In this document: positions 1 through 64,000 of the stretch, piece by piece
How positions within the stretch are numbered: the first letter of the stretch is position 1
Layout: every line of letters starts with the position of its first letter
Source of the DNA: Halobiforma lacisalsi AJ5
GTDB taxonomy: Archaea > Halobacteriota > Halobacteria > Halobacteriales > Natrialbaceae
Direction: 5' to 3'
Length of the DNA: 64,000 bases
Assembly (NCBI RefSeq): GCF_000226975.2
Contig: NZ_CP019285.1
Location: forward strand, 806,001 to 870,000
The notes under the pieces: generated by a model
What the model was told of the DNA's origin: nothing
Database searches by the model: none
Seen by the model: only the letters and a program-made list of their open reading frames with translations
Position numbers and translations under genes: made by a program

Positions 1-50
1 GACAATCAGGGCGTTTATCCCGACGCAGTAATATCCTTTTACCGATCACG

Positions 51-1163
51 ATGCAGGCACTGCACGCCCGGTACCCGTTCCTCGAGGCCGCCCGCGAGAC
101 CGTTGCCACGGAGGCGGTCGACCTCGCCACCGTCGTCGAACGGGACCGGGCGGTCGTCGAGCGCGCCACCCAACGCGTGATTACCGCGCTCGAGGACGGG
201 GAGGTCGGCGACGCCCATCGGGACACCCGCACCGAGTTGCTCTCCTACCCGGTCGCGCGCGTCCTGGTTTCGATGGTCGACGAGCGCGTCCTCGTCCGGA
301 AGTACGCCCGCGCGGAGGCCGCGACGGCCTACGAGCGGTTCACCGAGGACATGGCCGACACGACCGAACTGAAAAGCGTCGAGTCGACCGGCCTCGACCT
401 CGAGGAGTTGCTCGACGAGTTCGACCTCGCGGCGGCGGTCCGCGAGACCGGTGCGGACGGACGCGGCAAGTACCGAATCGACGTCGGGACCTACCTCCCG
501 CTGGCCGAGGACCTCTGGGACGACGAGTGGCGGCTTGTTAACCGGTCGTTGGCGGACGGGGAAGTCCCCCTCTCGGAGGAGGAACTGCTGACGCTCGTCC
601 GCGAGGCGATCCGGAACCGCATCGACGAGGGGCTCCCCTTCGACGTGCCCGACGCGATCGCGACCGAACTCGAGGCCGAGGCCGACGAGATCAGGCGGGT
701 GCTCGCCGATCTCGATCTCACACGCGAGATCGATACCGTCGTCCCCGAACTGTTCCCGCCGTGCATGAAGGCGCTGCTGGACGACGTCCAGAAGGGCGAA
801 CACCTGCCCCACCACTCCCGCTTTGCCATCACCTCGTTCCTGACGAGCATCGGCATGACGACCGACGAGATCGTTGATCTCTACCGGGTGAACTCCTCGT
901 TCGGCGAGGAGATGACGCGCTACCAGACCGAACACATCCGCGGGGAAACGTCGCCGACGGAGTACTCGCCGCCCTCCTGTGCGACGATGCAGTCCTACGG
1001 GGACTGCGTGAACAAGGACGACCTCTGTGAGCGCATCCCCCACCCGATGGCCTACTACGAGGAGCGAATCGACGACGCCGACGACGAGGAACTCGAGGAC
1101 TGGCGGGGAGGGGACGACGACTCGGAGGCCGAAGCCAGCAGCGAAGCGGCAAGCGCCGAGTAG
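51..1163 (+). CDS. priL: DNA primase large subunit PriL
   Basis: Regulatory subunit of the archaeal/eukaryotic-type primase. It partners with PriS to make RNA/DNA primers and carries a 4Fe-4S cluster. The 370-aa product has an alpha-helical N-terminal half and four C-terminal cysteines placed as expected for the cluster: C238 (PPCMK), C310 (PPSC), C319 (GDC) and C326 (DLC). The start MQALHARYPFLEAA matches the family N-terminus. A T-rich box (about 31-41) lies only 10-20 nt before the ATG, consistent with leaderless transcription. The acidic, low-complexity C-tail (about 345-370) is typical of haloarchaea. The next gene is convergent. The family assignment is firm. Confidence 0.93.
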   Translation: MQALHARYPFLEAARETVATEAVDLATVVERDRAVVERATQRVITALEDGEVGDAHRDTRTELLSYPVARVLVSMVDERVLVRKYARAEAATAYERFTEDMADTTELKSVESTGLDLEELLDEFDLAAAVRETGADGRGKYRIDVGTYLPLAEDLWDDEWRLVNRSLADGEVPLSEEELLTLVREAIRNRIDEGLPFDVPDAIATELEAEADEIRRVLADLDLTREIDTVVPELFPPCMKALLDDVQKGEHLPHHSRFAITSFLTSIGMTTDEIVDLYRVNSSFGEEMTRYQTEHIRGETSPTEYSPPSCATMQSYGDCVNKDDLCERIPHPMAYYEERIDDADDEELEDWRGGDDDSEAEASSEAASAE

Positions 1164-1193
1164 TGGCCGAACCACGGCTGCGGCGACGCCACC

Positions 1194-1685
1194 TTACTCG
1201 AGGGGCCGTTCGGCCGTGCTCTCCTCACGGCGACGCGTGACGTTCCGTCGCGTCGGCTCTCGGTCGCTTTGGCGGTCGGCGGATCCGGGAGCGGACGCCG
1301 ATTCGGACTCGAGGACGGATCCGGAGTCGGAGTCGGAGCCACGGGCCCGCCCGGGTTCGTGGTCGGCTCCGGACTCGTACCCTGAATCGAAGTCGGAGTC
1401 AGAGTCGGACTCGGATCCGGATCCGGACCCACGAAGCGACTCCCGTATCACGAGTCCGACCGCGAGCGCCACGAGAACGGCGAGTGTCCCGGCGGCCCCC
1501 GCCGGACTGAGCATCACTGACGGCCGCAAGACCAGCGACGACCCGAGTACCGCCAACGCAATGCCGCCGACGAGCGGCCATAGCAACGGTGACGACAGGG
1601 AGAGCGGGAGCGAGACCGAGCGCTGTGACCGACCGTGACCGTCGGCTGTCGCCCCGTCATCGGACTCGTCCACAAAACATGTCAC
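1194..1685 (-). CDS. Two-helix membrane protein with Ser/Asp/Glu-rich tail
   Basis: Unrecognised 163-aa protein. After about 30 polar residues come two hydrophobic segments (about 32-52 and 60-80), then a long tail made of repeated S-D, S-E and G-S dipeptides (about 85-145) and a basic end. The layout suggests a membrane anchor with a disordered cytoplasmic tail. No ATG fits the frame, and a GTG at 1683-1685 is the only reasonable start; the ATG at 1678-1680 is out of frame. The gene is convergent with priL. The repetitive tail makes database hits outside the membrane part unreliable. Confidence 0.6.
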   Translation of the reverse strand: MTCFVDESDDGATADGHGRSQRSVSLPLSLSSPLLWPLVGGIALAVLGSSLVLRPSVMLSPAGAAGTLAVLVALAVGLVIRESLRGSGSGSESDSDSDFDSGYESGADHEPGRARGSDSDSGSVLESESASAPGSADRQSDREPTRRNVTRRREESTAERPLE

Positions 1686-1732
1686 TCACACTATGTGAAA
1701 AAGCTGCCGGCTGTGTAGGCTTCGGCGGCCGA

Positions 1733-1987
1733 TCAGACCGCGCTCTGGGCGTCCGCGTCGTCGAGACCGTCGTCGGGGTCGTTCAGGATGTACGCCAGGC
1801 CGATCCCGACCGCGGTCAGCAGAACGATGAAGCCGATGATCGCGCCGACGAGCAGTTCCGCGCCGTCCTGGGAGAGCACACCGCCGTCACCGCCGTAGGT
1901 GTAGCCGATACCAATCATGGCCCCCAGCATCAACAGGACCGAAGAGACGGCGAGGACGATTTCGATAATTCGCTCACGCTCGAGCAT
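1733..1987 (-). CDS. Small two-helix membrane protein
   Basis: 84-aa protein with two clear transmembrane segments (about 7-28 and 45-68) separated by a short Gly/Asp loop, and an acidic C-terminus (NDPDDGLDDAD). It looks like one of the short conserved haloarchaeal membrane proteins; no function is known. It has an ATG start at 1985-1987. It lies downstream of htpX on the same strand, 105 bp after that gene's stop, so the two may be co-transcribed and it could act at the membrane with HtpX, but that is only context. Confidence 0.7.
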   Translation of the reverse strand: MLERERIIEIVLAVSSVLLMLGAMIGIGYTYGGDGGVLSQDGAELLVGAIIGFIVLLTAVGIGLAYILNDPDDGLDDADAQSAV

Positions 1988-2092
1988 TATAGGACCGATT
2001 TCTTCGGCCGGATCAAAAGCGCTTCGAAGGCCTCGAGCGTCGGAGGACTGAACGTCGATCGACGTTACGGCAAAGGAACGGGAAAGAGCCGT

Positions 2093-2980
2093 TCAGACGG
2101 TCATTTCCCGCTCGAGCTCGCGCAGTTGCTCGACGCGGCGTTCGGTCGGCGGGTGGGTGCTGAACAGGCGGCCGACGACGCCGGACTTGATCGGGATGAT
2201 GAAGAAGGCGTTCATCTCGGCCTCCTCTCGCAGGTCGTCTTTGGGCACCTTGTCCATCTCGCCCGAGATCTTCAGCAGGGCCGAAGCCAGCGCCGTCGGG
2301 TTGCCGGTGATCGCGGCGGCACCCCGGTCGGCGGCGTACTCGCGGTACCGAGAGAGCGCCCGGATCAGCAGGTAGCTGATGATCCAGACGATAAGCGAGA
2401 CGAGGATGGCGACGACGACGCCACCACCGCCCTGGCGGCCGCGGCCGTGGCCGCCGCCGAAGAACGCCCCCCAGCGGACGATCATGAACGCGATCGTCGA
2501 GAGGAACGAGGCGATGGTCATCACCATCATGTCCCGGTTCTTGACGTGGGCGAGTTCGTGCGCGAGGACGCCGTCGACCTCCTCCTGATCGAGCGACCGC
2601 AGGAGGCCGGTCGTCACCGCGACGGCCGCGTTCTTCTGGTTTCGGCCGGTCGCGAAGGCGTTGGGAACGTCCGAGTCGATCACCGCGACCTTCGGTTTGG
2701 GGAGGTCGGCCTGCTGGGAGAGCCGCTCGATCGAGGCGTGAAGCTGTGGGTACTCGTCGGCCGATACCTTCCGCGCGCCCATGCTCCGGAGCGTGAGCGT
2801 GTCGCTGAAGTAGTACTGGACCAGGGACATCCCGCCGAACAGCATCCCGAAGACGAGCAGGTTCGCGCCGCCCACGAGGTAGGCGGTGAGCACGCCCGCG
2901 AAGACGATATACAGCGCGAACAACAGGAACATCGTCAGGAACATTCGGAACCGAAGCCCCCAGTCCGCCTGCCAGTTCAT
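2093..2980 (-). CDS. htpX: HtpX-type M48 membrane zinc metalloprotease
   Basis: Membrane-bound protease of family M48 that degrades misfolded membrane proteins. The start used is ATG at 2978-2980 (MNWQADWGLRFRM); upstream in-frame codons give a basic extension unlike the family. The 295-aa product has two N-terminal membrane segments (about 12-35 and 38-56), the zinc motif HELAH at 141-145 with catalytic Glu, two more hydrophobic segments (about 152-170 and 182-205), and the third-ligand region YREYAADRGA. A Gly/His-rich loop (GGGHGRGRQGGGG) sits between the later membrane segments. Length and topology are normal for the family. Confidence 0.92.
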   Translation of the reverse strand: MNWQADWGLRFRMFLTMFLLFALYIVFAGVLTAYLVGGANLLVFGMLFGGMSLVQYYFSDTLTLRSMGARKVSADEYPQLHASIERLSQQADLPKPKVAVIDSDVPNAFATGRNQKNAAVAVTTGLLRSLDQEEVDGVLAHELAHVKNRDMMVMTIASFLSTIAFMIVRWGAFFGGGHGRGRQGGGGVVVAILVSLIVWIISYLLIRALSRYREYAADRGAAAITGNPTALASALLKISGEMDKVPKDDLREEAEMNAFFIIPIKSGVVGRLFSTHPPTERRVEQLRELEREMTV

Positions 2981-3240
2981 ACTCGAAAGTAGGGCTCGAG
3001 GCGAATAAGTGTCACCGACCGTACCTGGCCGTCGTCCCCGGGTGTCCCGGCTGTCCAAGGCTGACCGAGAGCCGACGGGGAGTCGAGAACCCCTTCGTTT
3101 CGCATGGAACCCCCTCGTTTCGTGTGGAGTTTTCACATTCTGAGGACGGCGGGATAGCGGCCGGCATCGGCGCTCGAGGCCACGGCAACGCCGCGGGGGA
3201 GAGCGCGCCGCTTAACTTTCGCAGTCCCCAAGCGGGAACA

Positions 3241-4437
3241 ATGAGTCAGTCGCGCGCGTTCTGTCCCCGGTGTGGGGATCCGGTACCCGAACGACCGACC
3301 GAGGAGGGGGACGGAGCCGCCGACCCCCTCCGGCCGGGCGCGGAGGTCGAACTCTGCGATTCGTGTTACTTCGACGAGTTCGACTTCGTCGACGCGCCCG
3401 ATCGCATCGAGGTCCGGGTCTGCTCCCAGTGTGGCGCGGTCCATCGGGGCAACCGGTGGGTCGACGTCGACGCCAGGGACTACACCGACATCGCGATCGA
3501 GGAGGTCAGCGAGGCCCTGGCCGTCCACGTCGACGTCTCCGACGTCGCCTGGCAGGTCGAACCCGAGCAGGTCGACGAGAACACGATCCGGATGCACGCC
3601 TACTTCACGGGGGTCGTCCGGGGAACGCCGGTAGAGGAGACGGTCACGGTGCCGGTCAAAATCTCCCGCGAAACCTGTGACCGCTGTGGCCGGATCGCCG
3701 GCGACTACTACGCCAGCATCGTCCAGATCCGCGCAGAGGGCCGCACGCCGACGGGCGAGGAGACCGACCGCGCCGAGGAGATCGCCCACGAGATCGTCGC
3801 CGACATGGAGGCGACGGGCGACCGCAACGCCTTCGTCACCGAGATCGGCGAGACCGACGACGGGCTGAACATCAAGGTCTCGACCAACAAGATCGGCAAG
3901 AAGATCGCCAACAAGACCGTCGAGGAGTTCGGCGGCACCGTCAACGACGCCGAGACCCTCGTAACCGAGGACGAGGACGGCAACGAGGTCTACCGGGTCA
4001 CCTTCGCCGTCCGCCTGCCGCCGTACACGCCCGGCGACGTCATCGACCTCGAGGACGACGACGAGGGGCCAGTGCTGGTCCGCAGCGCCCACGGCAATCT
4101 CAAGGGCGTCCGGGTGACCACCGGCGAACGGTACGAGGCCAGCCACGAGGACGGCGCGTCCCCCGACGCGCGCAAACTGGGCGAACACGACGACGCCGAG
4201 CGGACGACCGTCGTCACGGTCGAGGACGAGAACGCCGTGCAGGTGCTCGATCCCGAGACCTACCAGGCGACGACCGTCGCCCGCCCGGACTACTTCGATC
4301 CCGACGCGGAGACGGTCCCCGTGCTGAAGAGTCGCGCTGGGGTGCACGTCCTCCCGGATCCCGACCCGGACGCCGACGAGGGGAACGACGAGGGCTACTA
4401 CGACCCGTACGAACACGACCCCAATACCGATGTGTAA
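3241..4437 (+). CDS. NMD3-family ribosome-associated zinc protein
   Basis: Archaeal homologue of NMD3, which in eukaryotes binds the 60S subunit during export; the archaeal role is thought to be in large-subunit maturation. The 398-aa product begins MSQSRAFCPRCGDPVP and contains the NMD3 N-terminal zinc-binding CxxC pairs: C8/C11, LCDSC, VCSQC and TCDRCGR. A conserved beta-rich region follows, and the C-terminus is acidic and Asp/Pro-rich. The start at 3241 is preferred because the longer in-frame extension to 3124 is not acidic and begins before the cysteine motif. Its last 8 bp overlap the next gene, so the two are probably translationally coupled. Confidence 0.88.
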   Translation: MSQSRAFCPRCGDPVPERPTEEGDGAADPLRPGAEVELCDSCYFDEFDFVDAPDRIEVRVCSQCGAVHRGNRWVDVDARDYTDIAIEEVSEALAVHVDVSDVAWQVEPEQVDENTIRMHAYFTGVVRGTPVEETVTVPVKISRETCDRCGRIAGDYYASIVQIRAEGRTPTGEETDRAEEIAHEIVADMEATGDRNAFVTEIGETDDGLNIKVSTNKIGKKIANKTVEEFGGTVNDAETLVTEDEDGNEVYRVTFAVRLPPYTPGDVIDLEDDDEGPVLVRSAHGNLKGVRVTTGERYEASHEDGASPDARKLGEHDDAERTTVVTVEDENAVQVLDPETYQATTVARPDYFDPDAETVPVLKSRAGVHVLPDPDPDADEGNDEGYYDPYEHDPNTDV

Positions 4438-5626
4438 CGGTGACGAGCCGACCGACCCCGGGACCGAACGACCCGGGGCCGCTATCGAGGACGAGGCCAT
4501 CGCTCGAGCGGACGCGCCGCTCGCCGCCGTCGTCGAGAAACCCCGTGCGGAGACCGCGATCGAGTCACTGCGCGCAGAGGGGGTCTACGACGACTCCCGG
4601 CGCGTGCGCGAGGCCCGGGAGCGACGCGACGCGAGGCCAGTAGACGGTACGACCGAGTCGATAGCGGCGGCCGAGGACCGGGACAGGGTCGCCCTACCAA
4701 TCACCGAACCGCCGACCGAAACCCGGGTGCTCGAGGTCGTCCGCCAACTCGAGCCCGAGTTCAGGACCCGGGATCTCGCGGACCTGCTGGCGGAACGGGG
4801 CTGGGGCGACGACGATCTCGAGCGTGCCCCGGGGTCGTGGGCGGTCGTCGGGTCGGTCGTCCTGGTGTCGATCCCCGAGAACTGTCCCGACGAGACCGAA
4901 GTCGCCGAGGCGCTGCTCGAGTTACACGGCGAGGCCGACAGCGTGCTCGCGGACGAGGGAATCGAAAACGACGGTGCGGCCGGCACCTACCGCGAGCCCC
5001 GGACCCGGCTGCTCGCGGGCGAGTCGGACACGGAGACGATTCACACCGAGCACGGTACCCGATACGGACTCGACCCCGCGACGGTGATGTTCTCGCCGGG
5101 CAACCAGGCCGAGCGGGCGCGCATGGGCGAGATCTGTACCGAGGGCGAACGGGTGTTCGACATGTTCGCCGGCATCGGCTACTTCACCCTGCCGATGGCC
5201 AGAAGCGGCGCGCAGGTGACCGCGACCGAGATCAACCCGACCGCGTTCCGCTACCTGCTCGAGAACGCCGTGCTCAACGACGTCTCGGATCGCGTCGACG
5301 CCTACATGACCGACTGTCGCGACCTCGCGAGCGAGGTGGAGGCCGACCGGGTCGTGATGGGCTACTACGGGAGCGACGACGGCGGGGAGACGAGAGCCGA
5401 CGAGGCCCACGAGTTCCTCGACCACGCCCTCGAGGCGCTCGTCTCCGGCGGCGTCGTCCACTACCACGAGGCGACCCCCGAGTCGCGGCTCTGGGAGCGG
5501 CCGGAGGGGCGACTCGAGGCGGCCGCCGAGACGGCCGGTCGGTCGCTCGAGGTCCTCGAGCGCCAACGGGTGAAAAGCCACAGCGCAGGCGTCGAACACG
5601 TCGTGCTGGACGTGCAGGTGTACTGA
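4430..5626 (+). CDS. Trm5/TYW2 (Taw2)-family tRNA-modifying SAM enzyme
   Basis: SAM-binding class I enzyme of the Trm5/TYW2 group, which acts on G37 of tRNA-Phe (m1G methylation or wyosine side-chain transfer). The 398-aa product has an extended N-terminal domain and the SAM motif VFDMFAGIGYFTLPMA (242-257), followed by ATEINPTAFRYL (about 265-276). At the position where Trm5 has an N-L-P-type catalytic motif it has GYYGS (311-315), followed by VHYHEATP. This favours the TYW2/Taw2 aminocarboxypropyl-transferase branch over the m1G methylase; that choice is inference. It overlaps the NMD3 gene by 8 bp, so an RNA-processing operon is likely. Confidence 0.82.
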   Translation: MCNGDEPTDPGTERPGAAIEDEAIARADAPLAAVVEKPRAETAIESLRAEGVYDDSRRVREARERRDARPVDGTTESIAAAEDRDRVALPITEPPTETRVLEVVRQLEPEFRTRDLADLLAERGWGDDDLERAPGSWAVVGSVVLVSIPENCPDETEVAEALLELHGEADSVLADEGIENDGAAGTYREPRTRLLAGESDTETIHTEHGTRYGLDPATVMFSPGNQAERARMGEICTEGERVFDMFAGIGYFTLPMARSGAQVTATEINPTAFRYLLENAVLNDVSDRVDAYMTDCRDLASEVEADRVVMGYYGSDDGGETRADEAHEFLDHALEALVSGGVVHYHEATPESRLWERPEGRLEAAAETAGRSLEVLERQRVKSHSAGVEHVVLDVQVY

Positions 5627-5659
5627 CGATCCCGAAGGCCGCAGTTCCGACTCAGTCGG

Positions 5660-5735
5660 GGTACTGAATCAGTTCCGGCGTAACCGCGACCAGGGCGAGG
5701 GTTGCGCCGGTACATCGGGACAGCGATCCGTACCC
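5660..5735 (+). repeat. Dispersed hairpin repeat, copy A
   Basis: Imperfect copy of a roughly 70-bp element found five times in this window. Layout: a lead-in ending CAGTTCC, a hairpin, then a conserved tail GGTACATCGGGACAGC...CCGTAC. Left arm 5675-5687, right arm about 5698-5710; one arm change keeps a G-U pair. It lies about 40 nt downstream of the methyltransferase stop codon. The rest of the 300-bp gap holds an AT-rich stretch (5807-5870) that could carry the protease promoter, and the palindrome listed next. Confidence 0.75.
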
Positions 5736-5889
5736 CGCACCGACATCGAAAATCGTGAGCGATTTCTGACCGAATCGTCGACAGTGATCTCGAGCGGACA
5801 GTACCTCTAATTGTTAAATCTTGTGGCCGATTTCCAATGCGAATAACGCTCATAGTAACTAATCAAACTCACCGTGGGATCAAGTCACA

Positions 5890-5916
5890 GGCGCGAAATT
5901 TGAACGAGTTCGCGCC
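5890..5916 (+). promoter_or_regulatory. Palindrome just before the protease start
   Basis: Perfect 8-bp inverted repeat GGCGCGAA (5890-5897) / TTCGCGCC (5909-5916) with an 11-nt spacer, ending 10 nt before the ATG at 5927. It could be an operator or a hairpin in the 5' untranslated region that gates translation of the exported protease. Only the symmetry is visible; no known regulator is recognised. Confidence 0.4.
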
Positions 5917-5926
5917 ATGAAAAGAC

Positions 5927-8900
5927 ATGAGCGACACACCACGGTTACAATCGAAATCGACTATATCACGTAGCATAGCGGTCGTATTCGCGCTCCTGAT
6001 GGTGACATCGGCACCCGCGATGGCGTTTGCGGGAGCCTCCGGGGGAACCCAGACGGAAGCCGCGATCAACGACGAACGGACGAACGTCTCGCCGGCGGTA
6101 GACGAGACGGTGCTGGACCGGGACGAACCGTTCGAGATGGTTCTCCGATTCGAATCCGCGGACGTCTCCGACTCGATGACGGAGGCCGAAGCGGTTAGCG
6201 CGTTGCAGGCCCACGCCGAGCGGACCCAGTCGGACGCGCTCTCCTGGATCGAACGCACCGACGGGGTCGAGTACCGGAACGACTTCTGGCTCGCGAACGC
6301 GGTCCTCGTCGAGGTCGAACCGTCGACGGTCGGCCCGAAGCGAATCGCCGAAGCGACCGGTGCGGAGAGCGTCCACGCTAATTTCGAGGTCAGCACGCTC
6401 GATGGCGAGAACGCGTCCGAAAGCGACGCGGAGGCCGACGATACGGCCGACAGGGACGCCGAGGCGGACACGGCCGGATCGATCAACGCCGCCGAAAACG
6501 TCACCTACGGCCTCGAGATGATCAACGCGCCCGACGTCTGGGAGGAATACGACACCAAGGGCGAGGGTGCAGGCGTCGCCGTCCTCGACACGGGGCTCGA
6601 CGCCGACCACCCCGACCACGAGATCGCACCGGAGAACTGGCAGCAGTTCGACGGCTCGGGGGAGCCGATCGAGACCGAGCCGAACGACGGCAACGGCCAC
6701 GGAACCCACGTGAGCGGAACCGTCGTCGGCCCCGAGGACCCGGCGGGTGACGTCCCCGCGTACGGCGTCGCCCCGGAGGCGGAGCTCTACCACGGGAAAG
6801 TCCTCGAGGACGACGGCAGCGGGACGTTCGCACAGATCGTCGCGGGCATGGAGTGGGCCGTCGACGACACCGACGCCGACGTCGTGACGATGAGTCTCGG
6901 CGTCGACGGCTACGAGAGCGAAATGGTCGAACCCTCCGAGAACGCACGCGATGCCGGCGTCGTACTCGTCGCCTCGGCCGGAAACTCCGGACAGGGCGTA
7001 AGCGGCGCGCCCGGGAACGTGTACCCGAACTTCGCGAGCGGCGCGGTCGACGAGAACGGCGAAGTCGCTGGCTTCTCGAGCGGCGAACTGATCGAAACCG
7101 ACGGGGCGTATCCGGACGCGCCCGAGTACTGGCCCGACGAGTACGTCGTGCCGAACGCGGCCGCGCCGGGCGTCGATGTCTTGAGTTCGGTCCCCGGCGG
7201 CGGGTACGACGGGACCTTCTCGGGAACGTCGATGTCCGCCCCGCACAAGGCAGGTACGTTCGCGCTGCTGGTGTCGGCCTCCGACGGCGAGGCCGACCGG
7301 GAACTGCTGTACGAGGCAGTCGAGACCACCGCCTGGCAGCCCGACGGCGTCGAGGAGGAGCCAAACACCGAGTACGGACACGGTATCATCGACGCCGCGG
7401 CCGCGGCCGACCTGGTCGCGCTCGATAGCGGCGTCGAGGGGACCGTCACCGACGCCGACGGGACCCCCATCGGGGGAGCCGTCGTCGAACTCGACGATAG
7501 AAGCACCGAAACGGACGAAAGCGGCGCGTACAGCCACGTCGCTGCGCCAGGAGAGTACACGGTGACCGCGGACGCGTTCGGCTACGAGAGCGTGAGCGCG
7601 GACGTGACCGTCGAGGAGAACGAAACGACCGAACAGGACTTCGAGTTAGGCGACGCGCTCGACGTCGAACTGGCGAGCGGCCAGCCCGACGGCGTCGAGG
7701 GCGGTCAGACCATCGAAGCGACCGTCACCGCTGCGAACGCGGAGTCGATCACCGTCGACCTCGCGGGCGACTACGACGAGGCGGACGCGACCCTGTTCGT
7801 CGACGGCGAGGAAGCCACCTTCGGCGAGGAAGTCGACCTCGGCGGTCCCGTCTCGGGCGACCTGACCGTCGCCGTCGAGACGACCGAGGACACAGAAGGA
7901 GAGCTCTCGCTCGAGCACACGATCGCCGGTCTGAACGACGAGATTACGGTGACGACCGGCCCGACGACGGTGTTCGAGGACTTCGTCCCAGTCGCCGTCG
8001 TCGACGACGCCGGTGCACACGGCAGCGATGTCGCGGACGTGCTCGATGCGACGCTCTCGCCGATGTACAACCCCGAAGTGACCACGTCCGAGGAGGCCAT
8101 GGACGGATACGACGTCGTCGTCGTCCAGAACATCGACCCCGCCGCTGCGGAAGCGTTCGCCGAGGCGACCGGCGACCGCGACACCGGCGTCGTCTACCTC
8201 GACCAGTGGGGAGTAGACAGCAACGGCATCCCCGAACACTCCGAGGCGACCGGTGAACCGGACGCGACCTACCAGGACGATCTCGCCGCGCCGCCGATCG
8301 GCTACGAACTGACCGCGGATCACGAGATCTTCGAGGGCATCGGTGAAGCGGGTGAGACGGTCGAACTGCACGACGCCCTCTTCGGCGACCACACCTGGTT
8401 CGAAGGAACGGAGTACGACGTACTCGCCGAGACGACCACCGGCGACGGCGTGACGGCCGGCAGCGGCTTCGCCGTCGACGACCGGAGCGCGACGGTGTTC
8501 GCCTCGAGCCTCGGCTACACGACGTTCGTCGGCAGCGACGACTACACCGACGAGGCCGACGCGATCCTCGCGAACGCCGTCGAGTACGTCGTCCCGGAAC
8601 CCGCACCGAACTTCCAACTCGAGGTGCTCGGGACGAACGAGCCGATCATCGAGGGCGAGAACCTGACCGTCGACGTCGCCGTCGAGAACGACGGCGTCGA
8701 GCCCGGAACACAGACCGTCACGCTCGGGAACTTCGACGGCGACGTCGTCGACGACGCGACGGTCGACCTGGAGGACGGCGAGTCGACCGTCGTCTCGCTG
8801 ACCTGGGAGACCGACGAGACCGACGTCGGTACCGGAAACGTGACCGTCGCGAGCGAGGACGACGCGATCGACTACGAACTGACGGTCCACGAGGAGCCAG

Positions 8901-9493
8901 ACGGGCTGCTCACCTTCGGCGACGGCGACCACGTCGGGACCGTCGAAGGGACGGTCGACGTCGAGATCGCCACGACGGCCGACGCCGTCGCCGGCTACGA
9001 AACCCAGGTCCGCTTCGACCCGGACGTGCTGCAAGTCGAGCGCGTCGAGGGCGGCGACCTGGGCGAGCCGATGACGGGAATCGACAACGAAAACGGGACG
9101 CTCTCGCTCGCACAGGCGCAGGGCCAGGACGCCAACGCGTCCACGCTCGCCGTCGTCGAATTCGCGATCGTCGACGACGCGCCCGAGGGCGGCACCGAAC
9201 TGGTGTTCGACGAGGAGAACACCTACCTCAACGCCGAGGACGGCGACCTCGATATCCTGCCGGTCGACGGCACCGTCGAGACCGCCTGGCTCGGTGACGT
9301 CAACGCCGATGGCGAACTCAACACCTACGACGCGACGCTCACCCAGCAGTTCATCGCCGGCGAAGAGCCGACCGACACGTTCCACGCGGAACTCGCGGAC
9401 ATGAACGGGAACGGACAGGTCGACGCCGGCGACGTCACGATGATGCTCGAAGAGATCGTCGCCAGCCACGGCGCTGACGCGCTCGAGGCCTGA
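5927..9493 (+). CDS. Secreted subtilisin-like protease with cohesin-like and dockerin domains
   Basis: 1188-aa exported serine protease (S8 family). It has a Sec-type signal peptide (about 15-36, ending AMAFA) and a propeptide with an inhibitor-like region (about 55-160). The catalytic residues are visible: D221 in VLDTGLD, H258 in GNGHGTHVSG, oxyanion N353 in ASAGNSG, and S435 in SGTSMSAPH. After the catalytic domain come a carboxypeptidase-regulatory-like beta domain (about 503-575), further beta-rich regions, a CARDB-like domain (about 895-990), a cohesin-like domain (about 992-1118) and a C-terminal dockerin (about 1123-1180) with two calcium-loop repeats, GDVNADGELN and DMNGNGQVDAGD. The next gene encodes an anchored cohesin-like protein, a plausible docking partner. 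Confidence 0.9.
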   Translation: MSDTPRLQSKSTISRSIAVVFALLMVTSAPAMAFAGASGGTQTEAAINDERTNVSPAVDETVLDRDEPFEMVLRFESADVSDSMTEAEAVSALQAHAERTQSDALSWIERTDGVEYRNDFWLANAVLVEVEPSTVGPKRIAEATGAESVHANFEVSTLDGENASESDAEADDTADRDAEADTAGSINAAENVTYGLEMINAPDVWEEYDTKGEGAGVAVLDTGLDADHPDHEIAPENWQQFDGSGEPIETEPNDGNGHGTHVSGTVVGPEDPAGDVPAYGVAPEAELYHGKVLEDDGSGTFAQIVAGMEWAVDDTDADVVTMSLGVDGYESEMVEPSENARDAGVVLVASAGNSGQGVSGAPGNVYPNFASGAVDENGEVAGFSSGELIETDGAYPDAPEYWPDEYVVPNAAAPGVDVLSSVPGGGYDGTFSGTSMSAPHKAGTFALLVSASDGEADRELLYEAVETTAWQPDGVEEEPNTEYGHGIIDAAAAADLVALDSGVEGTVTDADGTPIGGAVVELDDRSTETDESGAYSHVAAPGEYTVTADAFGYESVSADVTVEENETTEQDFELGDALDVELASGQPDGVEGGQTIEATVTAANAESITVDLAGDYDEADATLFVDGEEATFGEEVDLGGPVSGDLTVAVETTEDTEGELSLEHTIAGLNDEITVTTGPTTVFEDFVPVAVVDDAGAHGSDVADVLDATLSPMYNPEVTTSEEAMDGYDVVVVQNIDPAAAEAFAEATGDRDTGVVYLDQWGVDSNGIPEHSEATGEPDATYQDDLAAPPIGYELTADHEIFEGIGEAGETVELHDALFGDHTWFEGTEYDVLAETTTGDGVTAGSGFAVDDRSATVFASSLGYTTFVGSDDYTDEADAILANAVEYVVPEPAPNFQLEVLGTNEPIIEGENLTVDVAVENDGVEPGTQTVTLGNFDGDVVDDATVDLEDGESTVVSLTWETDETDVGTGNVTVASEDDAIDYELTVHEEPDGLLTFGDGDHVGTVEGTVDVEIATTADAVAGYETQVRFDPDVLQVERVEGGDLGEPMTGIDNENGTLSLAQAQGQDANASTLAVVEFAIVDDAPEGGTELVFDEENTYLNAEDGDLDILPVDGTVETAWLGDVNADGELNTYDATLTQQFIAGEEPTDTFHAELADMNGNGQVDAGDVTMMLEEIVASHGADALEA

Positions 9494-9639
9494 CGAACCG
9501 AGACACGATAGCGGAGTCGGCAGCGAATCGAAATCGCCCCGCGGCGATTTCTTCGTCCTCGAGTCGATGGCGACGATGACGGGACGGTGATACGAGCGTC
9601 CCTGCACGCGACGAAGACGATATTTCGAACGTTACGACA

Positions 9640-10611
9640 ATGAGAGAGACACAGAGACAGAATCCGAATCGATTTGGAACCCGGACTCGATCGCTCGTCC
9701 TCGCCCTCGTCGTCCTCCTCGCGGTGGCGACGGCTGCCGCGGGCGCACAGGCGGCAGTCGCGTCCACAACGGCGACCGGCGACGGAACGATCTCGCTCGA
9801 GACGGTGACGGAGGGCGACGGGACACTCACCGTCGCGATCACCTCCGAGGAGGCGGACGTCGCCGGCTTCGAGGCGAACGTGACCTACCCGGCGGACGAC
9901 GCCACGGTGGAAGACGTCGAGTTCGGCGACCTGGACGGGATGAACAACGAGAATACCGATCCGGAGAGCGGTTACGTGGCGGTCACGGAGTCGACCGTCG
10001 GCGAGAACAGCGTCGACGAACCGACGCTTGCGACCGTCACCTTCGCGACCGACGGCAGCGCGGACGACCTCGATGTCGACCTCGTCGAGGCGGACTCGTC
10101 GGTGACGGACGGTGATGGACAGCCGATCACCGGCGGTGACGCGGGCGACGGGAACGACGGGAACGACGGGAACGACGGAAGTGACGGCGGTTCGTCACCG
10201 GGCAGTGGCGATAGCGGTGACAACGGCGACGGAGGGGGTACCGGAACCGACGGGGACGACGATAGCGACGAAAAGAGCACCGACGGAACGGAAAGCACCG
10301 GCGGGAGCGACGACCCGGACGACGGAGAAAGCAACGACGGATCGGAGACGACCGACGACGGGTCCGACGGTGATGAAGATGAATCGGCCTCGAGCGACGA
10401 CTCGGCCAGTGACGACTCCACCAGCGACGACGAAGAGGACGAACGAGAGACCGACGATGCTGATGATGACGGTGACGGTGACCGTGACAGCACTGGGGAC
10501 GAAGCCAGTGACAGCGACGACATCCCCGGATTCACACCCGTTGGAACGGTCGTCGCAGTACTGATCGGCCTGCTCGGTATCGGTCTGTCGACCCGACGTC
10601 GATCCGACTGA
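9640..10611 (+). CDS. Cohesin-domain surface protein with PGF-CTERM anchor
   Basis: 323-aa exported protein. It has a signal peptide (about 18-40, TAAAGAQA), one cohesin-like beta domain (about 48-165) with features also seen in the cohesin region of the preceding protease (VAGFEANVTYP, ATVTFATDG), then a 120-residue linker almost entirely Gly, Asp, Ser, Glu and Thr (about 166-290). It ends in DIPGFTPVGTVVAV, one membrane helix and RRRSD. This tail is a PGF-CTERM signal, recognised in haloarchaea by archaeosortase A, which fixes the protein to a membrane lipid. It starts 146 bp after the dockerin protease in the same direction. Its likely role is a small surface scaffold; that is inference from domain pairing. 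Confidence 0.8.
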   Translation: MRETQRQNPNRFGTRTRSLVLALVVLLAVATAAAGAQAAVASTTATGDGTISLETVTEGDGTLTVAITSEEADVAGFEANVTYPADDATVEDVEFGDLDGMNNENTDPESGYVAVTESTVGENSVDEPTLATVTFATDGSADDLDVDLVEADSSVTDGDGQPITGGDAGDGNDGNDGNDGSDGGSSPGSGDSGDNGDGGGTGTDGDDDSDEKSTDGTESTGGSDDPDDGESNDGSETTDDGSDGDEDESASSDDSASDDSTSDDEEDERETDDADDDGDGDRDSTGDEASDSDDIPGFTPVGTVVAVLIGLLGIGLSTRRRSD

Positions 10612-10618
10612 GACGGTT

Positions 10619-10700
10619 TACTGTAAGTCAGTTCCGGCGCAACCGCGACCCGGCGGCGGTTGCGCCGGTAGATCGGTACAGCAAGCCGTATGAGACGGAC
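10619..10700 (+). repeat. Dispersed hairpin repeat, copy B1
   Basis: Best-preserved copy. It has the lead-in ACTGTAAGTCAGTTCC, a perfect 13-bp stem (left arm 10634-10646, right arm 10656-10668) with a 9-nt loop, then the tail GTAGATCGGTACAGC...CCGTATGAG. It begins 8 nt after the stop codon of the cohesin protein gene. Confidence 0.85.
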
Positions 10701-10708
10701 TGCCCGCC

Positions 10709-10779
10709 ATCGCCGGTGGGACCGGGCCGGAGAGCGTGCTCCGGTTCCACCAGTGTACCGGTACGGCAGGCCGTCCGAG
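10709..10779 (+). repeat. Dispersed hairpin repeat, copy B2 (diverged stem)
   Basis: It directly follows copy B1. The stem sequence differs (GGTGGGACCGG at 10715-10725; CCGGTTCCACC at 10741-10751) but still pairs over 11 bp with one G-U, and the tail TACCGGTACGGCAGGCCGT...GAG is clearly the same. Because both arms changed while pairing was kept, selection on the folded form is possible. Confidence 0.6.
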
Positions 10780-10861
10780 ACGCCTGTCGGCCGCCGAGCG
10801 ACCGACACGGGCGATCCGGTCGGTCGTGACATTCATGGCGTTCCCGAGAGTACCGGGCGGT

Positions 10862-10948
10862 ATGGACAGGAGTCAACTCTTCGCGGTGCTGTTTGCGGTT
10901 CTCATGGTGACCTCGATGATCGCGTGGGGAGCACTCGCAGCACTGTAG
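10862..10948 (+). CDS. 28-aa single-helix membrane peptide
   Basis: Short open frame MDRSQLFAVLFAVLMVTSMI... ending WGALAAL, with ATG at 10862-10864. It is almost all one hydrophobic helix preceded by MDRSQ. Its core, FAVLMVTS, resembles FALLMVTS in the signal peptide of the protease at 5927. It could be a membrane micropeptide or a remnant of a signal peptide. It sits between hairpin repeat B2 and the convergent helicase gene. Codon use looks haloarchaeal, but so short a frame needs conservation or proteomic support. Confidence 0.45.
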   Translation: MDRSQLFAVLFAVLMVTSMIAWGALAAL

Positions 10949-10990
10949 TCGAGGACGCTCGCCGATCGAACCGGGCCGAACGAGGCTTTT

Positions 10991-12934
10991 CTAGCGCTCC
11001 GTATCCCAGACGTCGGCCAGGGGACTCGATTTCGAACGCGACCCCGAACGCGACCTCGAGTGCGAACGGGAGGCCGATCCAGATTCCGATCCCGATTCCG
11101 ATTCCGATCCCGAGTTCGAGGACGCAGTCGTCGAGTCGTCCCGACGCGACGGACTCCCGGGAGACGACCGGCCGCCACTCCCCCGCCCGCGAGACACCCC
11201 GCTCGAGTCGCCGACCGCGGCCCGGGGTTCGAATTCGGGCAGGTCCGGCCGGTCCATCCGATCGACCTGGGCCGCGAACCAGTCGGGCATGTCGGTCCTG
11301 GCACGTTCGAACAGATCCACCAGGCTCGAGTCCGCCAGATAGGTCGCCCCGTAGTCGTCGGGCGCGCGGACGACCCGACCACAGGCCTGGATGACCGTCC
11401 GCAGGGCGGTCCGGTAGTACCAGGCCCACTGGCTCTCCTCGAGGCGGTGGGCGACCCGCGAGTCGCTCGTGTTGAGGAAGGGGGCCTTGCACAGTACCTG
11501 AAACCGACAGAGGTCGCCTTTCAGGTCCAGCGCCTCCTCCATCTTCACGGAGATGAAGACGTCGGGGTCGTCGGTTGCCTTCCAGGCCTCGAGATCGGCG
11601 TCCCTGTCGTCCCGGTCGTGGGTCCGGATCCGGTCGCCGACGCCGAAGTCCCGCAGGAGGTCGGCGAGTCGCTCCTGGATGTCGTAGGAGTGGGCGTGGA
11701 CGATCCCCTTCTCGTCGGGGTGTTCCTGCATGATCCGGACGATTGTGCGGGCGATCTTCGGCGTCGTTTCCGACCGGTGCTCGTAGGTCATCTTCCCCTG
11801 CGTGACGTCGTACAGCGGCCGGTTCTCGACGGGGAAGGTGTGGCCGACATCGACGAGGGCGACGTTTTCGGGGTCGAGACCGACCTGACGGCAGAACGCC
11901 GCCTTGTTCAGGATGGTCGCCGACAGGAGCGCGAACTTGTTGCCCCGGTCCCAGACGGTGTGCTGGAGGTACTTTTCGGGGCTCATGGGTTTGATCGTGA
12001 GGGGCCCGCCATCCTCGTCGTCCCCGCCTCCGTCCCCGTCCCCGCCCCCGTCTTCATCGCCATCGCCTACACTCGAGCCTCCGGACGGTTCGGACTGATC
12101 GACCAGCCACGTCGTCGGGCTCTCCGGGTCGCGGTAGTCCGAGACGAACCAGTCGAGTTCGCCGATGAGTTCCTGCAGCCGATCGCGCTCGCGGACCTCC
12201 GCGGGGGAGAGCGTCTCCTGGGCCAGCAGGTCGTCCTTCCGCCGGGTACACTTCTCGGCGAGGTTCTCGCAGTAGCGGACCGCCCGCTCGAGGTCGCCGT
12301 CGATAGCGGGGACCCGGAGGTCGTCCCAGAAGGGGACCGTCCGCGGGCCGAGCTGGATCGTCGCGTACATCTCGGCCCACTCGGCGAGCCCGTGGGCCTC
12401 GTCGACGACCACGACGTCCCGTTTGCGGAAGACCTCGCTGCCGGCGGTCTGCATGAAGTAGGCGAGCGTCATCGCCGCAATCGACCGGTTCGAGGCGATC
12501 GCCCGGTCGGAGAAGTACGGACAGCGGTGTTTCACCGAACAGTCGTACCCACGCTCGCGGACGCAGGGGGCCTGGTTCACGGGCGTGTTCCGCTCGTCGG
12601 GCAGGATGCAGGTGTAGTTCGACTTCCCCCGGATCACGTTCAGGTCCGCGAGCAGGTCGTCGGCGGCGACGTCGTCCAGTTGCGAGACCTGCGGGGTGGT
12701 GTAGTACGCCCCCGTGGCGTCGCTGGGGTCGGCCTCGCCGACCGGACGGGCACAGCCGGCGACCGACCGCGCGAGCAGGGACTTGCCGCTGCCGGTCGGG
12801 GCGCGGACGAGAACGACGTCGTTGCCGGCCGCGAAGGCGTCGCGGATGTCGCGGAGGGCCTGCTTCTGGTTCCCGCGGTAGCTGGGCGCGGGAAACTCGT
12901 CGAAGATCCGGTCGGGATTCACCGTTCGACTCAC
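10991..12934 (-). CDS. XPD/Rad3-like superfamily 2 helicase with Fe-S cysteines
   Basis: 647-aa ATP-dependent DNA helicase of the XPD/DinG group. Walker A is APTGSGKS (45-52); DEAH box VVVDEAHG (175-182). Between them are four cysteines, C109, C124, C132 and C138, with the spacing expected for the XPD-type 4Fe-4S domain that separates strands. The C-terminal helicase domain ends with QACGRVVRAPDDYG (motif VI). There is a Gly/Asp-rich insertion near residue 300 and a Ser/Gly/Arg-rich tail of about 70 residues (SGSESESGSESGS-like), probably disordered. It likely works in DNA repair or replication. The ATG at 12932-12934 gives the expected N-terminus. The tail is convergent with the 28-aa peptide gene. 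Confidence 0.88.
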   Translation of the reverse strand: MSRTVNPDRIFDEFPAPSYRGNQKQALRDIRDAFAAGNDVVLVRAPTGSGKSLLARSVAGCARPVGEADPSDATGAYYTTPQVSQLDDVAADDLLADLNVIRGKSNYTCILPDERNTPVNQAPCVRERGYDCSVKHRCPYFSDRAIASNRSIAAMTLAYFMQTAGSEVFRKRDVVVVDEAHGLAEWAEMYATIQLGPRTVPFWDDLRVPAIDGDLERAVRYCENLAEKCTRRKDDLLAQETLSPAEVRERDRLQELIGELDWFVSDYRDPESPTTWLVDQSEPSGGSSVGDGDEDGGGDGDGGGDDEDGGPLTIKPMSPEKYLQHTVWDRGNKFALLSATILNKAAFCRQVGLDPENVALVDVGHTFPVENRPLYDVTQGKMTYEHRSETTPKIARTIVRIMQEHPDEKGIVHAHSYDIQERLADLLRDFGVGDRIRTHDRDDRDADLEAWKATDDPDVFISVKMEEALDLKGDLCRFQVLCKAPFLNTSDSRVAHRLEESQWAWYYRTALRTVIQACGRVVRAPDDYGATYLADSSLVDLFERARTDMPDWFAAQVDRMDRPDLPEFEPRAAVGDSSGVSRGRGSGGRSSPGSPSRRDDSTTASSNSGSESESGSESGSASRSHSRSRSGSRSKSSPLADVWDTER

Positions 12935-13150
12935 GGACCGGACGTTCCCTAAAGGCTACGGACCGTCGCGCTGGCTGTAACTGACGCTCGAGCACGGAGC
13001 GTGGACTCGAGGACGGCGCGGTCGCCGTCGCCGACCCGGGCGAGCAGCGGGCGGAGGGAACGCATTTGTATCGGCTACACGACGTGACGAACGAGCGATG
13101 GATCACCGACGTACCGACCCGGAGACGCGCCGCCTCGAGATGCAGGGACG

Positions 13151-14389
13151 ATGAGTTCCGCGAGTGAGACCGAGAAGACCGGTCCAACCGCCCCCTCGGA
13201 CCGCATCGTCGGCCTCGACGCGCTCCGGGGGTTCGCGCTGCTTGGCATCCTCCTGATCAACGTCTGGGTCTTCTCGATGCCCGAGACGACGCTGTCGAAC
13301 CCGACGATCTACGGCGACTTCACCGGCGGCAACTACTGGGCCTGGTTCGTCGGGCACGTCTTCGCCCAACAGAAGTTCATCACGATATTCACGATCCTGT
13401 TCGGCGGCGGGGTCGTCCTCTTTACCCGCAACGTCGAGCGCCGCGACGGGCCGGTGTTCGAACTGTACGTCAGACGCTCCGGGTGGCTCGTCGCCTTCGG
13501 GCTCGCACACGCCTACCTGCTGTGGTACGGCGACATCCTCGTCGCCTACGGCGTCTGCGCGTTCGTCGTGGTCCTGTTTCGCGATCACGACCCGCGGACG
13601 CTCGCGATCGCCGGCGTCGCGTTGCTCTCGGTCCCGTCGCTCATCGAGGTGATCGCGGCAGTCACTGCGGAGCCGGCGACAGTCGCGAGTTCGTGGCAAC
13701 CGGCGGAATCCGCCCTGCGTGCCGAGGTCGAGACCTACCGGAGCGGGTGGCTGACTCAGATGGAACACCGCGTGCCGGCCGCGTTGCGACGGCAGACGAC
13801 CGGGCTCCTCGGCTACACCGGCTGGCGGGTGAGCGGGTCGATGCTGCTCGGAATGGCGCTTTTCAAGTGGGGCGTGCTGACGAACGAACGCTCCGCGCAG
13901 TTCTACCGTCGGCTGGTCGCGATCGGCGGCGCGATCGGGCTCGCCGCCGTCCTCGCCGGGGTCCGGTACATCCAGGCCAACGACTGGAGCGTCGAGGCGG
14001 CGCTGTTCTGGCGGCAGTTCAACTACTGGGGGAGCGTCCCGCTCGCGCTCGCGTACGTCGGGATCGTCATGCTGTACTGCAAGCGACGGCCCGACGGCGT
14101 CGTCACGCGATCGCTCGCGGCGGTCGGCCGGACGGCCTTCAGCAACTACATCCTGCAGACGGTACTCGCCACGTCGATTTTCTACGGCCACGGGCTCGGG
14201 CTGTTCGGCCGGATGAGCCGGCTCGAGCTGTACGGAATCGTCGTCGTCATCTGGGCAGTGCAAGTACCGCTGTCGGTACTCTGGCTCCGGTACTTCCGGT
14301 ACGGCCCGCTGGAGTGGATCTGGCGAGTGCTTACGTACGAGTCGATGCAGCCGCTGCGGGCGGCCGGTGCCGACGAGGCCGACGAGTGA
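13151..14389 (+). CDS. DUF418/YeiB-like multi-pass membrane protein
   Basis: 412-aa integral membrane protein with about nine to ten hydrophobic segments. It opens with the DUF418/YeiB hallmark RIVGLDALRGFALLGILLIN (18-37) and carries the C-terminal DUF418 features (GRTAFSNYILQT, then GPLEWIWRVLTY near residue 395). Members are common in haloarchaea and bacteria and are suggested to be transporters or acyltransferase-like, but no function is established. It is divergent from the helicase gene; the 216-bp gap between them shows no coding frame or RNA. Confidence 0.85.
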   Translation: MSSASETEKTGPTAPSDRIVGLDALRGFALLGILLINVWVFSMPETTLSNPTIYGDFTGGNYWAWFVGHVFAQQKFITIFTILFGGGVVLFTRNVERRDGPVFELYVRRSGWLVAFGLAHAYLLWYGDILVAYGVCAFVVVLFRDHDPRTLAIAGVALLSVPSLIEVIAAVTAEPATVASSWQPAESALRAEVETYRSGWLTQMEHRVPAALRRQTTGLLGYTGWRVSGSMLLGMALFKWGVLTNERSAQFYRRLVAIGGAIGLAAVLAGVRYIQANDWSVEAALFWRQFNYWGSVPLALAYVGIVMLYCKRRPDGVVTRSLAAVGRTAFSNYILQTVLATSIFYGHGLGLFGRMSRLELYGIVVVIWAVQVPLSVLWLRYFRYGPLEWIWRVLTYESMQPLRAAGADEADE

Positions 14390-14506
14390 CGCTGCGGCCC
14401 GGATCCGTGGCAACGTATCGCAATCCGGGGCGGAATCGACGAACGAACGAGAGTCGGCCGACGAAAACAACCGGGTAAGCAGCAGCTACCCCGGGGTAAC
14501 CGGTCG

Positions 14507-14518
14507 ATTACAAATACG
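14507..14518 (+). promoter_or_regulatory. TATA-like box before the tRNA-like gene
   Basis: ATTACAAATACG lies about 25-36 nt before the 5' end of the tRNA-like sequence, the usual place for an archaeal TATA box, and is the only AT-rich patch nearby. Confidence 0.4.
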
Positions 14519-14542
14519 GAATCCGGCATCGGATCGACGTGC

Positions 14543-14630
14543 GGAAGGGTCGCTCAGCGGTAGAGCACCGCGGTGCCCCTTGGCCCGCGGCGGCGTTAAG
14601 CCTCGTGGCGTTCAAATCCCACCCCTTCCG
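14543..14630 (+). tRNA. tRNA-like gene, isotype undetermined, atypical or decayed
   Basis: Cloverleaf-like RNA. The acceptor stem GGAAGGG (14543-14549) pairs with CCCTTCC (14623-14629) and extends to 9 bp if the flanking GC/GC is included. The D-arm is canonical: GCTC-AGCGGTA-GAGC with A14, G18, G19 and A21. The T-loop TTCAAAT (14611-14617) is canonical, but the T-stem GTGG/CCAC pairs only if one C (14609) bulges. The region between folds as CCGCG (14568-14572) / CGCGG (14586-14590) with a 13-nt loop, then a small extra arm GGC/GCC (14592-14603). No standard seven-base anticodon loop or anticodon can be assigned. It could be a pseudo-tRNA, a tRNA with a non-canonical intron, or an unusual class II tRNA. 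Confidence 0.45.
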
Positions 14631-14632
14631 CT

Positions 14633-14704
14633 TGCGGTGCGGTTGCAGTGCGGTTGCAGTGCGGTTGCGGTGCGGTTGCGGTGCGACCGCTGTGCGGTCT
14701 CGGT
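14633..14704 (+). repeat. 11-bp tandem repeat next to the tRNA-like gene
   Basis: Units of GCGGTTGC(A/G)GT. Four clean copies (14639-14649, 14650-14660, 14661-14671, 14672-14682) are followed by two decayed ones (14683-14693, 14694-14704) and preceded by a partial copy that touches the 3' end of the tRNA-like gene. The remaining sequence to 14929 has no convincing gene; together 14390-14929 forms a 540-bp non-protein region. Confidence 0.8.
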
Positions 14705-14929
14705 GTGTCGCAGTGCGGTTCGCTTCCAGCACGGTCACAGCACGACCGACCGTCGGTGTGGTTGCCATACGGCTTCGATCGCATCCCCGCGCGGCCGTCA
14801 CACCGTGCGGGACTCCGGTCCCCGTCGACAGGGACGATCGACCGACTCTAGGAAGCCGTGTCAGGGCGGCTCCGGCCCCTCTTCCGCGTCGGCGATCGTC
14901 TCCACGCTCACGCGCACTACCGCCATTTT

Positions 14930-15172
14930 TTACGGTCCCACGTGGCGAGACGTCGTCTCGTCGACCTCCTCGAGTCGATCGACGTCCGCCGCGGACGGGT
15001 AGTCCGGCAGGGCCTCGATACAGGGGTAACAGAGCAGGTGCTCGGACCCGTCCTCGAACTCCAGGGTCATCGCGGTGCCCTTGCCGGTATCCTCGCCGAA
15101 CGTCCAGATGTTGGCGATACCGCCGGCCACGGTCACCGTTCGGCCACAGCCGTCACAGGAGTCCTTTGCCAT
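14930..15172 (-). CDS. Small haloarchaeal zinc-binding protein
   Basis: 80-aa protein with two CxxC pairs, CDGCGR near the N-terminus (6-9) and LCYPC (about 48-52), that could bind one zinc ion. The segment between is beta-rich (GIANIWTFGEDTGKG) and the C-terminus is polar and acidic. It looks like a conserved haloarchaeal hypothetical family; no function is known. The start is ATG at 15170-15172 (MAKDSCDGCG), since upstream in-frame sequence is unlike a protein. It is divergent from the YkgJ-like gene across about 110 bp. Confidence 0.75.
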   Translation of the reverse strand: MAKDSCDGCGRTVTVAGGIANIWTFGEDTGKGTAMTLEFEDGSEHLLCYPCIEALPDYPSAADVDRLEEVDETTSRHVGP

Positions 15173-15283
15173 ACTCGAGGGTGGGAGCCGAACGGTGAAA
15201 GTGGTTCGCCTGGGTGGGGGGTCGACAGCCGACAGTCGATAGTCGACAGTACCGTTTTGCTCGCCGAGCGGGTACCGACGGGT

Positions 15284-16276
15284 ATGGAGTTGAACTGCGA
15301 GGGCTGTGCGGCCTGTTGTATGGACTGGCGGCCGCTGCTCGAGGAGTTCGACGAGGGCGACGGGGTCGACCGCGAGCGACGCGACCGATCCGGACGCCGC
15401 CCGTTTCGCGACAGCGACGGCGACGGCGGGGACGGACGGGACCCTCTCGACGACGACCCCAACTTCGTCCCGCTCACCCGCGACGAAGTCCGGGGCTTCC
15501 TCGATGACGGGATGGCCGGTGCCCTGACGCCGCGGTTCTGGCACACCCGGGATGGCGACGAGGGCGTGGAGATCGACGGCCACACCCTCGCCGCGGTCGC
15601 GGGCCGGCCGGCCTTCTTCGTCGGCCTGCGGAAGCCGCCCAAGCCCGTTGCGCCTTTCGGCCGGGAGCCGACCTGGCTGCCGGCCTGCGTCTTCCTCGAT
15701 CCGGAGACCCTACAGTGTCGGATCCACGGCGACGACCGCTACCCCGCGGAGTGTCGTGCCTACCCAGCGCACAACCTCGCGCTCGAGCACGAAACCGAGT
15801 GCGAACGGGTCGAGGCGACCGTCGACCGCGGCACGGAGCGGCTGGTCTCGGACGAGGTCGACGTCGACGCGGATTCGGACGGCCTCCTCCTCGGGACCCA
15901 GGCCATCGGTGAGAAACTGTTCTGTCACCCCGGACCCGACGCGCTCGAGGGGACGATCCGCCGGATCGCCGCGGGCGAACCGACCGCCGCCGATCGGGCG
16001 GAGTGTCTCGCGGTCGCGGCCGCCTCGAGTCCGGGCACGCTCGCCACATCGGATTACCACTACGAGGAGGCGAAAGAACGGGTGCTCGAGTCGGTGCCCG
16101 ACGCCGACGAAGGGGACGGGAATGCGTCGTGGGTCGGCCACGCGATCCGGGAGTGGCACCGGCGGGCGGACGACGTCGGGGAACGGGAAACCGAGGAGGG
16201 GCCGGCGGATCTCGCCGCCGCGGTCGAACTGAGCCGTGGCGCCCCGGAGACGCCGGGCTGGGACGCACTCGAGTGA
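15284..16276 (+). CDS. YkgJ-family cysteine-cluster protein
   Basis: 330-aa protein of the YkgJ (CxxCxxCC) family, presumed to hold a metal or Fe-S centre. The N-terminus MELNCEGCAACCMDW contains C5, C8, C11 and C12; the second cluster is ACVFLDPETLQCRIHGDDRY followed by PAECRAYPAHN, as usual in the family. A charged insertion (about 25-60, Arg/Asp/Gly-rich) and a long acidic C-terminal part distinguish it. The start is placed at ATG 15284-15286, directly before the cysteine motif. Function is unknown in archaea; bacterial relatives are thought to bind iron or zinc. Confidence 0.85.
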   Translation: MELNCEGCAACCMDWRPLLEEFDEGDGVDRERRDRSGRRPFRDSDGDGGDGRDPLDDDPNFVPLTRDEVRGFLDDGMAGALTPRFWHTRDGDEGVEIDGHTLAAVAGRPAFFVGLRKPPKPVAPFGREPTWLPACVFLDPETLQCRIHGDDRYPAECRAYPAHNLALEHETECERVEATVDRGTERLVSDEVDVDADSDGLLLGTQAIGEKLFCHPGPDALEGTIRRIAAGEPTAADRAECLAVAAASSPGTLATSDYHYEEAKERVLESVPDADEGDGNASWVGHAIREWHRRADDVGERETEEGPADLAAAVELSRGAPETPGWDALE

Positions 16277-16333
16277 GGACGAAAACGTTCAGGGGCCAAC
16301 GACTGTTAAGGTCGTCCCACCCGAAGAACGGGC

Positions 16334-17311
16334 ATGCACGTTCTCGTCACGGGCGCGACCGGGTTCGTCGGGGGGCGACTCGTGGACGCCTTACGGGCGA
16401 CGACCGACCACGACGTAACCGTCCTCGTCAGGGACGCCGACGCGTACGATCCGCCCGACGGCGTCGCCGTCGTCGAGGGCGACGTCCTCGAGCCAGGGAG
16501 CTTCGAGGCCGCGCTTGCGGACGTCGACGCCGCCTACTACCTGATCCACGCGATGGGGGCGGCCGGGAACTTCGTCGAACGGGACCGCCGCGCCGCGCGG
16601 AACTTCGAACGGGCCGCCACCGACGCCGGCGTCGAGCGGGTGATCTACCTCAGCGGCCTCGGCAGCGATTCGGATGCACTCTCGAGTCACCTCGCGTCCC
16701 GCCGAGAGGTCGAGACGCTGCTCGCCGCCGGATCGCCCGACGTGACCGTCCTTCGGGCGGCGATCATCGTCGGCGACGGCAGCGCGAGCTTTCGACTCGT
16801 CCGCCAGCTCGCGACGCGGCTCCCCGTGATGATCACGCCCCAGTGGGTCCAGACCGACTGCCAGCCCATCGCGATCGACGACGTCGTCGCGTACTGTCTC
16901 GCCGTCCTCGAGCGCCCGGAGACGGCCGGCGAGACCTACGAGATCGGTGGCCCCGACGTGGTGACCTACCGGGAGCTGCTGACGACGACCGCCGAACTCG
17001 CGACCGGCCGGCCGCCGCGTATCGTCGCCGTTCCGATCCTGAGTCCGCGACTCTCGGCGTACTGGGTCGGGCTGGTCACCGACGTCCCGTCGGCGGTCGC
17101 CCGCCCGCTCATCGAGGGCGTCCGGAATCGCGTCGTCGTCACCGACGACCGCCTCCAGGAACTCGTCGGCCTCGAGCGAACGCCCCTCGAGGAGGCCGTC
17201 GCACGGGCGCTCGAGCGTGACACGGTGGATCCGGGGCCGCAGCCGGACCGGAGCGCCGCTCGAGGGGAGACTGCGGCGTCCGGGACGTCGCCCGAACGGG
17301 GCGATCGATGA
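16334..17311 (+). CDS. NAD(P)-binding SDR-type epimerase/reductase (NmrA/39-kDa-like)
   Basis: 325-aa Rossmann-fold protein of the atypical short-chain dehydrogenase group that includes complex I 39-kDa-like and NmrA-like proteins. The nucleotide motif GATGFVGG is at 7-14; DVDAAYYLIHAMG (about 67-79) and VIYLSGLG (about 105-112) follow. The latter lacks the classical YxxxK pair, fitting the atypical class. The C-terminus is acidic and variable. Substrate is unknown. The last codons overlap the start of the next gene by 4 bp (ATGA), so the two are an operon. Confidence 0.82.
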   Translation: MHVLVTGATGFVGGRLVDALRATTDHDVTVLVRDADAYDPPDGVAVVEGDVLEPGSFEAALADVDAAYYLIHAMGAAGNFVERDRRAARNFERAATDAGVERVIYLSGLGSDSDALSSHLASRREVETLLAAGSPDVTVLRAAIIVGDGSASFRLVRQLATRLPVMITPQWVQTDCQPIAIDDVVAYCLAVLERPETAGETYEIGGPDVVTYRELLTTTAELATGRPPRIVAVPILSPRLSAYWVGLVTDVPSAVARPLIEGVRNRVVVTDDRLQELVGLERTPLEEAVARALERDTVDPGPQPDRSAARGETAASGTSPERGDR

Positions 17312-18021
17312 CCGACGCCACGGAGCCGCACGACCTCGACTACGGGGAGACGTGGGTCTACGAGAGCCTGCTCGGAACGGTCCCGGGACTGAACGTCTCG
17401 GGGCGGACGGCGATCGCCCTCCAGTTCGTCGGCTTCGAAGTCGCGATCCTCCTCGTCGCCGCGGTCTACGACCTCCGGGCTGCGATCGTGCCCGGCACGG
17501 TCGCCGTCCTCGTCGCGACGATCGGGAGCTGGCTCATGCTGCGGTTCAGCCACGTGGTCCGCGATCTCCCGACGCCGCAGGAGTACCGGCGGCTCCTGTT
17601 CGGCTCGAGCATCGACGTCGTCCTCGGTGTCCTGGCGTTCGTCGCGCTCGTGACCTACCTGTTCGTGATCGATCCGCGCGGCGCCGGGTTGGAGGGAACC
17701 CTGCTCGTCGACCTGTTCGGGATCGACCCGCCGCCGATCGCGGTCGCACTCGCGTTGCTGGTGCTGTGGGACGTCGTCTATCGGATCGGGACGTGCTGGT
17801 GGGCGAGCGTCGTCGGACTGTGGCGATCGCTCGTCTACGAGTTCGAGCCGAACGTGAGTCGTCGCTACCGGCGCGTCGACGCGATAAACGTCGTGTTCGC
17901 CGCGGTGCAGTTACTGCTGGTCCCGTTCGTCGTAGAACAGCCGGTGCTCCTCGTCGTTCTCGTCGGTCACGTCGTCGCGGTCGCGGTCGTTACGCTACTG
18001 GCGATCGGATTCCAGCGGTGA
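17308..18021 (+). CDS. Multi-pass membrane protein of unknown function
   Basis: 237-aa protein with five or six hydrophobic segments (about 35-52, 55-75, 97-118, 140-158, 190-225). The soluble N-terminus includes DYGETWVYESLLGTVPGLN. It is not assigned to a characterised family. Its start overlaps the stop of the upstream NAD-binding protein in an ATGA, which implies coupled translation and perhaps a shared role in membrane or lipid metabolism (inference). Confidence 0.72.
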   Translation: MTDATEPHDLDYGETWVYESLLGTVPGLNVSGRTAIALQFVGFEVAILLVAAVYDLRAAIVPGTVAVLVATIGSWLMLRFSHVVRDLPTPQEYRRLLFGSSIDVVLGVLAFVALVTYLFVIDPRGAGLEGTLLVDLFGIDPPPIAVALALLVLWDVVYRIGTCWWASVVGLWRSLVYEFEPNVSRRYRRVDAINVVFAAVQLLLVPFVVEQPVLLVVLVGHVVAVAVVTLLAIGFQR

Positions 18022-18044
18022 CACAGAAGAGGCGTGTCACCGCG

Positions 18045-18218
18045 TTACTTCGACTTGATCTCCTCGAACTGGTCTAGAAGCTCCTCCGCAGACGAGCCCG
18101 CGTCGTACTCGACCTCGCCGTGATAGATCGTGCGCTCGTCGTCGAAGTCGGCGTCGACCCGCGAAGACTGCTGCTCGCGTCGCTCGTGTTCGTCCTCGTC
18201 ATAGGCACCCATTGACAT
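18045..18218 (-). CDS. DUF5786-type small acidic protein
   Basis: 57-aa acidic, hydrophilic protein MSMGAYDEDEHERREQQSSR... ending LLDQFEEIKSK. It matches the DUF5786 pattern I know from haloarchaea, where nearly every genome has one; the function is unknown. The ATG at 18216-18218 is preferred over an upstream in-frame start because MSMGAYDEDEHE is the conserved beginning. Convergent with the membrane protein before it and divergent from the DUF5784 gene. Confidence 0.85.
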   Translation of the reverse strand: MSMGAYDEDEHERREQQSSRVDADFDDERTIYHGEVEYDAGSSAEELLDQFEEIKSK

Positions 18219-18335
18219 GGTAGGTATACACACATTGGTGGCTCGAATACATCAATGTAACGGTGGTTCGAGACATCCATCACCATGTGTCCCGGCTCTC
18301 GTAACACGTAAGCGCGCTCGAGCCGAAATAAGGGT

Positions 18336-19349
18336 GTGGCACAGCCGCTTCGCTTTCGTTACTCGCCCCAGTCGTGGAGCGAGCAACGAGTCCGACAGGA
18401 TATTCTGCAGCCGCTCCGGTCGAACATCGGTGCCCAGGCCGTCTCCCCGCGGTTCGAGATCGGGGCCGACTGGACGACCCACCGTTTCGAGATGCAAAAC
18501 GGCGACCTCGCCCTGTTCGCACACAACGAGTCCGAAGCCTACTGGATGGGCAACACGGAGACGCCGTCGTCGCTGTGGCGGACCGACAAGTTCGGCTGGG
18601 ACGAGGTGCCCTATCACGTCGCCCGCTGGGCCCAGCGGGAACTGCTCGCGACGCTCCACGAAGAGGATCCGTGGCTCACCGACTACCCCTACATCTCCTG
18701 GTTTTTCCTCCCCGTATTCATGTCCAAAGACGGCCGGGAGTCGACCCGCGCGTTCTTCCGGGAACACGCCGCCGGCTTCCCCGACGCCGGCCGGCGCGAA
18801 GCCACCCGCTTCTTCGAGGAGTTCCTGAAGACCGGCGTGTTCGACGAGTATCGACACGTGATGGCGGGCAAACTCGGCACCAGCAACCACGTCGACCGCG
18901 TCCGCATGAGCGCGACGATGGGCGAGTTCATCGCCGCCAAGATCCTCACCGACGCCGGCTACGACATCGTCCCCGAGATCGAGGTAACGACCGGCCACTC
19001 GCTCGACTTCCGGGCCGACGACGCCGAGACGAACGCCCTGGTCGAGGTGACTCGCCCGCAACCGCCGACGAACCGCAGCGCCGCCGGCCCGGTCGCCGCC
19101 GTCCGCGACACCGCCGAGACGAAGACCAACGGACAACTCGCCAAACACGGCGGTGGCGCGGTCCTGTTCGTCGACTGCTCGAGTTTTCGCGACGATAGCT
19201 GGGCCGCCGTCCGCGACGAACGGCCGGACGTCCGCCACCGGCCCGCCGTCGTCTACCGCGCCCGGCCCGACGGCCACGTCGAGGGGTACCGCAAGGGGTC
19301 GGTACCGCTCGATCTCGAGACGAACGACGCGGTCGAGTTCGTCGATTGA
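18336..19349 (+). CDS. DUF5784-type protein with nuclease-like C-terminal region
   Basis: 337-aa soluble protein resembling the DUF5784 family of haloarchaea, with no experimental function. The first 190 residues are aromatic-rich (WRTDKFGWDE, PYISWFFLPVF). Residues 194-240 read like a restriction-endonuclease-type core: helix with E197 (MGEFIAAKILTDAGYD), a strand, D224 in HSLDFRADD, and E237 in VEVTRPQ. This matches an E...D...ExT pattern, where the usual last Lys is Thr. DNA cleavage is therefore possible but unproven. Start at ATG 18336. Confidence 0.8.
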   Translation: MAQPLRFRYSPQSWSEQRVRQDILQPLRSNIGAQAVSPRFEIGADWTTHRFEMQNGDLALFAHNESEAYWMGNTETPSSLWRTDKFGWDEVPYHVARWAQRELLATLHEEDPWLTDYPYISWFFLPVFMSKDGRESTRAFFREHAAGFPDAGRREATRFFEEFLKTGVFDEYRHVMAGKLGTSNHVDRVRMSATMGEFIAAKILTDAGYDIVPEIEVTTGHSLDFRADDAETNALVEVTRPQPPTNRSAAGPVAAVRDTAETKTNGQLAKHGGGAVLFVDCSSFRDDSWAAVRDERPDVRHRPAVVYRARPDGHVEGYRKGSVPLDLETNDAVEFVD

Positions 19350-19536
19350 GCGGCCGTCGACGGTCGCTCGCCGAAAAATAAATTACGTGATTCGTTCAGG
19401 TACAGAACGTGTTACGAACAGCGATCGGGACCGAGGTGGGGACAGTGACGGGCGCGAGCCCGGCCCTCGAGGGCCCGAGCGCCGGGACGGGCGCATCCGC
19501 GCGCCAGCGCCAGCGCCGGTCTGCGAGGAACTAACG

Positions 19537-20799
19537 ATGGAGATCGACGTCCAATCGTTGAAAACCTACAACGAACTGGCCCGGGACGGCGGCGAGTCGG
19601 CAGCGGAGGCGCTGGCTGAACTGACCGGGATCGAGACACGCGTCGAAGTGACCGACGTCTCGTTGCTGTCGAGCGCCGACCTCGAGTACGAGTTCGACGG
19701 CCGGGAATTCGCCGGAATCGACGTCTCGCTCGGTGAGCCGCTGTCGGGGACGACCGTGCTCGCGTTCGACGCCGAGGGGCGCGAGACCATCGCGCGCGAA
19801 CTGGTTCCGAACGCCGGCCGCGACGGTCCCGCCGATCCGGAACTGACCGAGAGCGCGATCGTCGAGGCCGGGAACATCATGGTCAACGGGTTCGTCGGTG
19901 GGTGGGCCGACCACCTCGAGACGAAAGTCGAGGTCTCGCCGCCGGAGTACGTCGAGGGGACGGGTATCGCGGTGTTCCCGGAGGACCTGACCGACGACGA
20001 ATACGTCGTCGTCTTCCGGACCCGGGTCGACGCCGTCGGCGAGGACGTCTCCTTTCGAATGCTGCTGTTCCCGGAACTCGAGTCGCTCGAGCGGCTGCTG
20101 GACACCCGGGTCGACGACTCGAGCGCCGTCCCGACCGGTCGCGGGCGGATCCCCTTCGAGAAACTCGAAGTGTTCTCGGAGATGACCGAGCACGGGTCGA
20201 CGAAGGCTGCGGACAACGTCAGCGATATGACACAGCTTTCGACGGCCGTCGAGGTCAATCGGCTCCGGTTCGTCCCGCTTTCCGACGTCCCGGCCCACGT
20301 CAGCGATCGGCGGCGTGTCGGCACCGTCGTCCAGTTCGACGGGGCCCCCAGCGGCCACCTGGCGATCCTGTTCGACCCGGGTGCGGCCCGGACCGCCGTC
20401 GGCGCGTTGCCGTTCGTCGATCTGGAAAGCGACCGGGCGGATGGCGCGGAAATCGAGTGGGCCGGCCGAAGACGCGAGGCCCTCGAGGAGCTCGGGAACG
20501 TAATCGCCAGCGGCTTCATCGACGGCTGGGCGAACGTCCTCGAGACGTCGATCGAACACTCGCCGCCGGCGTTCGTCGACGACATGGGGTCGTCGATCGT
20601 GAGCCCGATCATCGCGGACGTCGGTCGCGAGGAGAACTACGCGTTCCTGCTCGATTCCGCGATCCGGATCGGCGACAGCGATGCCCTGCAGTGCCAGTTG
20701 TTCGCCGTTCCCCGACCCGCGGAACTCGAGTCCGCGCTGGACGAGCTGCTCGTCGAACGCGCCGACGAGACCGACGCCGACCCCGACGACCTCTTCTAG
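19537..20799 (+). CDS. cheC: CheC, double-domain chemotaxis phosphatase
   Basis: CheC proteins remove phosphate from CheY-P and partner with CheD. This 420-aa product has two CheC domains in tandem. The first has the phosphatase motif S-x3-E-x2-N (S106, E110, N113, in SAIVEAGN) followed about 22 residues later by a proline (VSPPEY). The second has EELGNVIASGFIDGWAN and HSPPAF, keeping E-x2-N and the Pro but with Glu in place of the leading Ser/Asp. It is about twice the length of bacterial CheC. The start ATG at 19537-19539 is used because upstream sequence is low-complexity and Arg/Pro-rich. cheD is convergent and overlaps by 4 bp. Confidence 0.88.
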   Translation: MEIDVQSLKTYNELARDGGESAAEALAELTGIETRVEVTDVSLLSSADLEYEFDGREFAGIDVSLGEPLSGTTVLAFDAEGRETIARELVPNAGRDGPADPELTESAIVEAGNIMVNGFVGGWADHLETKVEVSPPEYVEGTGIAVFPEDLTDDEYVVVFRTRVDAVGEDVSFRMLLFPELESLERLLDTRVDDSSAVPTGRGRIPFEKLEVFSEMTEHGSTKAADNVSDMTQLSTAVEVNRLRFVPLSDVPAHVSDRRRVGTVVQFDGAPSGHLAILFDPGAARTAVGALPFVDLESDRADGAEIEWAGRRREALEELGNVIASGFIDGWANVLETSIEHSPPAFVDDMGSSIVSPIIADVGREENYAFLLDSAIRIGDSDALQCQLFAVPRPAELESALDELLVERADETDADPDDLF

Positions 20800-21281
20800 A
20801 GCCGCCGCGTCTTTCCGGCAGCCGTCTTGACGATCATCCCGCCGGAGGCCGGCTCGAACGTGACCTGTCGCCCTTCACTGCCGCCGACGTCGGATCCCCG
20901 GATCGGGATGTTCCGAGACTCGAGACCGTCGCGTGCGGCCGCGACGTTCTGCTCGCCGACCGGCGTGTCGAAACTGTCGAACTCGAACATCCGGGCACCG
21001 CCCGCGAGTTTCGCCCACGCCCGCCGCGTCCGGCCGCCGTTGGACTCGAACGTCGAGACCAGTACCTCGAGCCCGGTGTCGGCGAACTTCTCGTCGGGAT
21101 CCTCCGGCGACGGGGACTCGCGTCCGGGGAGCATGAAATGGAGCATCGCGCTGACCCCGGCGGTGTCGTCGTGGAGGACGACCACGCCGCAGGAGCCGAC
21201 CCCATTCGTCACTAACGGACGGCCGTCAGTCGAGAGTCCGTGTTCGGAAATTCCGACGCGTATTGGGGCTGTTTCGGCCAT
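20796..21281 (-). CDS. cheD: CheD chemoreceptor glutamine deamidase
   Basis: 161-aa CheD, which deamidates glutamines of methyl-accepting receptors and binds CheC. The catalytic residues T25, C31 (NGVGSCGVVV) and H48 (AMLHFMLPG) have exactly the same spacing as Thr21, Cys27 and His44 of Thermotoga CheD. The start is ATG at 21279-21281 (MAETAPIRVGISEHGL). It faces cheC with overlapping stop codons, so its transcript would be antisense to the cheC 3' end. The 269-bp upstream region has a run of GGGACG-like short repeats (21498-21530) and no gene. Confidence 0.92.
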   Translation of the reverse strand: MAETAPIRVGISEHGLSTDGRPLVTNGVGSCGVVVLHDDTAGVSAMLHFMLPGRESPSPEDPDEKFADTGLEVLVSTFESNGGRTRRAWAKLAGGARMFEFDSFDTPVGEQNVAAARDGLESRNIPIRGSDVGGSEGRQVTFEPASGGMIVKTAAGKTRRL

Positions 21282-21550
21282 TCGATACCCGTTTTTTCCG
21301 TTCCGTTTCGTCCGGTTCCCGGTGGGCCCACGTTCCCGGATGAAGGCGGGACGGGACGACGACCGGACACGCAACGACGCCAACTCGTGGCTTCTCGGTA
21401 GTAGTGTTTCCGGCCATCGAACCGACCGACGGACGGCTCGAGGCGCACGGGACGCACCGCTGTCGGGGACTGACGATCGGAAAAGTATGATAGGATGGGA
21501 CGGGACGCGACGGGACGGGATAGGACGAGCCTGGGTCCGACCCGAAACGG

Positions 21551-21838
21551 CTAGAACGACACCGCGTCGGGGCTGTACGGACTGCCGATCGGCGTCGGAT
21601 CACGGTCGCTGTAGCCGACTCGACCGACCGCCTTCTCGCTCACGGCGGCGTAGATGGCGAAACGGGCGTCCTCCGGCGTCTCGAAGGTCTCGGACTCGAG
21701 GCGTGCGAGTACCTCCTCGACCTGTTCGGAGCCGTTCGGAAGTTCGAGGGTTCGGTCGCCGTGGGCATCGATCAGTTCCTCGGTGGTCGCGGGGTACTCG
21801 TAATCGTCGATGAGTTCGCCGGTGCCGTTGAGCAGCAT
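21551..21838 (-). CDS. DUF5789-like small protein
   Basis: 95-aa acidic protein with the haloarchaeal pattern YEYPATTEELIDAHGD, LELPNGSEQVEEVL, ETFETPEDARFAIYAAVSEK and VGYSDRDPTPIGSP, which I associate with DUF5789. No function is known. ATG at 21836-21838 (MLLNGTGEL) is chosen; an upstream ATG at 21872-21874 would add 12 hydrophobic residues (MFIIIVHSEYDV) that are not family-like. The sequence before the start is AT-rich (TAAACATTG, CTTATACAGC). Confidence 0.75.
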   Translation of the reverse strand: MLLNGTGELIDDYEYPATTEELIDAHGDRTLELPNGSEQVEEVLARLESETFETPEDARFAIYAAVSEKAVGRVGYSDRDPTPIGSPYSPDAVSF

Positions 21839-21997
21839 TACGTCGTATTCTGAGTGAACGATGATTATAAACATTGTCCATAAACGATCTCTAGGCCGAT
21901 ACTACACCTTATACAGCTAGAGGGACCTTCGAGAACGGGCCGATCGACAGCTCCGGGACTGAAAACGACTTTAGGCCCGGCCGCGCTCGGGTGGAGT

Positions 21998-22828
21998 ATG
22001 CCATACGCCGATCTGCACGTCCACACCACCCGCTCGGACGGCAGTCTCGAACGGGAAGCGGTGCCGGCCGTGGCGAAGCGCCACGGCGTGGACGTCGTCG
22101 GACTCACGGATCACGACCGGCTCCAGCCCCTCGAGGAGCCGGTCGTCGAGCGCGACAACGTGACGATCGTCAACGGAATCGAACTTCGGGTCGAGATTGA
22201 CGGCATCGACGAGGTTCGGCCGCCGGGCGATCGGCCCGATCCCGGCCAGCGCGTCGACCTGCTGGGGTACGCGGTCGAGCGAACGGCCGAACTCGAGACC
22301 CTGACCGAGCGGATCCAGCGGGATCGGATCGAACGCGGGCGGGCGATCGTCGACCGCGTGGAGGATCGGCTCGGCGTCGACCTCGGCGTCACCGTCACCG
22401 ACGGCTTCGGCCGGCCCCACGTCGCCCGTGCGATCGACGACCATCCCGACGTCGACTACGGCTACGAGGACGCGTTCGACGGGCTCATCGGCGGCGGTGA
22501 TCCCTGTTTCGTACCGCGGAACGTCCCCTCGTTCGAGCGCGGCCGGGAGGTGCTCGCGGAAGCGTGTTCGGTCGTCGCACTCGCCCACCCGCTGCGGTAT
22601 TCCGACCCCGAACGCGCCCTCGAGCGGGCCGCGGCGTTAGACGCCGTCGAACTCCACTATCCGTACGGCCGCGACCTCGATCTGGAACCCGTCCAGCGAA
22701 CGATCGACCGCCACGACCTGCTCGCGACGGGCGGGACCGACGCCCACGAGGACGAACTCGGCGTCGCCGGCCTCTCGCAGGACGAGTACGAGCGACTGGG
22801 ACTGCCAGCACCCGACGGGGACCGGTAA
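21998..22828 (+). CDS. PHP-domain metal-dependent phosphoesterase
   Basis: 276-aa soluble protein of the PHP family (phosphoesterase related to histidinol phosphatase and RNase AM). Metal-binding motifs are visible in order: DLHVHTTRSDGS (5-16), GLTDHDRL (about 35-42), NGIELRV (about 53-59), ALAHPLRYSD (about 194-203) and TGGTDAHEDE (about 242-251). Family members act on nucleotides, polyphosphates or phosphosugars; the substrate cannot be told from sequence. ATG at 21998 begins the first strand and is right for the family. Confidence 0.9.
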   Translation: MPYADLHVHTTRSDGSLEREAVPAVAKRHGVDVVGLTDHDRLQPLEEPVVERDNVTIVNGIELRVEIDGIDEVRPPGDRPDPGQRVDLLGYAVERTAELETLTERIQRDRIERGRAIVDRVEDRLGVDLGVTVTDGFGRPHVARAIDDHPDVDYGYEDAFDGLIGGGDPCFVPRNVPSFERGREVLAEACSVVALAHPLRYSDPERALERAAALDAVELHYPYGRDLDLEPVQRTIDRHDLLATGGTDAHEDELGVAGLSQDEYERLGLPAPDGDR

Positions 22829-22891
22829 TGGGTAGCGGGAACACCGGCCGATAGCGGAGGGTTCAATGTCTCGGGGGTCATACCTGCGTTC

Positions 22892-23056
22892 ATGAACTGC
22901 CACTACTGTGACCGCGAAGCCGCCTTCGCAGCGGAATCCGACGGGCTGAAAGTCGGCCTCTGTGAAGAACACTTCCGCGAGCGGTTACAGGAACTCGCCG
23001 AGGCAGACGGACTCGAGACGCTCAAGGAACAGGTCGACGTCGACCGTGCCGAGTAA
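22892..23056 (+). CDS. DUF6757-type small zinc-finger protein
   Basis: 54-aa protein MNCHYCDREAAFAAESDG... with CxxC (C3/C6) followed by LCEEHFRERL, forming a C-C-C-H zinc site. It fits the short DUF6757 group of haloarchaea. It has a helical, acidic C-terminus (LKEQVDVDRAE). It follows the PHP gene by 63 bp on the same strand. Function is unknown. Confidence 0.78.
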   Translation: MNCHYCDREAAFAAESDGLKVGLCEEHFRERLQELAEADGLETLKEQVDVDRAE

Positions 23057-23252
23057 CGGGAACTGACTCGCCGTTTTCGGGCTCTCCGTTTACGACGAAG
23101 ATCGAGGCTCGAGTCTCGAGGCTCGAGAATCGAAGGATCGGCAATCCCGAGAGCGAGAGCGACAGCAGGGCGAACCGAACCGATGAGGTCGTCGATCGGT
23201 AGCCGTCAGCCAACGGCAGTCACCCGAACCGCAGCAAGAGTGCCGGACCGTA

Positions 23253-24499
<1,247 letters not shown>

Positions 24500-24539
24500 G
24501 GGCACGCTACGTTCTCCCGCGGCTAAAGGTCGGAGCCTT

Positions 24540-24752
24540 CTACTGACAGGTCCGGGACCGACTCCGGTCGCGGTCGGCCGCGTTCGTCGCCCCGTCCCCG
24601 TCGCCGAGCACCCGGAACTCGGTCCCGCCGCACGGGCAGCCGTCGGTGCTCCCGATCGGGTACAGAACGTCCGTTTCGGCGAGTCGGACCGCCAGGATCC
24701 GCCCGCAGTCGACGCACTCGGCCGCGCCACGCGTTCGGTTCTCCTCGGTCAT
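24540..24752 (-). CDS. Small CxxC zinc-ribbon protein
   Basis: 70-aa protein. Two cysteine knuckles, ECVDCGRI (about 12-19) and CPCGGTEF (about 39-46), form a probable zinc ribbon. The C-tail is Arg/Ser/Asp-rich and ends in Cys-Gln. ATG at 24750-24752 (MTEENRTRG). It lies 40 bp upstream of the TrmB start on the same strand and may be co-transcribed with it. Function is unknown. Confidence 0.7.
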   Translation of the reverse strand: MTEENRTRGAAECVDCGRILAVRLAETDVLYPIGSTDGCPCGGTEFRVLGDGDGATNAADRDRSRSRTCQ

Positions 24753-24871
24753 GCGATGGGAGGTAGTCGGTGTCCACGGATAACGCGTCCGCGAGTTCGA
24801 CTGGAGTATCCGCGCTCGTGCACCGGGCGTAACAACAGGGGATGGCGAAACGGGCCCTCGAGACATCCGCC

Positions 24872-26017
24872 TCAGTACCCCAGCGAAAGGGCCCGATTGA
24901 CGACGAGCGCGACGAACACGAGCGCCAGCAGCCCGCCGAGTACGGCGAAGGAGACGCCCCAGCCGAAGAGATCGGCCAGGACGCCCGTACAGACCGACCC
25001 GAGCGCGCCGACGAACCCGTAGACAGTCCGGACGAGGCCGAACCCCGCACCCCGCTCCTCCTCGCCGAGGACGTCCATGAACCGCGGCAACAGCGCGGCC
25101 CCCCAGCCGAGCCCCGTTCCGATCAGGAGGACCGCCCCGCCGAGCGCGATCCGGCCCGGAACGGCCACCAGCAGGCCGAACCCGGTCGACGCGAGGACCA
25201 TACAGCCGGCCGTCGCCAGGTCCCGGCCGTACCGGTCCGAGACCGCCCCGACGCCGACCTGCGTGATCGCCTGCACGACGAAGTAACTCGCGAACACCAC
25301 CCCCGCGAACTCCGTCGACTGGCCGCGGTGCTCGACGAGGAAGGTCGGCAGGAACGAGGAGGTCGCCTGCCAGACGAACGCCGCGAGGATCGCGAGCACG
25401 ACCGGGAACGCGATCTCCGGCCGCGAGAGCAACTCGAGGATGGGTTCTAGCTCGAGGCGGTCACGAACGGGTTCGTCCGGCCGGCGCGGCTCGGTGGGGC
25501 GAACTCGCCACGCGAACAGCACGAAGACGGGGATGGCGGCCGCGGCGCCGATCGCGACGGCGGGCCGCCAGCTCGGTGGCGCGATCAGTCCCGCGAGGGG
25601 GCCGCCGCTGTTGTGGACGACGATCGCGGTGCCGATCTCGTCGTAGGTCCGCGTGAGCAGCGTCGTCGCGACGCTGTAGTGGAGTCCGGCGACGGCCCCC
25701 AGGAGGAGCGTTCCGAGCAGGAAGATCCCGAACAGGGGCGCGACGGCGAGGAAGACGCTCGCGACGGCGGTCCCACCGACGGCGACGAGGATGACGGGCC
25801 GCTCGCCGTGGCGGTCGGCGAACAGGCCGCTGGGGAACTGCGAGAGGAAGTAGGTCATCCACATCCCCGTCAGCGCGATCCCGATCACCGAGTTCGAGAC
25901 GCCGAAGTCCTCGGTGACCATCGGGACGACCGGACTGATCGCCAGCCGACCGACCATCGTCGCGAAGAACGCGAGCGTGCTCAACACGAGCACCGTCTCT
26001 CGGTAGCGCCACCTCAT
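24872..26017 (-). CDS. Major facilitator superfamily transporter
   Basis: 381-aa, 12-helix secondary transporter. The loop after helix 2 carries the MFS motif GLFADRHGERPVI (about 64-76, D-R-x-G type), and the equivalent loop in the second half reads GAVSDRYGRDLA. A charged central loop (RVRPTEPRRPDEPVRDRLE) separates the two six-helix halves. Substrate (drug, sugar or organic acid) cannot be inferred. ATG at 26015-26017, MRWRYRETVLVLSTLAFFA, begins directly before helix 1. Confidence 0.88.
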   Translation of the reverse strand: MRWRYRETVLVLSTLAFFATMVGRLAISPVVPMVTEDFGVSNSVIGIALTGMWMTYFLSQFPSGLFADRHGERPVILVAVGGTAVASVFLAVAPLFGIFLLGTLLLGAVAGLHYSVATTLLTRTYDEIGTAIVVHNSGGPLAGLIAPPSWRPAVAIGAAAAIPVFVLFAWRVRPTEPRRPDEPVRDRLELEPILELLSRPEIAFPVVLAILAAFVWQATSSFLPTFLVEHRGQSTEFAGVVFASYFVVQAITQVGVGAVSDRYGRDLATAGCMVLASTGFGLLVAVPGRIALGGAVLLIGTGLGWGAALLPRFMDVLGEEERGAGFGLVRTVYGFVGALGSVCTGVLADLFGWGVSFAVLGGLLALVFVALVVNRALSLGY

Positions 26018-26216
26018 TCACATGGCCTCCGTCTCGTCGTCATCGATGCCGATCGTGTGACCGTCGCTTCCCTCCGCAAATGAGGGTGTTGATCTCGGCA
26101 ACGGGGCGGCCGTTCGAAGGACGGAACCCGTGGGCTCGAGGACGCGGCTAAGGACGGTCGTGTTCGGGAACGGGAGCTTTCAACGAGAGAGAATATCGTC
26201 TCGACACGCTCGGGAC

Positions 26217-26249
26217 GGGCGCGAAACGCGCGGAGAGCGCGCCGTTTTT
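26217..26249 (+). terminator. Hairpin plus T-run upstream of hemB
   Basis: GGCGCG (26218-26223) can pair with CGCGCC (26238-26243), followed by GTTTTT. The shape resembles an intrinsic terminator or a 5'-leader hairpin 25-55 nt before the hemB start. The stem is short and the loop 14 nt, so it may be chance in GC-rich DNA. Confidence 0.25.
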
Positions 26250-26274
26250 GATCCGTCCGTCTGTAGGATCCCGC

Positions 26275-27342
26275 ATGGACCTCACCCATCGCCCCCGACG
26301 GCTCCGCCAGGACGGCGTCCGCGGGCTCGTCAGCGAGACGAGCCTCGAGCCCACCGACCTCATCGCTCCGGTGTTCGTCGACGCGACGACCGACGAGCGC
26401 CGGCCGATCGAGTCGATGCCGGGCCACGAGCGCGTCCCGCTCGAGGCGGCCGTCGACCGCGTCGAGGAAGTCCTGGAGACGGGCGTCGAGGCGGTCATGC
26501 TGTTCGGCGTCCCCGAATCGAAAGACCCCGAGGGGACTCGCGCGTGGGCCGACGACGGCGTCGTCCAGGAGGCGACGCGCCGGATCACGGCCGAGACCGA
26601 CGCCTACGTCGTCACCGACGTCTGCCTCTGTGAGTACACCGACCACGGCCACTGCGGGACGCTCGAGGACGGGCTCCAGAACGGCTCGAGCGACGGAGCC
26701 GAGGGCGACGGAACCGGAGACAGTCACGTCCCCGGCGAGGGCCACTCGCTCCCCGAGGAGCCGTCGATCACCGTCGACAACGACGCCACCCTCGAGTCGC
26801 TCCGGAAGATCGCGGTCTCGCACGCCGACGCGGGCGCGGACATGGTCGCCCCGAGCGGGATGATGGACGGGATGGTCGGCGCGATCCGGGAGGCCCTGGA
26901 CGCCGCCGGCCACGAACACGTCCCGATCATGAGCTACGCCGCCAAGTACGAGAGCGCCTTCTACGGCCCCTTCCGGGACGCCGCCGACGGCGCGCCCGCC
27001 TTCGGCGACCGCCGCCACTACCAGATGGACCCCGCGAACGCCCGCGAGGCCGTCCGCGAGGTCGCGCTGGACGTCGAACAGGGCGCGGACGTCCTGATGG
27101 TCAAACCCGCGCTCCCCTATCTCGACGTCGTCGCGACCGTCCGCAGGGAGTTCGACCACCCCGTCGCCGCGTACAACGTCTCCGGCGAGTACGCCATGCT
27201 GCAGGCCGCCGCCGAGAAGGGGTGGCTCGACCTCGAGTCGGTCGCCCTCGAGTCGCTGCTGTCGATCAAGCGGGCGGGCGCGGACCTGATCCTGACCTAC
27301 TTCGCGGAGGACGTGGCGTCGCGATTGATCGAGGACGACTGA
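26275..27342 (+). CDS. hemB: Delta-aminolevulinic acid dehydratase (porphobilinogen synthase)
   Basis: Condenses two 5-aminolevulinate molecules to porphobilinogen. The 355-aa enzyme shows the zinc-type cysteine motif [16 protein letters not shown] (about 113-128), the first catalytic Lys in [15 protein letters not shown] and the Schiff-base Lys in [11 protein letters not shown]. An acidic insertion of about 30 residues ([12 protein letters not shown]-like region, about 135-165) follows the metal motif and makes it slightly longer than usual. The ATG at 26275-26277 ([12 protein letters not shown]) fits the family. It supplies the hemC-cobA-hemD cluster at 37.7-40.5 kb; hemL lies 2.9 kb downstream. 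Confidence 0.95.
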
Positions 27343-27547
27343 CTCCACAGCCCCCATTATTCTGACGAACGTCCATTCGGGTCGACGGCCCCTCGAGTCC
27401 GTGGCAACATCTGCCGCGCGCGAGCGTGACGTGCTCACACGAACCGACGAGACGACCGAATCCCCTCCGAGTACCCCCGAGATAGCCCGCTCGACGGGTT
27501 GACGAACGTCGAAACCCGGCCGCGAAAGCGACCGAACCGTGGCGGAA

Positions 27548-27746
27548 ATACCCTTATACACATTAGATCGCCTTTAGATTTGGTCGTTCGTCCCTATTAC
27601 ACCAACGTAATTCGACGAACGTTAACGATAACCCTTATATTCAACTCCACCATCCACCACAACCGTGATTCGAAATACGATCGTGCGGAAGAACAGCTCA
27701 GAAATAGACGTCCGTATACAAACTGACGGGAGCTCCGGGGAGGTGG
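27548..27746 (+). promoter_or_regulatory. Promoter region of the ammonium transporter gene
   Basis: The 411-bp non-coding gap 27343-27753 holds two similar TATA-like boxes, CCCTTATACAC (27552-27562) and CCCTTATATTC (27633-27643), between them the symmetric patch TTCGACGAACGTTAACG, and a strong ribosome-binding site GGGGAGGTGG (27737-27746) seven nt before the ATG. A long leader and a real Shine-Dalgarno are unusual in haloarchaea, where many genes are leaderless. Two promoters would fit nitrogen-dependent control, but no known operator is recognised. Confidence 0.5.
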
Positions 27747-27753
27747 TCGCCTG

Positions 27754-29412
27754 ATGGAGCCGACGATCCTCCAGACCGACGCCGAGGTGTTGATGGAGTC
27801 GCTCAACGCCACGTGGATCCTGGTCGTCACGTTCCTCATTTTCTTCATGCACGCCGGCTTCGCCATGCTCGAGGCGGGCCAGGTGCGGTCGAAGAACGTG
27901 GCGAACCAGCTGACGAAGAACCTGCTGACCTGGAGCGTCGGCGTGACGGTCTTCTTCCTGATCGGCGTCGGCATCGAGGGTGTCGTCGCCGGCAGCGGCT
28001 TCGAGCCGGCGTTTGCCGGCGAAGCGAGTAGCTGGATCGACTGGCTGTACGGCGCGGTCTTCGCCATGACCGCGGCGACGATCGTCTCCGGCGCGGTCGC
28101 GGGCCGTGCGAAACTGCGTGCGTACGTCGGCTACACCTTCCTGCTGGCGGCGGTCATCTACCCCGTGGTCACGGGCCTGACCTGGGCCGGCGGCCACATC
28201 GGCGCGATCACTGGAATGCCGTTCGCCGACTTCGCGGGTGGGATGATCGTTCACGGGATGGGCGGTATCGCCGGGCTCACCGCCGCGTGGGTGCTCGGCC
28301 CGCGCATGGACCGGTACAACGAGGACGGAACCGCGAACGTCATTCCCGGCCACTCGCTGACGTTCGCCGTGCTCGGCACGCTGATCCTCGCGTTCGGCTG
28401 GTACGGGTTCAACGTCGGGACGTCGGCCATCTTCGGCGACGGCGCGTTCCTCGGCGACCAGCTCGGACGCGTCGCCATGACGACTACGATCTCGATGGCC
28501 TGTGGTGCGATGGGCGCCGGCCTAGTCGCCTGGCTCAAGACGGGCAAGGTCGACACGCTGTACGTCGCCAACGGCCTGCTCGCCGGCCTCGTCGGTATCA
28601 CGGCGATCCCCGACACCACCGCGTGGTGGGGCGCGTTCGTCGTCGGCGGGCTCGCCGGGGCGCAGTTGCCGCTCGTCTTCGAGTTCGTCGAACAGTACCT
28701 GAAGATCGACGACGTCTGTGCCGTCTTCCCGGTCCACGGATCGGCCGGCGTTCTGGGCACCCTGCTGTTCCCCTTCGTCGCCGCACCGGGCGTCGTCGAG
28801 AGCGTCGGCACCGCCTTCGCGACGCAGGTGCTCGGCGTCGTCGTCATCACCGCCTGGACGGTCGGCGCGACCGCCGTCATCTGGTTCGCGTTCAAGGCTA
28901 TCGGTCAGGCCCGCGTCTCGCCCGAACACGAACGCGACGGCCTCGACGTCTCCGAACACGGTGTCGACACCTACCCCGAGTTCGGCAAGCCCGAAGTCGC
29001 GACCGACGGGGGCGCCGTCGACGACGACTCGACGGTCGTCCGCGCGGACGGCGGCAACCCGAACGACGGCGAGATCAAACTGGTCACCGCGATCGTCCGC
29101 CCCGACCGACTGGGCGAGGTCAAGACGGCGCTGGCGGACGTCGGCGCCCCCTCGCTGACGGTCACCGACGTCTCCGGCCGCGGCTCACAGCCCGCGAAGA
29201 AGGGCCAGTGGCGCGGCGAGGAGTACACGGTCGACCTCCACCAGAAGGCCAAAATCGAGTGCGTCGTCTCGGACGTCCCCGCCGAGGAGGTCGTCGAGGC
29301 CATCGGTGAGGCCGCGAACACCGGCGAACCGGGCGACGGCAAGATCTTCGTCCACCCCGTCGAGGACGCCTACCAGATCCGCACCGGGAAGAGCGGATCG
29401 GAAGCCGTCTGA
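27754..29412 (+). CDS. amt: Ammonium transporter fused to a PII (GlnK) domain
   Basis: 552-aa membrane protein. Residues 1 to about 405 are an Amt channel with 11 hydrophobic segments and the hallmark residues in [16 protein letters not shown] and [12 protein letters not shown] (conserved Asp and the two pore histidines). After a 30-residue polar linker, residues 439-552 are a complete PII signalling domain ([38 protein letters not shown]). Normally Amt and GlnK are separate proteins and GlnK plugs the channel; here they are covalently joined. The T-loop position of the bacterial uridylylated Tyr51 is Trp486 (GQWRGEEY), so that modification is excluded. Confidence 0.93.
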
Positions 29413-29545
29413 TCGACGGAGAACCGCTCGAGTTCGCCCCGCCGCCGGATGCATTCCACGTGCCCGGGGCGTCGAGCCCGAAAACGCCGGCATTTGGCAC
29501 ACCTGCCGTCACGCTTATCTACCCGAGTTATCTGTTAGGGAACGA

Positions 29546-30136
29546 ATGAGTCAGCGGAGCGATCGATCGACGGTGGCGTACGACGAGAGCGAGGCAGCCG
29601 ACGACTCGAGTCCGCCGGAAGAAACCGGGTCGTCGGCGACGGCCTCGAGGACGCACCCGCCGCTGCTCGATGACGAGACGGTCCTCGTCGACGAACGGCC
29701 GACGTGGTGGGCATGGGCCGGACACCTCGCTCTCGCGGTGGTGTTCGTACTCGGCGGGCTCGCTATCGCTACGCAGGAGGCGGCGTTCGGACTGCTGGGA
29801 GTCGTCGCGGGTCTGGCCGTCGCGGGCTACGCCTGGTACCGGCGCAACCGCGTCCGCTATCTCGTGACGGATCGCCGGATCGTCGTCGTCGCCGGGTTCT
29901 CGACCAGGACGACGACCGAGGCGTGGATCGAAGACGTAAACGGGCTCGAGACGAAGACAACGGCGTTCAGCCGCAACCGGGGGTACGGCACGGTGACGGT
30001 TTCGCGTGCGCTCTCCTCGAGCAGTTTCAGTCGGAAGGGGCTCCGGCTTCGAGGCCTGCCGGCGTTCGAGCGGGCGACGGAGACGATCCGGCGGCGAAAG
30101 TCCGCCCTCGCCAACGAAGGCGAGGACGGTCGCTGA
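29546..30136 (+). CDS. PH-domain (bPH2-like) membrane protein
   Basis: 196-aa protein with a charged N-terminus (about 1-50, Ser/Asp/Glu-rich), two hydrophobic segments (about 56-73 and 77-94), then a bacterial pleckstrin-like domain: RVRYLVTDRRIVVVAGF (about 100-116), IEDVNGLETKTTAFSRNRG and GTVTVSRA. Such proteins are common membrane proteins of unknown role. ATG at 29546-29548 is used (MSQRSDRSTVAY). The codons YRRNR happen to spell part of the dispersed-repeat stem, but this is within the gene. Confidence 0.8.
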   Translation: MSQRSDRSTVAYDESEAADDSSPPEETGSSATASRTHPPLLDDETVLVDERPTWWAWAGHLALAVVFVLGGLAIATQEAAFGLLGVVAGLAVAGYAWYRRNRVRYLVTDRRIVVVAGFSTRTTTEAWIEDVNGLETKTTAFSRNRGYGTVTVSRALSSSSFSRKGLRLRGLPAFERATETIRRRKSALANEGEDGR

Positions 30137-30226
30137 CCCGGGGCGAGCGCCGTCGAGGGCTCTCGTCCTCGAGAGCGCCGGTCGAACCTCGGTACTACTT
30201 TGGCGTCCGCCCCCCAAGCCCCGCGT

Positions 30227-31573
30227 ATGAACGACGACAACTCGCGGGAGTTGTACGACAGGGCGCTGTCGGTCATGCCCGGCGGCGTCAACTCGGCGGT
30301 TCGAGCGGCGATCGAACCCTACCCGTTCTTCGTCCAGAAGGGCGACGGCGGCCACGTCATCGACGCCGACGGCAACCGCTACGTCGACTGGGTGATGGGA
30401 CTCGGTCCCCTCCTCCTGGGGCACGACCTCCCAGATCCCGTGCAGGCGGGGATCCAGCAGCGAGCAAGCGAAGGGCCGATGTACGGCGCGCCGACCGAGA
30501 TCGAGGTCGACCTCGCGGAGTTCGTCGTCCGCCACGTCCCGTCGGTCGAGAAGATCCGGTTCGTCAACTCGGGGACGGAGGCGACCACCTCGGCCGTTCG
30601 GCTGGCCCGGGGCTACACCGGCCGGAACAAGATCGTCGTCAACCAGGGCGGCTACCACGGCGCACAGGAGTCGACGCTCGTCGAGGGCGACCACGAGAAC
30701 CCCGCGCCCTCCTCGGCCGGCGTGCCGCAGGCGTTCGCCGAGCACACTCTTCCGGTCCCGTTCAACGACGAGGAGGCCGTCCGCGAGGTCTTCGAGGAAC
30801 ACGGCGACGACATCGCGGCGGTCATGACCGAACCCATCCTGGGGAACTACGGGATCGTCCACCCCGAGGAGGGGTACCACGAGTTCCTCCGGGAGATCAC
30901 CGACGAGCACGGCTCGCTGCTGATCTTCGACGAGGTCATCACCGGCTTCCGCGTCGGCGGCCTCGGCTGTGCCCAGAGCGAGTTCGGCGTCACGCCCGAC
31001 CTGACCACCTTCGGCAAGATCGTCGGCGGCGGCTTCCCCGTCGGCGCGATCGGCGGCCGCGCCGAGATCGTCGAACAGTTCACTCCCTCGGGCGACGTCT
31101 TCCAGGCGGGCACCTTCTCCGGCCATCCGGTCACGATGGCGGCCGGCCTCGAGACGCTCAAGTTCGCGGCCGAGAACGACGTCTACGACCACGTCAACGA
31201 ACTCGGCGACCGGCTCCGTCGCGGCCTGACCGAGATCGTCGCCGACCAGGCCCCCCAGTACACCGTCACCGGCACCGACAGCATGTTCAAGGTGATCTTC
31301 ACCCGTGACGGCCCCGGAGCGAACTCCCTCGAGGAGCAGTGTCCGGCCGGCTGTCGGCAGGACCCGACCTGTCCGCGCTACGACTACTGTCCGAAGAACG
31401 CGGGCGACGTCAAGAACGCCGACACGGACCGCTGGCGGCGGATCTTCTGGGGCCAGATGAAAGAACAGGGCGTGTTCCTCTCGCAGAACCAGTTCGAGTG
31501 CCAGTTCGTGAGCTACGCCCATACCGAGGAAGACGTCGAGGAGACCCTCGAGGCGTACAAGGAAGCGCTGTAG
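30227..31573 (+). CDS. hemL: Glutamate-1-semialdehyde 2,1-aminomutase
   Basis: PLP enzyme that makes 5-aminolevulinate from glutamate-1-semialdehyde, the step before HemB. 448 aa. The N-terminal motif [13 protein letters not shown] (15-27), [15 protein letters not shown] (about 115-129), the PLP aspartate region [10 protein letters not shown] (233-242) and the PLP lysine K264 in [15 protein letters not shown] are all present. Between residues 361 and 393 it has an insertion with four cysteines (C372, C376, C382, C388) that bacterial HemL lacks; it looks like a metal or Fe-S site. Start [14 protein letters not shown] at 30227; a longer in-frame start is not family-like. Confidence 0.94.
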
Positions 31574-31674
31574 CGGCGCGAACCTGACGACCCTCCTGCC
31601 CCACGGCGGAGCCCGGGATGGAGCCCCCCCGGTTCCCGCTCTCGCGACCCCGACTCCGGTACGTTCGAGATTCG

Positions 31675-32367
31675 ATGGTTCAGGTGCCAACGCACGTCGA
31701 CGACATCGGCTGGGCCCGGCTCGCGGAGCGGCTCTGCTATCTCTTCCCGCCGGTCGTCGGCGTCGGCGCCGTCGGCGTGCTCGAGGACCTCGACCTCGGC
31801 GTCCCCGGCCTCTCGTGGGGGCTGTTCCTCGTCGGGACGGCCGGCTACACGCTCCTGACGCTCGGGATGTCGCTGGCGCTGTTCTTCGACGCGGACCGGA
31901 TCCGTCGCCAGCCCCGGGCGAGCGGTAACTGGCGCCCGCGGCCGTGGCTCAACGCCGCGTTCGCGCTGCTGTGGGCGCCGGCCGCGGGCGTCGTCTACCT
32001 GGCGCGGCGACACCGCCGGTTCGGGACGCCCCCGGGGTGGTCGGGCTGGTGGGTCGTCGTCGCGCTGTCGCTCGCGACGACGCTGTTCGGGCTCGTCGCC
32101 GCGGGCGTTTCGATCCTCCTCTCGATTCCGGGCCTGCTCGCTACCGGGGCCGGGCTCGCCGGCGCGGTCGCGTTCGGGGCGTTCCCGGTCGCGATCCACC
32201 GGGACGCGGCCTACGTCTGTACGGAAAGCGACTCGTGGCGGCCCAACCCAGGGGTATACCTCGCGCTGGCGTTCCTCTCGCTTTCGGTGCCGCCGGTCCA
32301 GCCGGCCCTCGCGGCGTACTACCTCTATCACCGTCGCGAGGCGATCGGTGTGCCGGCCCTCGAGTGA
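31675..32367 (+). CDS. Multi-pass membrane protein of unknown function
   Basis: 230-aa protein with five to six hydrophobic segments (about 25-40, 46-66, 85-103, 118-150, 180-210) and short basic loops (RRQPRASGNWRPR, RRHRRFG). Unrecognised; conserved hydrophobic profile only. ATG at 31675-31677 (MVQVPTHVDDIGW) is preferred to the in-frame ATG at 31618, whose extra 19 residues are Pro/Arg-rich. Convergent with the ABC permease gene, 9 bp between stop codons. Confidence 0.7.
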   Translation: MVQVPTHVDDIGWARLAERLCYLFPPVVGVGAVGVLEDLDLGVPGLSWGLFLVGTAGYTLLTLGMSLALFFDADRIRRQPRASGNWRPRPWLNAAFALLWAPAAGVVYLARRHRRFGTPPGWSGWWVVVALSLATTLFGLVAAGVSILLSIPGLLATGAGLAGAVAFGAFPVAIHRDAAYVCTESDSWRPNPGVYLALAFLSLSVPPVQPALAAYYLYHRREAIGVPALE

Positions 32368-32376
32368 AAGGGGTCG

Positions 32377-33222
32377 TCAGGTGATGTCGGCCCGCTCGAA
32401 CCGGTACCAGCCGATCGCCACCGGGGCGACCAGCCACCCGAACAGGATCACGACCGCGATTTCGGGCTGGACGTACCACGAGAGCGACTCGCGTGCCGGG
32501 AGGCCGATCGCCTCGGTGAGCTCCGCGGGCAGGACGAGCATCGTCGACGCCAGATAGGCGCGGGTCGGGTTCGAGAGGATCCCCAGAAACTGGATCGCGT
32601 CCGCGCCGAGGCCGAGCCCCAGCAACTCGTTCGCGACGTACTCGAGTGCCGCCAGCCCGGAGACGTCGTCGAACAGCGTCACCAGGTTCGTCGCGAAGTA
32701 GAACCCGATCGCGCCGGCCATGGCGCGCGCTCGAGTGGCCGTCGACGCGGAGACGCCGATCGCGACCGACACGTACGCCAGCGCGTACAGCGTCGTCAGC
32801 GCCGCCGTGCCCGCGAACACGGCCGGATCGAACGCGGGGAACCAGACCGCGGCGAGGCCGGCCGCGATCGTGAACGCGACGGCCAGCGATGCGGCGACGA
32901 CGACCGCGCGCGAGACGTACTTCCCGAGGACGACGTCCCGGCGGCTGACCGGCGTCGACAACAGGGAGACGATGCTCCCGGATTCGCGCTCGCCGGCGAT
33001 CGCGAGGTAGGCCGCCACGAGCGCGATCGCGGGGATGAACGCCGCGCCGACGACGACCATGTTCCAGACGGCCATCCGGGCGTCGGACGGGCCGCCGGTT
33101 CCCAGCCGGACCTGCGCGAACAGCAGGGCGATCAGGCTCGTGTAGAGGCCCCCAACGAACCAGACGGTCTTCGCCCGCCGGACGTCGAGGAAGTCCTTGG
33201 CGACGACGGTGCGGACGCTCAT
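32377..33222 (-). CDS. ABC-2 type transporter permease (NosY-like)
   Basis: 281-aa membrane protein with six hydrophobic segments and the ABC-2 core (RESGSIVSLLSTPVSRRDVV, near residues 75-94). It starts MSVRTVVAKDFLDVRRAKTV. Such permeases pair with one ATPase as exporters. The ATPase gene immediately upstream overlaps this start by 4 bp, so they form a translation-coupled unit. Resemblance to NosY-type permeases and the nearby nitric oxide reductase hint at denitrification-linked maturation, but the family is broad and that is only inference. Confidence 0.85.
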   Translation of the reverse strand: MSVRTVVAKDFLDVRRAKTVWFVGGLYTSLIALLFAQVRLGTGGPSDARMAVWNMVVVGAAFIPAIALVAAYLAIAGERESGSIVSLLSTPVSRRDVVLGKYVSRAVVVAASLAVAFTIAAGLAAVWFPAFDPAVFAGTAALTTLYALAYVSVAIGVSASTATRARAMAGAIGFYFATNLVTLFDDVSGLAALEYVANELLGLGLGADAIQFLGILSNPTRAYLASTMLVLPAELTEAIGLPARESLSWYVQPEIAVVILFGWLVAPVAIGWYRFERADIT

Positions 33223-34178
33223 TCCTCCACCTCCGCGAGTGGCGAGTGGTCGGCCGACTCCGCCGATCGCTCCGTCGAATCGGCCGACGTGTACGTTGCG
33301 AACAGTCGCTCGAGCGACGTCCCCTCCGAGCGGACGTCGAGGACGCGAGCGTGCCGTGAGACGCGCGCGACGACCTCGCCTTTCGCCGTCGCGTCCGCGA
33401 GGTCGACCCGCAGCGTCGTTCCGTCGACCGCGACCCCGTCGACGCCCGGTACCGCCTCGAGTCCGAGATCGGGGGGCACACGCTCGACCTCGAGGACGAT
33501 CGACGCGTCGAGGTCCAGTTCGGCCCGCAGTTCCGGAATCGTCCCCGTGGCGACGAGTCGGCCGTCGGCCATGATCCCGACCCGGTCACTGACCGCCTCG
33601 ACCTCCCCGAGCACGTGACTCGAGAAGAACACAGTTCGACCGTCGTCGGCTTCCTCGCGGACGATCTCGCGGAACCGCCGCGCGCCGGTTGGATCGAGGC
33701 CGGCCGAGGGTTCGTCGAGGATCAGCAGGTCGGGATCGCCGGCGAGCGCCATCGCCAGCGAGAGCCGCTGGCGCATCCCCGTGGAGTAGCCGCCGACGGG
33801 TCGCTCGCCCGCCTCGGGCGAAAGTCCAACGCGCTCGAGCAGCGCCGTCGCGTCGACGGCGACGTCGTGTGCGCGGGCGGTCCACTCGAGGTGGTCGCGA
33901 CCGGTCAGTCGTTCGTAGAGCGGGTTCCCCTCGGGGACGACGCCGGTTCGTCGCCGGATCAGGTCGGCGTCGGTCCGCGGGTCGTGGCCGAGAACCCGGA
34001 CGGAACCGGCGGTCGGCCGGACGAAATCGAGCAGGACGTTGATCACGGTCGACTTCCCGGCCCCGTTGGGACCGAGGAAGCCGAACACCTCTCCCTTCCG
34101 CACTTCCAGGTCGAGCGAGTCGACGGCCACGACGTCGTCGAACCGTTTCGTGAGACCGTCGGTACGGATCGCGGGCAT
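33219..34178 (-). CDS. ABC transporter ATP-binding protein
   Basis: 319-aa ATPase of the ABC-2 exporter group. Walker A is GPNGAGKST (about 38-46), signature YSTGMRQRLSLAMAL (about 137-151), Walker B LLILDEPSAGLD (about 159-170), followed by an H-loop (SSHVLGEVE). After the ATPase domain is a ~110-aa C-terminal region of mixed sequence ending in an acidic tail. ATG at 34176-34178 (MPAIRTDGLTKRF) is used. It overlaps the permease gene by 4 bp. Cargo is unknown. Confidence 0.92.
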   Translation of the reverse strand: MPAIRTDGLTKRFDDVVAVDSLDLEVRKGEVFGFLGPNGAGKSTVINVLLDFVRPTAGSVRVLGHDPRTDADLIRRRTGVVPEGNPLYERLTGRDHLEWTARAHDVAVDATALLERVGLSPEAGERPVGGYSTGMRQRLSLAMALAGDPDLLILDEPSAGLDPTGARRFREIVREEADDGRTVFFSSHVLGEVEAVSDRVGIMADGRLVATGTIPELRAELDLDASIVLEVERVPPDLGLEAVPGVDGVAVDGTTLRVDLADATAKGEVVARVSRHARVLDVRSEGTSLERLFATYTSADSTERSAESADHSPLAEVEE

Positions 34179-34251
34179 CACACAGCTTCGTACTACGACG
34201 ATTCGAAAGGGCCGTTTGCCGGGTATGGTGGGACGGTTTATCCCGCCGGGC

Positions 34252-34932
34252 TCACTCGACGAGCGCCTCGGCCAGGTCCGTCGCGCCGGCGAGCGGCATC
34301 GCCACGGTCGCGGCCGAGACTCGCGACGCCCACCGGTCGTACGCCTCGCGGTCCGGGAACGCCCTGACGTACGGACAGACGGTCGCGTAGACGTCCTCGA
34401 GGGTCGGCTCGGCAATCGACGCGTCCGCCCCGCCACCTGGCCGATCGACGTCGGCCTCGACGCCGAACGAAACCACGGCACTCGGCGGGGTCGCGGTGAC
34501 CTCGTCGCCGGTCGCGCGGGCTTCGATCGGCGTCCCGTCGGGGCTCTCGGTGTGGACGCGAACCGGCTCGTCCGCGACTGCCGCCAGGATCACCGCGTCG
34601 TACACGCACTGGAAGTCGTATCGCTCGCCGCCCGCGCCGCCGAGTTCCCCCCAGTGGGCCGTCTCACCGTCGGCGTGACAGAGCTCCTCGAGCGCGATCG
34701 CGCCGCCGGTCAGCCGGCGACACTCCTCGACCCACTCGCCGAGCGTTGCGACCGGGTTGGTTCCGACGAGTCGTCCCAGGGCCGTCCCCAGCTCGTCCGG
34801 GAGCGGCGCCTCGAGGGCCGGTTCGGGCCTGTCCGGGAGCCAGCGTCCGCGTTCGGCGCTCGTTCCGTCCGCGGGGGTCGCGGTCCGTTCGTCGACGTCG
34901 GGCTCGCTACAATCGGGACGATCGTTTGCCAT
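34252..34932 (-). CDS. merB: Organomercurial lyase (MerB family)
   Basis: 226-aa protein of the alkylmercury lyase family, which cleaves carbon-mercury bonds. The catalytic set of bacterial MerB (Cys96, Asp99, Cys159) is matched by C109 and D112 in FQCVYDA and C186 in TVCPYVRAF. The region before holds a winged-helix-like segment (ATLGEWVEECRRLTGG). The first 40 residues are acidic and variable. No merA (mercuric reductase) or merR is nearby; instead norZ precedes it on the same strand, 72 bp away. The active residues are in place, so activity is plausible, but no mercury context is visible. Confidence 0.82.
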   Translation of the reverse strand: MANDRPDCSEPDVDERTATPADGTSAERGRWLPDRPEPALEAPLPDELGTALGRLVGTNPVATLGEWVEECRRLTGGAIALEELCHADGETAHWGELGGAGGERYDFQCVYDAVILAAVADEPVRVHTESPDGTPIEARATGDEVTATPPSAVVSFGVEADVDRPGGGADASIAEPTLEDVYATVCPYVRAFPDREAYDRWASRVSAATVAMPLAGATDLAEALVE

Positions 34933-35004
34933 GCCCGGCTATACCGGGCGGAACGACACCTGCGTGACTCCCACGACAGTGGGCGGGTTGAAAAGAGGGG
35001 GTCG

Positions 35005-37332
35005 TCAGTCGTCGTCGCTAACCGGCTCGACGGGCTCGTCGACCGGCTCGTCGGCCGCGAAGATCCGGTCGGCGATGACGTGGTCATCGGTCGTCGAGTC
35101 GGTCGGCTTCCGCTGGAACAGCAGCTTCGCGGCGACGTCCCAGGCGAAGACGACCGCGCCGAGGATCAACAGCGTGTCGCCGGGCATGCGCAGCCAGAAC
35201 AGCGTCTGGATCAGCCCGCCCTCGTAGAACTCGAGGGCGCGGGCGGCGGCGTACCCCTCGGTGAACGCGACCTCCAGCTGGAGGAAGCCGACGGGCAGCA
35301 GCGACAGGAACAGCATGAGCGCCAGCCCGACGTTGCAGAGCCAGAACGACCAGCGCAGCCGTTTCTCGGACCACTTCTCGGACCGGGTGGTCACGCGCAG
35401 GATGTAGACGGCCATCCCCATCGCGAGGAAGCCGAACGCGCCGAACATCGCGCCGTGGGCGTGGGCCACCGTGAGATAGGTCCCGCTCTGGAAGTAGCTG
35501 ATCACCGGCAGGTTGATGAAGAAGCCGATGACGCCGGCCCCGAAGAAGTTCCAGACGCTCGAGGCGACGATGAAGTAGAAGGCCATCCGATAGGGGAAGG
35601 ACTTCCCGGCGCCGCTCATGGCGCGGTACTGCCCGAGCGCCTCGTAGAGGATGAAGAGCAGCGGGATGAACTCGATGGTCGAGAAGACGCTGCCGATCGG
35701 CAGCCAGACCTCGGGGAGGCCGGCCCACCAGTAGTGGTGGGAGACGCCGATAATGCCGCTGCCCATGACCAGGGCGGCCTGGAAGATGACGGCCTTCTCG
35801 GCGGACTTCTTCGAGAGGAGGTTCATCGAGACGAGCGTCAGGGCGATGACGACGAGGATGAAGAACTCGAAGACCCCCTCGACCCACATGTGGACGACCC
35901 ACCAGCGCCAGAACTCCGTCATGACGAAGTTCGTCTCCGGCGTGTAGAGGAAGCCGGCCATGAACAGCAGGCCGATCGAACCGCCCGCGTAGACGATCAT
36001 GTGGGCCAGCCCGTAGCGCGGTTCGCGGTCGAGCAGCGGCTTGAACCCGCGGGCGACGAGGGCCGTCCAGCCCAGGAAGCCGACCAGCAGGCCGGCCTGC
36101 CAGACGCGGCCGATCTCCAAGTACTCGAGACCCTCGTTACCGAGCAGCCACCAGAGCTGGCCGTCGAAGACGTTGTTGACGCCGAGCCAGATGCCGGCGA
36201 GGCCGCCGACGGCGACGACCAGCAGCGCGCCGATCAGGCCCTTGACGTACAGCGCCTGTCGGCGGGGCTCGCGGCCGGTCAGGAGCGGCGCGAGGAACAG
36301 CCCTGCACCGAGCCACATCGTGGCGATCCAGAGGATCCCCAGGTCGACGTGCCAGGTGCGGGTGATCGTCCACGGGAGGAACTCGAGGATGTCGATCCCC
36401 AGCACCTCGTGGAGCCCGAAGAAGTCGTTGCGTTCGACGTAGTAGTGGGCGAGCAAGCCGCCCAGGAACGTCTGGAGGACGAACAGCAGGGCCCCGATGA
36501 GGATGAACCGCGTGCTCAGCAGCTGGCTCGGGGTGAGGTCGATCTCCTTCGGGTGGGGGATCGTGACGCCGTCGGCCTCGGGTTCGGGGAGTTCGATGGC
36601 CCGGTAGAGCCAGATGGCGAGTCCCGCACCGCCGACGAGCAGGACCATCGCGATGACGCTCCAGGTCATCACGGGGCCGCCGGCGTCGTTACCCGCGGCG
36701 GGCGAGTACGGGAAGTCGTTGGTAAAGGAGGCGTCCGAGTCCGGACGATCGGTGTGGGAGATCCACGCGGTCCACAGCGCGAAGTCCGCGAACTGCTCGG
36801 CCTCCTCCTCGGTCGGGATCAGCCCCTCCTGGATGCCGCGTTCGCGGTCGCCTTCGTAGTAGCGCTCGACGTACTCCTGGCGCACCTGTTCGTGGGCGTA
36901 GGCCTCGGCCGCGGAGTATTCGACCTGCTCGCCGGGAGTGCTCGACTGGAGTTCCTGGCGAACCGTGGCGTCGATCGCTGCTTGCTCCGCGTTCTCGAGG
37001 TCCGCGTACGCGGTCCCGTGTTCCTCCTGCGCGTAGTAATCGCGCATGTGCTCGGTCTTCAACTCGAGGCTGTCGGCGGTGTAGTCGACGTCGTAGTAAC
37101 TACCCCGGCCGAGCATCGAGCCCTGGTTCATCAGCCCGTTCTCCTGGAAGACCATCTTCCCCTCCTGGACGTCGGCACTGGTGGCGATGGTCTCGCCGTC
37201 CGGTCCGACGACCGTCTCCGGAATATCGGGGGAGTTCTGGTATGAGAGCCACGCCCCGCCGCCCATCACGATGAGGTTCGCGACGAAGATGGCCGCGAGG
37301 AACGTGGCCAGTTGTTTTCTGGTTACTTTCAT
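35005..37332 (-). CDS. norZ: Quinol-dependent nitric oxide reductase (qNOR)
   Basis: Single-subunit membrane enzyme that reduces NO to N2O with quinol. 775 aa, about 14 hydrophobic segments. The N-terminal extracellular region (about 30-225) corresponds to the cytochrome-c-like domain of cNOR but has no CxxCH heme motif, which defines qNOR. Heme/FeB ligands lie in TWHVDLGILWIATMW, VVHMWVEGVFEFF, GVSHHYWWAGLPEVW and AHAHGAMFGAFGF. ATG at 37330-37332. It detoxifies NO or acts in denitrification; heme comes from the hem genes in the same window. Confidence 0.94.
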   Translation of the reverse strand: MKVTRKQLATFLAAIFVANLIVMGGGAWLSYQNSPDIPETVVGPDGETIATSADVQEGKMVFQENGLMNQGSMLGRGSYYDVDYTADSLELKTEHMRDYYAQEEHGTAYADLENAEQAAIDATVRQELQSSTPGEQVEYSAAEAYAHEQVRQEYVERYYEGDRERGIQEGLIPTEEEAEQFADFALWTAWISHTDRPDSDASFTNDFPYSPAAGNDAGGPVMTWSVIAMVLLVGGAGLAIWLYRAIELPEPEADGVTIPHPKEIDLTPSQLLSTRFILIGALLFVLQTFLGGLLAHYYVERNDFFGLHEVLGIDILEFLPWTITRTWHVDLGILWIATMWLGAGLFLAPLLTGREPRRQALYVKGLIGALLVVAVGGLAGIWLGVNNVFDGQLWWLLGNEGLEYLEIGRVWQAGLLVGFLGWTALVARGFKPLLDREPRYGLAHMIVYAGGSIGLLFMAGFLYTPETNFVMTEFWRWWVVHMWVEGVFEFFILVVIALTLVSMNLLSKKSAEKAVIFQAALVMGSGIIGVSHHYWWAGLPEVWLPIGSVFSTIEFIPLLFILYEALGQYRAMSGAGKSFPYRMAFYFIVASSVWNFFGAGVIGFFINLPVISYFQSGTYLTVAHAHGAMFGAFGFLAMGMAVYILRVTTRSEKWSEKRLRWSFWLCNVGLALMLFLSLLPVGFLQLEVAFTEGYAAARALEFYEGGLIQTLFWLRMPGDTLLILGAVVFAWDVAAKLLFQRKPTDSTTDDHVIADRIFAADEPVDEPVEPVSDDD

Positions 37333-37348
37333 AGCCGACGTTCGACGG

Positions 37349-37364
37349 CCCTTTATAGTTAAAC
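37349..37364 (-). promoter_or_regulatory. TATA box of norZ
   Basis: On the minus strand the sequence TTTAACTATAAAGGGC lies 17-32 nt before the norZ start codon, the spacing expected when transcription begins at or near the ATG (leaderless). The rest of the 405-bp gap 37333-37737 is moderately AT-rich (TTTATTTAATGG near 37457, ATATGGTCGGTCTTAATG near 37551) and has no gene; it probably carries both divergent promoters. Confidence 0.55.
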
Positions 37365-37737
37365 CGGACAGCAGTTCCTATCCGCTGGAAAAGCTAGCGA
37401 ACGTGTTCGGCGAGTCGGCTACGGGGCTCGAGGTATTGCTTTGCTAGCGACAACGATTTATTTAATGGTAGATCATGCAGTAGACAGCGTCGTCGGAACG
37501 AATCGGATTCGTCTCCCCGTCGGCCGTATTCTCAGTTTACGGAAACGGTCATATGGTCGGTCTTAATGATCCGAGCGCCGGAAACCGAACATAGTGGTGA
37601 AAAAATACGTGCCGAAGGCCGTGCCAGGATGACCTGCGGGGGACCGTACCGGAACGACGAACCGAACCGAGGAGCCACGCTCGGTCGTCCGGCGGACAAG
37701 CGTGCGCTTTTCATACCCGAGGCGAGGACTACCGCCC

Positions 37738-38871
37738 ATGAGAACGCGCGGGACGCTACGACTTGCGACGCGGGGATCCACGCTGGCCCGGCGACAGGCC
37801 GGGCTCGTCAAGGAGACCCTCGAGGACCGGCGGTACGAGGTCGAACTCGTGACCGTCGAGACGACCGGCGACCAGATCAGGGACGAACTCATCCACCGGC
37901 TGGGCAAGACGGGCGCGTTCGTCCGCGAACTCGACGAACGCGTCCTCGAGGGCGACCTCGACGGCGCGATCCACTCGATGAAGGACATGCCGACCGAACA
38001 GCCCGACGAACTCGTCACGGCCGCGGTCCCCGAGCGGGGCCGGCCGGGCGACGTCCTCGTCACGCCCGACGGCTCGAGTCTCGAAGACCTGCCGGAGGGG
38101 GCGACCGTCGGTACCTCGAGCCTGCGCCGTCGCGCGCAACTGCTTTCCGAGCGGCCGGACCTCGAGGTCGAGCCCCTGCGGGGCAACGTCGACACGCGCC
38201 TCGAGAAACTGCTCGCGCCCTCGCTGCAGGCGGAACACGAGAAGCGGTCGGAGGCCGACAAGGAGCGGAAAGCCAATACCGGCGACGAGGAGTTCGAACC
38301 CGAGTACGACCGCACCGTCGACGAGTGGTTCGACGACCTCTCGGAACTCGAGCGCCAGGCGCTGGGCCGGGAGGTCGAGACCGAGTACGACGCGATCGTG
38401 CTCGCGGCGGCGGGCCTCGAGCGCAGCGGGCTGGCCCACTACGTCGACTACCAGGGGTTGCCGACCGAAACGTTCGTCCCCGCGCCCGGCCAGGGCGCGC
38501 TCGCGGTCACCGCGGCCGACGGGGAGACTGCACGCGACATCCGCGAGGCGATCGATCACCCGCGCAGCCGCGTCGAGACGACGGTCGAACGGACCCTGCT
38601 CGCGGAACTGGGCGGGGGCTGTATCGCCCCGATCGGCATCTACGGCGTCGTCCAGGGCGAGTACGTACACACGAACGTCACCGTCTTCGACCGCGACGGC
38701 GAGGAATCGGTCGTCGCGAGCCGAGACCTGCCGGTCGAGCGCCACGCCGAGGCGGCCCGGGAGTTCGCGGCCGACCTCGCCGACCGCGGCGCGGCCGACC
38801 TCATCGACGCCGCCCGCGAGGCAGCCGAGAGCGACGACACGACAGACACCGACCCACCGGAGGGGAAATGA
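37738..38871 (+). CDS. hemC: Hydroxymethylbilane synthase (porphobilinogen deaminase)
   Basis: Polymerises four porphobilinogens to hydroxymethylbilane. 377 aa. Family motifs: LATRGSTLARRQ (9-20), HSMKDMPT (79-86), GTSSLRRRAQL (125-135), the Arg pair around RGNVDTRLEKL (148-158), PAPGQGALAV (248-257), and C295 in LGGGCIAPIG, which binds the dipyrromethane cofactor. Between about 161 and 215 there is a charged insertion (EKRSEADKERKANTGDEE) absent from bacterial HemC. ATG at 37738-37740. First gene of hemC-cobA-hemD, with one base between the hemC stop and the next start. Confidence 0.95.
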   Translation: MRTRGTLRLATRGSTLARRQAGLVKETLEDRRYEVELVTVETTGDQIRDELIHRLGKTGAFVRELDERVLEGDLDGAIHSMKDMPTEQPDELVTAAVPERGRPGDVLVTPDGSSLEDLPEGATVGTSSLRRRAQLLSERPDLEVEPLRGNVDTRLEKLLAPSLQAEHEKRSEADKERKANTGDEEFEPEYDRTVDEWFDDLSELERQALGREVETEYDAIVLAAAGLERSGLAHYVDYQGLPTETFVPAPGQGALAVTAADGETARDIREAIDHPRSRVETTVERTLLAELGGGCIAPIGIYGVVQGEYVHTNVTVFDRDGEESVVASRDLPVERHAEAAREFAADLADRGAADLIDAAREAAESDDTTDTDPPEGK

Positions 38872-38872
38872 G

Positions 38873-39712
38873 ATGGAAATCGAGTACCACGGAGGCGAAC
38901 CGGAACCCGGAACCGTCTACCTCGTCGGGAGCGGTCCCGGCGACCCCGGCCTGCTGACGGTCAAGGCGAAACGACTGCTCGAGCGAGCGGACGTCGTGCT
39001 CCACGACAAGCTCCCGGGCCCCGAGATCCTCGGGGATCTCCCCGACGAGCGATGCATAGACGTCGGGAAACGCGCTCACGGCGACCGGACGCCCCAGTCG
39101 GAGATCAACGAGCGACTGGTCGAACTCGCCGACGAGGGGAAAAGCGTCGTCCGACTCAAGGGTGGCGACTCGTTCGTCTTCGGCCGCGGCGGCGAGGAGG
39201 CGGAGTACCTCGCCGAGCACGGCGTCCCGTTCGAGGTCGTTCCGGCGGTCACCTCGGCGGTCGCCGCGCCGGCCGTCGCCGGCATCCCCGTGACCCACCG
39301 GGATCACGCCTCGTCGGTCTCGTTCGTAACCGGCCACGAGGACCCGACGAAGGAGGACTCGGCGGTCGACTGGGACGCACTCGCCACGGCGGGCGGAACG
39401 ATCGTCGTCCTGATGGGCGTCACCCGCCTGCCCCAGTACGTCACGGCGCTGCAGGAGGGCGGGATGGACCCCGAGACGCCGGCTGCGCTCGTCGAACGCG
39501 GCACCTGGCAGGAACAGCGGGTCGCGACCGGCACGCTCGAGACGATCGTCGATGCCCGCGACGAGGTCGGGATCGAACCGCCGGCCGTGACGGTGATCGG
39601 CGACGTCGCCGCCAGCCGCGAGTCGGTGGTCGAGTTCCTCGAGAACGAACGAGAGCCGGGTCGGGCGGAATCCGAAACCGACGCCGTCCCGGCGGACGTA
39701 CCCGACAGCTAA
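38873..39712 (+). CDS. cobA: Uroporphyrinogen-III C-methyltransferase
   Basis: SAM-dependent enzyme that makes precorrin-2 from uroporphyrinogen III, the branch to siroheme and cobalamin (and, in archaea, to heme by the siroheme route). 279 aa: VYLVGSGPGDPGLLTVKA (about 15-32) and VVLHDKLPGPEIL at the N-terminus, VVRLKGGDSFVFGRGGEEAE (about 90-109), VVPAVTSAVAAPAVAGIPVT (about 121-140) and VVLMGVTRLP. The C-terminal 30 residues are acidic and variable. Placed between hemC and hemD with 1-bp spacers on both sides, so the three are surely one operon. Confidence 0.93.
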   Translation: MEIEYHGGEPEPGTVYLVGSGPGDPGLLTVKAKRLLERADVVLHDKLPGPEILGDLPDERCIDVGKRAHGDRTPQSEINERLVELADEGKSVVRLKGGDSFVFGRGGEEAEYLAEHGVPFEVVPAVTSAVAAPAVAGIPVTHRDHASSVSFVTGHEDPTKEDSAVDWDALATAGGTIVVLMGVTRLPQYVTALQEGGMDPETPAALVERGTWQEQRVATGTLETIVDARDEVGIEPPAVTVIGDVAASRESVVEFLENEREPGRAESETDAVPADVPDS

Positions 39713-39713
39713 C

Positions 39714-40469
39714 ATGGACGAAGACGCCGCCGACAGCCCGACCGTAGCCGTGTTCCGCCCCGACGACGAGCGCATCGAGAACGCGACCGAACGACTCGAG
39801 TCGCTCGGGGCCGAGCCCGTCCCGGATCCGATGCTCGCCGTCGAACCGACCGACGCGACGCCCCGGACCGACGCCGACTACGTCGTCCTGACGAGCAAGA
39901 CCGGCGTCGAACTCGTCGCCGACGCCGGCTGGGAACCCGGCGACGCGACCGTCTGTGCGATCGGCCCCGCGACGGCCGACAGGCTCCGGACGGCGGGGTA
40001 CGCCGTGGATCTCGTCCCCGAGGAGTACACCTCGAGCGGCCTCGTCGCCGCGCTCGAGGGCCAGGTCGACGGTGCGCGCGTCGAGGTCGCCCGCAGCGAC
40101 CACGGCAGCCCGGTGTTGCTCGAGGGGCTCGAGGCGGCGGGCGCGTACCTCCACGAGACGATCCTCTACCGGCTCGTCCGTCCCGAGGGGAGCGGCCGCT
40201 CGGCCGAACTCGCCGCCGAGGGCGAGCTCGACGGGCTCTGTTTCACCTCGTCGCTGACCGTCGAGCACTTCCTCGAGGCGGCCGCGGACCGCGGCCTCGA
40301 GGAACGGGCCCGAGACGGGCTCGCGGACGCCGTCGTCGGCGTCATCGGCGAACCGACGGCCGAGACGGCCCGCGAGCACGGCCTCGAGGTCGATCTGGTC
40401 GCGAGCGAGGCTACCTTCGAACGGCTCGCGACGGAGACGGTCGACGCCGCGTCGGCAAACGGCGAGTGA
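39714..40469 (+). CDS. hemD: Uroporphyrinogen-III synthase
   Basis: Cyclises hydroxymethylbilane to uroporphyrinogen III. 251 aa, two-lobed HemD fold: VAVFRPDDERIENATERLES (about 9-28), VVLTSKTGVELVADAG (about 57-72), VCAIGPATADRLRTAGY (about 80-96) and CFTSSLTVEHFLEAA (about 178-192), then GVIGEPTAETAREHGLEVD. Sequence is poorly conserved across the family, but the motif order and the place right after hemC and cobA make the call safe. It starts 1 bp after the cobA stop. Confidence 0.9.
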   Translation: MDEDAADSPTVAVFRPDDERIENATERLESLGAEPVPDPMLAVEPTDATPRTDADYVVLTSKTGVELVADAGWEPGDATVCAIGPATADRLRTAGYAVDLVPEEYTSSGLVAALEGQVDGARVEVARSDHGSPVLLEGLEAAGAYLHETILYRLVRPEGSGRSAELAAEGELDGLCFTSSLTVEHFLEAAADRGLEERARDGLADAVVGVIGEPTAETAREHGLEVDLVASEATFERLATETVDAASANGE

Positions 40470-40590
40470 CCTCCCGGCGGGCTATTTCAACCGGGAGCGT
40501 GAACACGGGATCGATGAGTCGAGGGCAACGAATGCGAACAGGGAGACGGGGAGACGCCGGCGCGGTCCCACGGCCGCGGCCGGCGAACCG

Positions 40591-41682
40591 ATGACCGGGA
40601 GTCGCCGCCGGTTCCTCGCGGCAACCGGAGCCGCGGTCCTCGGCGGCTGTACCGCGCCCGCGGCCCGGTCGACCAAGTTCGAGGCCCACGAGCGCCACGG
40701 GACGACGATCGGGTTCGTCGGCGACGCCATGCTCGGGCGCGATCTCGACGACCGCTACGGGAGCGGTCGAGCCGATCCGGCGAGCGTCTGGGGCGATCTG
40801 CGCCCCCGACTGGCGTCGCTGGACGGCGTCTGCTGCAACCTCGAGTGTTGCCTGTCGACGCGAGGCGAGCGGTTCCCCGACCGGACCTACTACTTCCGAG
40901 CCGATCCCGACTGGGCCGTCCCGGCCCTCGAGGCGGGGAACGTCCGGTTCGCGTCCCTGGCGAACAACCACATCCTGGATTTCGGGCCGACGGCGCTTCG
41001 TGACACCGTCGACGCGCTCGCGGACGCGGGGATCGGGTTCGCGGGGGCCGGCGAGCGGCCGGCGGCGGCCCGCGCGCCCGCGACGGTTTCCATCGGCGAC
41101 GTCGACGTCGCAGTCGTCTCCCTCGCGGACCACTACGCGGAGTACGGCGCGACCGACGACCGCCCGGGGACCGCCTACGTCGAGACCGATCCGGACGTTC
41201 CCGAGACCAGGCGACTCGTGGGCGCGGCGCTCGAGCGTGCCCGGGAAACGGAGCCCGACCTGCTGATCGCGTCGGTCCACTGGGGGCCGAACTGGGTCGA
41301 GTACCCCGACGACGACCTGCGGGCGTTCGGCCGCTGGCTCGTCGATCGGGGCGTCGACCTCGTCCACGGCCACAGCGCCCACGTCGTCCAGGGGATCGAG
41401 CGCTACGGCGACGGCCTCGTGCTCCACGACACCGGGGACATCGTCGACGACTACGTGATCAAGGAGGACTTGCGGAACGATCGCACGTTCCTCTTCGAAC
41501 TCGGCCTCGAGGACGGGAACCCGGCGGAACTCCGCCTCGTCCCCGCCGTCATCGACGATCTGGCGGTCTCCAGGGCCGACGAGGACGAGGCGGCGTGGCT
41601 CCGGGAGACGATGCGCGACCGCTCCGCGCCGTTCGGGACCGAGTACGAACGCGACGGCGACGCGCTCGTCCTCCCGCTGTAA
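40591..41682 (+). CDS. CapA-family metallophosphatase-like lipoprotein
   Basis: 363-aa exported protein. Tat signal with SRRRFLAATG (3-12) and a lipobox LGGC (17-20), so it is likely a membrane-anchored lipoprotein outside the cell. The remainder is the CapA/PGA-cap domain, a calcineurin-like fold: GFVGDAMLGRDLDD (about 40-53), NLECCLS (about 87-93), SLANNHILDFG (about 118-128), SVHWGPNW (about 228-235), VHGHSAHVVQGIE (about 257-269), LHDTGDIVDD. Bacterial CapA is tied to poly-gamma-glutamate capsule; in archaea the substrate is unknown. Follows hemD by 121 bp. Confidence 0.85.
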   Translation: MTGSRRRFLAATGAAVLGGCTAPAARSTKFEAHERHGTTIGFVGDAMLGRDLDDRYGSGRADPASVWGDLRPRLASLDGVCCNLECCLSTRGERFPDRTYYFRADPDWAVPALEAGNVRFASLANNHILDFGPTALRDTVDALADAGIGFAGAGERPAAARAPATVSIGDVDVAVVSLADHYAEYGATDDRPGTAYVETDPDVPETRRLVGAALERARETEPDLLIASVHWGPNWVEYPDDDLRAFGRWLVDRGVDLVHGHSAHVVQGIERYGDGLVLHDTGDIVDDYVIKEDLRNDRTFLFELGLEDGNPAELRLVPAVIDDLAVSRADEDEAAWLRETMRDRSAPFGTEYERDGDALVLPL

Positions 41683-41767
41683 GCGGTGCGTCGAGGCTCG
41701 CTCCCCGTTCTCGGCCCTCGAGGGGCGATCCGCGGGTTTATGAGCGAAGCCGCCCCACAGTCGACCG

Positions 41768-43240
41768 ATGGCAGGGCCGGTTCCCGAACTCGAGGATCGC
41801 GCGACCCGCTGTGCGCGGCGACTGTGCGAGGCCGACCGCGTGTTACTCGCTTCGCACATCGACGCCGACGGACTCACCAGCGCCGCGATCGCGGCCCAAG
41901 CGCTCGAGCGCGCGGGACTCCCCTTCGAGACGGTGTTCGAGAAACAGCTCGACGAGGAGGCGATCGCCGCGATCGCGGCGACCGACTACGACACCGTCCT
42001 CTTCACGGACTTCGGGAGCGGCCAGCTCGACGTCATCGGCGAGCACGAGGACGCGGGCGCGTTCACGCCCGTGATCGCGGATCACCACCAGCCGGCCGAC
42101 CGCGACACCGAGTACCACCTCAACCCCCTGCTGTTCGGGATCGACGGCGCGTCCGAGCTCTCGGGGGCCGGCGCGAGCTACGTTCTCGCCCGGGCGCTGG
42201 CGGACCTGGAGCCCGGCGTCGCGGCCGACGGCGGCGCCACAGGTGCCGCAGGAACCACCACGGCCCGCGCGGACAACCGCGACCTCGCCGCCCTGGCCGT
42301 CGTCGGCGCCGTCGGCGACATGCAGGCCTCCGGCGGCGAACTCCAGGGCGCGAACGAACGGATCGTCGAGGAGGGCGTCGATGCAGGCGTCCTCGAGACG
42401 GGCAAGGACCTCGCGCTCTACGGGAAGCAAACCCGGCCGCTGCCGAAACTGCTCGAGTACGCGACCGACGTAGGGATCCCGGGCATCTCCGGCGACGAGG
42501 CCGGCTCGCTGCGGTTCCTCGAGGATCTCGACCTCGAGTTGCGCCGCGAGGACGGCGAGTGGCGCCGGTGGTCGGGACTGACCAGCGAGGAGAAACAGAC
42601 CGTCGCCAGCGCCCTGGTCAGGCGTGCCGTCTCGCGCGGGGTTCCCGCGAAGAAGATCGACCAGCTGGTCGGGACCAGCTACGTGCTCAGCGCGGAGCCG
42701 GTCGGTACCGAACTCCGGGACGCAAGCGAGTTCTCGACGCTGCTCAATGCGACCGCCCGCTACGAGCGCGCCGACGTCGGCCTGGGGGTCTGCCTGGGGA
42801 ATCGGAGCGACGCGCTCGAGCGTGCACGCAAACTCCTTCGGAACCACCGCCGGAACCTCTCGGAGGGGATCGACCTCGTCACCAGAGAGGGCGTCACCCA
42901 CGAAGCGCATCTCCAGTGGTTCCACGCGGAGGATCGCATTCGCGAGACGATCGTCGGCATCGTCGCCGGGATGGCGATGGGCAACGAGGGGATCAGCCGC
43001 TCGAAGCCGATCGTCGCGTTCGCGGAGAAAACCGACGATGAAGTGAAAGTGTCGGCCCGCGGGACCCACGGTCTGGTCCGGGACGGCCTCGACCTCTCGA
43101 CGGTGATGACCGAGGCCTCGCGGGCCGTCGACGGCGACGGCGGCGGTCACGACGTCGCGGCCGGGGCAACGGTCCCCGCCGGGCGCGAAGCCGAGTTCGT
43201 CGAACGCGCCGACGAGATCGTGGGCGAACAACTGTCCTGA
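41768..43240 (+). CDS. DHH-family phosphoesterase (archaeal RecJ-like)
   Basis: 490-aa manganese-dependent phosphoesterase/nuclease related to RecJ. Metal motifs: LASHIDADGLTSAAIA (about 28-43), VLFTDFGSGQ (about 76-85), IADHHQPAD (DHH motif, about 103-111), the region LAVVGAVGDMQASG, and a DHHA1-like C-terminus with GGGHDVAAGATVP. A short variable insertion lies near residue 155 (ADGGATGAAGTTT). Archaeal members act in DNA replication and repair with GINS, or on RNA. ATG at 41768-41770. Confidence 0.9.
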   Translation: MAGPVPELEDRATRCARRLCEADRVLLASHIDADGLTSAAIAAQALERAGLPFETVFEKQLDEEAIAAIAATDYDTVLFTDFGSGQLDVIGEHEDAGAFTPVIADHHQPADRDTEYHLNPLLFGIDGASELSGAGASYVLARALADLEPGVAADGGATGAAGTTTARADNRDLAALAVVGAVGDMQASGGELQGANERIVEEGVDAGVLETGKDLALYGKQTRPLPKLLEYATDVGIPGISGDEAGSLRFLEDLDLELRREDGEWRRWSGLTSEEKQTVASALVRRAVSRGVPAKKIDQLVGTSYVLSAEPVGTELRDASEFSTLLNATARYERADVGLGVCLGNRSDALERARKLLRNHRRNLSEGIDLVTREGVTHEAHLQWFHAEDRIRETIVGIVAGMAMGNEGISRSKPIVAFAEKTDDEVKVSARGTHGLVRDGLDLSTVMTEASRAVDGDGGGHDVAAGATVPAGREAEFVERADEIVGEQLS

Positions 43241-43260
43241 CGACTGCTACCGCGATACCG

Positions 43261-44013
43261 CTACGTCCGGTCCATCGAAGCCGGAACCGTCGGAACGAGC
43301 GGCGCACGCGAGGTCAACACGTACGCCGACTTGCGAACGGCACCTTTCGCGTACTGGACCGTGCTCTTGTGAATCGGCGTGCGCTTCCCACGGATCTGGG
43401 TGCGGCCCTCGAGGATGGCCTCGACGAGTTCGTCGCCGTCGATGTCCGCCTTCGTGGGGTTCTCGTCGTCCGGCGAGACGAGTATCTCGGTGTAGGCTTT
43501 GCCGACGTTCGGCAGGTAGTGGGCGTCGCTCGCGCCGATCTCGGGGTACCCCCGTCGGCGGGCGAAGGTCCGCGCTCGCCGGTTCCGGTAGCCGGTAAAC
43601 AGCATCGAGTTGTAGGTCTCGATCGCGTCGACGCCGTCGACGTGGCGTTTCCGGACGCCGTGGCGACTGCGCTGGAAAGGATGGGGAACGACCGCGATCC
43701 CCCCGAGTTCCCGGACCGCGTCGACGGTTTCCGGGAACGGACGCCCCGGATCGGGCCGCTTTTCGACACCGATCGCGAGGAGGTGGCCGTGTTTCGTCGA
43801 CACTTCGACGCCGGGGATGCCGATCAGCCCGTATTCCGGAGCGATCTCGGCCGCACGGAGGGATTCGGCGATCCGGTCGTGATCCGTGATGACGATTCCG
43901 TCGAGTCCGATGTCCGCCGCGTGTTCCAGAATGAGTTCGATCGGTTCGTGGCCGTCGTAGGACTCGTCGGAGTGGACGTGAAAGTCGATCGCAAACGGAA
44001 TGTGGGTCGTCAT
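43261..44013 (-). CDS. PHP-domain metal-dependent phosphoesterase
   Basis: 250-aa PHP protein distinct from the one at 22 kb. Motifs: DFHVHSDESYDG (9-20), ITDHDRIAES (about 40-49), IPGVEVSTKHGH (about 64-75), VVPHPFQRSRHG (about 106-117), IGASDAHYLPNVGKAYTEI (about 157-175). It carries a basic C-terminal tail (TPIHKSTVQYAKGAVRKS). ATG at 44011-44013 (MTTHIPFAIDFHVHSD) is chosen since upstream codons are not conserved. Convergent with the DHH gene (20 bp between). Confidence 0.88.
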   Translation of the reverse strand: MTTHIPFAIDFHVHSDESYDGHEPIELILEHAADIGLDGIVITDHDRIAESLRAAEIAPEYGLIGIPGVEVSTKHGHLLAIGVEKRPDPGRPFPETVDAVRELGGIAVVPHPFQRSRHGVRKRHVDGVDAIETYNSMLFTGYRNRRARTFARRRGYPEIGASDAHYLPNVGKAYTEILVSPDDENPTKADIDGDELVEAILEGRTQIRGKRTPIHKSTVQYAKGAVRKSAYVLTSRAPLVPTVPASMDRT

Positions 44014-44748
44014 AGCGGGGTTGATTACCGCTAATAGCCCGTTGCCCTGCATAAACACTCTGCTGCCGGTCGGGTCGCAGGCAGATTCTATATAGCGATA
44101 TGAAATTTAACGCAGGTTGGCTACCGGACTGGACCCGTCGTATCGAACAACCGGGTTTGGCAAACGAGACGCACCTCCGAGGAGTGGGTAGAACGGCACT
44201 GGGAACGCCGATGGCCGCTCGAGGGCCGGTACCCCAGTTCAAACCGCAGAGATCGTTCCCCGTGCGAGACACGAGCTCCGATCGGGACTGATCGTCGATA
44301 GCCCATCACTTCGACAGCAACGTTCCCACCGACGCTCGTGGAGTCACTCGACATAGGGCCAGCCGAGGTCGTCGATCCGTCGCCGTCTCGAATCCCCGGT
44401 CGTCACATTGCGGACAGGCACAGGACGCTCGAGACGCTCCCTGACTGATCCGGTCTACAGTCCGTCAGTTCCGGCGCAACCGCGACCGGGCGGCGGTTGC
44501 GCCGGGAAATTTGGACAGCAACCCAAACCCCTGGTTCGTGCGACACATTCGGGAAGCCAAACACGGTGCATGGGACCGCGTTTCGACGGCGCCCTCGAGA
44601 TGCGCCCGACGAAAGCCGAGGCCGTGCGGTCGACCCCGGCCCGGAGACCATCGATCGCTGGCCAGCGAACCGAACGAGCCGATTTTCGGGCGCTGCGCAC
44701 AGCTCTCCGAACCGGGCCGAAACGCATCATAAACCGTATAGAATGATA
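44014..44748. other. 735-bp non-coding region
   Basis: There is no convincing gene in either strand. Frames present are basic and Arg/Pro-rich, unlike the acidic proteome. It has an AT-rich, promoter-like patch (TCTATATAGCGATATG near 44088-44103), the hairpin repeat copy C at 44458-44530, and another AT-rich spot at 44727-44755 next to the 3' end of the following gene. Confidence 0.6.
44458..44530 (+). repeat. Dispersed hairpin repeat, copy C
   Basis: Near-identical to copy B1: lead-in ending GTCAGTTCC, perfect 13-bp stem (44471-44483 with 44493-44505) and 9-nt loop. The tail is diverged (GAAATTTGGACAGC...) but keeps the GGACAGCA core. This copy lies inside a large gap, not directly behind a gene. 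Confidence 0.82.
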
Positions 44749-45174
44749 CTAAATGTCCGTCGGCTCCGATGGCTCGTCCGGAACGTGGTCCGAGAGCGAA
44801 ACCCGATCGAGGACGCGGCGAATCTCCATCGGATCGTCGAGGGACTCAACGGCCTCGTGGACCCGACGCATGCACTCGAGGATCCCGTCGACGGCGGCCC
44901 GGCGCGTCGACACGCGGCCGATTTCCTCCGAGACGGACCGATCGCCGAGCGGGTACCGGTACCGGAGTTCCCAGCACTGGCCCAGCCCGAGGCCCGGATG
45001 ACAGTGATCGGCGGTCGTCCGGTCCGCGATGAGTTCGAGCGGTGGGCGAGTGTACCGGTACGCGAACGTGCCCTCGCCGAGTTCGGTTTCGCCCCATCCC
45101 GGCGGTAACGCCTCCGGGGGAATGGGTGGATTGTCGGCGACCATATAGGCCGAATCGCCACCGCCCGGGGTCAT
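44749..45174 (-). CDS. Haloarchaeal hypothetical protein
   Basis: 141-aa soluble protein, MTPGGGDSAYMVADNPPIPPE..., with aromatic-rich GEGTFAYRYTRPPLEL and HPGLGLGQCWELRYRYPLGD, and a helical acidic C-terminus. Not recognised. The start at 45172-45174 is used; an alternative ATG at 45142-45144 (MVADNPPIPPEAL) would give 131 aa. Divergent from the DUF5783 gene across 76 bp, a likely shared promoter region. The acidic composition and codon bias support it being real. Confidence 0.65.
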   Translation of the reverse strand: MTPGGGDSAYMVADNPPIPPEALPPGWGETELGEGTFAYRYTRPPLELIADRTTADHCHPGLGLGQCWELRYRYPLGDRSVSEEIGRVSTRRAAVDGILECMRRVHEAVESLDDPMEIRRVLDRVSLSDHVPDEPSEPTDI

Positions 45175-45250
45175 CGTTCCGCTTGCGAATGCAACCGTCG
45201 TCTTGACGCCGACCGTCCGACTTTTGTCCTCGCTCGCGTTCGTATCGAGT

Positions 45251-45568
45251 ATGACGACGTTCGATCCCGAGAAATTCGAAGACAAGTACGCCCACTACTT
45301 TACCGAACTCCAGCAGGCGTACAAGAACGCGTTCAACCGGATGAACGACCGCTACGACTCCGAACTCGTCCACGCGATCGACCAGCAGGTACTGAACGAG
45401 AGCGAACCCTTCTACGAGGGCGACGGCGAATTCCGCGTCGAGCTCCCCGAGGACCCGTACGACCGGCTCTCGAACGTGCTCGTCGAGCGAGAGCGGTTCG
45501 AGGAAGTGCTCGAGATTCACGTCGAGGAGATCGAGACCGAACTCGAGCGAGTTTTCGAATTCGAGTAA
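45251..45568 (+). CDS. DUF5783-type protein
   Basis: 105-aa acidic, largely helical protein MTTFDPEKFEDKYAHYFTEL... with the conserved pieces LQQAYKNAFNRMND, SELVHAIDQQVLNESEPFYE and FRVELPEDPYDRL. It matches the DUF5783 haloarchaeal group; no function is known. The C-terminus (VEEIETELERVFEFE) is likely a coiled helix. ATG at 45251-45253. Followed on the same strand by the NifU-like gene after 95 bp. Confidence 0.85.
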   Translation: MTTFDPEKFEDKYAHYFTELQQAYKNAFNRMNDRYDSELVHAIDQQVLNESEPFYEGDGEFRVELPEDPYDRLSNVLVERERFEEVLEIHVEEIETELERVFEFE

Positions 45569-45663
45569 TCGAGTGAATCAGCCACGAGCGCGTCGATTCA
45601 GCCAGGACGATCCCGAACCGGAGGGACGGAAGGTTTAGGGGCTCCGATACCCAAGGGGCTTCT

Positions 45664-46029
45664 ATGAGCACGGAGTCTCAGAACGACGGGGACGACCTCG
45701 AGGACCGCGTTTCGAACTTCCTGCGACGGAACTTCCCGCAAATCCAGATGCACGGCGGTAGCGCGGCGATCCGGGAACTGGACCACGAGACCGGCGAAGT
45801 CACGATTGCCCTCGGGGGTGCCTGCAGCGGCTGTGGCATCTCCCCGATGACGATCCAGGCGATCAAGAGCCGAATGGTCAAGGAGATCCCCGAAATCGAG
45901 AAAGTAAACGCCCACACGGGTGCCGACGGCGGCGACATGGGTGGCGGTGGCGGCATGAGCCCCTCGTTCCCCGGCGAAACCGTCGACGAGGACGGCGAAC
46001 CCGACGAAGGCCCCGAAGCGCCGTTCTAA
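45664..46029 (+). CDS. NifU-domain Fe-S scaffold protein
   Basis: 121-aa protein with a C-terminal-type NifU domain: the family segment FPQIQMHGGSAAIRELD, then ALGGACSGCGISPMTIQAIK with the CxxC that binds a 4Fe-4S cluster (about C56 and C59). It probably transfers Fe-S clusters to targets such as PriL, the ferredoxin and the XPD-like helicase in this window. A Gly/Met-rich linker (GGDMGGGGGM) and an acidic tail follow. ATG at 45664-45666. Confidence 0.9.
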   Translation: MSTESQNDGDDLEDRVSNFLRRNFPQIQMHGGSAAIRELDHETGEVTIALGGACSGCGISPMTIQAIKSRMVKEIPEIEKVNAHTGADGGDMGGGGGMSPSFPGETVDEDGEPDEGPEAPF

Positions 46030-46114
46030 GTTCTCGAGTTCGACCGCCGACGTTCGTCGAGTCCCGTTTTCTTCCCTCGATCGGCCGCTGGACCGGGTTC
46101 GCTGAAGCGGCGGG

Positions 46115-47038
46115 TCACTCCTCCCCCGGCCCTTCACGAAGCCCTCGACCCCGCTCCCAGGTGCGGACGAGAGCCGTGAGGTGGCGGTTCGTCGGCACCT
46201 CGAGACCGGATTCTGCCGCACGATCGACGACGTAGCCGTTGATCGCGTCGATCTCCGTACGGCGTTCGTGCTGGAGGTCCTGGGCCATCGAGGACGTGTT
46301 TGCCGCCGTCGCCTCGGCGACGGTCTCCATCGCGTCGACCGCCTCGCGGTTCGACAGCGCGACGCCACGCTCCCGAGCCACCCGCGCGGCCTCCCGCGTC
46401 GCCGCCCGGGCGAGATCCCGCGCCGGGGGCTCGAGGACGGCCCCGTTTTTCGTCCCGGCGAGCGCGGTGACCGGGTTGATCCCCGCGTTGACCGCGAGTT
46501 TCTCCCAGAGCCAGCGCGGCATATCGTCGACGACCGCCGTCTCGAGGCCGGTGGCGGTGAAGGCCTCCCCCACAGCGTTGGCACGATCGGACGCGCCGCC
46601 ATCGCGGTCGCCGAGGACGATCTCCCCACGCCCGGTACACTCGACGACCCCGGGTTCACGGAGGACTGCGCCGTAGGTCGCAGTCCCGGCCAGCACCGGT
46701 GTCGCGGGCTCGAGTCGATCGGCGAAAACCGCCTCGTTCCCCATCCCGTTTTGCAGCGAGAGGACGGCGTCGAACGACCCCGTCGCGAGCGCGGCGGCAG
46801 CCGACGCCGTGTCGAAGGACTTGACCGCGACGACAGCGAGGTCGGCCGCGAGGTTCCCGCCATCGGTCGTCGCCGCCGGGAACACTCGCTCGTCGAACTC
46901 GCCGCAGACGTGGAGGCCGGACTCGCGGACGGCTCGAGCGTGGTTCTCGCGGGCGACGAGCGTTACGTCGTGCTCGCGGGCGAGCAAGCCGCCGACGAGA
47001 CTTCCCAGGCTGCCGGCACCGAAGACGACCGTGTCCAT
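46115..47038 (-). CDS. panE: 2-dehydropantoate 2-reductase (ketopantoate reductase)
   Basis: NADPH-dependent enzyme that makes pantoate, a step of coenzyme A synthesis. 307 aa. Rossmann motif VVFGAGSLGSLVGG (4-17), LVARENHARAVRESG, VVAVKSFDTASA (about 69-80) and SLQNGMGNEAVFADRL (about 94-109), the active-site helix WLWEKLAVNAGINPVTAL with Lys and Asn (about 174-191), and NTSSMAQDLQHERRTEIDAINGY-type end (split: SSMAQDLQHERRTEID, then AINGYV). ATG at 47036-47038. Confidence 0.92.
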   Translation of the reverse strand: MDTVVFGAGSLGSLVGGLLAREHDVTLVARENHARAVRESGLHVCGEFDERVFPAATTDGGNLAADLAVVAVKSFDTASAAAALATGSFDAVLSLQNGMGNEAVFADRLEPATPVLAGTATYGAVLREPGVVECTGRGEIVLGDRDGGASDRANAVGEAFTATGLETAVVDDMPRWLWEKLAVNAGINPVTALAGTKNGAVLEPPARDLARAATREAARVARERGVALSNREAVDAMETVAEATAANTSSMAQDLQHERRTEIDAINGYVVDRAAESGLEVPTNRHLTALVRTWERGRGLREGPGEE

Positions 47039-47209
47039 GGTAGGGAGGGGAACCGGCGCAGTAAAAACGGTTTTCGTCCTTTATCCACGGAGAGAGCCTC
47101 TCGAGCCAGCGTCGGTCGACGGGTCAGTCCTAGCAGCGATTTCCTCGTATACGACCCTGTAAACCCAATGTCGATATATCGAATCGAGTCGATGCGCCGA
47201 CGGGGACAC

Positions 47210-47548
47210 TCAGTCCTCCGTCCAATACATCAGATTTTCGCGACCAGTCTGGCAGTTCGGACACTCGTCCGGCAGGTCGGCGGTGATCCCGCCCATCTCC
47301 CCACACTCCATACACCGCCACATCAGGTGTGCCTCGCCGAACTCGTGACCCGACCGCGCGTGCTCGATGCTCATCGCCTCGGCACCCTCGCGCGTGGTGA
47401 CGAAAAAGCCGCTTTGTTCGAAGCTACGGACGCGGCCGAGCACGTTGCCATCCTCGTCGTAGACGGTCTGGCCGGACGTGACCTCGTGGACCTCTTCGAG
47501 CGCTTCTTCGTCGTCCGCTTTCGCTGGAGTCTCACCCGTCTGGACCAT
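47210..47548 (-). CDS. Rubredoxin-like small protein (DUF7130 type)
   Basis: 112-aa protein. The N-terminal half has a short beta unit (SGQTVYDEDGNVLGRVRSFE), and the C-terminal half a rubredoxin-like metal knuckle: WRCMECGEMGG (C-x2-C, about 79-82) and DECPNCQTGREN (C-x2-C, about 97-100). It could bind iron or zinc. It resembles a conserved haloarchaeal family. The ATG at 47546-47548 (MVQTGETPAKADDE) is used because the longer frame adds Arg/Pro-rich residues. Partner unknown. Confidence 0.78.
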   Translation of the reverse strand: MVQTGETPAKADDEEALEEVHEVTSGQTVYDEDGNVLGRVRSFEQSGFFVTTREGAEAMSIEHARSGHEFGEAHLMWRCMECGEMGGITADLPDECPNCQTGRENLMYWTED

Positions 47549-47691
47549 GGGAGTACCACCTCGAGGACGAGGATAAACCCCGAGTGTGCATTGTTCGAGC
47601 GGCCCCTCGAGGGGGTCAGACGGGCGATCAGCGGCTCGAATCGAGCGAGCCGTCGAGAAGGGCAACGAGGGGCCGAAACGGCCCGGTTAAC

Positions 47692-50600
47692 TCACATGAA
47701 GTCCTCGATACCCGACTGCTTGTTCTTGTCGTTCTCGAAGATGCTCTCGAGGGACTTCTCGAGCACTTCGAGGCGCTGTTTCGTGTAGGGCCGACAGTCG
47801 TACTCCTCGGCGACCTGGATCGCCGTCTGCATGTACTTGTTCACGGAACCCTGGTGGACGGTGAGGTTGACCTGGCCGCCACACTCCCGGCAGTCCCCGG
47901 TCAGGGGCATCCGCCTGAACTTCTCGCCGCAGTCGAGACACCGGGTCTCCTGGCGCGAGAAGGCCCGCAGGTTTCCGATCAGGTCCGGCAGGAAGTGATA
48001 CTCGATGACCCGCTCGGCGACGTCGGTCTCGTCGACGGCCTCGAGTTTCCGCGAGAGCTCGAGTTGAGCGTCCATCTTCTCCATCATCGAGCCGAGCGTC
48101 TTGTACGCCGAGAGGTCTGGCCCCATCGCGATGTCGGTGGTGTCGTGGGTGTGCTCGAAGCCGGTGTACTCGCCGTCGGTACCGAGCGTGTCCTCGCCGA
48201 TCTGGATGTCGACCGCCTCGGGATCGGCCTGTTCGCGAGTGGCCTCGTAGAACTCCCGGGGGTACTGCGAGACGATGTCCATGTTGTGGGCCTCGTCGTC
48301 GATCTCGGAGGGGTCGATGCGGGAGGACATGACGAGGGGCGCGTCCATCTTGCCCCCGCGCTTGTCCGGCAAGAAAGACTTACTGAAGTTGAGAAGTCCG
48401 TCGAGAAGCAACATTACGCAGTCCTCGTCACCGTCGCACTGACCGACATAGATATCGTTGGCCACGAGCGTGTTCGTGTCTTCGACGGTGAGACAGTACG
48501 TGTACTCGATATCGCTCTCGACGATCTCGACCGAAACGACCTCGTCGAGCCACGTTTTGCCGCCATCGGCGAACAGCCGCTGTGTGCGACACTCCGTCGT
48601 CTCGAGAACCTCGGTGATGGTTTCCTGCTTCCGCTCGAGGTGGAAACCGATTCGCTCGGCGAACCGAGCCGCGTTCTCGGACGTGATCTTGAGAACCCAC
48701 GATTCGAACTCGGGAACCGGTTCGTCGTCGTAGAACTCGGCGACCGCTCCGGTCGACGGCTGTCGCGTTTCACGATAGGTCGTCGCCGCGATTCCGAACC
48801 GTTTCAGGGCAGCGACCAGATCCGCCGCAAGATCGTCGCTGATAGTGTGTGCCCGAATTTCGATTCGATCGCTCGCGGGACTCCCGTCGCCGCTGAAGTA
48901 CGCGGCCAGGAACGCTTGCAGCTGAGAGCGCGGACTATCGAGGACGTAGTCGGGAATCCGTTTCGTTTCCGCGGTCGCTCCGAGTTCGAGTACGTCCGCA
49001 AACAGCGCCGAGACGAGTCGGCTCGAGACCGTCACCTTCCACTCGTTCTCTTCGAAGGCGTCGACCGACAGGGCGTCGTCGAACGTCTCGATGATCTCGT
49101 TGCGGGCCGCCTCGTCGGGCGTACAGATCGTCGTCTGATAGAACGACCCGTCTTCCCGTCGAGTGAATCCTTCGGCGGCGTAGTATCCGAGCACCGTCGC
49201 GACGGACTCGTCGATCTCGAACCGCCGCTGTATGGCCGCCGTATCGCGTTTCATCCCGAGCGTGACGTCGTCCGGAATCCGCTCGAGGAGTTCCGCAGCG
49301 TCGAACAGAGAGAGGAGCGGACCGAACGGAACGCTATCTCGGTTCACCCAGTTGTAGACCGTCGATTGAGAGACGCCGAGTCGGTCCGCAACCGGTTTGA
49401 GATATGCCTGCTCCGGCGTCGCGTCGTCGAGGAGATTCTTGATCCGATCGGAGCCGAGTCCGCGAACGACGAGCGAGTCGTTCGGGATCGAATCCGCCTC
49501 GATAAACGCTTCTAGAAGGTCGATCGATTTCGACTCTCCCTCGAATCCGAGCGATTTCGGACTCGGGAGTTCGTCACCGGCAGAGAGTTCTCGAGCGTCG
49601 ACCGACTCGAGGCCTGCGGGAGTCCACCGTCGGAACGTGTGATCGGGAGTTACGGTCAGCGTTCGGCCGCTCCGCGTTTCGACGCGAACGAGGTGGTCAG
49701 GTGCCGGATGTTTCGAAACGGCTTCGACGGGGCGTTCCACGGGCGTCCCGTCTTCCGTGACGGACGGAACGCTGATCCCGTCAACATCCTGAACGACCGT
49801 TCCGAAATCGTCCGTTTCGGGATCGGTCAACCGGTCTTCGACGATCGCTTCGATCGATTCGTACGCCCGTTCGCCGTCTTTGTTCTGATACCAGATTTTC
49901 GTCTCCGGATGGAAGCAATTCCTCCGTTTCGCGGCGTGAAAGTACGGATGAGCATATCCAACCGCAGCGCTTGTAAATCCAATTACTCTTCCGACAGTAG
50001 CTGCGCTCGTGTGTGGTGCCATCCCGAACACCAGTTCGCCGACCAGATCCTGACGGTCCTCGAGTTCGTAGAAGGGCTCGAGCCCGTAGTACTGCTCGAG
50101 GAGGTCGTCGATGAAGTCGGCCGTCTGCATCATGTGCTCGGCCGCGCCGTCGGAGAGGACGATGTCCTGGACTTTCAGCTCCACGAGCTGGTCCTCGTGG
50201 GTCAGCGGTTCGCCGTGGATGTCCTCCTCGTAGCCCAGCGCCTGCAGTTGGCCGACGTCGACGTCGAGTTCGCTCGCCCGGACCGACGTCACGGGGAGGT
50301 CCGTCATGTCGTAGCGGACGGTACCGTCTTTGAACGCCGAGACGTCGTGTTTCGCCCGGAGAATACCCTTCTCCATCGGTTCGGGGATCTTGTTCGTCGA
50401 GGACAGTCCTTTGACCCCTTTCAGGATGTCGAAGGCGTTCTCCCGTTCGCCGACCGACTCGAGCGCCGACCGGAACTCCTCGTTGACGTCGACCTCGCGC
50501 GTTTCGACGCAGGTGCCCTCGATCTCGCAGCGGTCACACTCGACGCGGCCGGCTTCGTCCGGTTCGAGCGACTGGTCGCAGTCCGGACAGCGATAGTCGG

Positions 50601-52821
50601 GCTCGGTCCGCTCGTTGCAGTCGGGACAGCGGTTCTTGAACGTCTCCGTCTCGCAGTTCGGACACCGCTGGCGTCCGACCTGCAGTTCGACGACGCCGGG
50701 CGTGTCGGACATCGTCTCGGCGTGTTTGGCCGCATCGGCGACGTTGCGCTGGGAACCGCCGGCTTCGCCGATCGGGAAGAGCGTGTGGACCGGGGGGCTC
50801 AGGTCCCGGCGCTCGGACTTCTCGGGCCGGCCCATCCGGTTGCCGATCCGGGTGGGCGCGCGTTCCCGTACCTCGAACGGAGCGACCTCGTTGACCGCCT
50901 CGATGGCGTTTTCGCCGTCCTCCTGCCCCCAGGTTCGGGCGCGCTCGGAGAGATCGTCCTCGCTCCAGGTACGCTCGAGTTCGACTGCCGGTTCCCCGGC
51001 GCCCTCATCGTCGACCTCGGGTTCGAGGGCCGCGCCGTCGGCGACCGCCCGCCGGGGTTTACAGCCGAGCGAGCGGACGAACGGCCGCCAGTCGTCGATC
51101 TCGATGCGGTCGTCGCCCGGACGCTGGCGGTGCTCGAGAACGATCGTCTCGAGCGCGTCCGCGACGTCGTCGGCGTACTCGAGGACGAGGATGCTGTCGT
51201 CCCCGTTCCCGTTCACGCTGCCGTCGCCGTCCCCCTCGATCCGACCCTCGGCGACGGCGTCGGCGAGGTTACAGAAGGCGGCTACCGAGAGGTCGTGCCA
51301 GAGGTAGGTGTACTCGGGGTGTAACGGCGCGTCGTGTTCGGTGGCCCACTCGAGGGCCTCCTCGGGGTCGGGGAACTCGAGGTCGATCCGGGGGTCGTCC
51401 TCGAACGCCTGGACGTCCGCGCCGGCGGCCGCGAGGTCCTGGACCCACCACTCATAGGTGTAGGAGGCGGGGGCCAGCGGGTGGTTGTTCTCGACGAACT
51501 CCCCGTAGTTGACCAGGTACTCGCCGAGGTCTAAGATCTTCTCGACGCCGTTTCTGATCTCCTTCGCTTCCTCGGGGTCGTCGATCCGTCGCACGTCGCC
51601 GTTCGCGAGTTTGACCGTCGGTCCCTCGATGGAGTCGACGGGGACGACGCCGGCCGCCTTCCCGGGCCGTTCGGTCTTGATCTGGGTCCCGGTCGCCAGG
51701 AAGTCGTCGACCAGGTGCATCGCGGCGGGGTGGACGCCGGCCGTCGCGAAACCGTGGTTGCGAGCGCGTCCGTATCGCAGACGGAACCCGCCCTCCGCGC
51801 AGGGATGGGAGAAGACCGGCCGGCCGGCGATCAGGTCCCGGAGGAACTTCTTCGATTCGTCGACGCGCGGCGGCCCCTCGGGTTCGTCCGGTTCGGACGC
51901 CTCATCGTCGGCTTCGGCGTCTTCCTCCTCGCCGTCGGCAGCGTCCTCCTCGTCGGCCCCTTCCTCGTCGCCCGCGTCGTCGTAGTAGGTGCCGTCGATC
52001 AGGTCCTGGAGCCACGGCCAGTCGACCTCCTCGAGGTTCCGGGTGTAGCGCTGGATCTTCGGGGCCTTCAGCGCGATCCCCTCCGCGAGCACCAGACACA
52101 TCCCGCCGCGGGCGCTGTTGGTGTCGACACGCTCGAGATCGCGGAAGCCGGAGACCTCCTCGTCGCCCGTCGCCTCGCCGTCGAGCATGATCGGCATGTG
52201 CTCGGCGATGAACTTCGTCTCCTTGTCTTTGGGCGTGTACTGGAGGCCGGTCTCCTTGTCGTAGAGGGCGATCTCCTCTGCGTAGCGTTCGATCTCCTCG
52301 TCGCGGGCCTTGTACTGATCGATACCGACGAGCGCGCGCGTGTAGTCGGCGACCAGCACGGACAGCGCCTGGGCAGTCCCCCCCGCAGAGCGGATCGGCC
52401 CGGCGTAGTAGACGTTGACGAACTCCGTCCCGTCGTCGTTCGCGAGGATTTCGACCTTGTCGATCCCCTCGATCGGTGCCGCGACGACGCCCTCGGTCAG
52501 CAGGGCGACCGCCGTCCGAACGGCCCCCTCGACCTTGCCGGCTTTCGTCTCGTAGTCGCCGACGCGGCCCTCGGCGAAGTCCTTCGCGAGTTCGAGGGCG
52601 GCTTCCTCGCGGGACATTTCACCCTCGAGTTCCCGCACCCGCTCGGCGACGCCGTCGATCCCCAGGATGTTCTCGACGCGGTCGGCCATGTCCCGCGCCG
52701 TCGGGATCTCGACTTCGGGTTCGGGATCCGCGCCGCGTTCCTTCGCCGTCTCGGCGACGTCGAAGGCCTCCTCGAGCTGGGACTCGAGCCGCTCGAAGTA
52801 CCGTTCGTCTTCCTCGCGCAT
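47692..52821 (-). CDS. polC: DNA polymerase D large (catalytic) subunit, with intein
   Basis: Catalytic subunit DP2 of the archaeal replicative polymerase PolD. 1709 aa as encoded; 1216 aa after intein removal. The N-terminal region has ESQLEEAFDVAETAKERGA and YYAGPIRSAGGTAQALSVLV; an acidic insertion near 285-315; a central zinc region with CPNCETETFKNRCPDC and CPDCDQSLEPDE; the catalytic motif N-CDGDED, which is split by the intein between N968 and C1462; and the C-terminal zinc region CLDCGEKF...CRECGG. ATG at 52819-52821. The upstream PPC gene ends one base before it, so the two are co-transcribed. Confidence 0.95.
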   Translation of the reverse strand: MREEDERYFERLESQLEEAFDVAETAKERGADPEPEVEIPTARDMADRVENILGIDGVAERVRELEGEMSREEAALELAKDFAEGRVGDYETKAGKVEGAVRTAVALLTEGVVAAPIEGIDKVEILANDDGTEFVNVYYAGPIRSAGGTAQALSVLVADYTRALVGIDQYKARDEEIERYAEEIALYDKETGLQYTPKDKETKFIAEHMPIMLDGEATGDEEVSGFRDLERVDTNSARGGMCLVLAEGIALKAPKIQRYTRNLEEVDWPWLQDLIDGTYYDDAGDEEGADEEDAADGEEEDAEADDEASEPDEPEGPPRVDESKKFLRDLIAGRPVFSHPCAEGGFRLRYGRARNHGFATAGVHPAAMHLVDDFLATGTQIKTERPGKAAGVVPVDSIEGPTVKLANGDVRRIDDPEEAKEIRNGVEKILDLGEYLVNYGEFVENNHPLAPASYTYEWWVQDLAAAGADVQAFEDDPRIDLEFPDPEEALEWATEHDAPLHPEYTYLWHDLSVAAFCNLADAVAEGRIEGDGDGSVNGNGDDSILVLEYADDVADALETIVLEHRQRPGDDRIEIDDWRPFVRSLGCKPRRAVADGAALEPEVDDEGAGEPAVELERTWSEDDLSERARTWGQEDGENAIEAVNEVAPFEVRERAPTRIGNRMGRPEKSERRDLSPPVHTLFPIGEAGGSQRNVADAAKHAETMSDTPGVVELQVGRQRCPNCETETFKNRCPDCNERTEPDYRCPDCDQSLEPDEAGRVECDRCEIEGTCVETREVDVNEEFRSALESVGERENAFDILKGVKGLSSTNKIPEPMEKGILRAKHDVSAFKDGTVRYDMTDLPVTSVRASELDVDVGQLQALGYEEDIHGEPLTHEDQLVELKVQDIVLSDGAAEHMMQTADFIDDLLEQYYGLEPFYELEDRQDLVGELVFGMAPHTSAATVGRVIGFTSAAVGYAHPYFHAAKRRNCFHPETKIWYQNKDGERAYESIEAIVEDRLTDPETDDFGTVVQDVDGISVPSVTEDGTPVERPVEAVSKHPAPDHLVRVETRSGRTLTVTPDHTFRRWTPAGLESVDARELSAGDELPSPKSLGFEGESKSIDLLEAFIEADSIPNDSLVVRGLGSDRIKNLLDDATPEQAYLKPVADRLGVSQSTVYNWVNRDSVPFGPLLSLFDAAELLERIPDDVTLGMKRDTAAIQRRFEIDESVATVLGYYAAEGFTRREDGSFYQTTICTPDEAARNEIIETFDDALSVDAFEENEWKVTVSSRLVSALFADVLELGATAETKRIPDYVLDSPRSQLQAFLAAYFSGDGSPASDRIEIRAHTISDDLAADLVAALKRFGIAATTYRETRQPSTGAVAEFYDDEPVPEFESWVLKITSENAARFAERIGFHLERKQETITEVLETTECRTQRLFADGGKTWLDEVVSVEIVESDIEYTYCLTVEDTNTLVANDIYVGQCDGDEDCVMLLLDGLLNFSKSFLPDKRGGKMDAPLVMSSRIDPSEIDDEAHNMDIVSQYPREFYEATREQADPEAVDIQIGEDTLGTDGEYTGFEHTHDTTDIAMGPDLSAYKTLGSMMEKMDAQLELSRKLEAVDETDVAERVIEYHFLPDLIGNLRAFSRQETRCLDCGEKFRRMPLTGDCRECGGQVNLTVHQGSVNKYMQTAIQVAEEYDCRPYTKQRLEVLEKSLESIFENDKNKQSGIEDFM
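48439..49917 (-). other. PolD large-subunit intein with LAGLIDADG endonuclease
   Basis: 493-aa protein-splicing element, residues 969-1461 of the precursor. It begins CFHPETKIW after ...AAKRRN and ends TLVANDIYVGQ before CDGDED. Splicing blocks: block A C969, block B TVTPDHTF (TxxH), block F YTYCLTVEDT and NTLVANDI. The last residue is Gln, not Asn, and the penultimate is Gly rather than the usual His. The endonuclease motifs are VLGYYAAEGF and LQAFLAAYFSGDGS. A helix-turn-helix segment (AYLKPVADRLGVSQSTVYNW) precedes them. The inteins at this catalytic site are known from other haloarchaea; this one appears intact. Confidence 0.92.
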
Positions 52822-52822
52822 C

Positions 52823-53242
52823 TCAGAGCCAGAGGTCGAGTTCGGTGGTCTCGTCGTACTCCCGCTCGAGCGGTTCCTCGAAGACGCGCATGTGGACCTC
52901 GCCGGCCCAGACCGTCGCCTCGTTCAGGTGGCCGGCGTAGGCGACCCCCTCGTCGTCGGAGAGCACGACGTGGGTGTGGGCGAACCGATCGCCCTCCAGC
53001 AGCGAGACGTTGCCGACGCAACTCGCCACCTCGAGCGGTTCGTCGAACGCGAGCGGGTAGTACTCACACTCATCCTGATCGTAGAACCAGAGTTCCGCGT
53101 CCTGGACCGCGCCGAGCGCGGTGAACCACGCGGCGTCGGCCTCGACCTCGTCTGCGAGGGACTCGATCTCCGCTCGCCAGTCCGCTCCGGTCTCGAGGCG
53201 GGCCACGTACTCGCTGGCTGTCTCGACCTCGCGATAATGCAT
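52823..53242 (-). CDS. PPC-domain (DUF296) DNA-binding-like protein
   Basis: 139-aa protein of the PPC family (plants and prokaryotes conserved). It contains SLADEVEADAAWFTALGAVQ, then ASCVGNVSLLEGDRFAHTHV, VVLSDDEGVAYAGHLN and WAGEVHMRVFEEP in family order. The two histidines in AHTHVVL often bind metal. It is preceded by no gene on the same strand and followed after 1 bp by polC, implying co-transcription. Function in archaea is unknown. ATG at 53240-53242 (MHYREVETASEYV). Confidence 0.85.
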   Translation of the reverse strand: MHYREVETASEYVARLETGADWRAEIESLADEVEADAAWFTALGAVQDAELWFYDQDECEYYPLAFDEPLEVASCVGNVSLLEGDRFAHTHVVLSDDEGVAYAGHLNEATVWAGEVHMRVFEEPLEREYDETTELDLWL

Positions 53243-53524
53243 ACCCTCACGTGAGACTGAGAGACGCAAAAAGGTTGAGGAAGGTCGGTCGCCGAGTGAC
53301 CAGAAACGTTCAGGATCGATCAGGAACGACCATCGGCGGGCGAGAAATTATAGATTTACACTCTGGGTCGTGATTCTACGCACAACGGAACTAGTTTCGA
53401 GAATTTCGCGGAACATGATTCGATATCAATCAGTAATACGGGATAAACAGTCAGACGTTCGGAAGGGTAAAGTCGGAATATCTCGAGGAAGAGGCGATAA
53501 CGATACTGATTCCGCGGGTAAGTA

Positions 53525-53540
53525 CCCGATAAATAAGTAA
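53525..53540 (+). promoter_or_regulatory. TATA box of the peptide transporter operon
   Basis: CCCGATAAATAAGTAA at 53525-53540 is a good archaeal TATA element. It places transcription start near 53560 and so excludes the ATG at 53543 in favour of that at 53582. The 339-bp gap 53243-53581 is otherwise AT-rich for this genome, without genes. Confidence 0.6.
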
Positions 53541-53581
53541 CGATGGATTTACTTGGTGGTTCGATTAAGGGAAACTGTATC

Positions 53582-55366
53582 ATGATGGATGGAGACGAAC
53601 TGGAACGACGTTCGTTCCTGAAGGCAACTGGTGGGGCTGCTGGTGCACTAGCTCTCGCCGGGTGCGTTGGTGAAGAGCCCGACGATGGTAGTGACGAGGA
53701 CGAGGGTGCTGGTACCCTCAACCTCGTTAACGGAACGATGACGTCGCTCGACCCGATTCAATCGACGGATACCGAGTCGGGTCGCGTCATTCGCCAGATG
53801 TACGAACCGCTGACGCACTTCCCGAACGGGACGACTGACGTCACGAACCAGCTCGCGGAAGGGTACGAACTGTCCGACGACGGACTGACCTACACCTTCG
53901 AGCTCAAAGAGGGCGTCCAGTTCCACGACGGCGACGAAATGACGGCGGACGACTTCGTCTATTCGTTCCGTCGGCTGGCCGAATCCCCGAACAGCGAACG
54001 TGGGAACTTCATCGTCGGGTCGCCGACGTTCCTCGACGTCTCGGCCGAGTTCGACGACGAGGGCGGCGTCGTTCCCGAGAGTCTCGCCGTCGAGGCCGTC
54101 GACGATTACACCCTCGAGATCACGCTCGAGACGCAGGCCCCCTCTGCGCTCGAGATTCTCTCGTACGACGCGTTCTCGGTCGTTCCGGAGGGCATCGTCG
54201 GCGATATCGAAGGCTACGACGGCGAAATCGACCACAGCGAGTTCTCCTCGAGCGAGCCGGTCGGTACCGGTCCCTTCGAGTTCGAAACCTGGGAGTCCGA
54301 CGCCGAAGCGGAAGTCGTTCGCTTCGACGATTACCACGGCAGCGTCGCCAACGTCGACGCCGTCCACTGGCAGATCATCGAAGACGACGAAGCCCAGTAC
54401 ACCTACGCGATCGAGGGCAACGCCGACATCTTCGAACTGCCGACCGCGCAGTACGAATCCAGCCTGGTCGACGCGGAGACCGACGACCGCGGCCGTGAAA
54501 TCGGGACGTACGGCCCGATGGAGAACGGCGAGACGGTCGATTACGTCGGCGCGCCGCAGCTGAGCACGTACTACTTCGCGTTCAACGTTCCGTCGGTCCC
54601 GCGTCCGGTCCGACAGGCGGTCGCGTACGTCATGAACCGCGAGACCCTGATCCAAACCCTCTTCGAGGGCCGCGGACAGGAAGCGTACACGTTCACCCCC
54701 TCGGCCATGTGGCCCGGCGGCAACGACGCCTACGAGGACTTCATCGCGGACTACCCCTACAGCCGCGACGAGGCCGACCGCGAATCCGCACGGGAAGTCC
54801 TCGAGGAGGCGGGCTACACCGAGGACGACCCCTACGAGCTGACGCTTACCACCTACGAGTCCGACGTCTTCCAGGAAGCGGGCCGCGAGCTTCGCGACCA
54901 GCTGTCGGGCCTGGGCGTCGAACTCAGCCTCGAGCAGTCGCCGTTCGCGACCCTGCAGGAACGCGGTGAGAGCGGCGACCTCGAGTTCTACTCGCTGGGA
55001 TGGACCTGGAGCTGGCCGGACCTCGGATACGGGCTCTTCGGGTTCGAGCCCGAGAACACGGATACGTCCGTCATGCCGGAGGAGACGAACGGATACTATC
55101 TCGACTGGCATCAGGCGGACACCGATGCCGTCGAGAAGGCACAGAGCGCCTGGGAACGTGCCTCGTCCAATCCGGATCCGGAAGACGACGACCTCCGTAA
55201 CGAGGCCTACATCGAAATGGAGGAGGCCGTTTGGGATGACGCAGTCTGTCTCCCGCTCTATCACGAACTCATGGAACTGTTCTACTACGATCACGTCGAC
55301 ATCGAGCCCTTCGGGGCGATGGGAGAGTACTTCCAGGTGTATAACGACGTGACGCTGGACGAATAA
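53582..55366 (+). CDS. Peptide ABC transporter substrate-binding lipoprotein
   Basis: 594-aa extracellular solute-binding protein of family 5 (peptide/nickel/opine). It has a Tat signal with RRSFLKATG (9-17) and a lipobox ALAGC, then an acidic linker. Family 5 motifs: LDPIQSTDTESGRVIRQMYE near the N-terminus, LKEGVQFHDGDEMTADDFVY (about 110-130), VRQAVAYVMNRETLIQTLFE (about 345-364). Start: ATG at 53582 (a second ATG at 53585 is equally possible); the ATG at 53543 lies in the promoter. It heads the operon with the four transporter genes that follow. Confidence 0.9.
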   Translation: MMDGDELERRSFLKATGGAAGALALAGCVGEEPDDGSDEDEGAGTLNLVNGTMTSLDPIQSTDTESGRVIRQMYEPLTHFPNGTTDVTNQLAEGYELSDDGLTYTFELKEGVQFHDGDEMTADDFVYSFRRLAESPNSERGNFIVGSPTFLDVSAEFDDEGGVVPESLAVEAVDDYTLEITLETQAPSALEILSYDAFSVVPEGIVGDIEGYDGEIDHSEFSSSEPVGTGPFEFETWESDAEAEVVRFDDYHGSVANVDAVHWQIIEDDEAQYTYAIEGNADIFELPTAQYESSLVDAETDDRGREIGTYGPMENGETVDYVGAPQLSTYYFAFNVPSVPRPVRQAVAYVMNRETLIQTLFEGRGQEAYTFTPSAMWPGGNDAYEDFIADYPYSRDEADRESAREVLEEAGYTEDDPYELTLTTYESDVFQEAGRELRDQLSGLGVELSLEQSPFATLQERGESGDLEFYSLGWTWSWPDLGYGLFGFEPENTDTSVMPEETNGYYLDWHQADTDAVEKAQSAWERASSNPDPEDDDLRNEAYIEMEEAVWDDAVCLPLYHELMELFYYDHVDIEPFGAMGEYFQVYNDVTLDE

Positions 55367-55517
55367 CCGACCGCGATACTCGTCCGGCCTTCCGTCCGCC
55401 GTCGACGGGGTCGACGCGGACCGCTCGTTCACTCCGCTCAAACAACGTTCATATGGCACTTAGACCAGATATACACACATTGATACGCATACGCGCTCGA
55501 ACGCCGGGTGATCTCCG

Positions 55518-56594
55518 ATGAGTCGCTGGCGCTATCTGCTTCGCCGCATCCTGCTATCGATCCCGGTCATCGTCTTCGGACTGACGATCACGTTCGTTAT
55601 CGTCCGGATGGGACCGATCGATCCCGTCTCGGCAATCCTGGGACCGGAAGCGGGTGCGGGACAACGGACGCGAATCGAAGAACGGCTCGGATTGAATCAA
55701 CCGCTGTGGGAGCAGTACATCGACTTCATGACCGACATGCTGGTTCCGTGGTCGTTCGACCTCGGCCAGTCGTGGGTCATCCAGCCCGGGACAGATGTGA
55801 CTGCGCTGCTTTCGAGCTACGCGCCTCGAACGCTGTGGCTGGGCTTTTGGTCCATCCTGATCCCGATATTCGTCGGAATCCCGCTCGGATTCTACGCCGG
55901 CCTCAACTCGAACTCCTGGGGTGACTATCTCGCCTCGTTCGGCGGGATCGTCTGGCGGGCAATGCCGAACTTCTGGCTGGCGATCATGCTCCTGGCGTTC
56001 CTGCGCCTGAGCGACAAGTTCCTGTTCGGCTTCCGGTGGGACACGTTCATCGTCGAGATCGACAGTCTCGTCGGACAGCCGCCCCTCGACTTCATCGCCG
56101 TCACCGACTGGGTCAGCCTCGGCATCATCAGCATCCCGGTCGGCATCTACTTCTCGGCGACGACCTTCCTGGCCTCGTTCAAGCAGATCCTGCCGGCGGC
56201 GATCGTCCTCGGCTCCTCGCTGATGGGCAACGAACTCCGTATCAGCCGCACCGCGGTCCTCGAGACGATCAACTCGAACTACGTCGAGACCGCGAAGGCG
56301 AAGGGGCTCCGGAGCCGGGTGATCGTCTGGAAGCACGTCTTCCGTAACGCTTTGATCCCGCTCGTGCCGGTCATCACGAACGAGGCGTTCGTCCTGATCG
56401 GCGGGTCGGTCATCGTCGAGGTGATCTTCGGGATCAACGGGCTCGGCTACCTGTTCTACCAGGGTGCCATCCAGGATGACTTCCCGCTCGTCTCCTCGCT
56501 GATGTTCATCTTCATCCTGGTGATCGTGTCGATCAACATCCTTCAGGACTTCCTCTATACGATCCTGGATCCGCGCGTGGGGTATCAACGATGA
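55518..56594 (+). CDS. dppB: Peptide ABC transporter permease (DppB/OppB type)
   Basis: 358-aa membrane protein with six hydrophobic segments. It opens RYLLRRILLSIPVIVFGLTI and has the conserved LGLNQPLWEQYIDFM segment, and the coupling-helix EAA motif (NYVETAKAKGLRSRVIVWKH, about 251-270). Forms the pore with the next permease. A TATA-like GATATACACAC (55468-55478), about 40 nt upstream, may give it a second promoter. Stop overlaps the start of the next gene by 4 bp. Confidence 0.93.
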   Translation: MSRWRYLLRRILLSIPVIVFGLTITFVIVRMGPIDPVSAILGPEAGAGQRTRIEERLGLNQPLWEQYIDFMTDMLVPWSFDLGQSWVIQPGTDVTALLSSYAPRTLWLGFWSILIPIFVGIPLGFYAGLNSNSWGDYLASFGGIVWRAMPNFWLAIMLLAFLRLSDKFLFGFRWDTFIVEIDSLVGQPPLDFIAVTDWVSLGIISIPVGIYFSATTFLASFKQILPAAIVLGSSLMGNELRISRTAVLETINSNYVETAKAKGLRSRVIVWKHVFRNALIPLVPVITNEAFVLIGGSVIVEVIFGINGLGYLFYQGAIQDDFPLVSSLMFIFILVIVSINILQDFLYTILDPRVGYQR

Positions 56595-58324
56595 GTGTAG
56601 AAGACGAATTCGACGACAAGACCCTTCGAGAACGTATCGCAGAGAACCCGCGACCGGCCATGCTGTGGGTCGCCGGACTCGTGGTCCTGCTGGCACTCGA
56701 GCTCGGCTCGATCGCGGCCGCCGTCCTCCGGGTCGGCAGCGTAATCAAATTCGCGATCGGCGGGATCGCGAACACACCGTCGTGGATGGCCGGTTTCGTC
56801 TCCGAATCGCTCGGGTCGATCGGCGGTACGATCGCCTACGGGTTCACGGCGCTTGCACTGCTCGTGATCGCGGCAATCGTCGTCAAATGGCTGTTCATCC
56901 CGTTCTCGATCGTCGATCGGCTCGGGCTCGAACTGGGCGTCGGCAAGGCCGACGTCGTCGAGCGAGCGATCGTGACCGCCGTCATCGGTGTCGTCACGCT
57001 GCTCTTCGTCGCGACGCCGCTCGGCGCCGCGGTCGACGCCGTGATCGGCGCGCTCACGCAGGGCCTCGAGTCGGTCAGTTCCCTCCAGACCCTGACGAGT
57101 CGCGAGACGATCCCCAACCAGGGGTACCAGCTGCCCGACGGAAGCTGGGAGGGGACCTGGCTCGGCCTCTCGCCCGCGATGGCGTGGGGCGCTCGCGTAC
57201 TCCTCATTTACGCGTACGCGTTCGGTCTCCTCGCGTGGTTCTGGAGAGGGTACAACGTCTTCCGGGATCACTACCGCGAGGCCGACTGGACGCCCCGCGA
57301 CGATAGCGTCAATCGGTTCCGGAACCACTACTGGGGGGTGTTCGGGTTCGTCGTCGTCTTCATCTTCGTCGTGATGGCCCTGTGGGCCCCGGCGCTCAGC
57401 CCGGTCACCGCAGAAGCGAACCTCTATAGCCCGTACGAACACGAAGTGCAGTACTACGACGAGGAGATCGAAGACGTCGCCTCGATCCCACACGGCGAGG
57501 CGAACCTCGAGACGCGGTCGGTCGGTGGCGACAGTAACGTCGGCCTGATGAGCTACGACAAGTACGACAGGTTCCATCCGGCAGGGACGAATCAAGACGG
57601 GAAGGACCTGTTTACCTTCCTCGCGTACGGAGCGCAAGTATCGCTCGTCATCGGTCTACTCGCGACCGGACTGATGACCCTCGTTGCGACGGCGCTTGCG
57701 CTAATGACCGCCTACTACAAGGGGCTGCTCGACTTGCTCACGGTGGTCGTCAGCGACTCGATCATCTCGCTTCCCCGGTTGCTGGTCGTGTTGCTCCTCT
57801 CGGTCGTGTTCATGGAGGCGAACCATCCGATCGCGACGATCTACGACGGCGGCTTACTGCTGGCGTTGATCTTCGCGGCGACCGGGTGGCCGCTGCTGTG
57901 GCGTGCGGTCCGTGGTCCGGCGCTGCAGGTCGCCGAGGAGGAGTGGGTCGACGCCGCCCGGAGCTACGGGCAGAGTCCAGTCGAAACGATGAAAAAGCAC
58001 ATGTCGCCCTACATCGCGGGCTACATGCTCGTGTACGCGTCGATGACCCTCGGCGGGGTCATCATCGGCGTCGCCGCACTCTCGTTCCTCGGGTTCGGCG
58101 TACAGCCGCCGACGCCCGAGTGGGGACGTGCGGTCTACGAGGGTCGACCCTACGTCCCGACCTCGTCGTGGCACACCGCCACGATTCCGGGGCTGATGGT
58201 CGTGTTCCTCGTCACCGCGTTCAACGCACTCGGTGACGGTATCCGCGACGCGATCGACCCCGAAAGCGATGCCAGCAGCGACGAAGCCGGGACCGGTGCC
58301 GCCGCAAGCGGAGGTGGTGGCTGA
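56591..58324 (+). CDS. dppC: Peptide ABC transporter permease (DppC/OppC type), long form
   Basis: 577-aa permease, almost twice the usual ~300 aa. The first 330 residues contain an additional membrane region with about four hydrophobic segments (about 21-45, 82-105, 130-150, 190-215) and a polar loop. The C-terminal 240 residues form the normal permease core, with QVSLVIGLLATGLMTLVATA and the EAA loop EEWVDAARSYGQSPVETMKK (about 452-471). Long DppC forms occur in haloarchaea. The stop overlaps the ATP-binding gene start by one base (TGATG), showing tight coupling. Confidence 0.9.
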   Translation: MSVEDEFDDKTLRERIAENPRPAMLWVAGLVVLLALELGSIAAAVLRVGSVIKFAIGGIANTPSWMAGFVSESLGSIGGTIAYGFTALALLVIAAIVVKWLFIPFSIVDRLGLELGVGKADVVERAIVTAVIGVVTLLFVATPLGAAVDAVIGALTQGLESVSSLQTLTSRETIPNQGYQLPDGSWEGTWLGLSPAMAWGARVLLIYAYAFGLLAWFWRGYNVFRDHYREADWTPRDDSVNRFRNHYWGVFGFVVVFIFVVMALWAPALSPVTAEANLYSPYEHEVQYYDEEIEDVASIPHGEANLETRSVGGDSNVGLMSYDKYDRFHPAGTNQDGKDLFTFLAYGAQVSLVIGLLATGLMTLVATALALMTAYYKGLLDLLTVVVSDSIISLPRLLVVLLLSVVFMEANHPIATIYDGGLLLALIFAATGWPLLWRAVRGPALQVAEEEWVDAARSYGQSPVETMKKHMSPYIAGYMLVYASMTLGGVIIGVAALSFLGFGVQPPTPEWGRAVYEGRPYVPTSSWHTATIPGLMVVFLVTAFNALGDGIRDAIDPESDASSDEAGTGAAASGGGG

Positions 58325-59748
58325 TGTCGATGGAAGATCCGATCGAAACAACGAACGACGACGCGAGTACAGCGACGACGAGCGACTCGAGTTCGGAGCC
58401 GATCGTGACCGTTCGGAACCTCCAGACCGCCTTCTTCACCGAGAAGGAGGTCATCCGTGCGGTCGACGGCGTGAGCTTCGAGATCGAGGTCGGCGAAACC
58501 GTCGGTATCGTCGGGGAGAGCGGTTCGGGCAAGAGCGTCACGGCCCGCTCGATCATGGGCCTGATCGACGACCCCGGCCGCATCCTCGATGGAAGCAGCA
58601 TTCGCTACCACCACCCCGAGACCGTCGAGAACTACGCCGAGGAGTACCCCGGCCACACGGTCGACCTCGCCGCCGCACGCGAGGAGTTCGATCCGGCGGA
58701 CCTCCTCGAGGATCCGACCCTCGACGCGTCCGCAGCGGAGTTCGCCGACCCCGGCGAACCGGTGCCGTCGGCCGACGAGATCGACGTGGCCGACGTCATC
58801 GACGCGGGGTACGGCGAGGAACTCGGACTGGTCGACGAGGACGACTTCGTCTTCGTCGATCGCTCGAGCGCCGACCGCGAGGACAACTACGTCGACGTGA
58901 CCCGGACCAGCGGGGAGTCCCTGCGCAAACTGCGGGGCGGGAACATCGCGATGGTGTTCCAGGACCCGCTGACGAGTCTGAACCCGGTCTACACCGTCGG
59001 CAACCAGATCAAGGAAGCGCTGCGGCTCCACCAGGGTATCACGGGCAAGGAGGCCACCGAGGAGGCGATCGAACTCCTCGAGTCCGTCGGCATCCCGGAC
59101 GCCCCACAGCGAGTCTCGGAGTATCCCCACCAGTTCTCCGGCGGGATGCGCCAGCGCGCCGTCATCGCGATGGCGCTTGCCTGCGATCCGGAGCTTTTGA
59201 TCTGTGACGAGCCGACGACCGCCCTGGACGTGACGATCCAGGCCCAGATCCTCGAGTTGCTCGAGGACCTCCAGGAGGAACGGGACCTCGCGATCATGTT
59301 CATCACCCACGACATGGGTGTCATCGCCGAGATTTCCGACCGGGTCAACGTCATGTACGCCGGGGAGGTCATCGAGTCGGCCGACGTCGAGACGCTGTTC
59401 GCCGACCCCTCCCACCCCTACACGCAGGGGCTGCTCGAGTCGATTCCGGGCCGCCAGGTCGGCGCCGATCGGCTCTCGACGATCGAGGGCGACGTTCCGA
59501 CGCCGAACGAGCCGGCGACCTACTGCCGGTTCGCGCCGCGGTGTCCGAAGGCGTTCGAGGCTTGCGACCGGGTCCACCCCGAGTCGGTACCCGTCGACGA
59601 CGGGGCCGAGGACCACCGCGTCTCCTGTCTGCTCTACCCCGAATCCGAATCCGAAGCCGACCGGATCGCGTTACACGACCGCCTCGGCGATCCGGAAAGC
59701 GATCCCGACGGCGCAGGCGACGCGACCGAGGGAGGTGAGAGCCGATGA
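58324..59748 (+). CDS. dppD: Peptide ABC transporter ATPase (DppD/OppD type) with insertion
   Basis: 474-aa ATPase. Walker A GESGSGKS (64-71), Q-loop [12 protein letters not shown] (210-221), signature [15 protein letters not shown], Walker [13 protein letters not shown] and H-loop FITHDMGV. Between Walker A and the Q-loop the distance is about 140 residues instead of about 45; the additional ~95 residues (about 97-192) are acidic ([19 protein letters not shown]). The C-terminus has the OppD/F oligopeptide extension with Cys ([15 protein letters not shown]). It overlaps dppC by one base and dppF by 4 bp. Confidence 0.93.
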
Positions 59749-61094
59749 GCCAGCACATGTCCGAATCGGAATCAGAACCACGGCGCGATGCCGATCGACG
59801 CGTATCGAGCGACCAGCACGGCGAAACGCTGATCGAAGTCGACGACCTGAAGACCTACTACGAGGGTAACGACTTCTTCGGCGGACAGCCCGTCAAAGCC
59901 GTCGACGGTGTGAACTTCGAAATCGCCCGCGGCGAGACCCTCGGGCTCGTCGGCGAGTCCGGCTGTGGGAAGACCACCCTCGGCCGGACGCTGATCCGCC
60001 TCGAGGAGGCCACCGACGGGGAGGTCCGTTACGACGGCACGGAGGTGACGAGCCTCAGCGGCTCCGAGCTCAAACAGTGGCGTCGGAACGCACAGATGGT
60101 GTTCCAGGACCCCCAGTCGAGCCTGAACGACCGGATGACGATCGGCGAGATCGTCCGGGAGCCGCTCGACGTCCACGACTGGAAGACCCCTCGTGAACGG
60201 CGGGAACACGTCCGCGACCTGCTCGAGACGGTCGGTCTCCAGAAGGAACACTACTACCGGTACCCCCACCAGTTCTCCGGGGGGCAGCGCCAGCGTATCG
60301 GAATTGCGCGGGCACTCGCGCTCGAACCGGAGTTCGTCGTCCTCGACGAACCCGTCTCGGCGCTGGACGTTTCGGTCCAGGCGAAGGTGTTGAACCTGCT
60401 CGAGGATCTGCAGGACGAGTTCGGACTGACGTACCTGTTCATCGCCCACGACCTGAGCGTCGTCCGGCACATCTGCGACCGGGTCGCCGTGATGTACCTG
60501 GGGAACATCCTCGAGATCGGGCCCACCGAAGAACTGTTCGAGAATCCGGCGAACCCGTACACGCACGCGCTGCTGTCGGCGATCCCGGAACCGGATCCGA
60601 CCGTCGATCGGGACCGGATCATCCTCAACGGGACGCCGCCGAGCCCGCGGGATCCGCCTTCGGGCTGTCCGTTCAGCACCCGCTGTCCGGCGAAGATCAG
60701 GCCGGAGGAGTACGCGGATATGGACGACGACGTCTGGGAGGCGATCAACCTCTTCCGGGTACTCTTGGACGAGCGGGCGCGGGCCGATCTCTCGATCCGC
60801 GATCGCGTCCGCGAGTTCCGCGGGAAGAACGTCCGCTTCGACGAGATCACCGAGGTTCGAAAGGAACTGTTCGGCGATCTCGATCTGTCGGCGGACGTCG
60901 ACCGCCACGTCAACCAGGCCCAGGAGTACGTCGAGGCGGGCGAGTTCGACCGTGCTCGCGAGTACCTCGCCGAGGAGTTCGACAGTATCTGTGACCGCGA
61001 GGCACCGACCCTCTGTGCGGTCGGCAACGCCGGACGCTCGAGCGCCTGTCATCGCCACGACGACGAGTACGCGTCGCCCGAAGAGGAACTGTAG
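59745..61094 (+). CDS. dppF: Peptide ABC transporter ATPase (DppF/OppF type) with extended C-terminus
   Basis: 449-aa ATPase. Walker [10 protein letters not shown] (about 66-74), Q-loop [12 protein letters not shown] (about 118-129), signature [15 protein letters not shown] (about 181-195), Walker [13 protein letters not shown] (about 203-214). The usual oligopeptide-binding tail [12 protein letters not shown] is followed by about 110 additional residues (about 325-430) before the terminal Cys pair ([17 protein letters not shown]). The extension separates cysteines that are close together in bacterial relatives. Last gene of the dpp operon. Confidence 0.92.
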
Positions 61095-61155
61095 AACTGT
61101 AACCGTCGGTAACTGACCCCATCGTCCTTCCGTCTCCGATCCCAGATTTTCGACT

Positions 61156-61635
61156 ATGTCTCGAACCCGTCCCGACCCCGCGACGCTCGCCTGGACCATC
61201 GTCGACGCCGTCGCCTACGCGGTCGCCTTCGCGGCGCTCGTCGTCGCGGTAGTGACGCCGGTCGCGTACGTCGCGACCCGCGGCGAGTGGGCGGGCGTCA
61301 AGGTCGGTCTCTTCCTCGTCGGAATGGCCTTCTTCGGCTACGGGAGCCTCCGACTGTGGTTCGCGTCCTCCCAGCAGCAGTACGACGCGGAACAGGAGCG
61401 ACGACAGGGGTCCGGCGGACTCGCGGGCGCGGGCTCGAGTTCCCTGTCGGCGTCGGAAACGACTCTCACGATCGAACAGGACTCCCGGCTCCAGACGGCG
61501 CTCGATGGCCGCTCCTGGTACCCGACGGACCGCCTGCCGCCGACAGGACGGGTGTCGCCGTCCGCGAAGCTGTTTCTCGGAAGCCTGCTCGTACTCGCGG
61601 CATCGTTCGCGATGGAAACCGTCTTCGGCGTCTAG
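61156..61635 (+). CDS. Small membrane protein of unknown function
   Basis: 159-aa protein. Two hydrophobic segments near the N-terminus (about 12-38 and 50-66) and one at the C-terminus (about 138-155) flank a polar middle rich in Ser and Gln (SSQQQYDAEQERRQGSGG). It appears related to short haloarchaeal membrane proteins; not recognised further. ATG at 61156-61158. It follows the dpp operon by 61 bp. Confidence 0.65.
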   Translation: MSRTRPDPATLAWTIVDAVAYAVAFAALVVAVVTPVAYVATRGEWAGVKVGLFLVGMAFFGYGSLRLWFASSQQQYDAEQERRQGSGGLAGAGSSSLSASETTLTIEQDSRLQTALDGRSWYPTDRLPPTGRVSPSAKLFLGSLLVLAASFAMETVFGV

Positions 61636-61696
61636 AGGGAGCGCCTCGCCGTCCCGAAGAGAAAAGTAAACCAGTGTCCCGTGTGAGAAACACGGT

Positions 61697-62248
61697 ATGA
61701 CCGATGTCGGGAACGGCAACGACAGTCGTGGGCAGCGAACGCCCGGACGAGCAGCGATAAAAGAAGCGTGGCAGCGCACGCTCGAGGACATGGACGCGCT
61801 CGCGGCGGAACGCGAACAGCAGGGCTGGGACGTCGTCATTGCCAGGGCGGGCAACACGGCTCCGACGGCCCCAGCAGAGCGCGACGACGACCGGTTCGGG
61901 CCGTCGTTCACTATCCCGGACAACGACGCGGAGGAGTTCGCCGAGGCGTTCGAACGCGGCGACTACCCCCTCTACGAGGTGTACCGGGAGACCGTCGACG
62001 ACAACGTCTTCCTCGTCGTCGAGTACCGCGACCCCGACGCCGAGACGGTGATCATGATCGCCGGCCAGTACCGCCTGCGCGACGCTCCCGGAATGGCACA
62101 GGCCGCGATCGACGAGGACGTCATCTACACCCGGGTTCGAACGCTCGACGGGACGGTGCTCGGCTCGTTCCAGCACGACGACTACGAGAAGTTCGTCCCC
62201 GACATCGAGCGGGTCGCAAACTGGCACGGCGACGGCACCGAAGACTGA
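61697..62248 (+). CDS. Haloarchaeal hypothetical protein
   Basis: 183-aa soluble protein, largely acidic. It has an N-terminal helix (REQQGWDVVIARAGNT in part), the segment DRFGPSFTIPDNDAEEFAEA (about 72-91), and a beta-rich C-terminal region (DNVFLVVEYRDPDAETVIMI, then RTLDGTVLGSFQHDDYEKF). It looks like a well-conserved haloarchaeal protein. The stop codon at 62246-62248 overlaps the beginning of hairpin repeat copy D. Function unknown. Confidence 0.7.
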   Translation: MTDVGNGNDSRGQRTPGRAAIKEAWQRTLEDMDALAAEREQQGWDVVIARAGNTAPTAPAERDDDRFGPSFTIPDNDAEEFAEAFERGDYPLYEVYRETVDDNVFLVVEYRDPDAETVIMIAGQYRLRDAPGMAQAAIDEDVIYTRVRTLDGTVLGSFQHDDYEKFVPDIERVANWHGDGTED

Positions 62249-62325
62249 TACGGATCCCCCTCCCGATGTACCGGGACGACCGCCACCGGGGTCGCGATTG
62301 GGCTGGAACTGCCGGACGGTAAACC
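62247..62325 (-). repeat. Dispersed hairpin repeat, copy D (decayed, inverted)
   Basis: Read on the minus strand it shows the lead-in TTTACCGTCCGGCAGTTCC, a partly paired stem, and the tail CCGGTACATCGGG...GGATCCGTATC that matches copy A closely. The stem pairs at only about 7 of 13 positions. It abuts the preceding stop codon. The rest of the 318-bp gap up to 62566 has no gene, but an AT-rich patch (62505-62540) may be the promoter of the next binding-protein gene. Confidence 0.65.
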
Positions 62326-62566
62326 GTATGAGTGCCGTGATCCGGGTTCGACTCGAGCCCGAAGGCAGCATGGGCGAGAACAGGCGTTGTGGTGGCCGGT
62401 TCGAATCGACCGACACACCTGTACAGTCGCGATCAGGGCCGGGTAGTCCCCGACACGTCAGTACTTTTCAAAACGAGATTACCGCCGGGAGACCCTAGGT
62501 ACAACGATTATTCGCGTTATTTGGTAGAGGATAACAAAGGGTGCTCGACATCGTACCCACGAGGAG

Positions 62567-64000
62567 ATGGTACGACAGTCACTGCAGCCGACCCGTCGGC
62601 GAGTTCTCGCCTCCGGGGCGGCTGTCTCCGCGGCGGCCATCGCAGGGTGCATCGGTGAGGATGGTGGCGACGGCGACGGGAACGGCGACGACGTTGCCGA
62701 CATTAGCGAATTCCAGTACGATAGGGAAGAGCCGGACGACGGGGACCGGAGCGACTCCCTCGAGTTCCTCCAGCCGGCGGAACGGGACGAGGACTTCGAC
62801 CCGGTCATCTCCTTCGACTCCTACAGCATGCAGGTCGCGAACCTCGTGTTCGACGGCCTCTACGAGTGGGACGACCAGCTAGAACTCGAGCCGAAGATCG
62901 CCGACGGGATGCCCGAAGAGGAAGACGACGGCGAGACGTACATCTTCGAGATCCAGGAGGGTATCGAGTTCCACAACGGCGACGAGGTGACTGCCTCAGA
63001 CGTCGCACACTCCTTTACGGCTCCGGTGGAGGAGGAGACCCAGAACGCGGCGACCTACGGGATGATCGAGTCGGCCGAGGCGATCGACGACTACTCGCTC
63101 GAGGTCAACCTCGAGTTCCCGTACGGGCCGTTCACGCTGTCGACGATGGCCGTCCCGGTCGTTCCGGAAGAGGTCCGCACGGAGGACCGCGAGGCGTTCA
63201 ACACGGATCCGATCGGGTCCGGGCCGTTCCAGTTCGCGGATTTCCAGGCCGGCGAGTACGTCGAACTCGAGCGGTGGGACGATTACTGGGACGATCCGCA
63301 GCCGTACGTCTCGGAGATCCGGTTCGAGGCCGCACCGGACGACGCGAACCGTATCGCGCAGGTACTGGCGGGGGACACCGACGTCATCGACACCGTTCCC
63401 GCGACGGAGTGGGACGAAGTCGAGGGCGCGGACGGCGTCCGGATCCACGGAAGCCGCAGTCCGTCGTACATGTACCTCGCGTTCAACTGCAACGAGGGCG
63501 AAACGACCGATCCCGACGTCCGGCGTGCGGTCGGCCACTCGTTCTCGATGCGGGAGTTCGTCAACGAGCACCTCGGTCCGGCAGCCGAGCCGCTCGAGAG
63601 TCCGGTTCCGCCGATCACGAACGAATCGGGGAACTGGGACTTCCCGATGGACGAGTGGGAGGGAATGATGCCCGAGTACGACCCCGATCAGGCCGAGCAA
63701 CTGCTCGCGGACGCGGGCGTCCCCGACGACTGGGAGCCACGGATCATCGCGCCGGAAGGCGGTCCGCGGGAGGCCCTGGCCGAGCGCATCGGGTCGCGCC
63801 TGACCGAGATCGGCTACGGTGCCGACGTCCAGGGGATGTCGTTCGCGACGCTGGTCGACACGTACAACACCGGGAACGTCGACGACTACGAGATGTACCT
63901 GCTGGGCTGGACCGGCGGTCCGGACCCCGACGTCTACTACTACAACCTGTTCCACGAGAGCCAGGCCGGTGTCGGCCAGGGCCACTTCTACGAGGGACAG
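62567..64000 (+). CDS. Peptide ABC transporter substrate-binding lipoprotein (partial)
   Basis: First 478 codons of a second family 5 solute-binding protein; the frame is open to the window edge. Tat signal with TRRRVLASGAAVS (9-21) and lipobox AIAGC, then an acidic Gly/Asp linker. Family motifs: EFLQPAERDEDFDPVISFDS, IQEGIEFHNGDEVTASDVAH, DPIGSGPFQFADFQAGEYVE and LLGWTGGPDPDVYYYNLF. GAGGAG directly before the ATG (62561-62566) may be the ribosome site. It probably heads a second transporter operon that continues beyond the window. Confidence 0.9.
   Translation, partial: MVRQSLQPTRRRVLASGAAVSAAAIAGCIGEDGGDGDGNGDDVADISEFQYDREEPDDGDRSDSLEFLQPAERDEDFDPVISFDSYSMQVANLVFDGLYEWDDQLELEPKIADGMPEEEDDGETYIFEIQEGIEFHNGDEVTASDVAHSFTAPVEEETQNAATYGMIESAEAIDDYSLEVNLEFPYGPFTLSTMAVPVVPEEVRTEDREAFNTDPIGSGPFQFADFQAGEYVELERWDDYWDDPQPYVSEIRFEAAPDDANRIAQVLAGDTDVIDTVPATEWDEVEGADGVRIHGSRSPSYMYLAFNCNEGETTDPDVRRAVGHSFSMREFVNEHLGPAAEPLESPVPPITNESGNWDFPMDEWEGMMPEYDPDQAEQLLADAGVPDDWEPRIIAPEGGPREALAERIGSRLTEIGYGADVQGMSFATLVDTYNTGNVDDYEMYLLGWTGGPDPDVYYYNLFHESQAGVGQGHFYEGQ

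Follow-up and report, generated by a model that had tools for sequence, protein, structure and literature searches.

The window analysed here is a 64,000-nucleotide stretch (positions 806001-870000 of contig 1 in a 4.38-Mb haloarchaeal genome, G000) in which a gene encoding a secreted subtilase with a cohesin and a dockerin at its C-terminus is followed, on the same strand, by a gene encoding a single-cohesin protein that ends in a putative membrane anchor. The features of the two genes, in window coordinates, are as follows.

5927..9493, + strand: secreted S8 subtilase of 1188 aa, with a cohesin and a dockerin at the C-terminal end (open reading frame and domain search)
5927..6034, + strand: Sec-type signal peptide of the protease, MSDTPRLQSKSTISRSIAVVFALLMVTSAPAMA (approximate, by eye)
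6560..7384, + strand: Peptidase_S8 catalytic domain (aa 212-486; PF00082, 130 bits)
7433..7648, + strand: carboxypeptidase-regulatory-like domain, CarboxypepD_reg (aa 503-574; PF13620, 60 bits)
8633..8848, + strand: CARDB domain (aa 903-974; PF07705, 25.8 bits, cut-off 22.7)
8897..9280, + strand: enzyme-borne cohesin (Pfam Cohesin, aa 1003-1118; PF00963, 34.2 bits, cut-off 24.1)
9290..9445, + strand: dockerin type I domain (Dockerin_1, aa 1122-1173; PF00404, 35.2 bits, cut-off 22.9)
9296-9331, + strand: dockerin calcium loop 1, DVNADGELNTYD, complete
9398-9433, + strand: dockerin calcium loop 2, DMNGNGQVDAGD, complete
9640..10611, + strand: membrane-anchored single-cohesin protein (323 aa; open reading frame, family profile and AlphaFold fold match)
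9640..9753, + strand: signal peptide of the anchored protein, MRETQRQNPNRFGTRTRSLVLALVVLLAVATAAAGAQA (approximate, by eye)
9787..10134, + strand: cohesin domain of the anchor, proposed dockerin receptor (AlphaFold pLDDT 89.4 and PDB fold matches)
10144..10512, + strand: acidic Asp/Gly/Ser linker (about 122 aa, 93% D/E/G/S/T/N)
10522..10608, + strand: PGF-CTERM-like tail, PGFTPVGTVVAVLIGLLGIGLSTRRRSD (PGF motif, hydrophobic helix, basic end)

The pair lies between an nmd3-TRM5/TYW2 segment and the gene for an XPD-like helicase, and the same flanking genes surround it in nine other genomes. In related genomes without the pair the gap between the methyltransferase and the helicase is mostly in the range of 190-600 bp, versus 5.4 kb here (values taken from match borders and thus approximate), and the pair resembles a cassette with a constant chromosomal position. 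A perfect 13-bp palindrome (CCGGCGCAACCGC/GCGGTTGCGCCGG) is found just after the pair, at 10634-10668, and again at 44471-44505, while an imperfect copy of this palindrome repeat (39 nt, 85%) is present at approximately 5673-5732, just before the protease gene, so that a repeat element flanks the pair. A tiny open reading frame (10863-10949, + strand, MDRSQLFAVLFAVLMVTSMIAWGALAAL), probably encoding a small membrane protein, is located just downstream. The scan for promoters and terminators, which covers bacterial promoter types only, returned nothing notable.

Domains and folds of the two proteins

The best relatives of the protease in the PDB are subtilisins, and the motifs of the catalytic triad are intact (D221, HGTH258, GTS435); no membrane anchor was seen at its C-terminus. 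The protein is 97% identical to that of Halobiforma haloterrestris, and a scan for related loci with the protease sequence named only Halobiforma and Natrialba relatives. Both calcium loops of the dockerin fit the duplicated F-hand pattern (D1, N/D3, D/N5, G6, D12), most of these key positions being invariant or nearly so among 33 relatives, and the dockerin profile matches solved dockerins by sequence with a best E value of 2e-14. In the AlphaFold model of the cohesin-dockerin region (pLDDT 90.6, with values mostly above 90 in the cohesin), the top 33 PDB fold matches are all cohesin entries, including 2xdh.

The cohesin of the neighbouring protein is not matched directly by Pfam. Evidence for its identity comes from its aligned family, 25 of the 33 members of which match PF00963 (best E value, 4e-12), and from the comparison of the family profile with that of the protease cohesins, which gave a 99.9% probability; the best PDB matches of the anchor-family profile are cellulosomal cohesins. 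The AlphaFold model of the anchor domain has a pLDDT of 89.4 and a pTM of 0.83, and all of its 37 PDB matches with E<=0.001 are cohesins, Archaeoglobus 2xdh being among them. The cohesin beta-sandwich is thus shown, as a fold predicted by models, for both the protease and the anchor domain. The C-terminal tail has the layout expected of a PGF-CTERM signal and scores 14.2 bits against model TIGR04126, below the cut-off of 24.5 bits; archaeosortase A is encoded in the same genome (TIGR04125, 322 bits, E=5e-96).

The original prediction, made without database searches, had assigned two dockerin-type calcium loops to the end of the protease and a single cohesin-like domain, a long linker and a PGF-CTERM anchor to its neighbour. 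All these assignments held, with the reservation on the score of the tail, and the further domain of the protease described as 'cohesin-like' is to be amended to a bona fide cohesin by Pfam. The prediction would have fallen with a neighbour lacking the cohesin fold or with defective calcium loops. Neither was the case: the AlphaFold model of the neighbour matches cohesins, and the loops are complete and conserved in relatives.

Recurrence of the arrangement

When the whole genome was searched with the anchor-cohesin profile, exactly two domains were found, one in each gene of the pair. Two proteins exceed the Dockerin_1 cut-off, namely the subtilase and a protein at C1:404384 that is of the PhoX type (74.5 bits) and whose C-terminus carries a cohesin-like domain and a dockerin. 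The latter belongs to a second pair:

ORFs 7370-10033 and 6612-7373 of locus L075 (G000:C1:397000-411500), - strand: second dockerin pair

The PhoX-type gene has a 4-nt overlap with the beginning of the gene for a 253-aa secreted protein with a PGF-CTERM tail, and the related domains of the two proteins share 32% identity (E=4e-15 in a two-sequence comparison). Since Pfam recognises neither of these domains as a cohesin, the PhoX-type pair is regarded as a parallel by layout. There is no multi-cohesin scaffoldin in this genome, as judged from cohesins of the anchor-profile type, which are only single. Membership of the window pair in a cellulosome was considered and ruled out, as the dockerin set of the genome includes no scaffoldin or glycoside hydrolase. 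Elsewhere in the genome (G000:C1:3137726-3138415; loci L004 and L164), an orphan 229-aa PGF-CTERM protein with a weak cohesin match adjoins a Tat-type lipoprotein (MRDRTTFDRIDRRTFVTGV...), an arrangement similar to that of locus L187.

The original prediction had called for a genome search for further dockerin proteins, and its extension to other genomes demonstrated that the pairing recurs far beyond the window locus. In a forward survey, 392 Halobacteriales genomes were searched with PF00404; 179 matched, 120 loci were fetched, and cohesins were scored with an iterated cohesin profile. Among the 32 subtilases with both cohesin and dockerin, 29 are followed by a cohesin gene on the same strand; by excluding two loci (L073 and L081), in which the neighbour itself bears a dockerin, an anchored-cohesin gene is immediately downstream in 27, from 11 genera and five families. 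Of the five left over, four (L055, L073, L077 and L081) are part of clusters with anchored cohesins, L051 being the sole one of the 32 with no anchored cohesin nearby. The corresponding figure for dockerin subtilases without a cohesin is 0 of 27 (Fisher p=8e-12, a value that is descriptive only, being uncorrected for relatedness among genomes that are not independent). Dockerin loci without an adjacent cohesin gene comprise these 27 subtilases and 49 other proteins. Because so many haloarchaeal dockerin proteins have no such neighbour, dockerin loops can evidently do other things than dock. Six dockerin subtilases of approx. 570-600 aa (L036, L053, L054, L059, L070 and L071), with no cohesin, are preceded by a PGF-CTERM protein (PPHRFFGTVED...) with what looks by eye like a carboxypeptidase-regulatory-type domain, which might possibly be a different dockerin partner.

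The reverse survey started from the anchor profile, which matched 67 of the 392 genomes; 20 cohesin genes, 16 of them strong matches, were fetched without regard to dockerins. A dockerin gene is immediately upstream of 12 of the 16 strong anchored-cohesin genes, mostly with a 4-nt start/stop overlap, and the other four group as a single clade in the tree. The upstream dockerin proteins are mostly metallophosphoesterases. The four of these 12 that were scanned were all PF00149-like, with scores of 19-40 bits, of which the lowest is marginally below the cut-off, and three loci of the forward set (L074, L101 and L153) match the same metallophosphoesterase family. Some anchored cohesins are orphans (L181-L184); three of them (L181-L183), each with one cohesin and a plain membrane helix, come from a single genus, in which the protease pair is likewise present. 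Overall, the enzymes found beside anchored cohesins are a subtilase, a metallophosphoesterase and a beta-helix protein, along with the PhoX-type protein by layout. Since the same layout is observed with the first three, the anchored cohesin follows the dockerin, whatever enzyme bears it. The C-terminus of the anchors is either PGF-CTERM or a plain hydrophobic helix with a basic tail, the cohesin being kept across the swap, although archaeosortase A is present in 17 of the 17 genomes tested.

Expanded clusters, with scaffoldins beside many dockerin proteases, occupy the slot homologous to that of the window pair in three relatives. In G261 (loci L156-L158, G261:C1:76516-112592), the homologous slot is a 36 kb cluster that contains the orthologous protease and the single-cohesin anchor belonging to it, a PGF-CTERM scaffoldin of 2087 aa with 14 cohesins (14 stretches by Pfam, E=1e-83), one PGF-CTERM protein with three cohesins and another with a single one. 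The dockerin genes in this slot are ten in all, eight of which encode S8 proteases. The slot of G087 (L159-L160) has an 8-cohesin scaffoldin, and that of G377 (L162-L163) one 4-cohesin and one 2-cohesin protein.

Proposed docking model and alternatives

The domains, the folds, the calcium loops, the gene order, the recurrence with different enzymes and the presence of the anchoring machinery are shown. The most probable explanation, in the absence of binding data, is that the two genes form a surface-display module, in which the dockerin clips an unanchored protease to an anchored cohesin. In this model, the protease would be exported without a membrane anchor of its own, and the dockerin at its C-terminus would fold around a pair of Ca2+ ions and plug into the cohesin of the neighbour. 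The latter would also be exported, and archaeosortase A would anchor it in the cell membrane by way of the PGF-CTERM tail, with the acidic linker carrying the cohesin outward. The protease would be held non-covalently at the surface and, therefore, its products would be generated next to the cell. Most likely, the cohesin of the enzyme supports the dockerin structurally, as the X module does in bacterial XDoc pairs, or occasionally receives another dockerin, and the window pair would be the smallest version of a module capable of expansion to multi-enzyme, multi-cohesin arrays. Binding, its calcium dependence, the surface location and any advantage are inferred, there being neither binding data nor a predicted complex. 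The many dockerin proteins that lack an adjacent cohesin gene, the orphan anchored cohesins and the sub-threshold score of the PGF-CTERM tail also weigh against the model. The earlier proposal that the pair holds the protease at the cell surface is thus supported, with binding remaining an inference.

An unlikely alternative is that the protease's own cohesin and dockerin bind one another, either intramolecularly or from copy to copy to form chains, so that the anchored cohesin would be a side receptor or the start of a chain. The adjacency of the two domains in one polypeptide speaks for it, as does their correlated divergence (partial r, 0.65). Dockerin and anchor cohesin likewise diverge together to an extent not accounted for by the catalytic domain (partial r of their distance matrices, 0.53). 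An equal value of 0.53 was obtained for the enzyme-borne cohesin, so that co-divergence does not discriminate the partner of the dockerin. Against self-pairing, in a tree in which cohesins were labelled as enzyme or anchor/scaffold type with the dockerin profile, the enzyme-borne domains are mostly separate from the others (5 label changes versus 39.5 after shuffling), and the scaffoldin cohesins of the expanded arrays group with the anchor type rather than the enzyme type. Furthermore, the metallophosphoesterase-dockerin proteins have no such cohesin by Pfam, yet the anchored partner is kept. Given that enzyme cohesins branch mostly apart, and that phosphoesterase pairs appear to lack one, the enzyme-borne cohesin is likely to support the dockerin structurally and not to serve as a further socket. 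Chaining of protease copies through this domain, as initially proposed, is less favoured on the same two grounds, but not excluded.

It may also be argued that the modules play a passive part, in that the loops of the dockerin and the sandwich of the cohesin serve only to stabilize the secreted proteins or to bind substrate, with adjacency being due to common descent. Recent haloarchaeal papers do read dockerins as substrate-binding (PMC10963439, PMC13260240), and many dockerin proteins have no cohesin neighbour. However, the same gene order turns up with different enzymes and was also recovered by the reverse search, it tracks the cohesin-plus-dockerin architecture (27/32 versus 0/27), and it is difficult to account for multi-cohesin scaffoldins next to dockerin genes if no pairing takes place, making this reading very improbable. 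That the anchored protein is a client of the protease (an inhibitor, a chaperone or a substrate), met during export, would fit an adjacent and probably co-expressed secreted pair, but the same type of anchor is found beside non-proteases, where inhibition or processing of a protease would be senseless, and this possibility is all but eliminated.

Starting from the docking module, a bolder reading is that haloarchaea possess an equivalent of the cellulosome built on proteases, of which the window pair would be the one-socket form. The G261 cluster, in which 14- and 3-cohesin scaffoldins and a pair of single-cohesin anchors are combined with ten dockerin genes (eight for proteases), would then encode an archaeosortase-anchored multi-protease array at the cell surface. 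The balance of the evidence tips slightly in favour of this reading.

Relation to known cohesin-dockerin systems

The pairing of cohesins and dockerins is textbook knowledge. Bacterial cellulosomes share both folds with the window pair, whose anchor resembles a single-cohesin anchoring scaffoldin, and loci related to it contain scaffoldins with 3-14 cohesins. In contrast with the cellulosome, the window has no cellulase, carbohydrate-binding scaffold or multi-cohesin protein, the enzyme is a protease, and the anchor is of the archaeosortase type rather than SLH. Among Archaea, Archaeoglobus fulgidus has a protein with cohesin and dockerin in one chain and a cohesin protein beside it (AF2375/AF2376), a non-cellulosomal case. 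The resemblance extends to structure, 2xdh being among the top fold matches of both window models, and archaeal versions of the two modules are stated to have been verified to bind (PMC9012536). The haloarchaeal module differs in that the dockerin is borne by a recognisable protease, the partner has a PGF-CTERM-like anchor, and the arrangement recurs with several enzymes across an order. A cohesin/dockerin repertoire is also reported for ANME archaea, where scaffoldin-like proteins carry as many as five cohesins each, earlier archaea being said to lack scaffoldins (PMC9012536). The dockerin proteins reported there are transporter-binding and S-layer proteins, with no enzyme-anchor operon in the passage bearing on it, whereas the haloarchaeal scaffoldins reach 14 cohesins. 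Finally, a Halobacterium subtilase with Dockerin_1 repeats (NP_280653.1), thus also a haloarchaeal S8 protease with dockerin repeats, was filed under cellulose degradation in 2008 (PMC2605481), in a paper in which the word cohesin is absent.

Cohesin-dockerin pairing and its occurrence in Archaea are therefore known, and the enzyme-plus-anchor module and the haloarchaeal scaffoldins appear to be new as far as the search went: no description of either was found in the open-access literature searched, most subscription papers being outside its scope. With the proviso that binding data are lacking, cellulosome-style docking of enzymes appears to be a standing, largely unreported surface system of Archaea. 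An enzyme/anchor gene pair that is repeated with different enzymes and with archaeosortase anchoring gives these modules a concrete job that can be tested in genetically tractable organisms. If confirmed, docking would be a third haloarchaeal route for placing enzymes at the surface, beside covalent lipid anchoring and free secretion, and would be a source of salt-stable docking parts.
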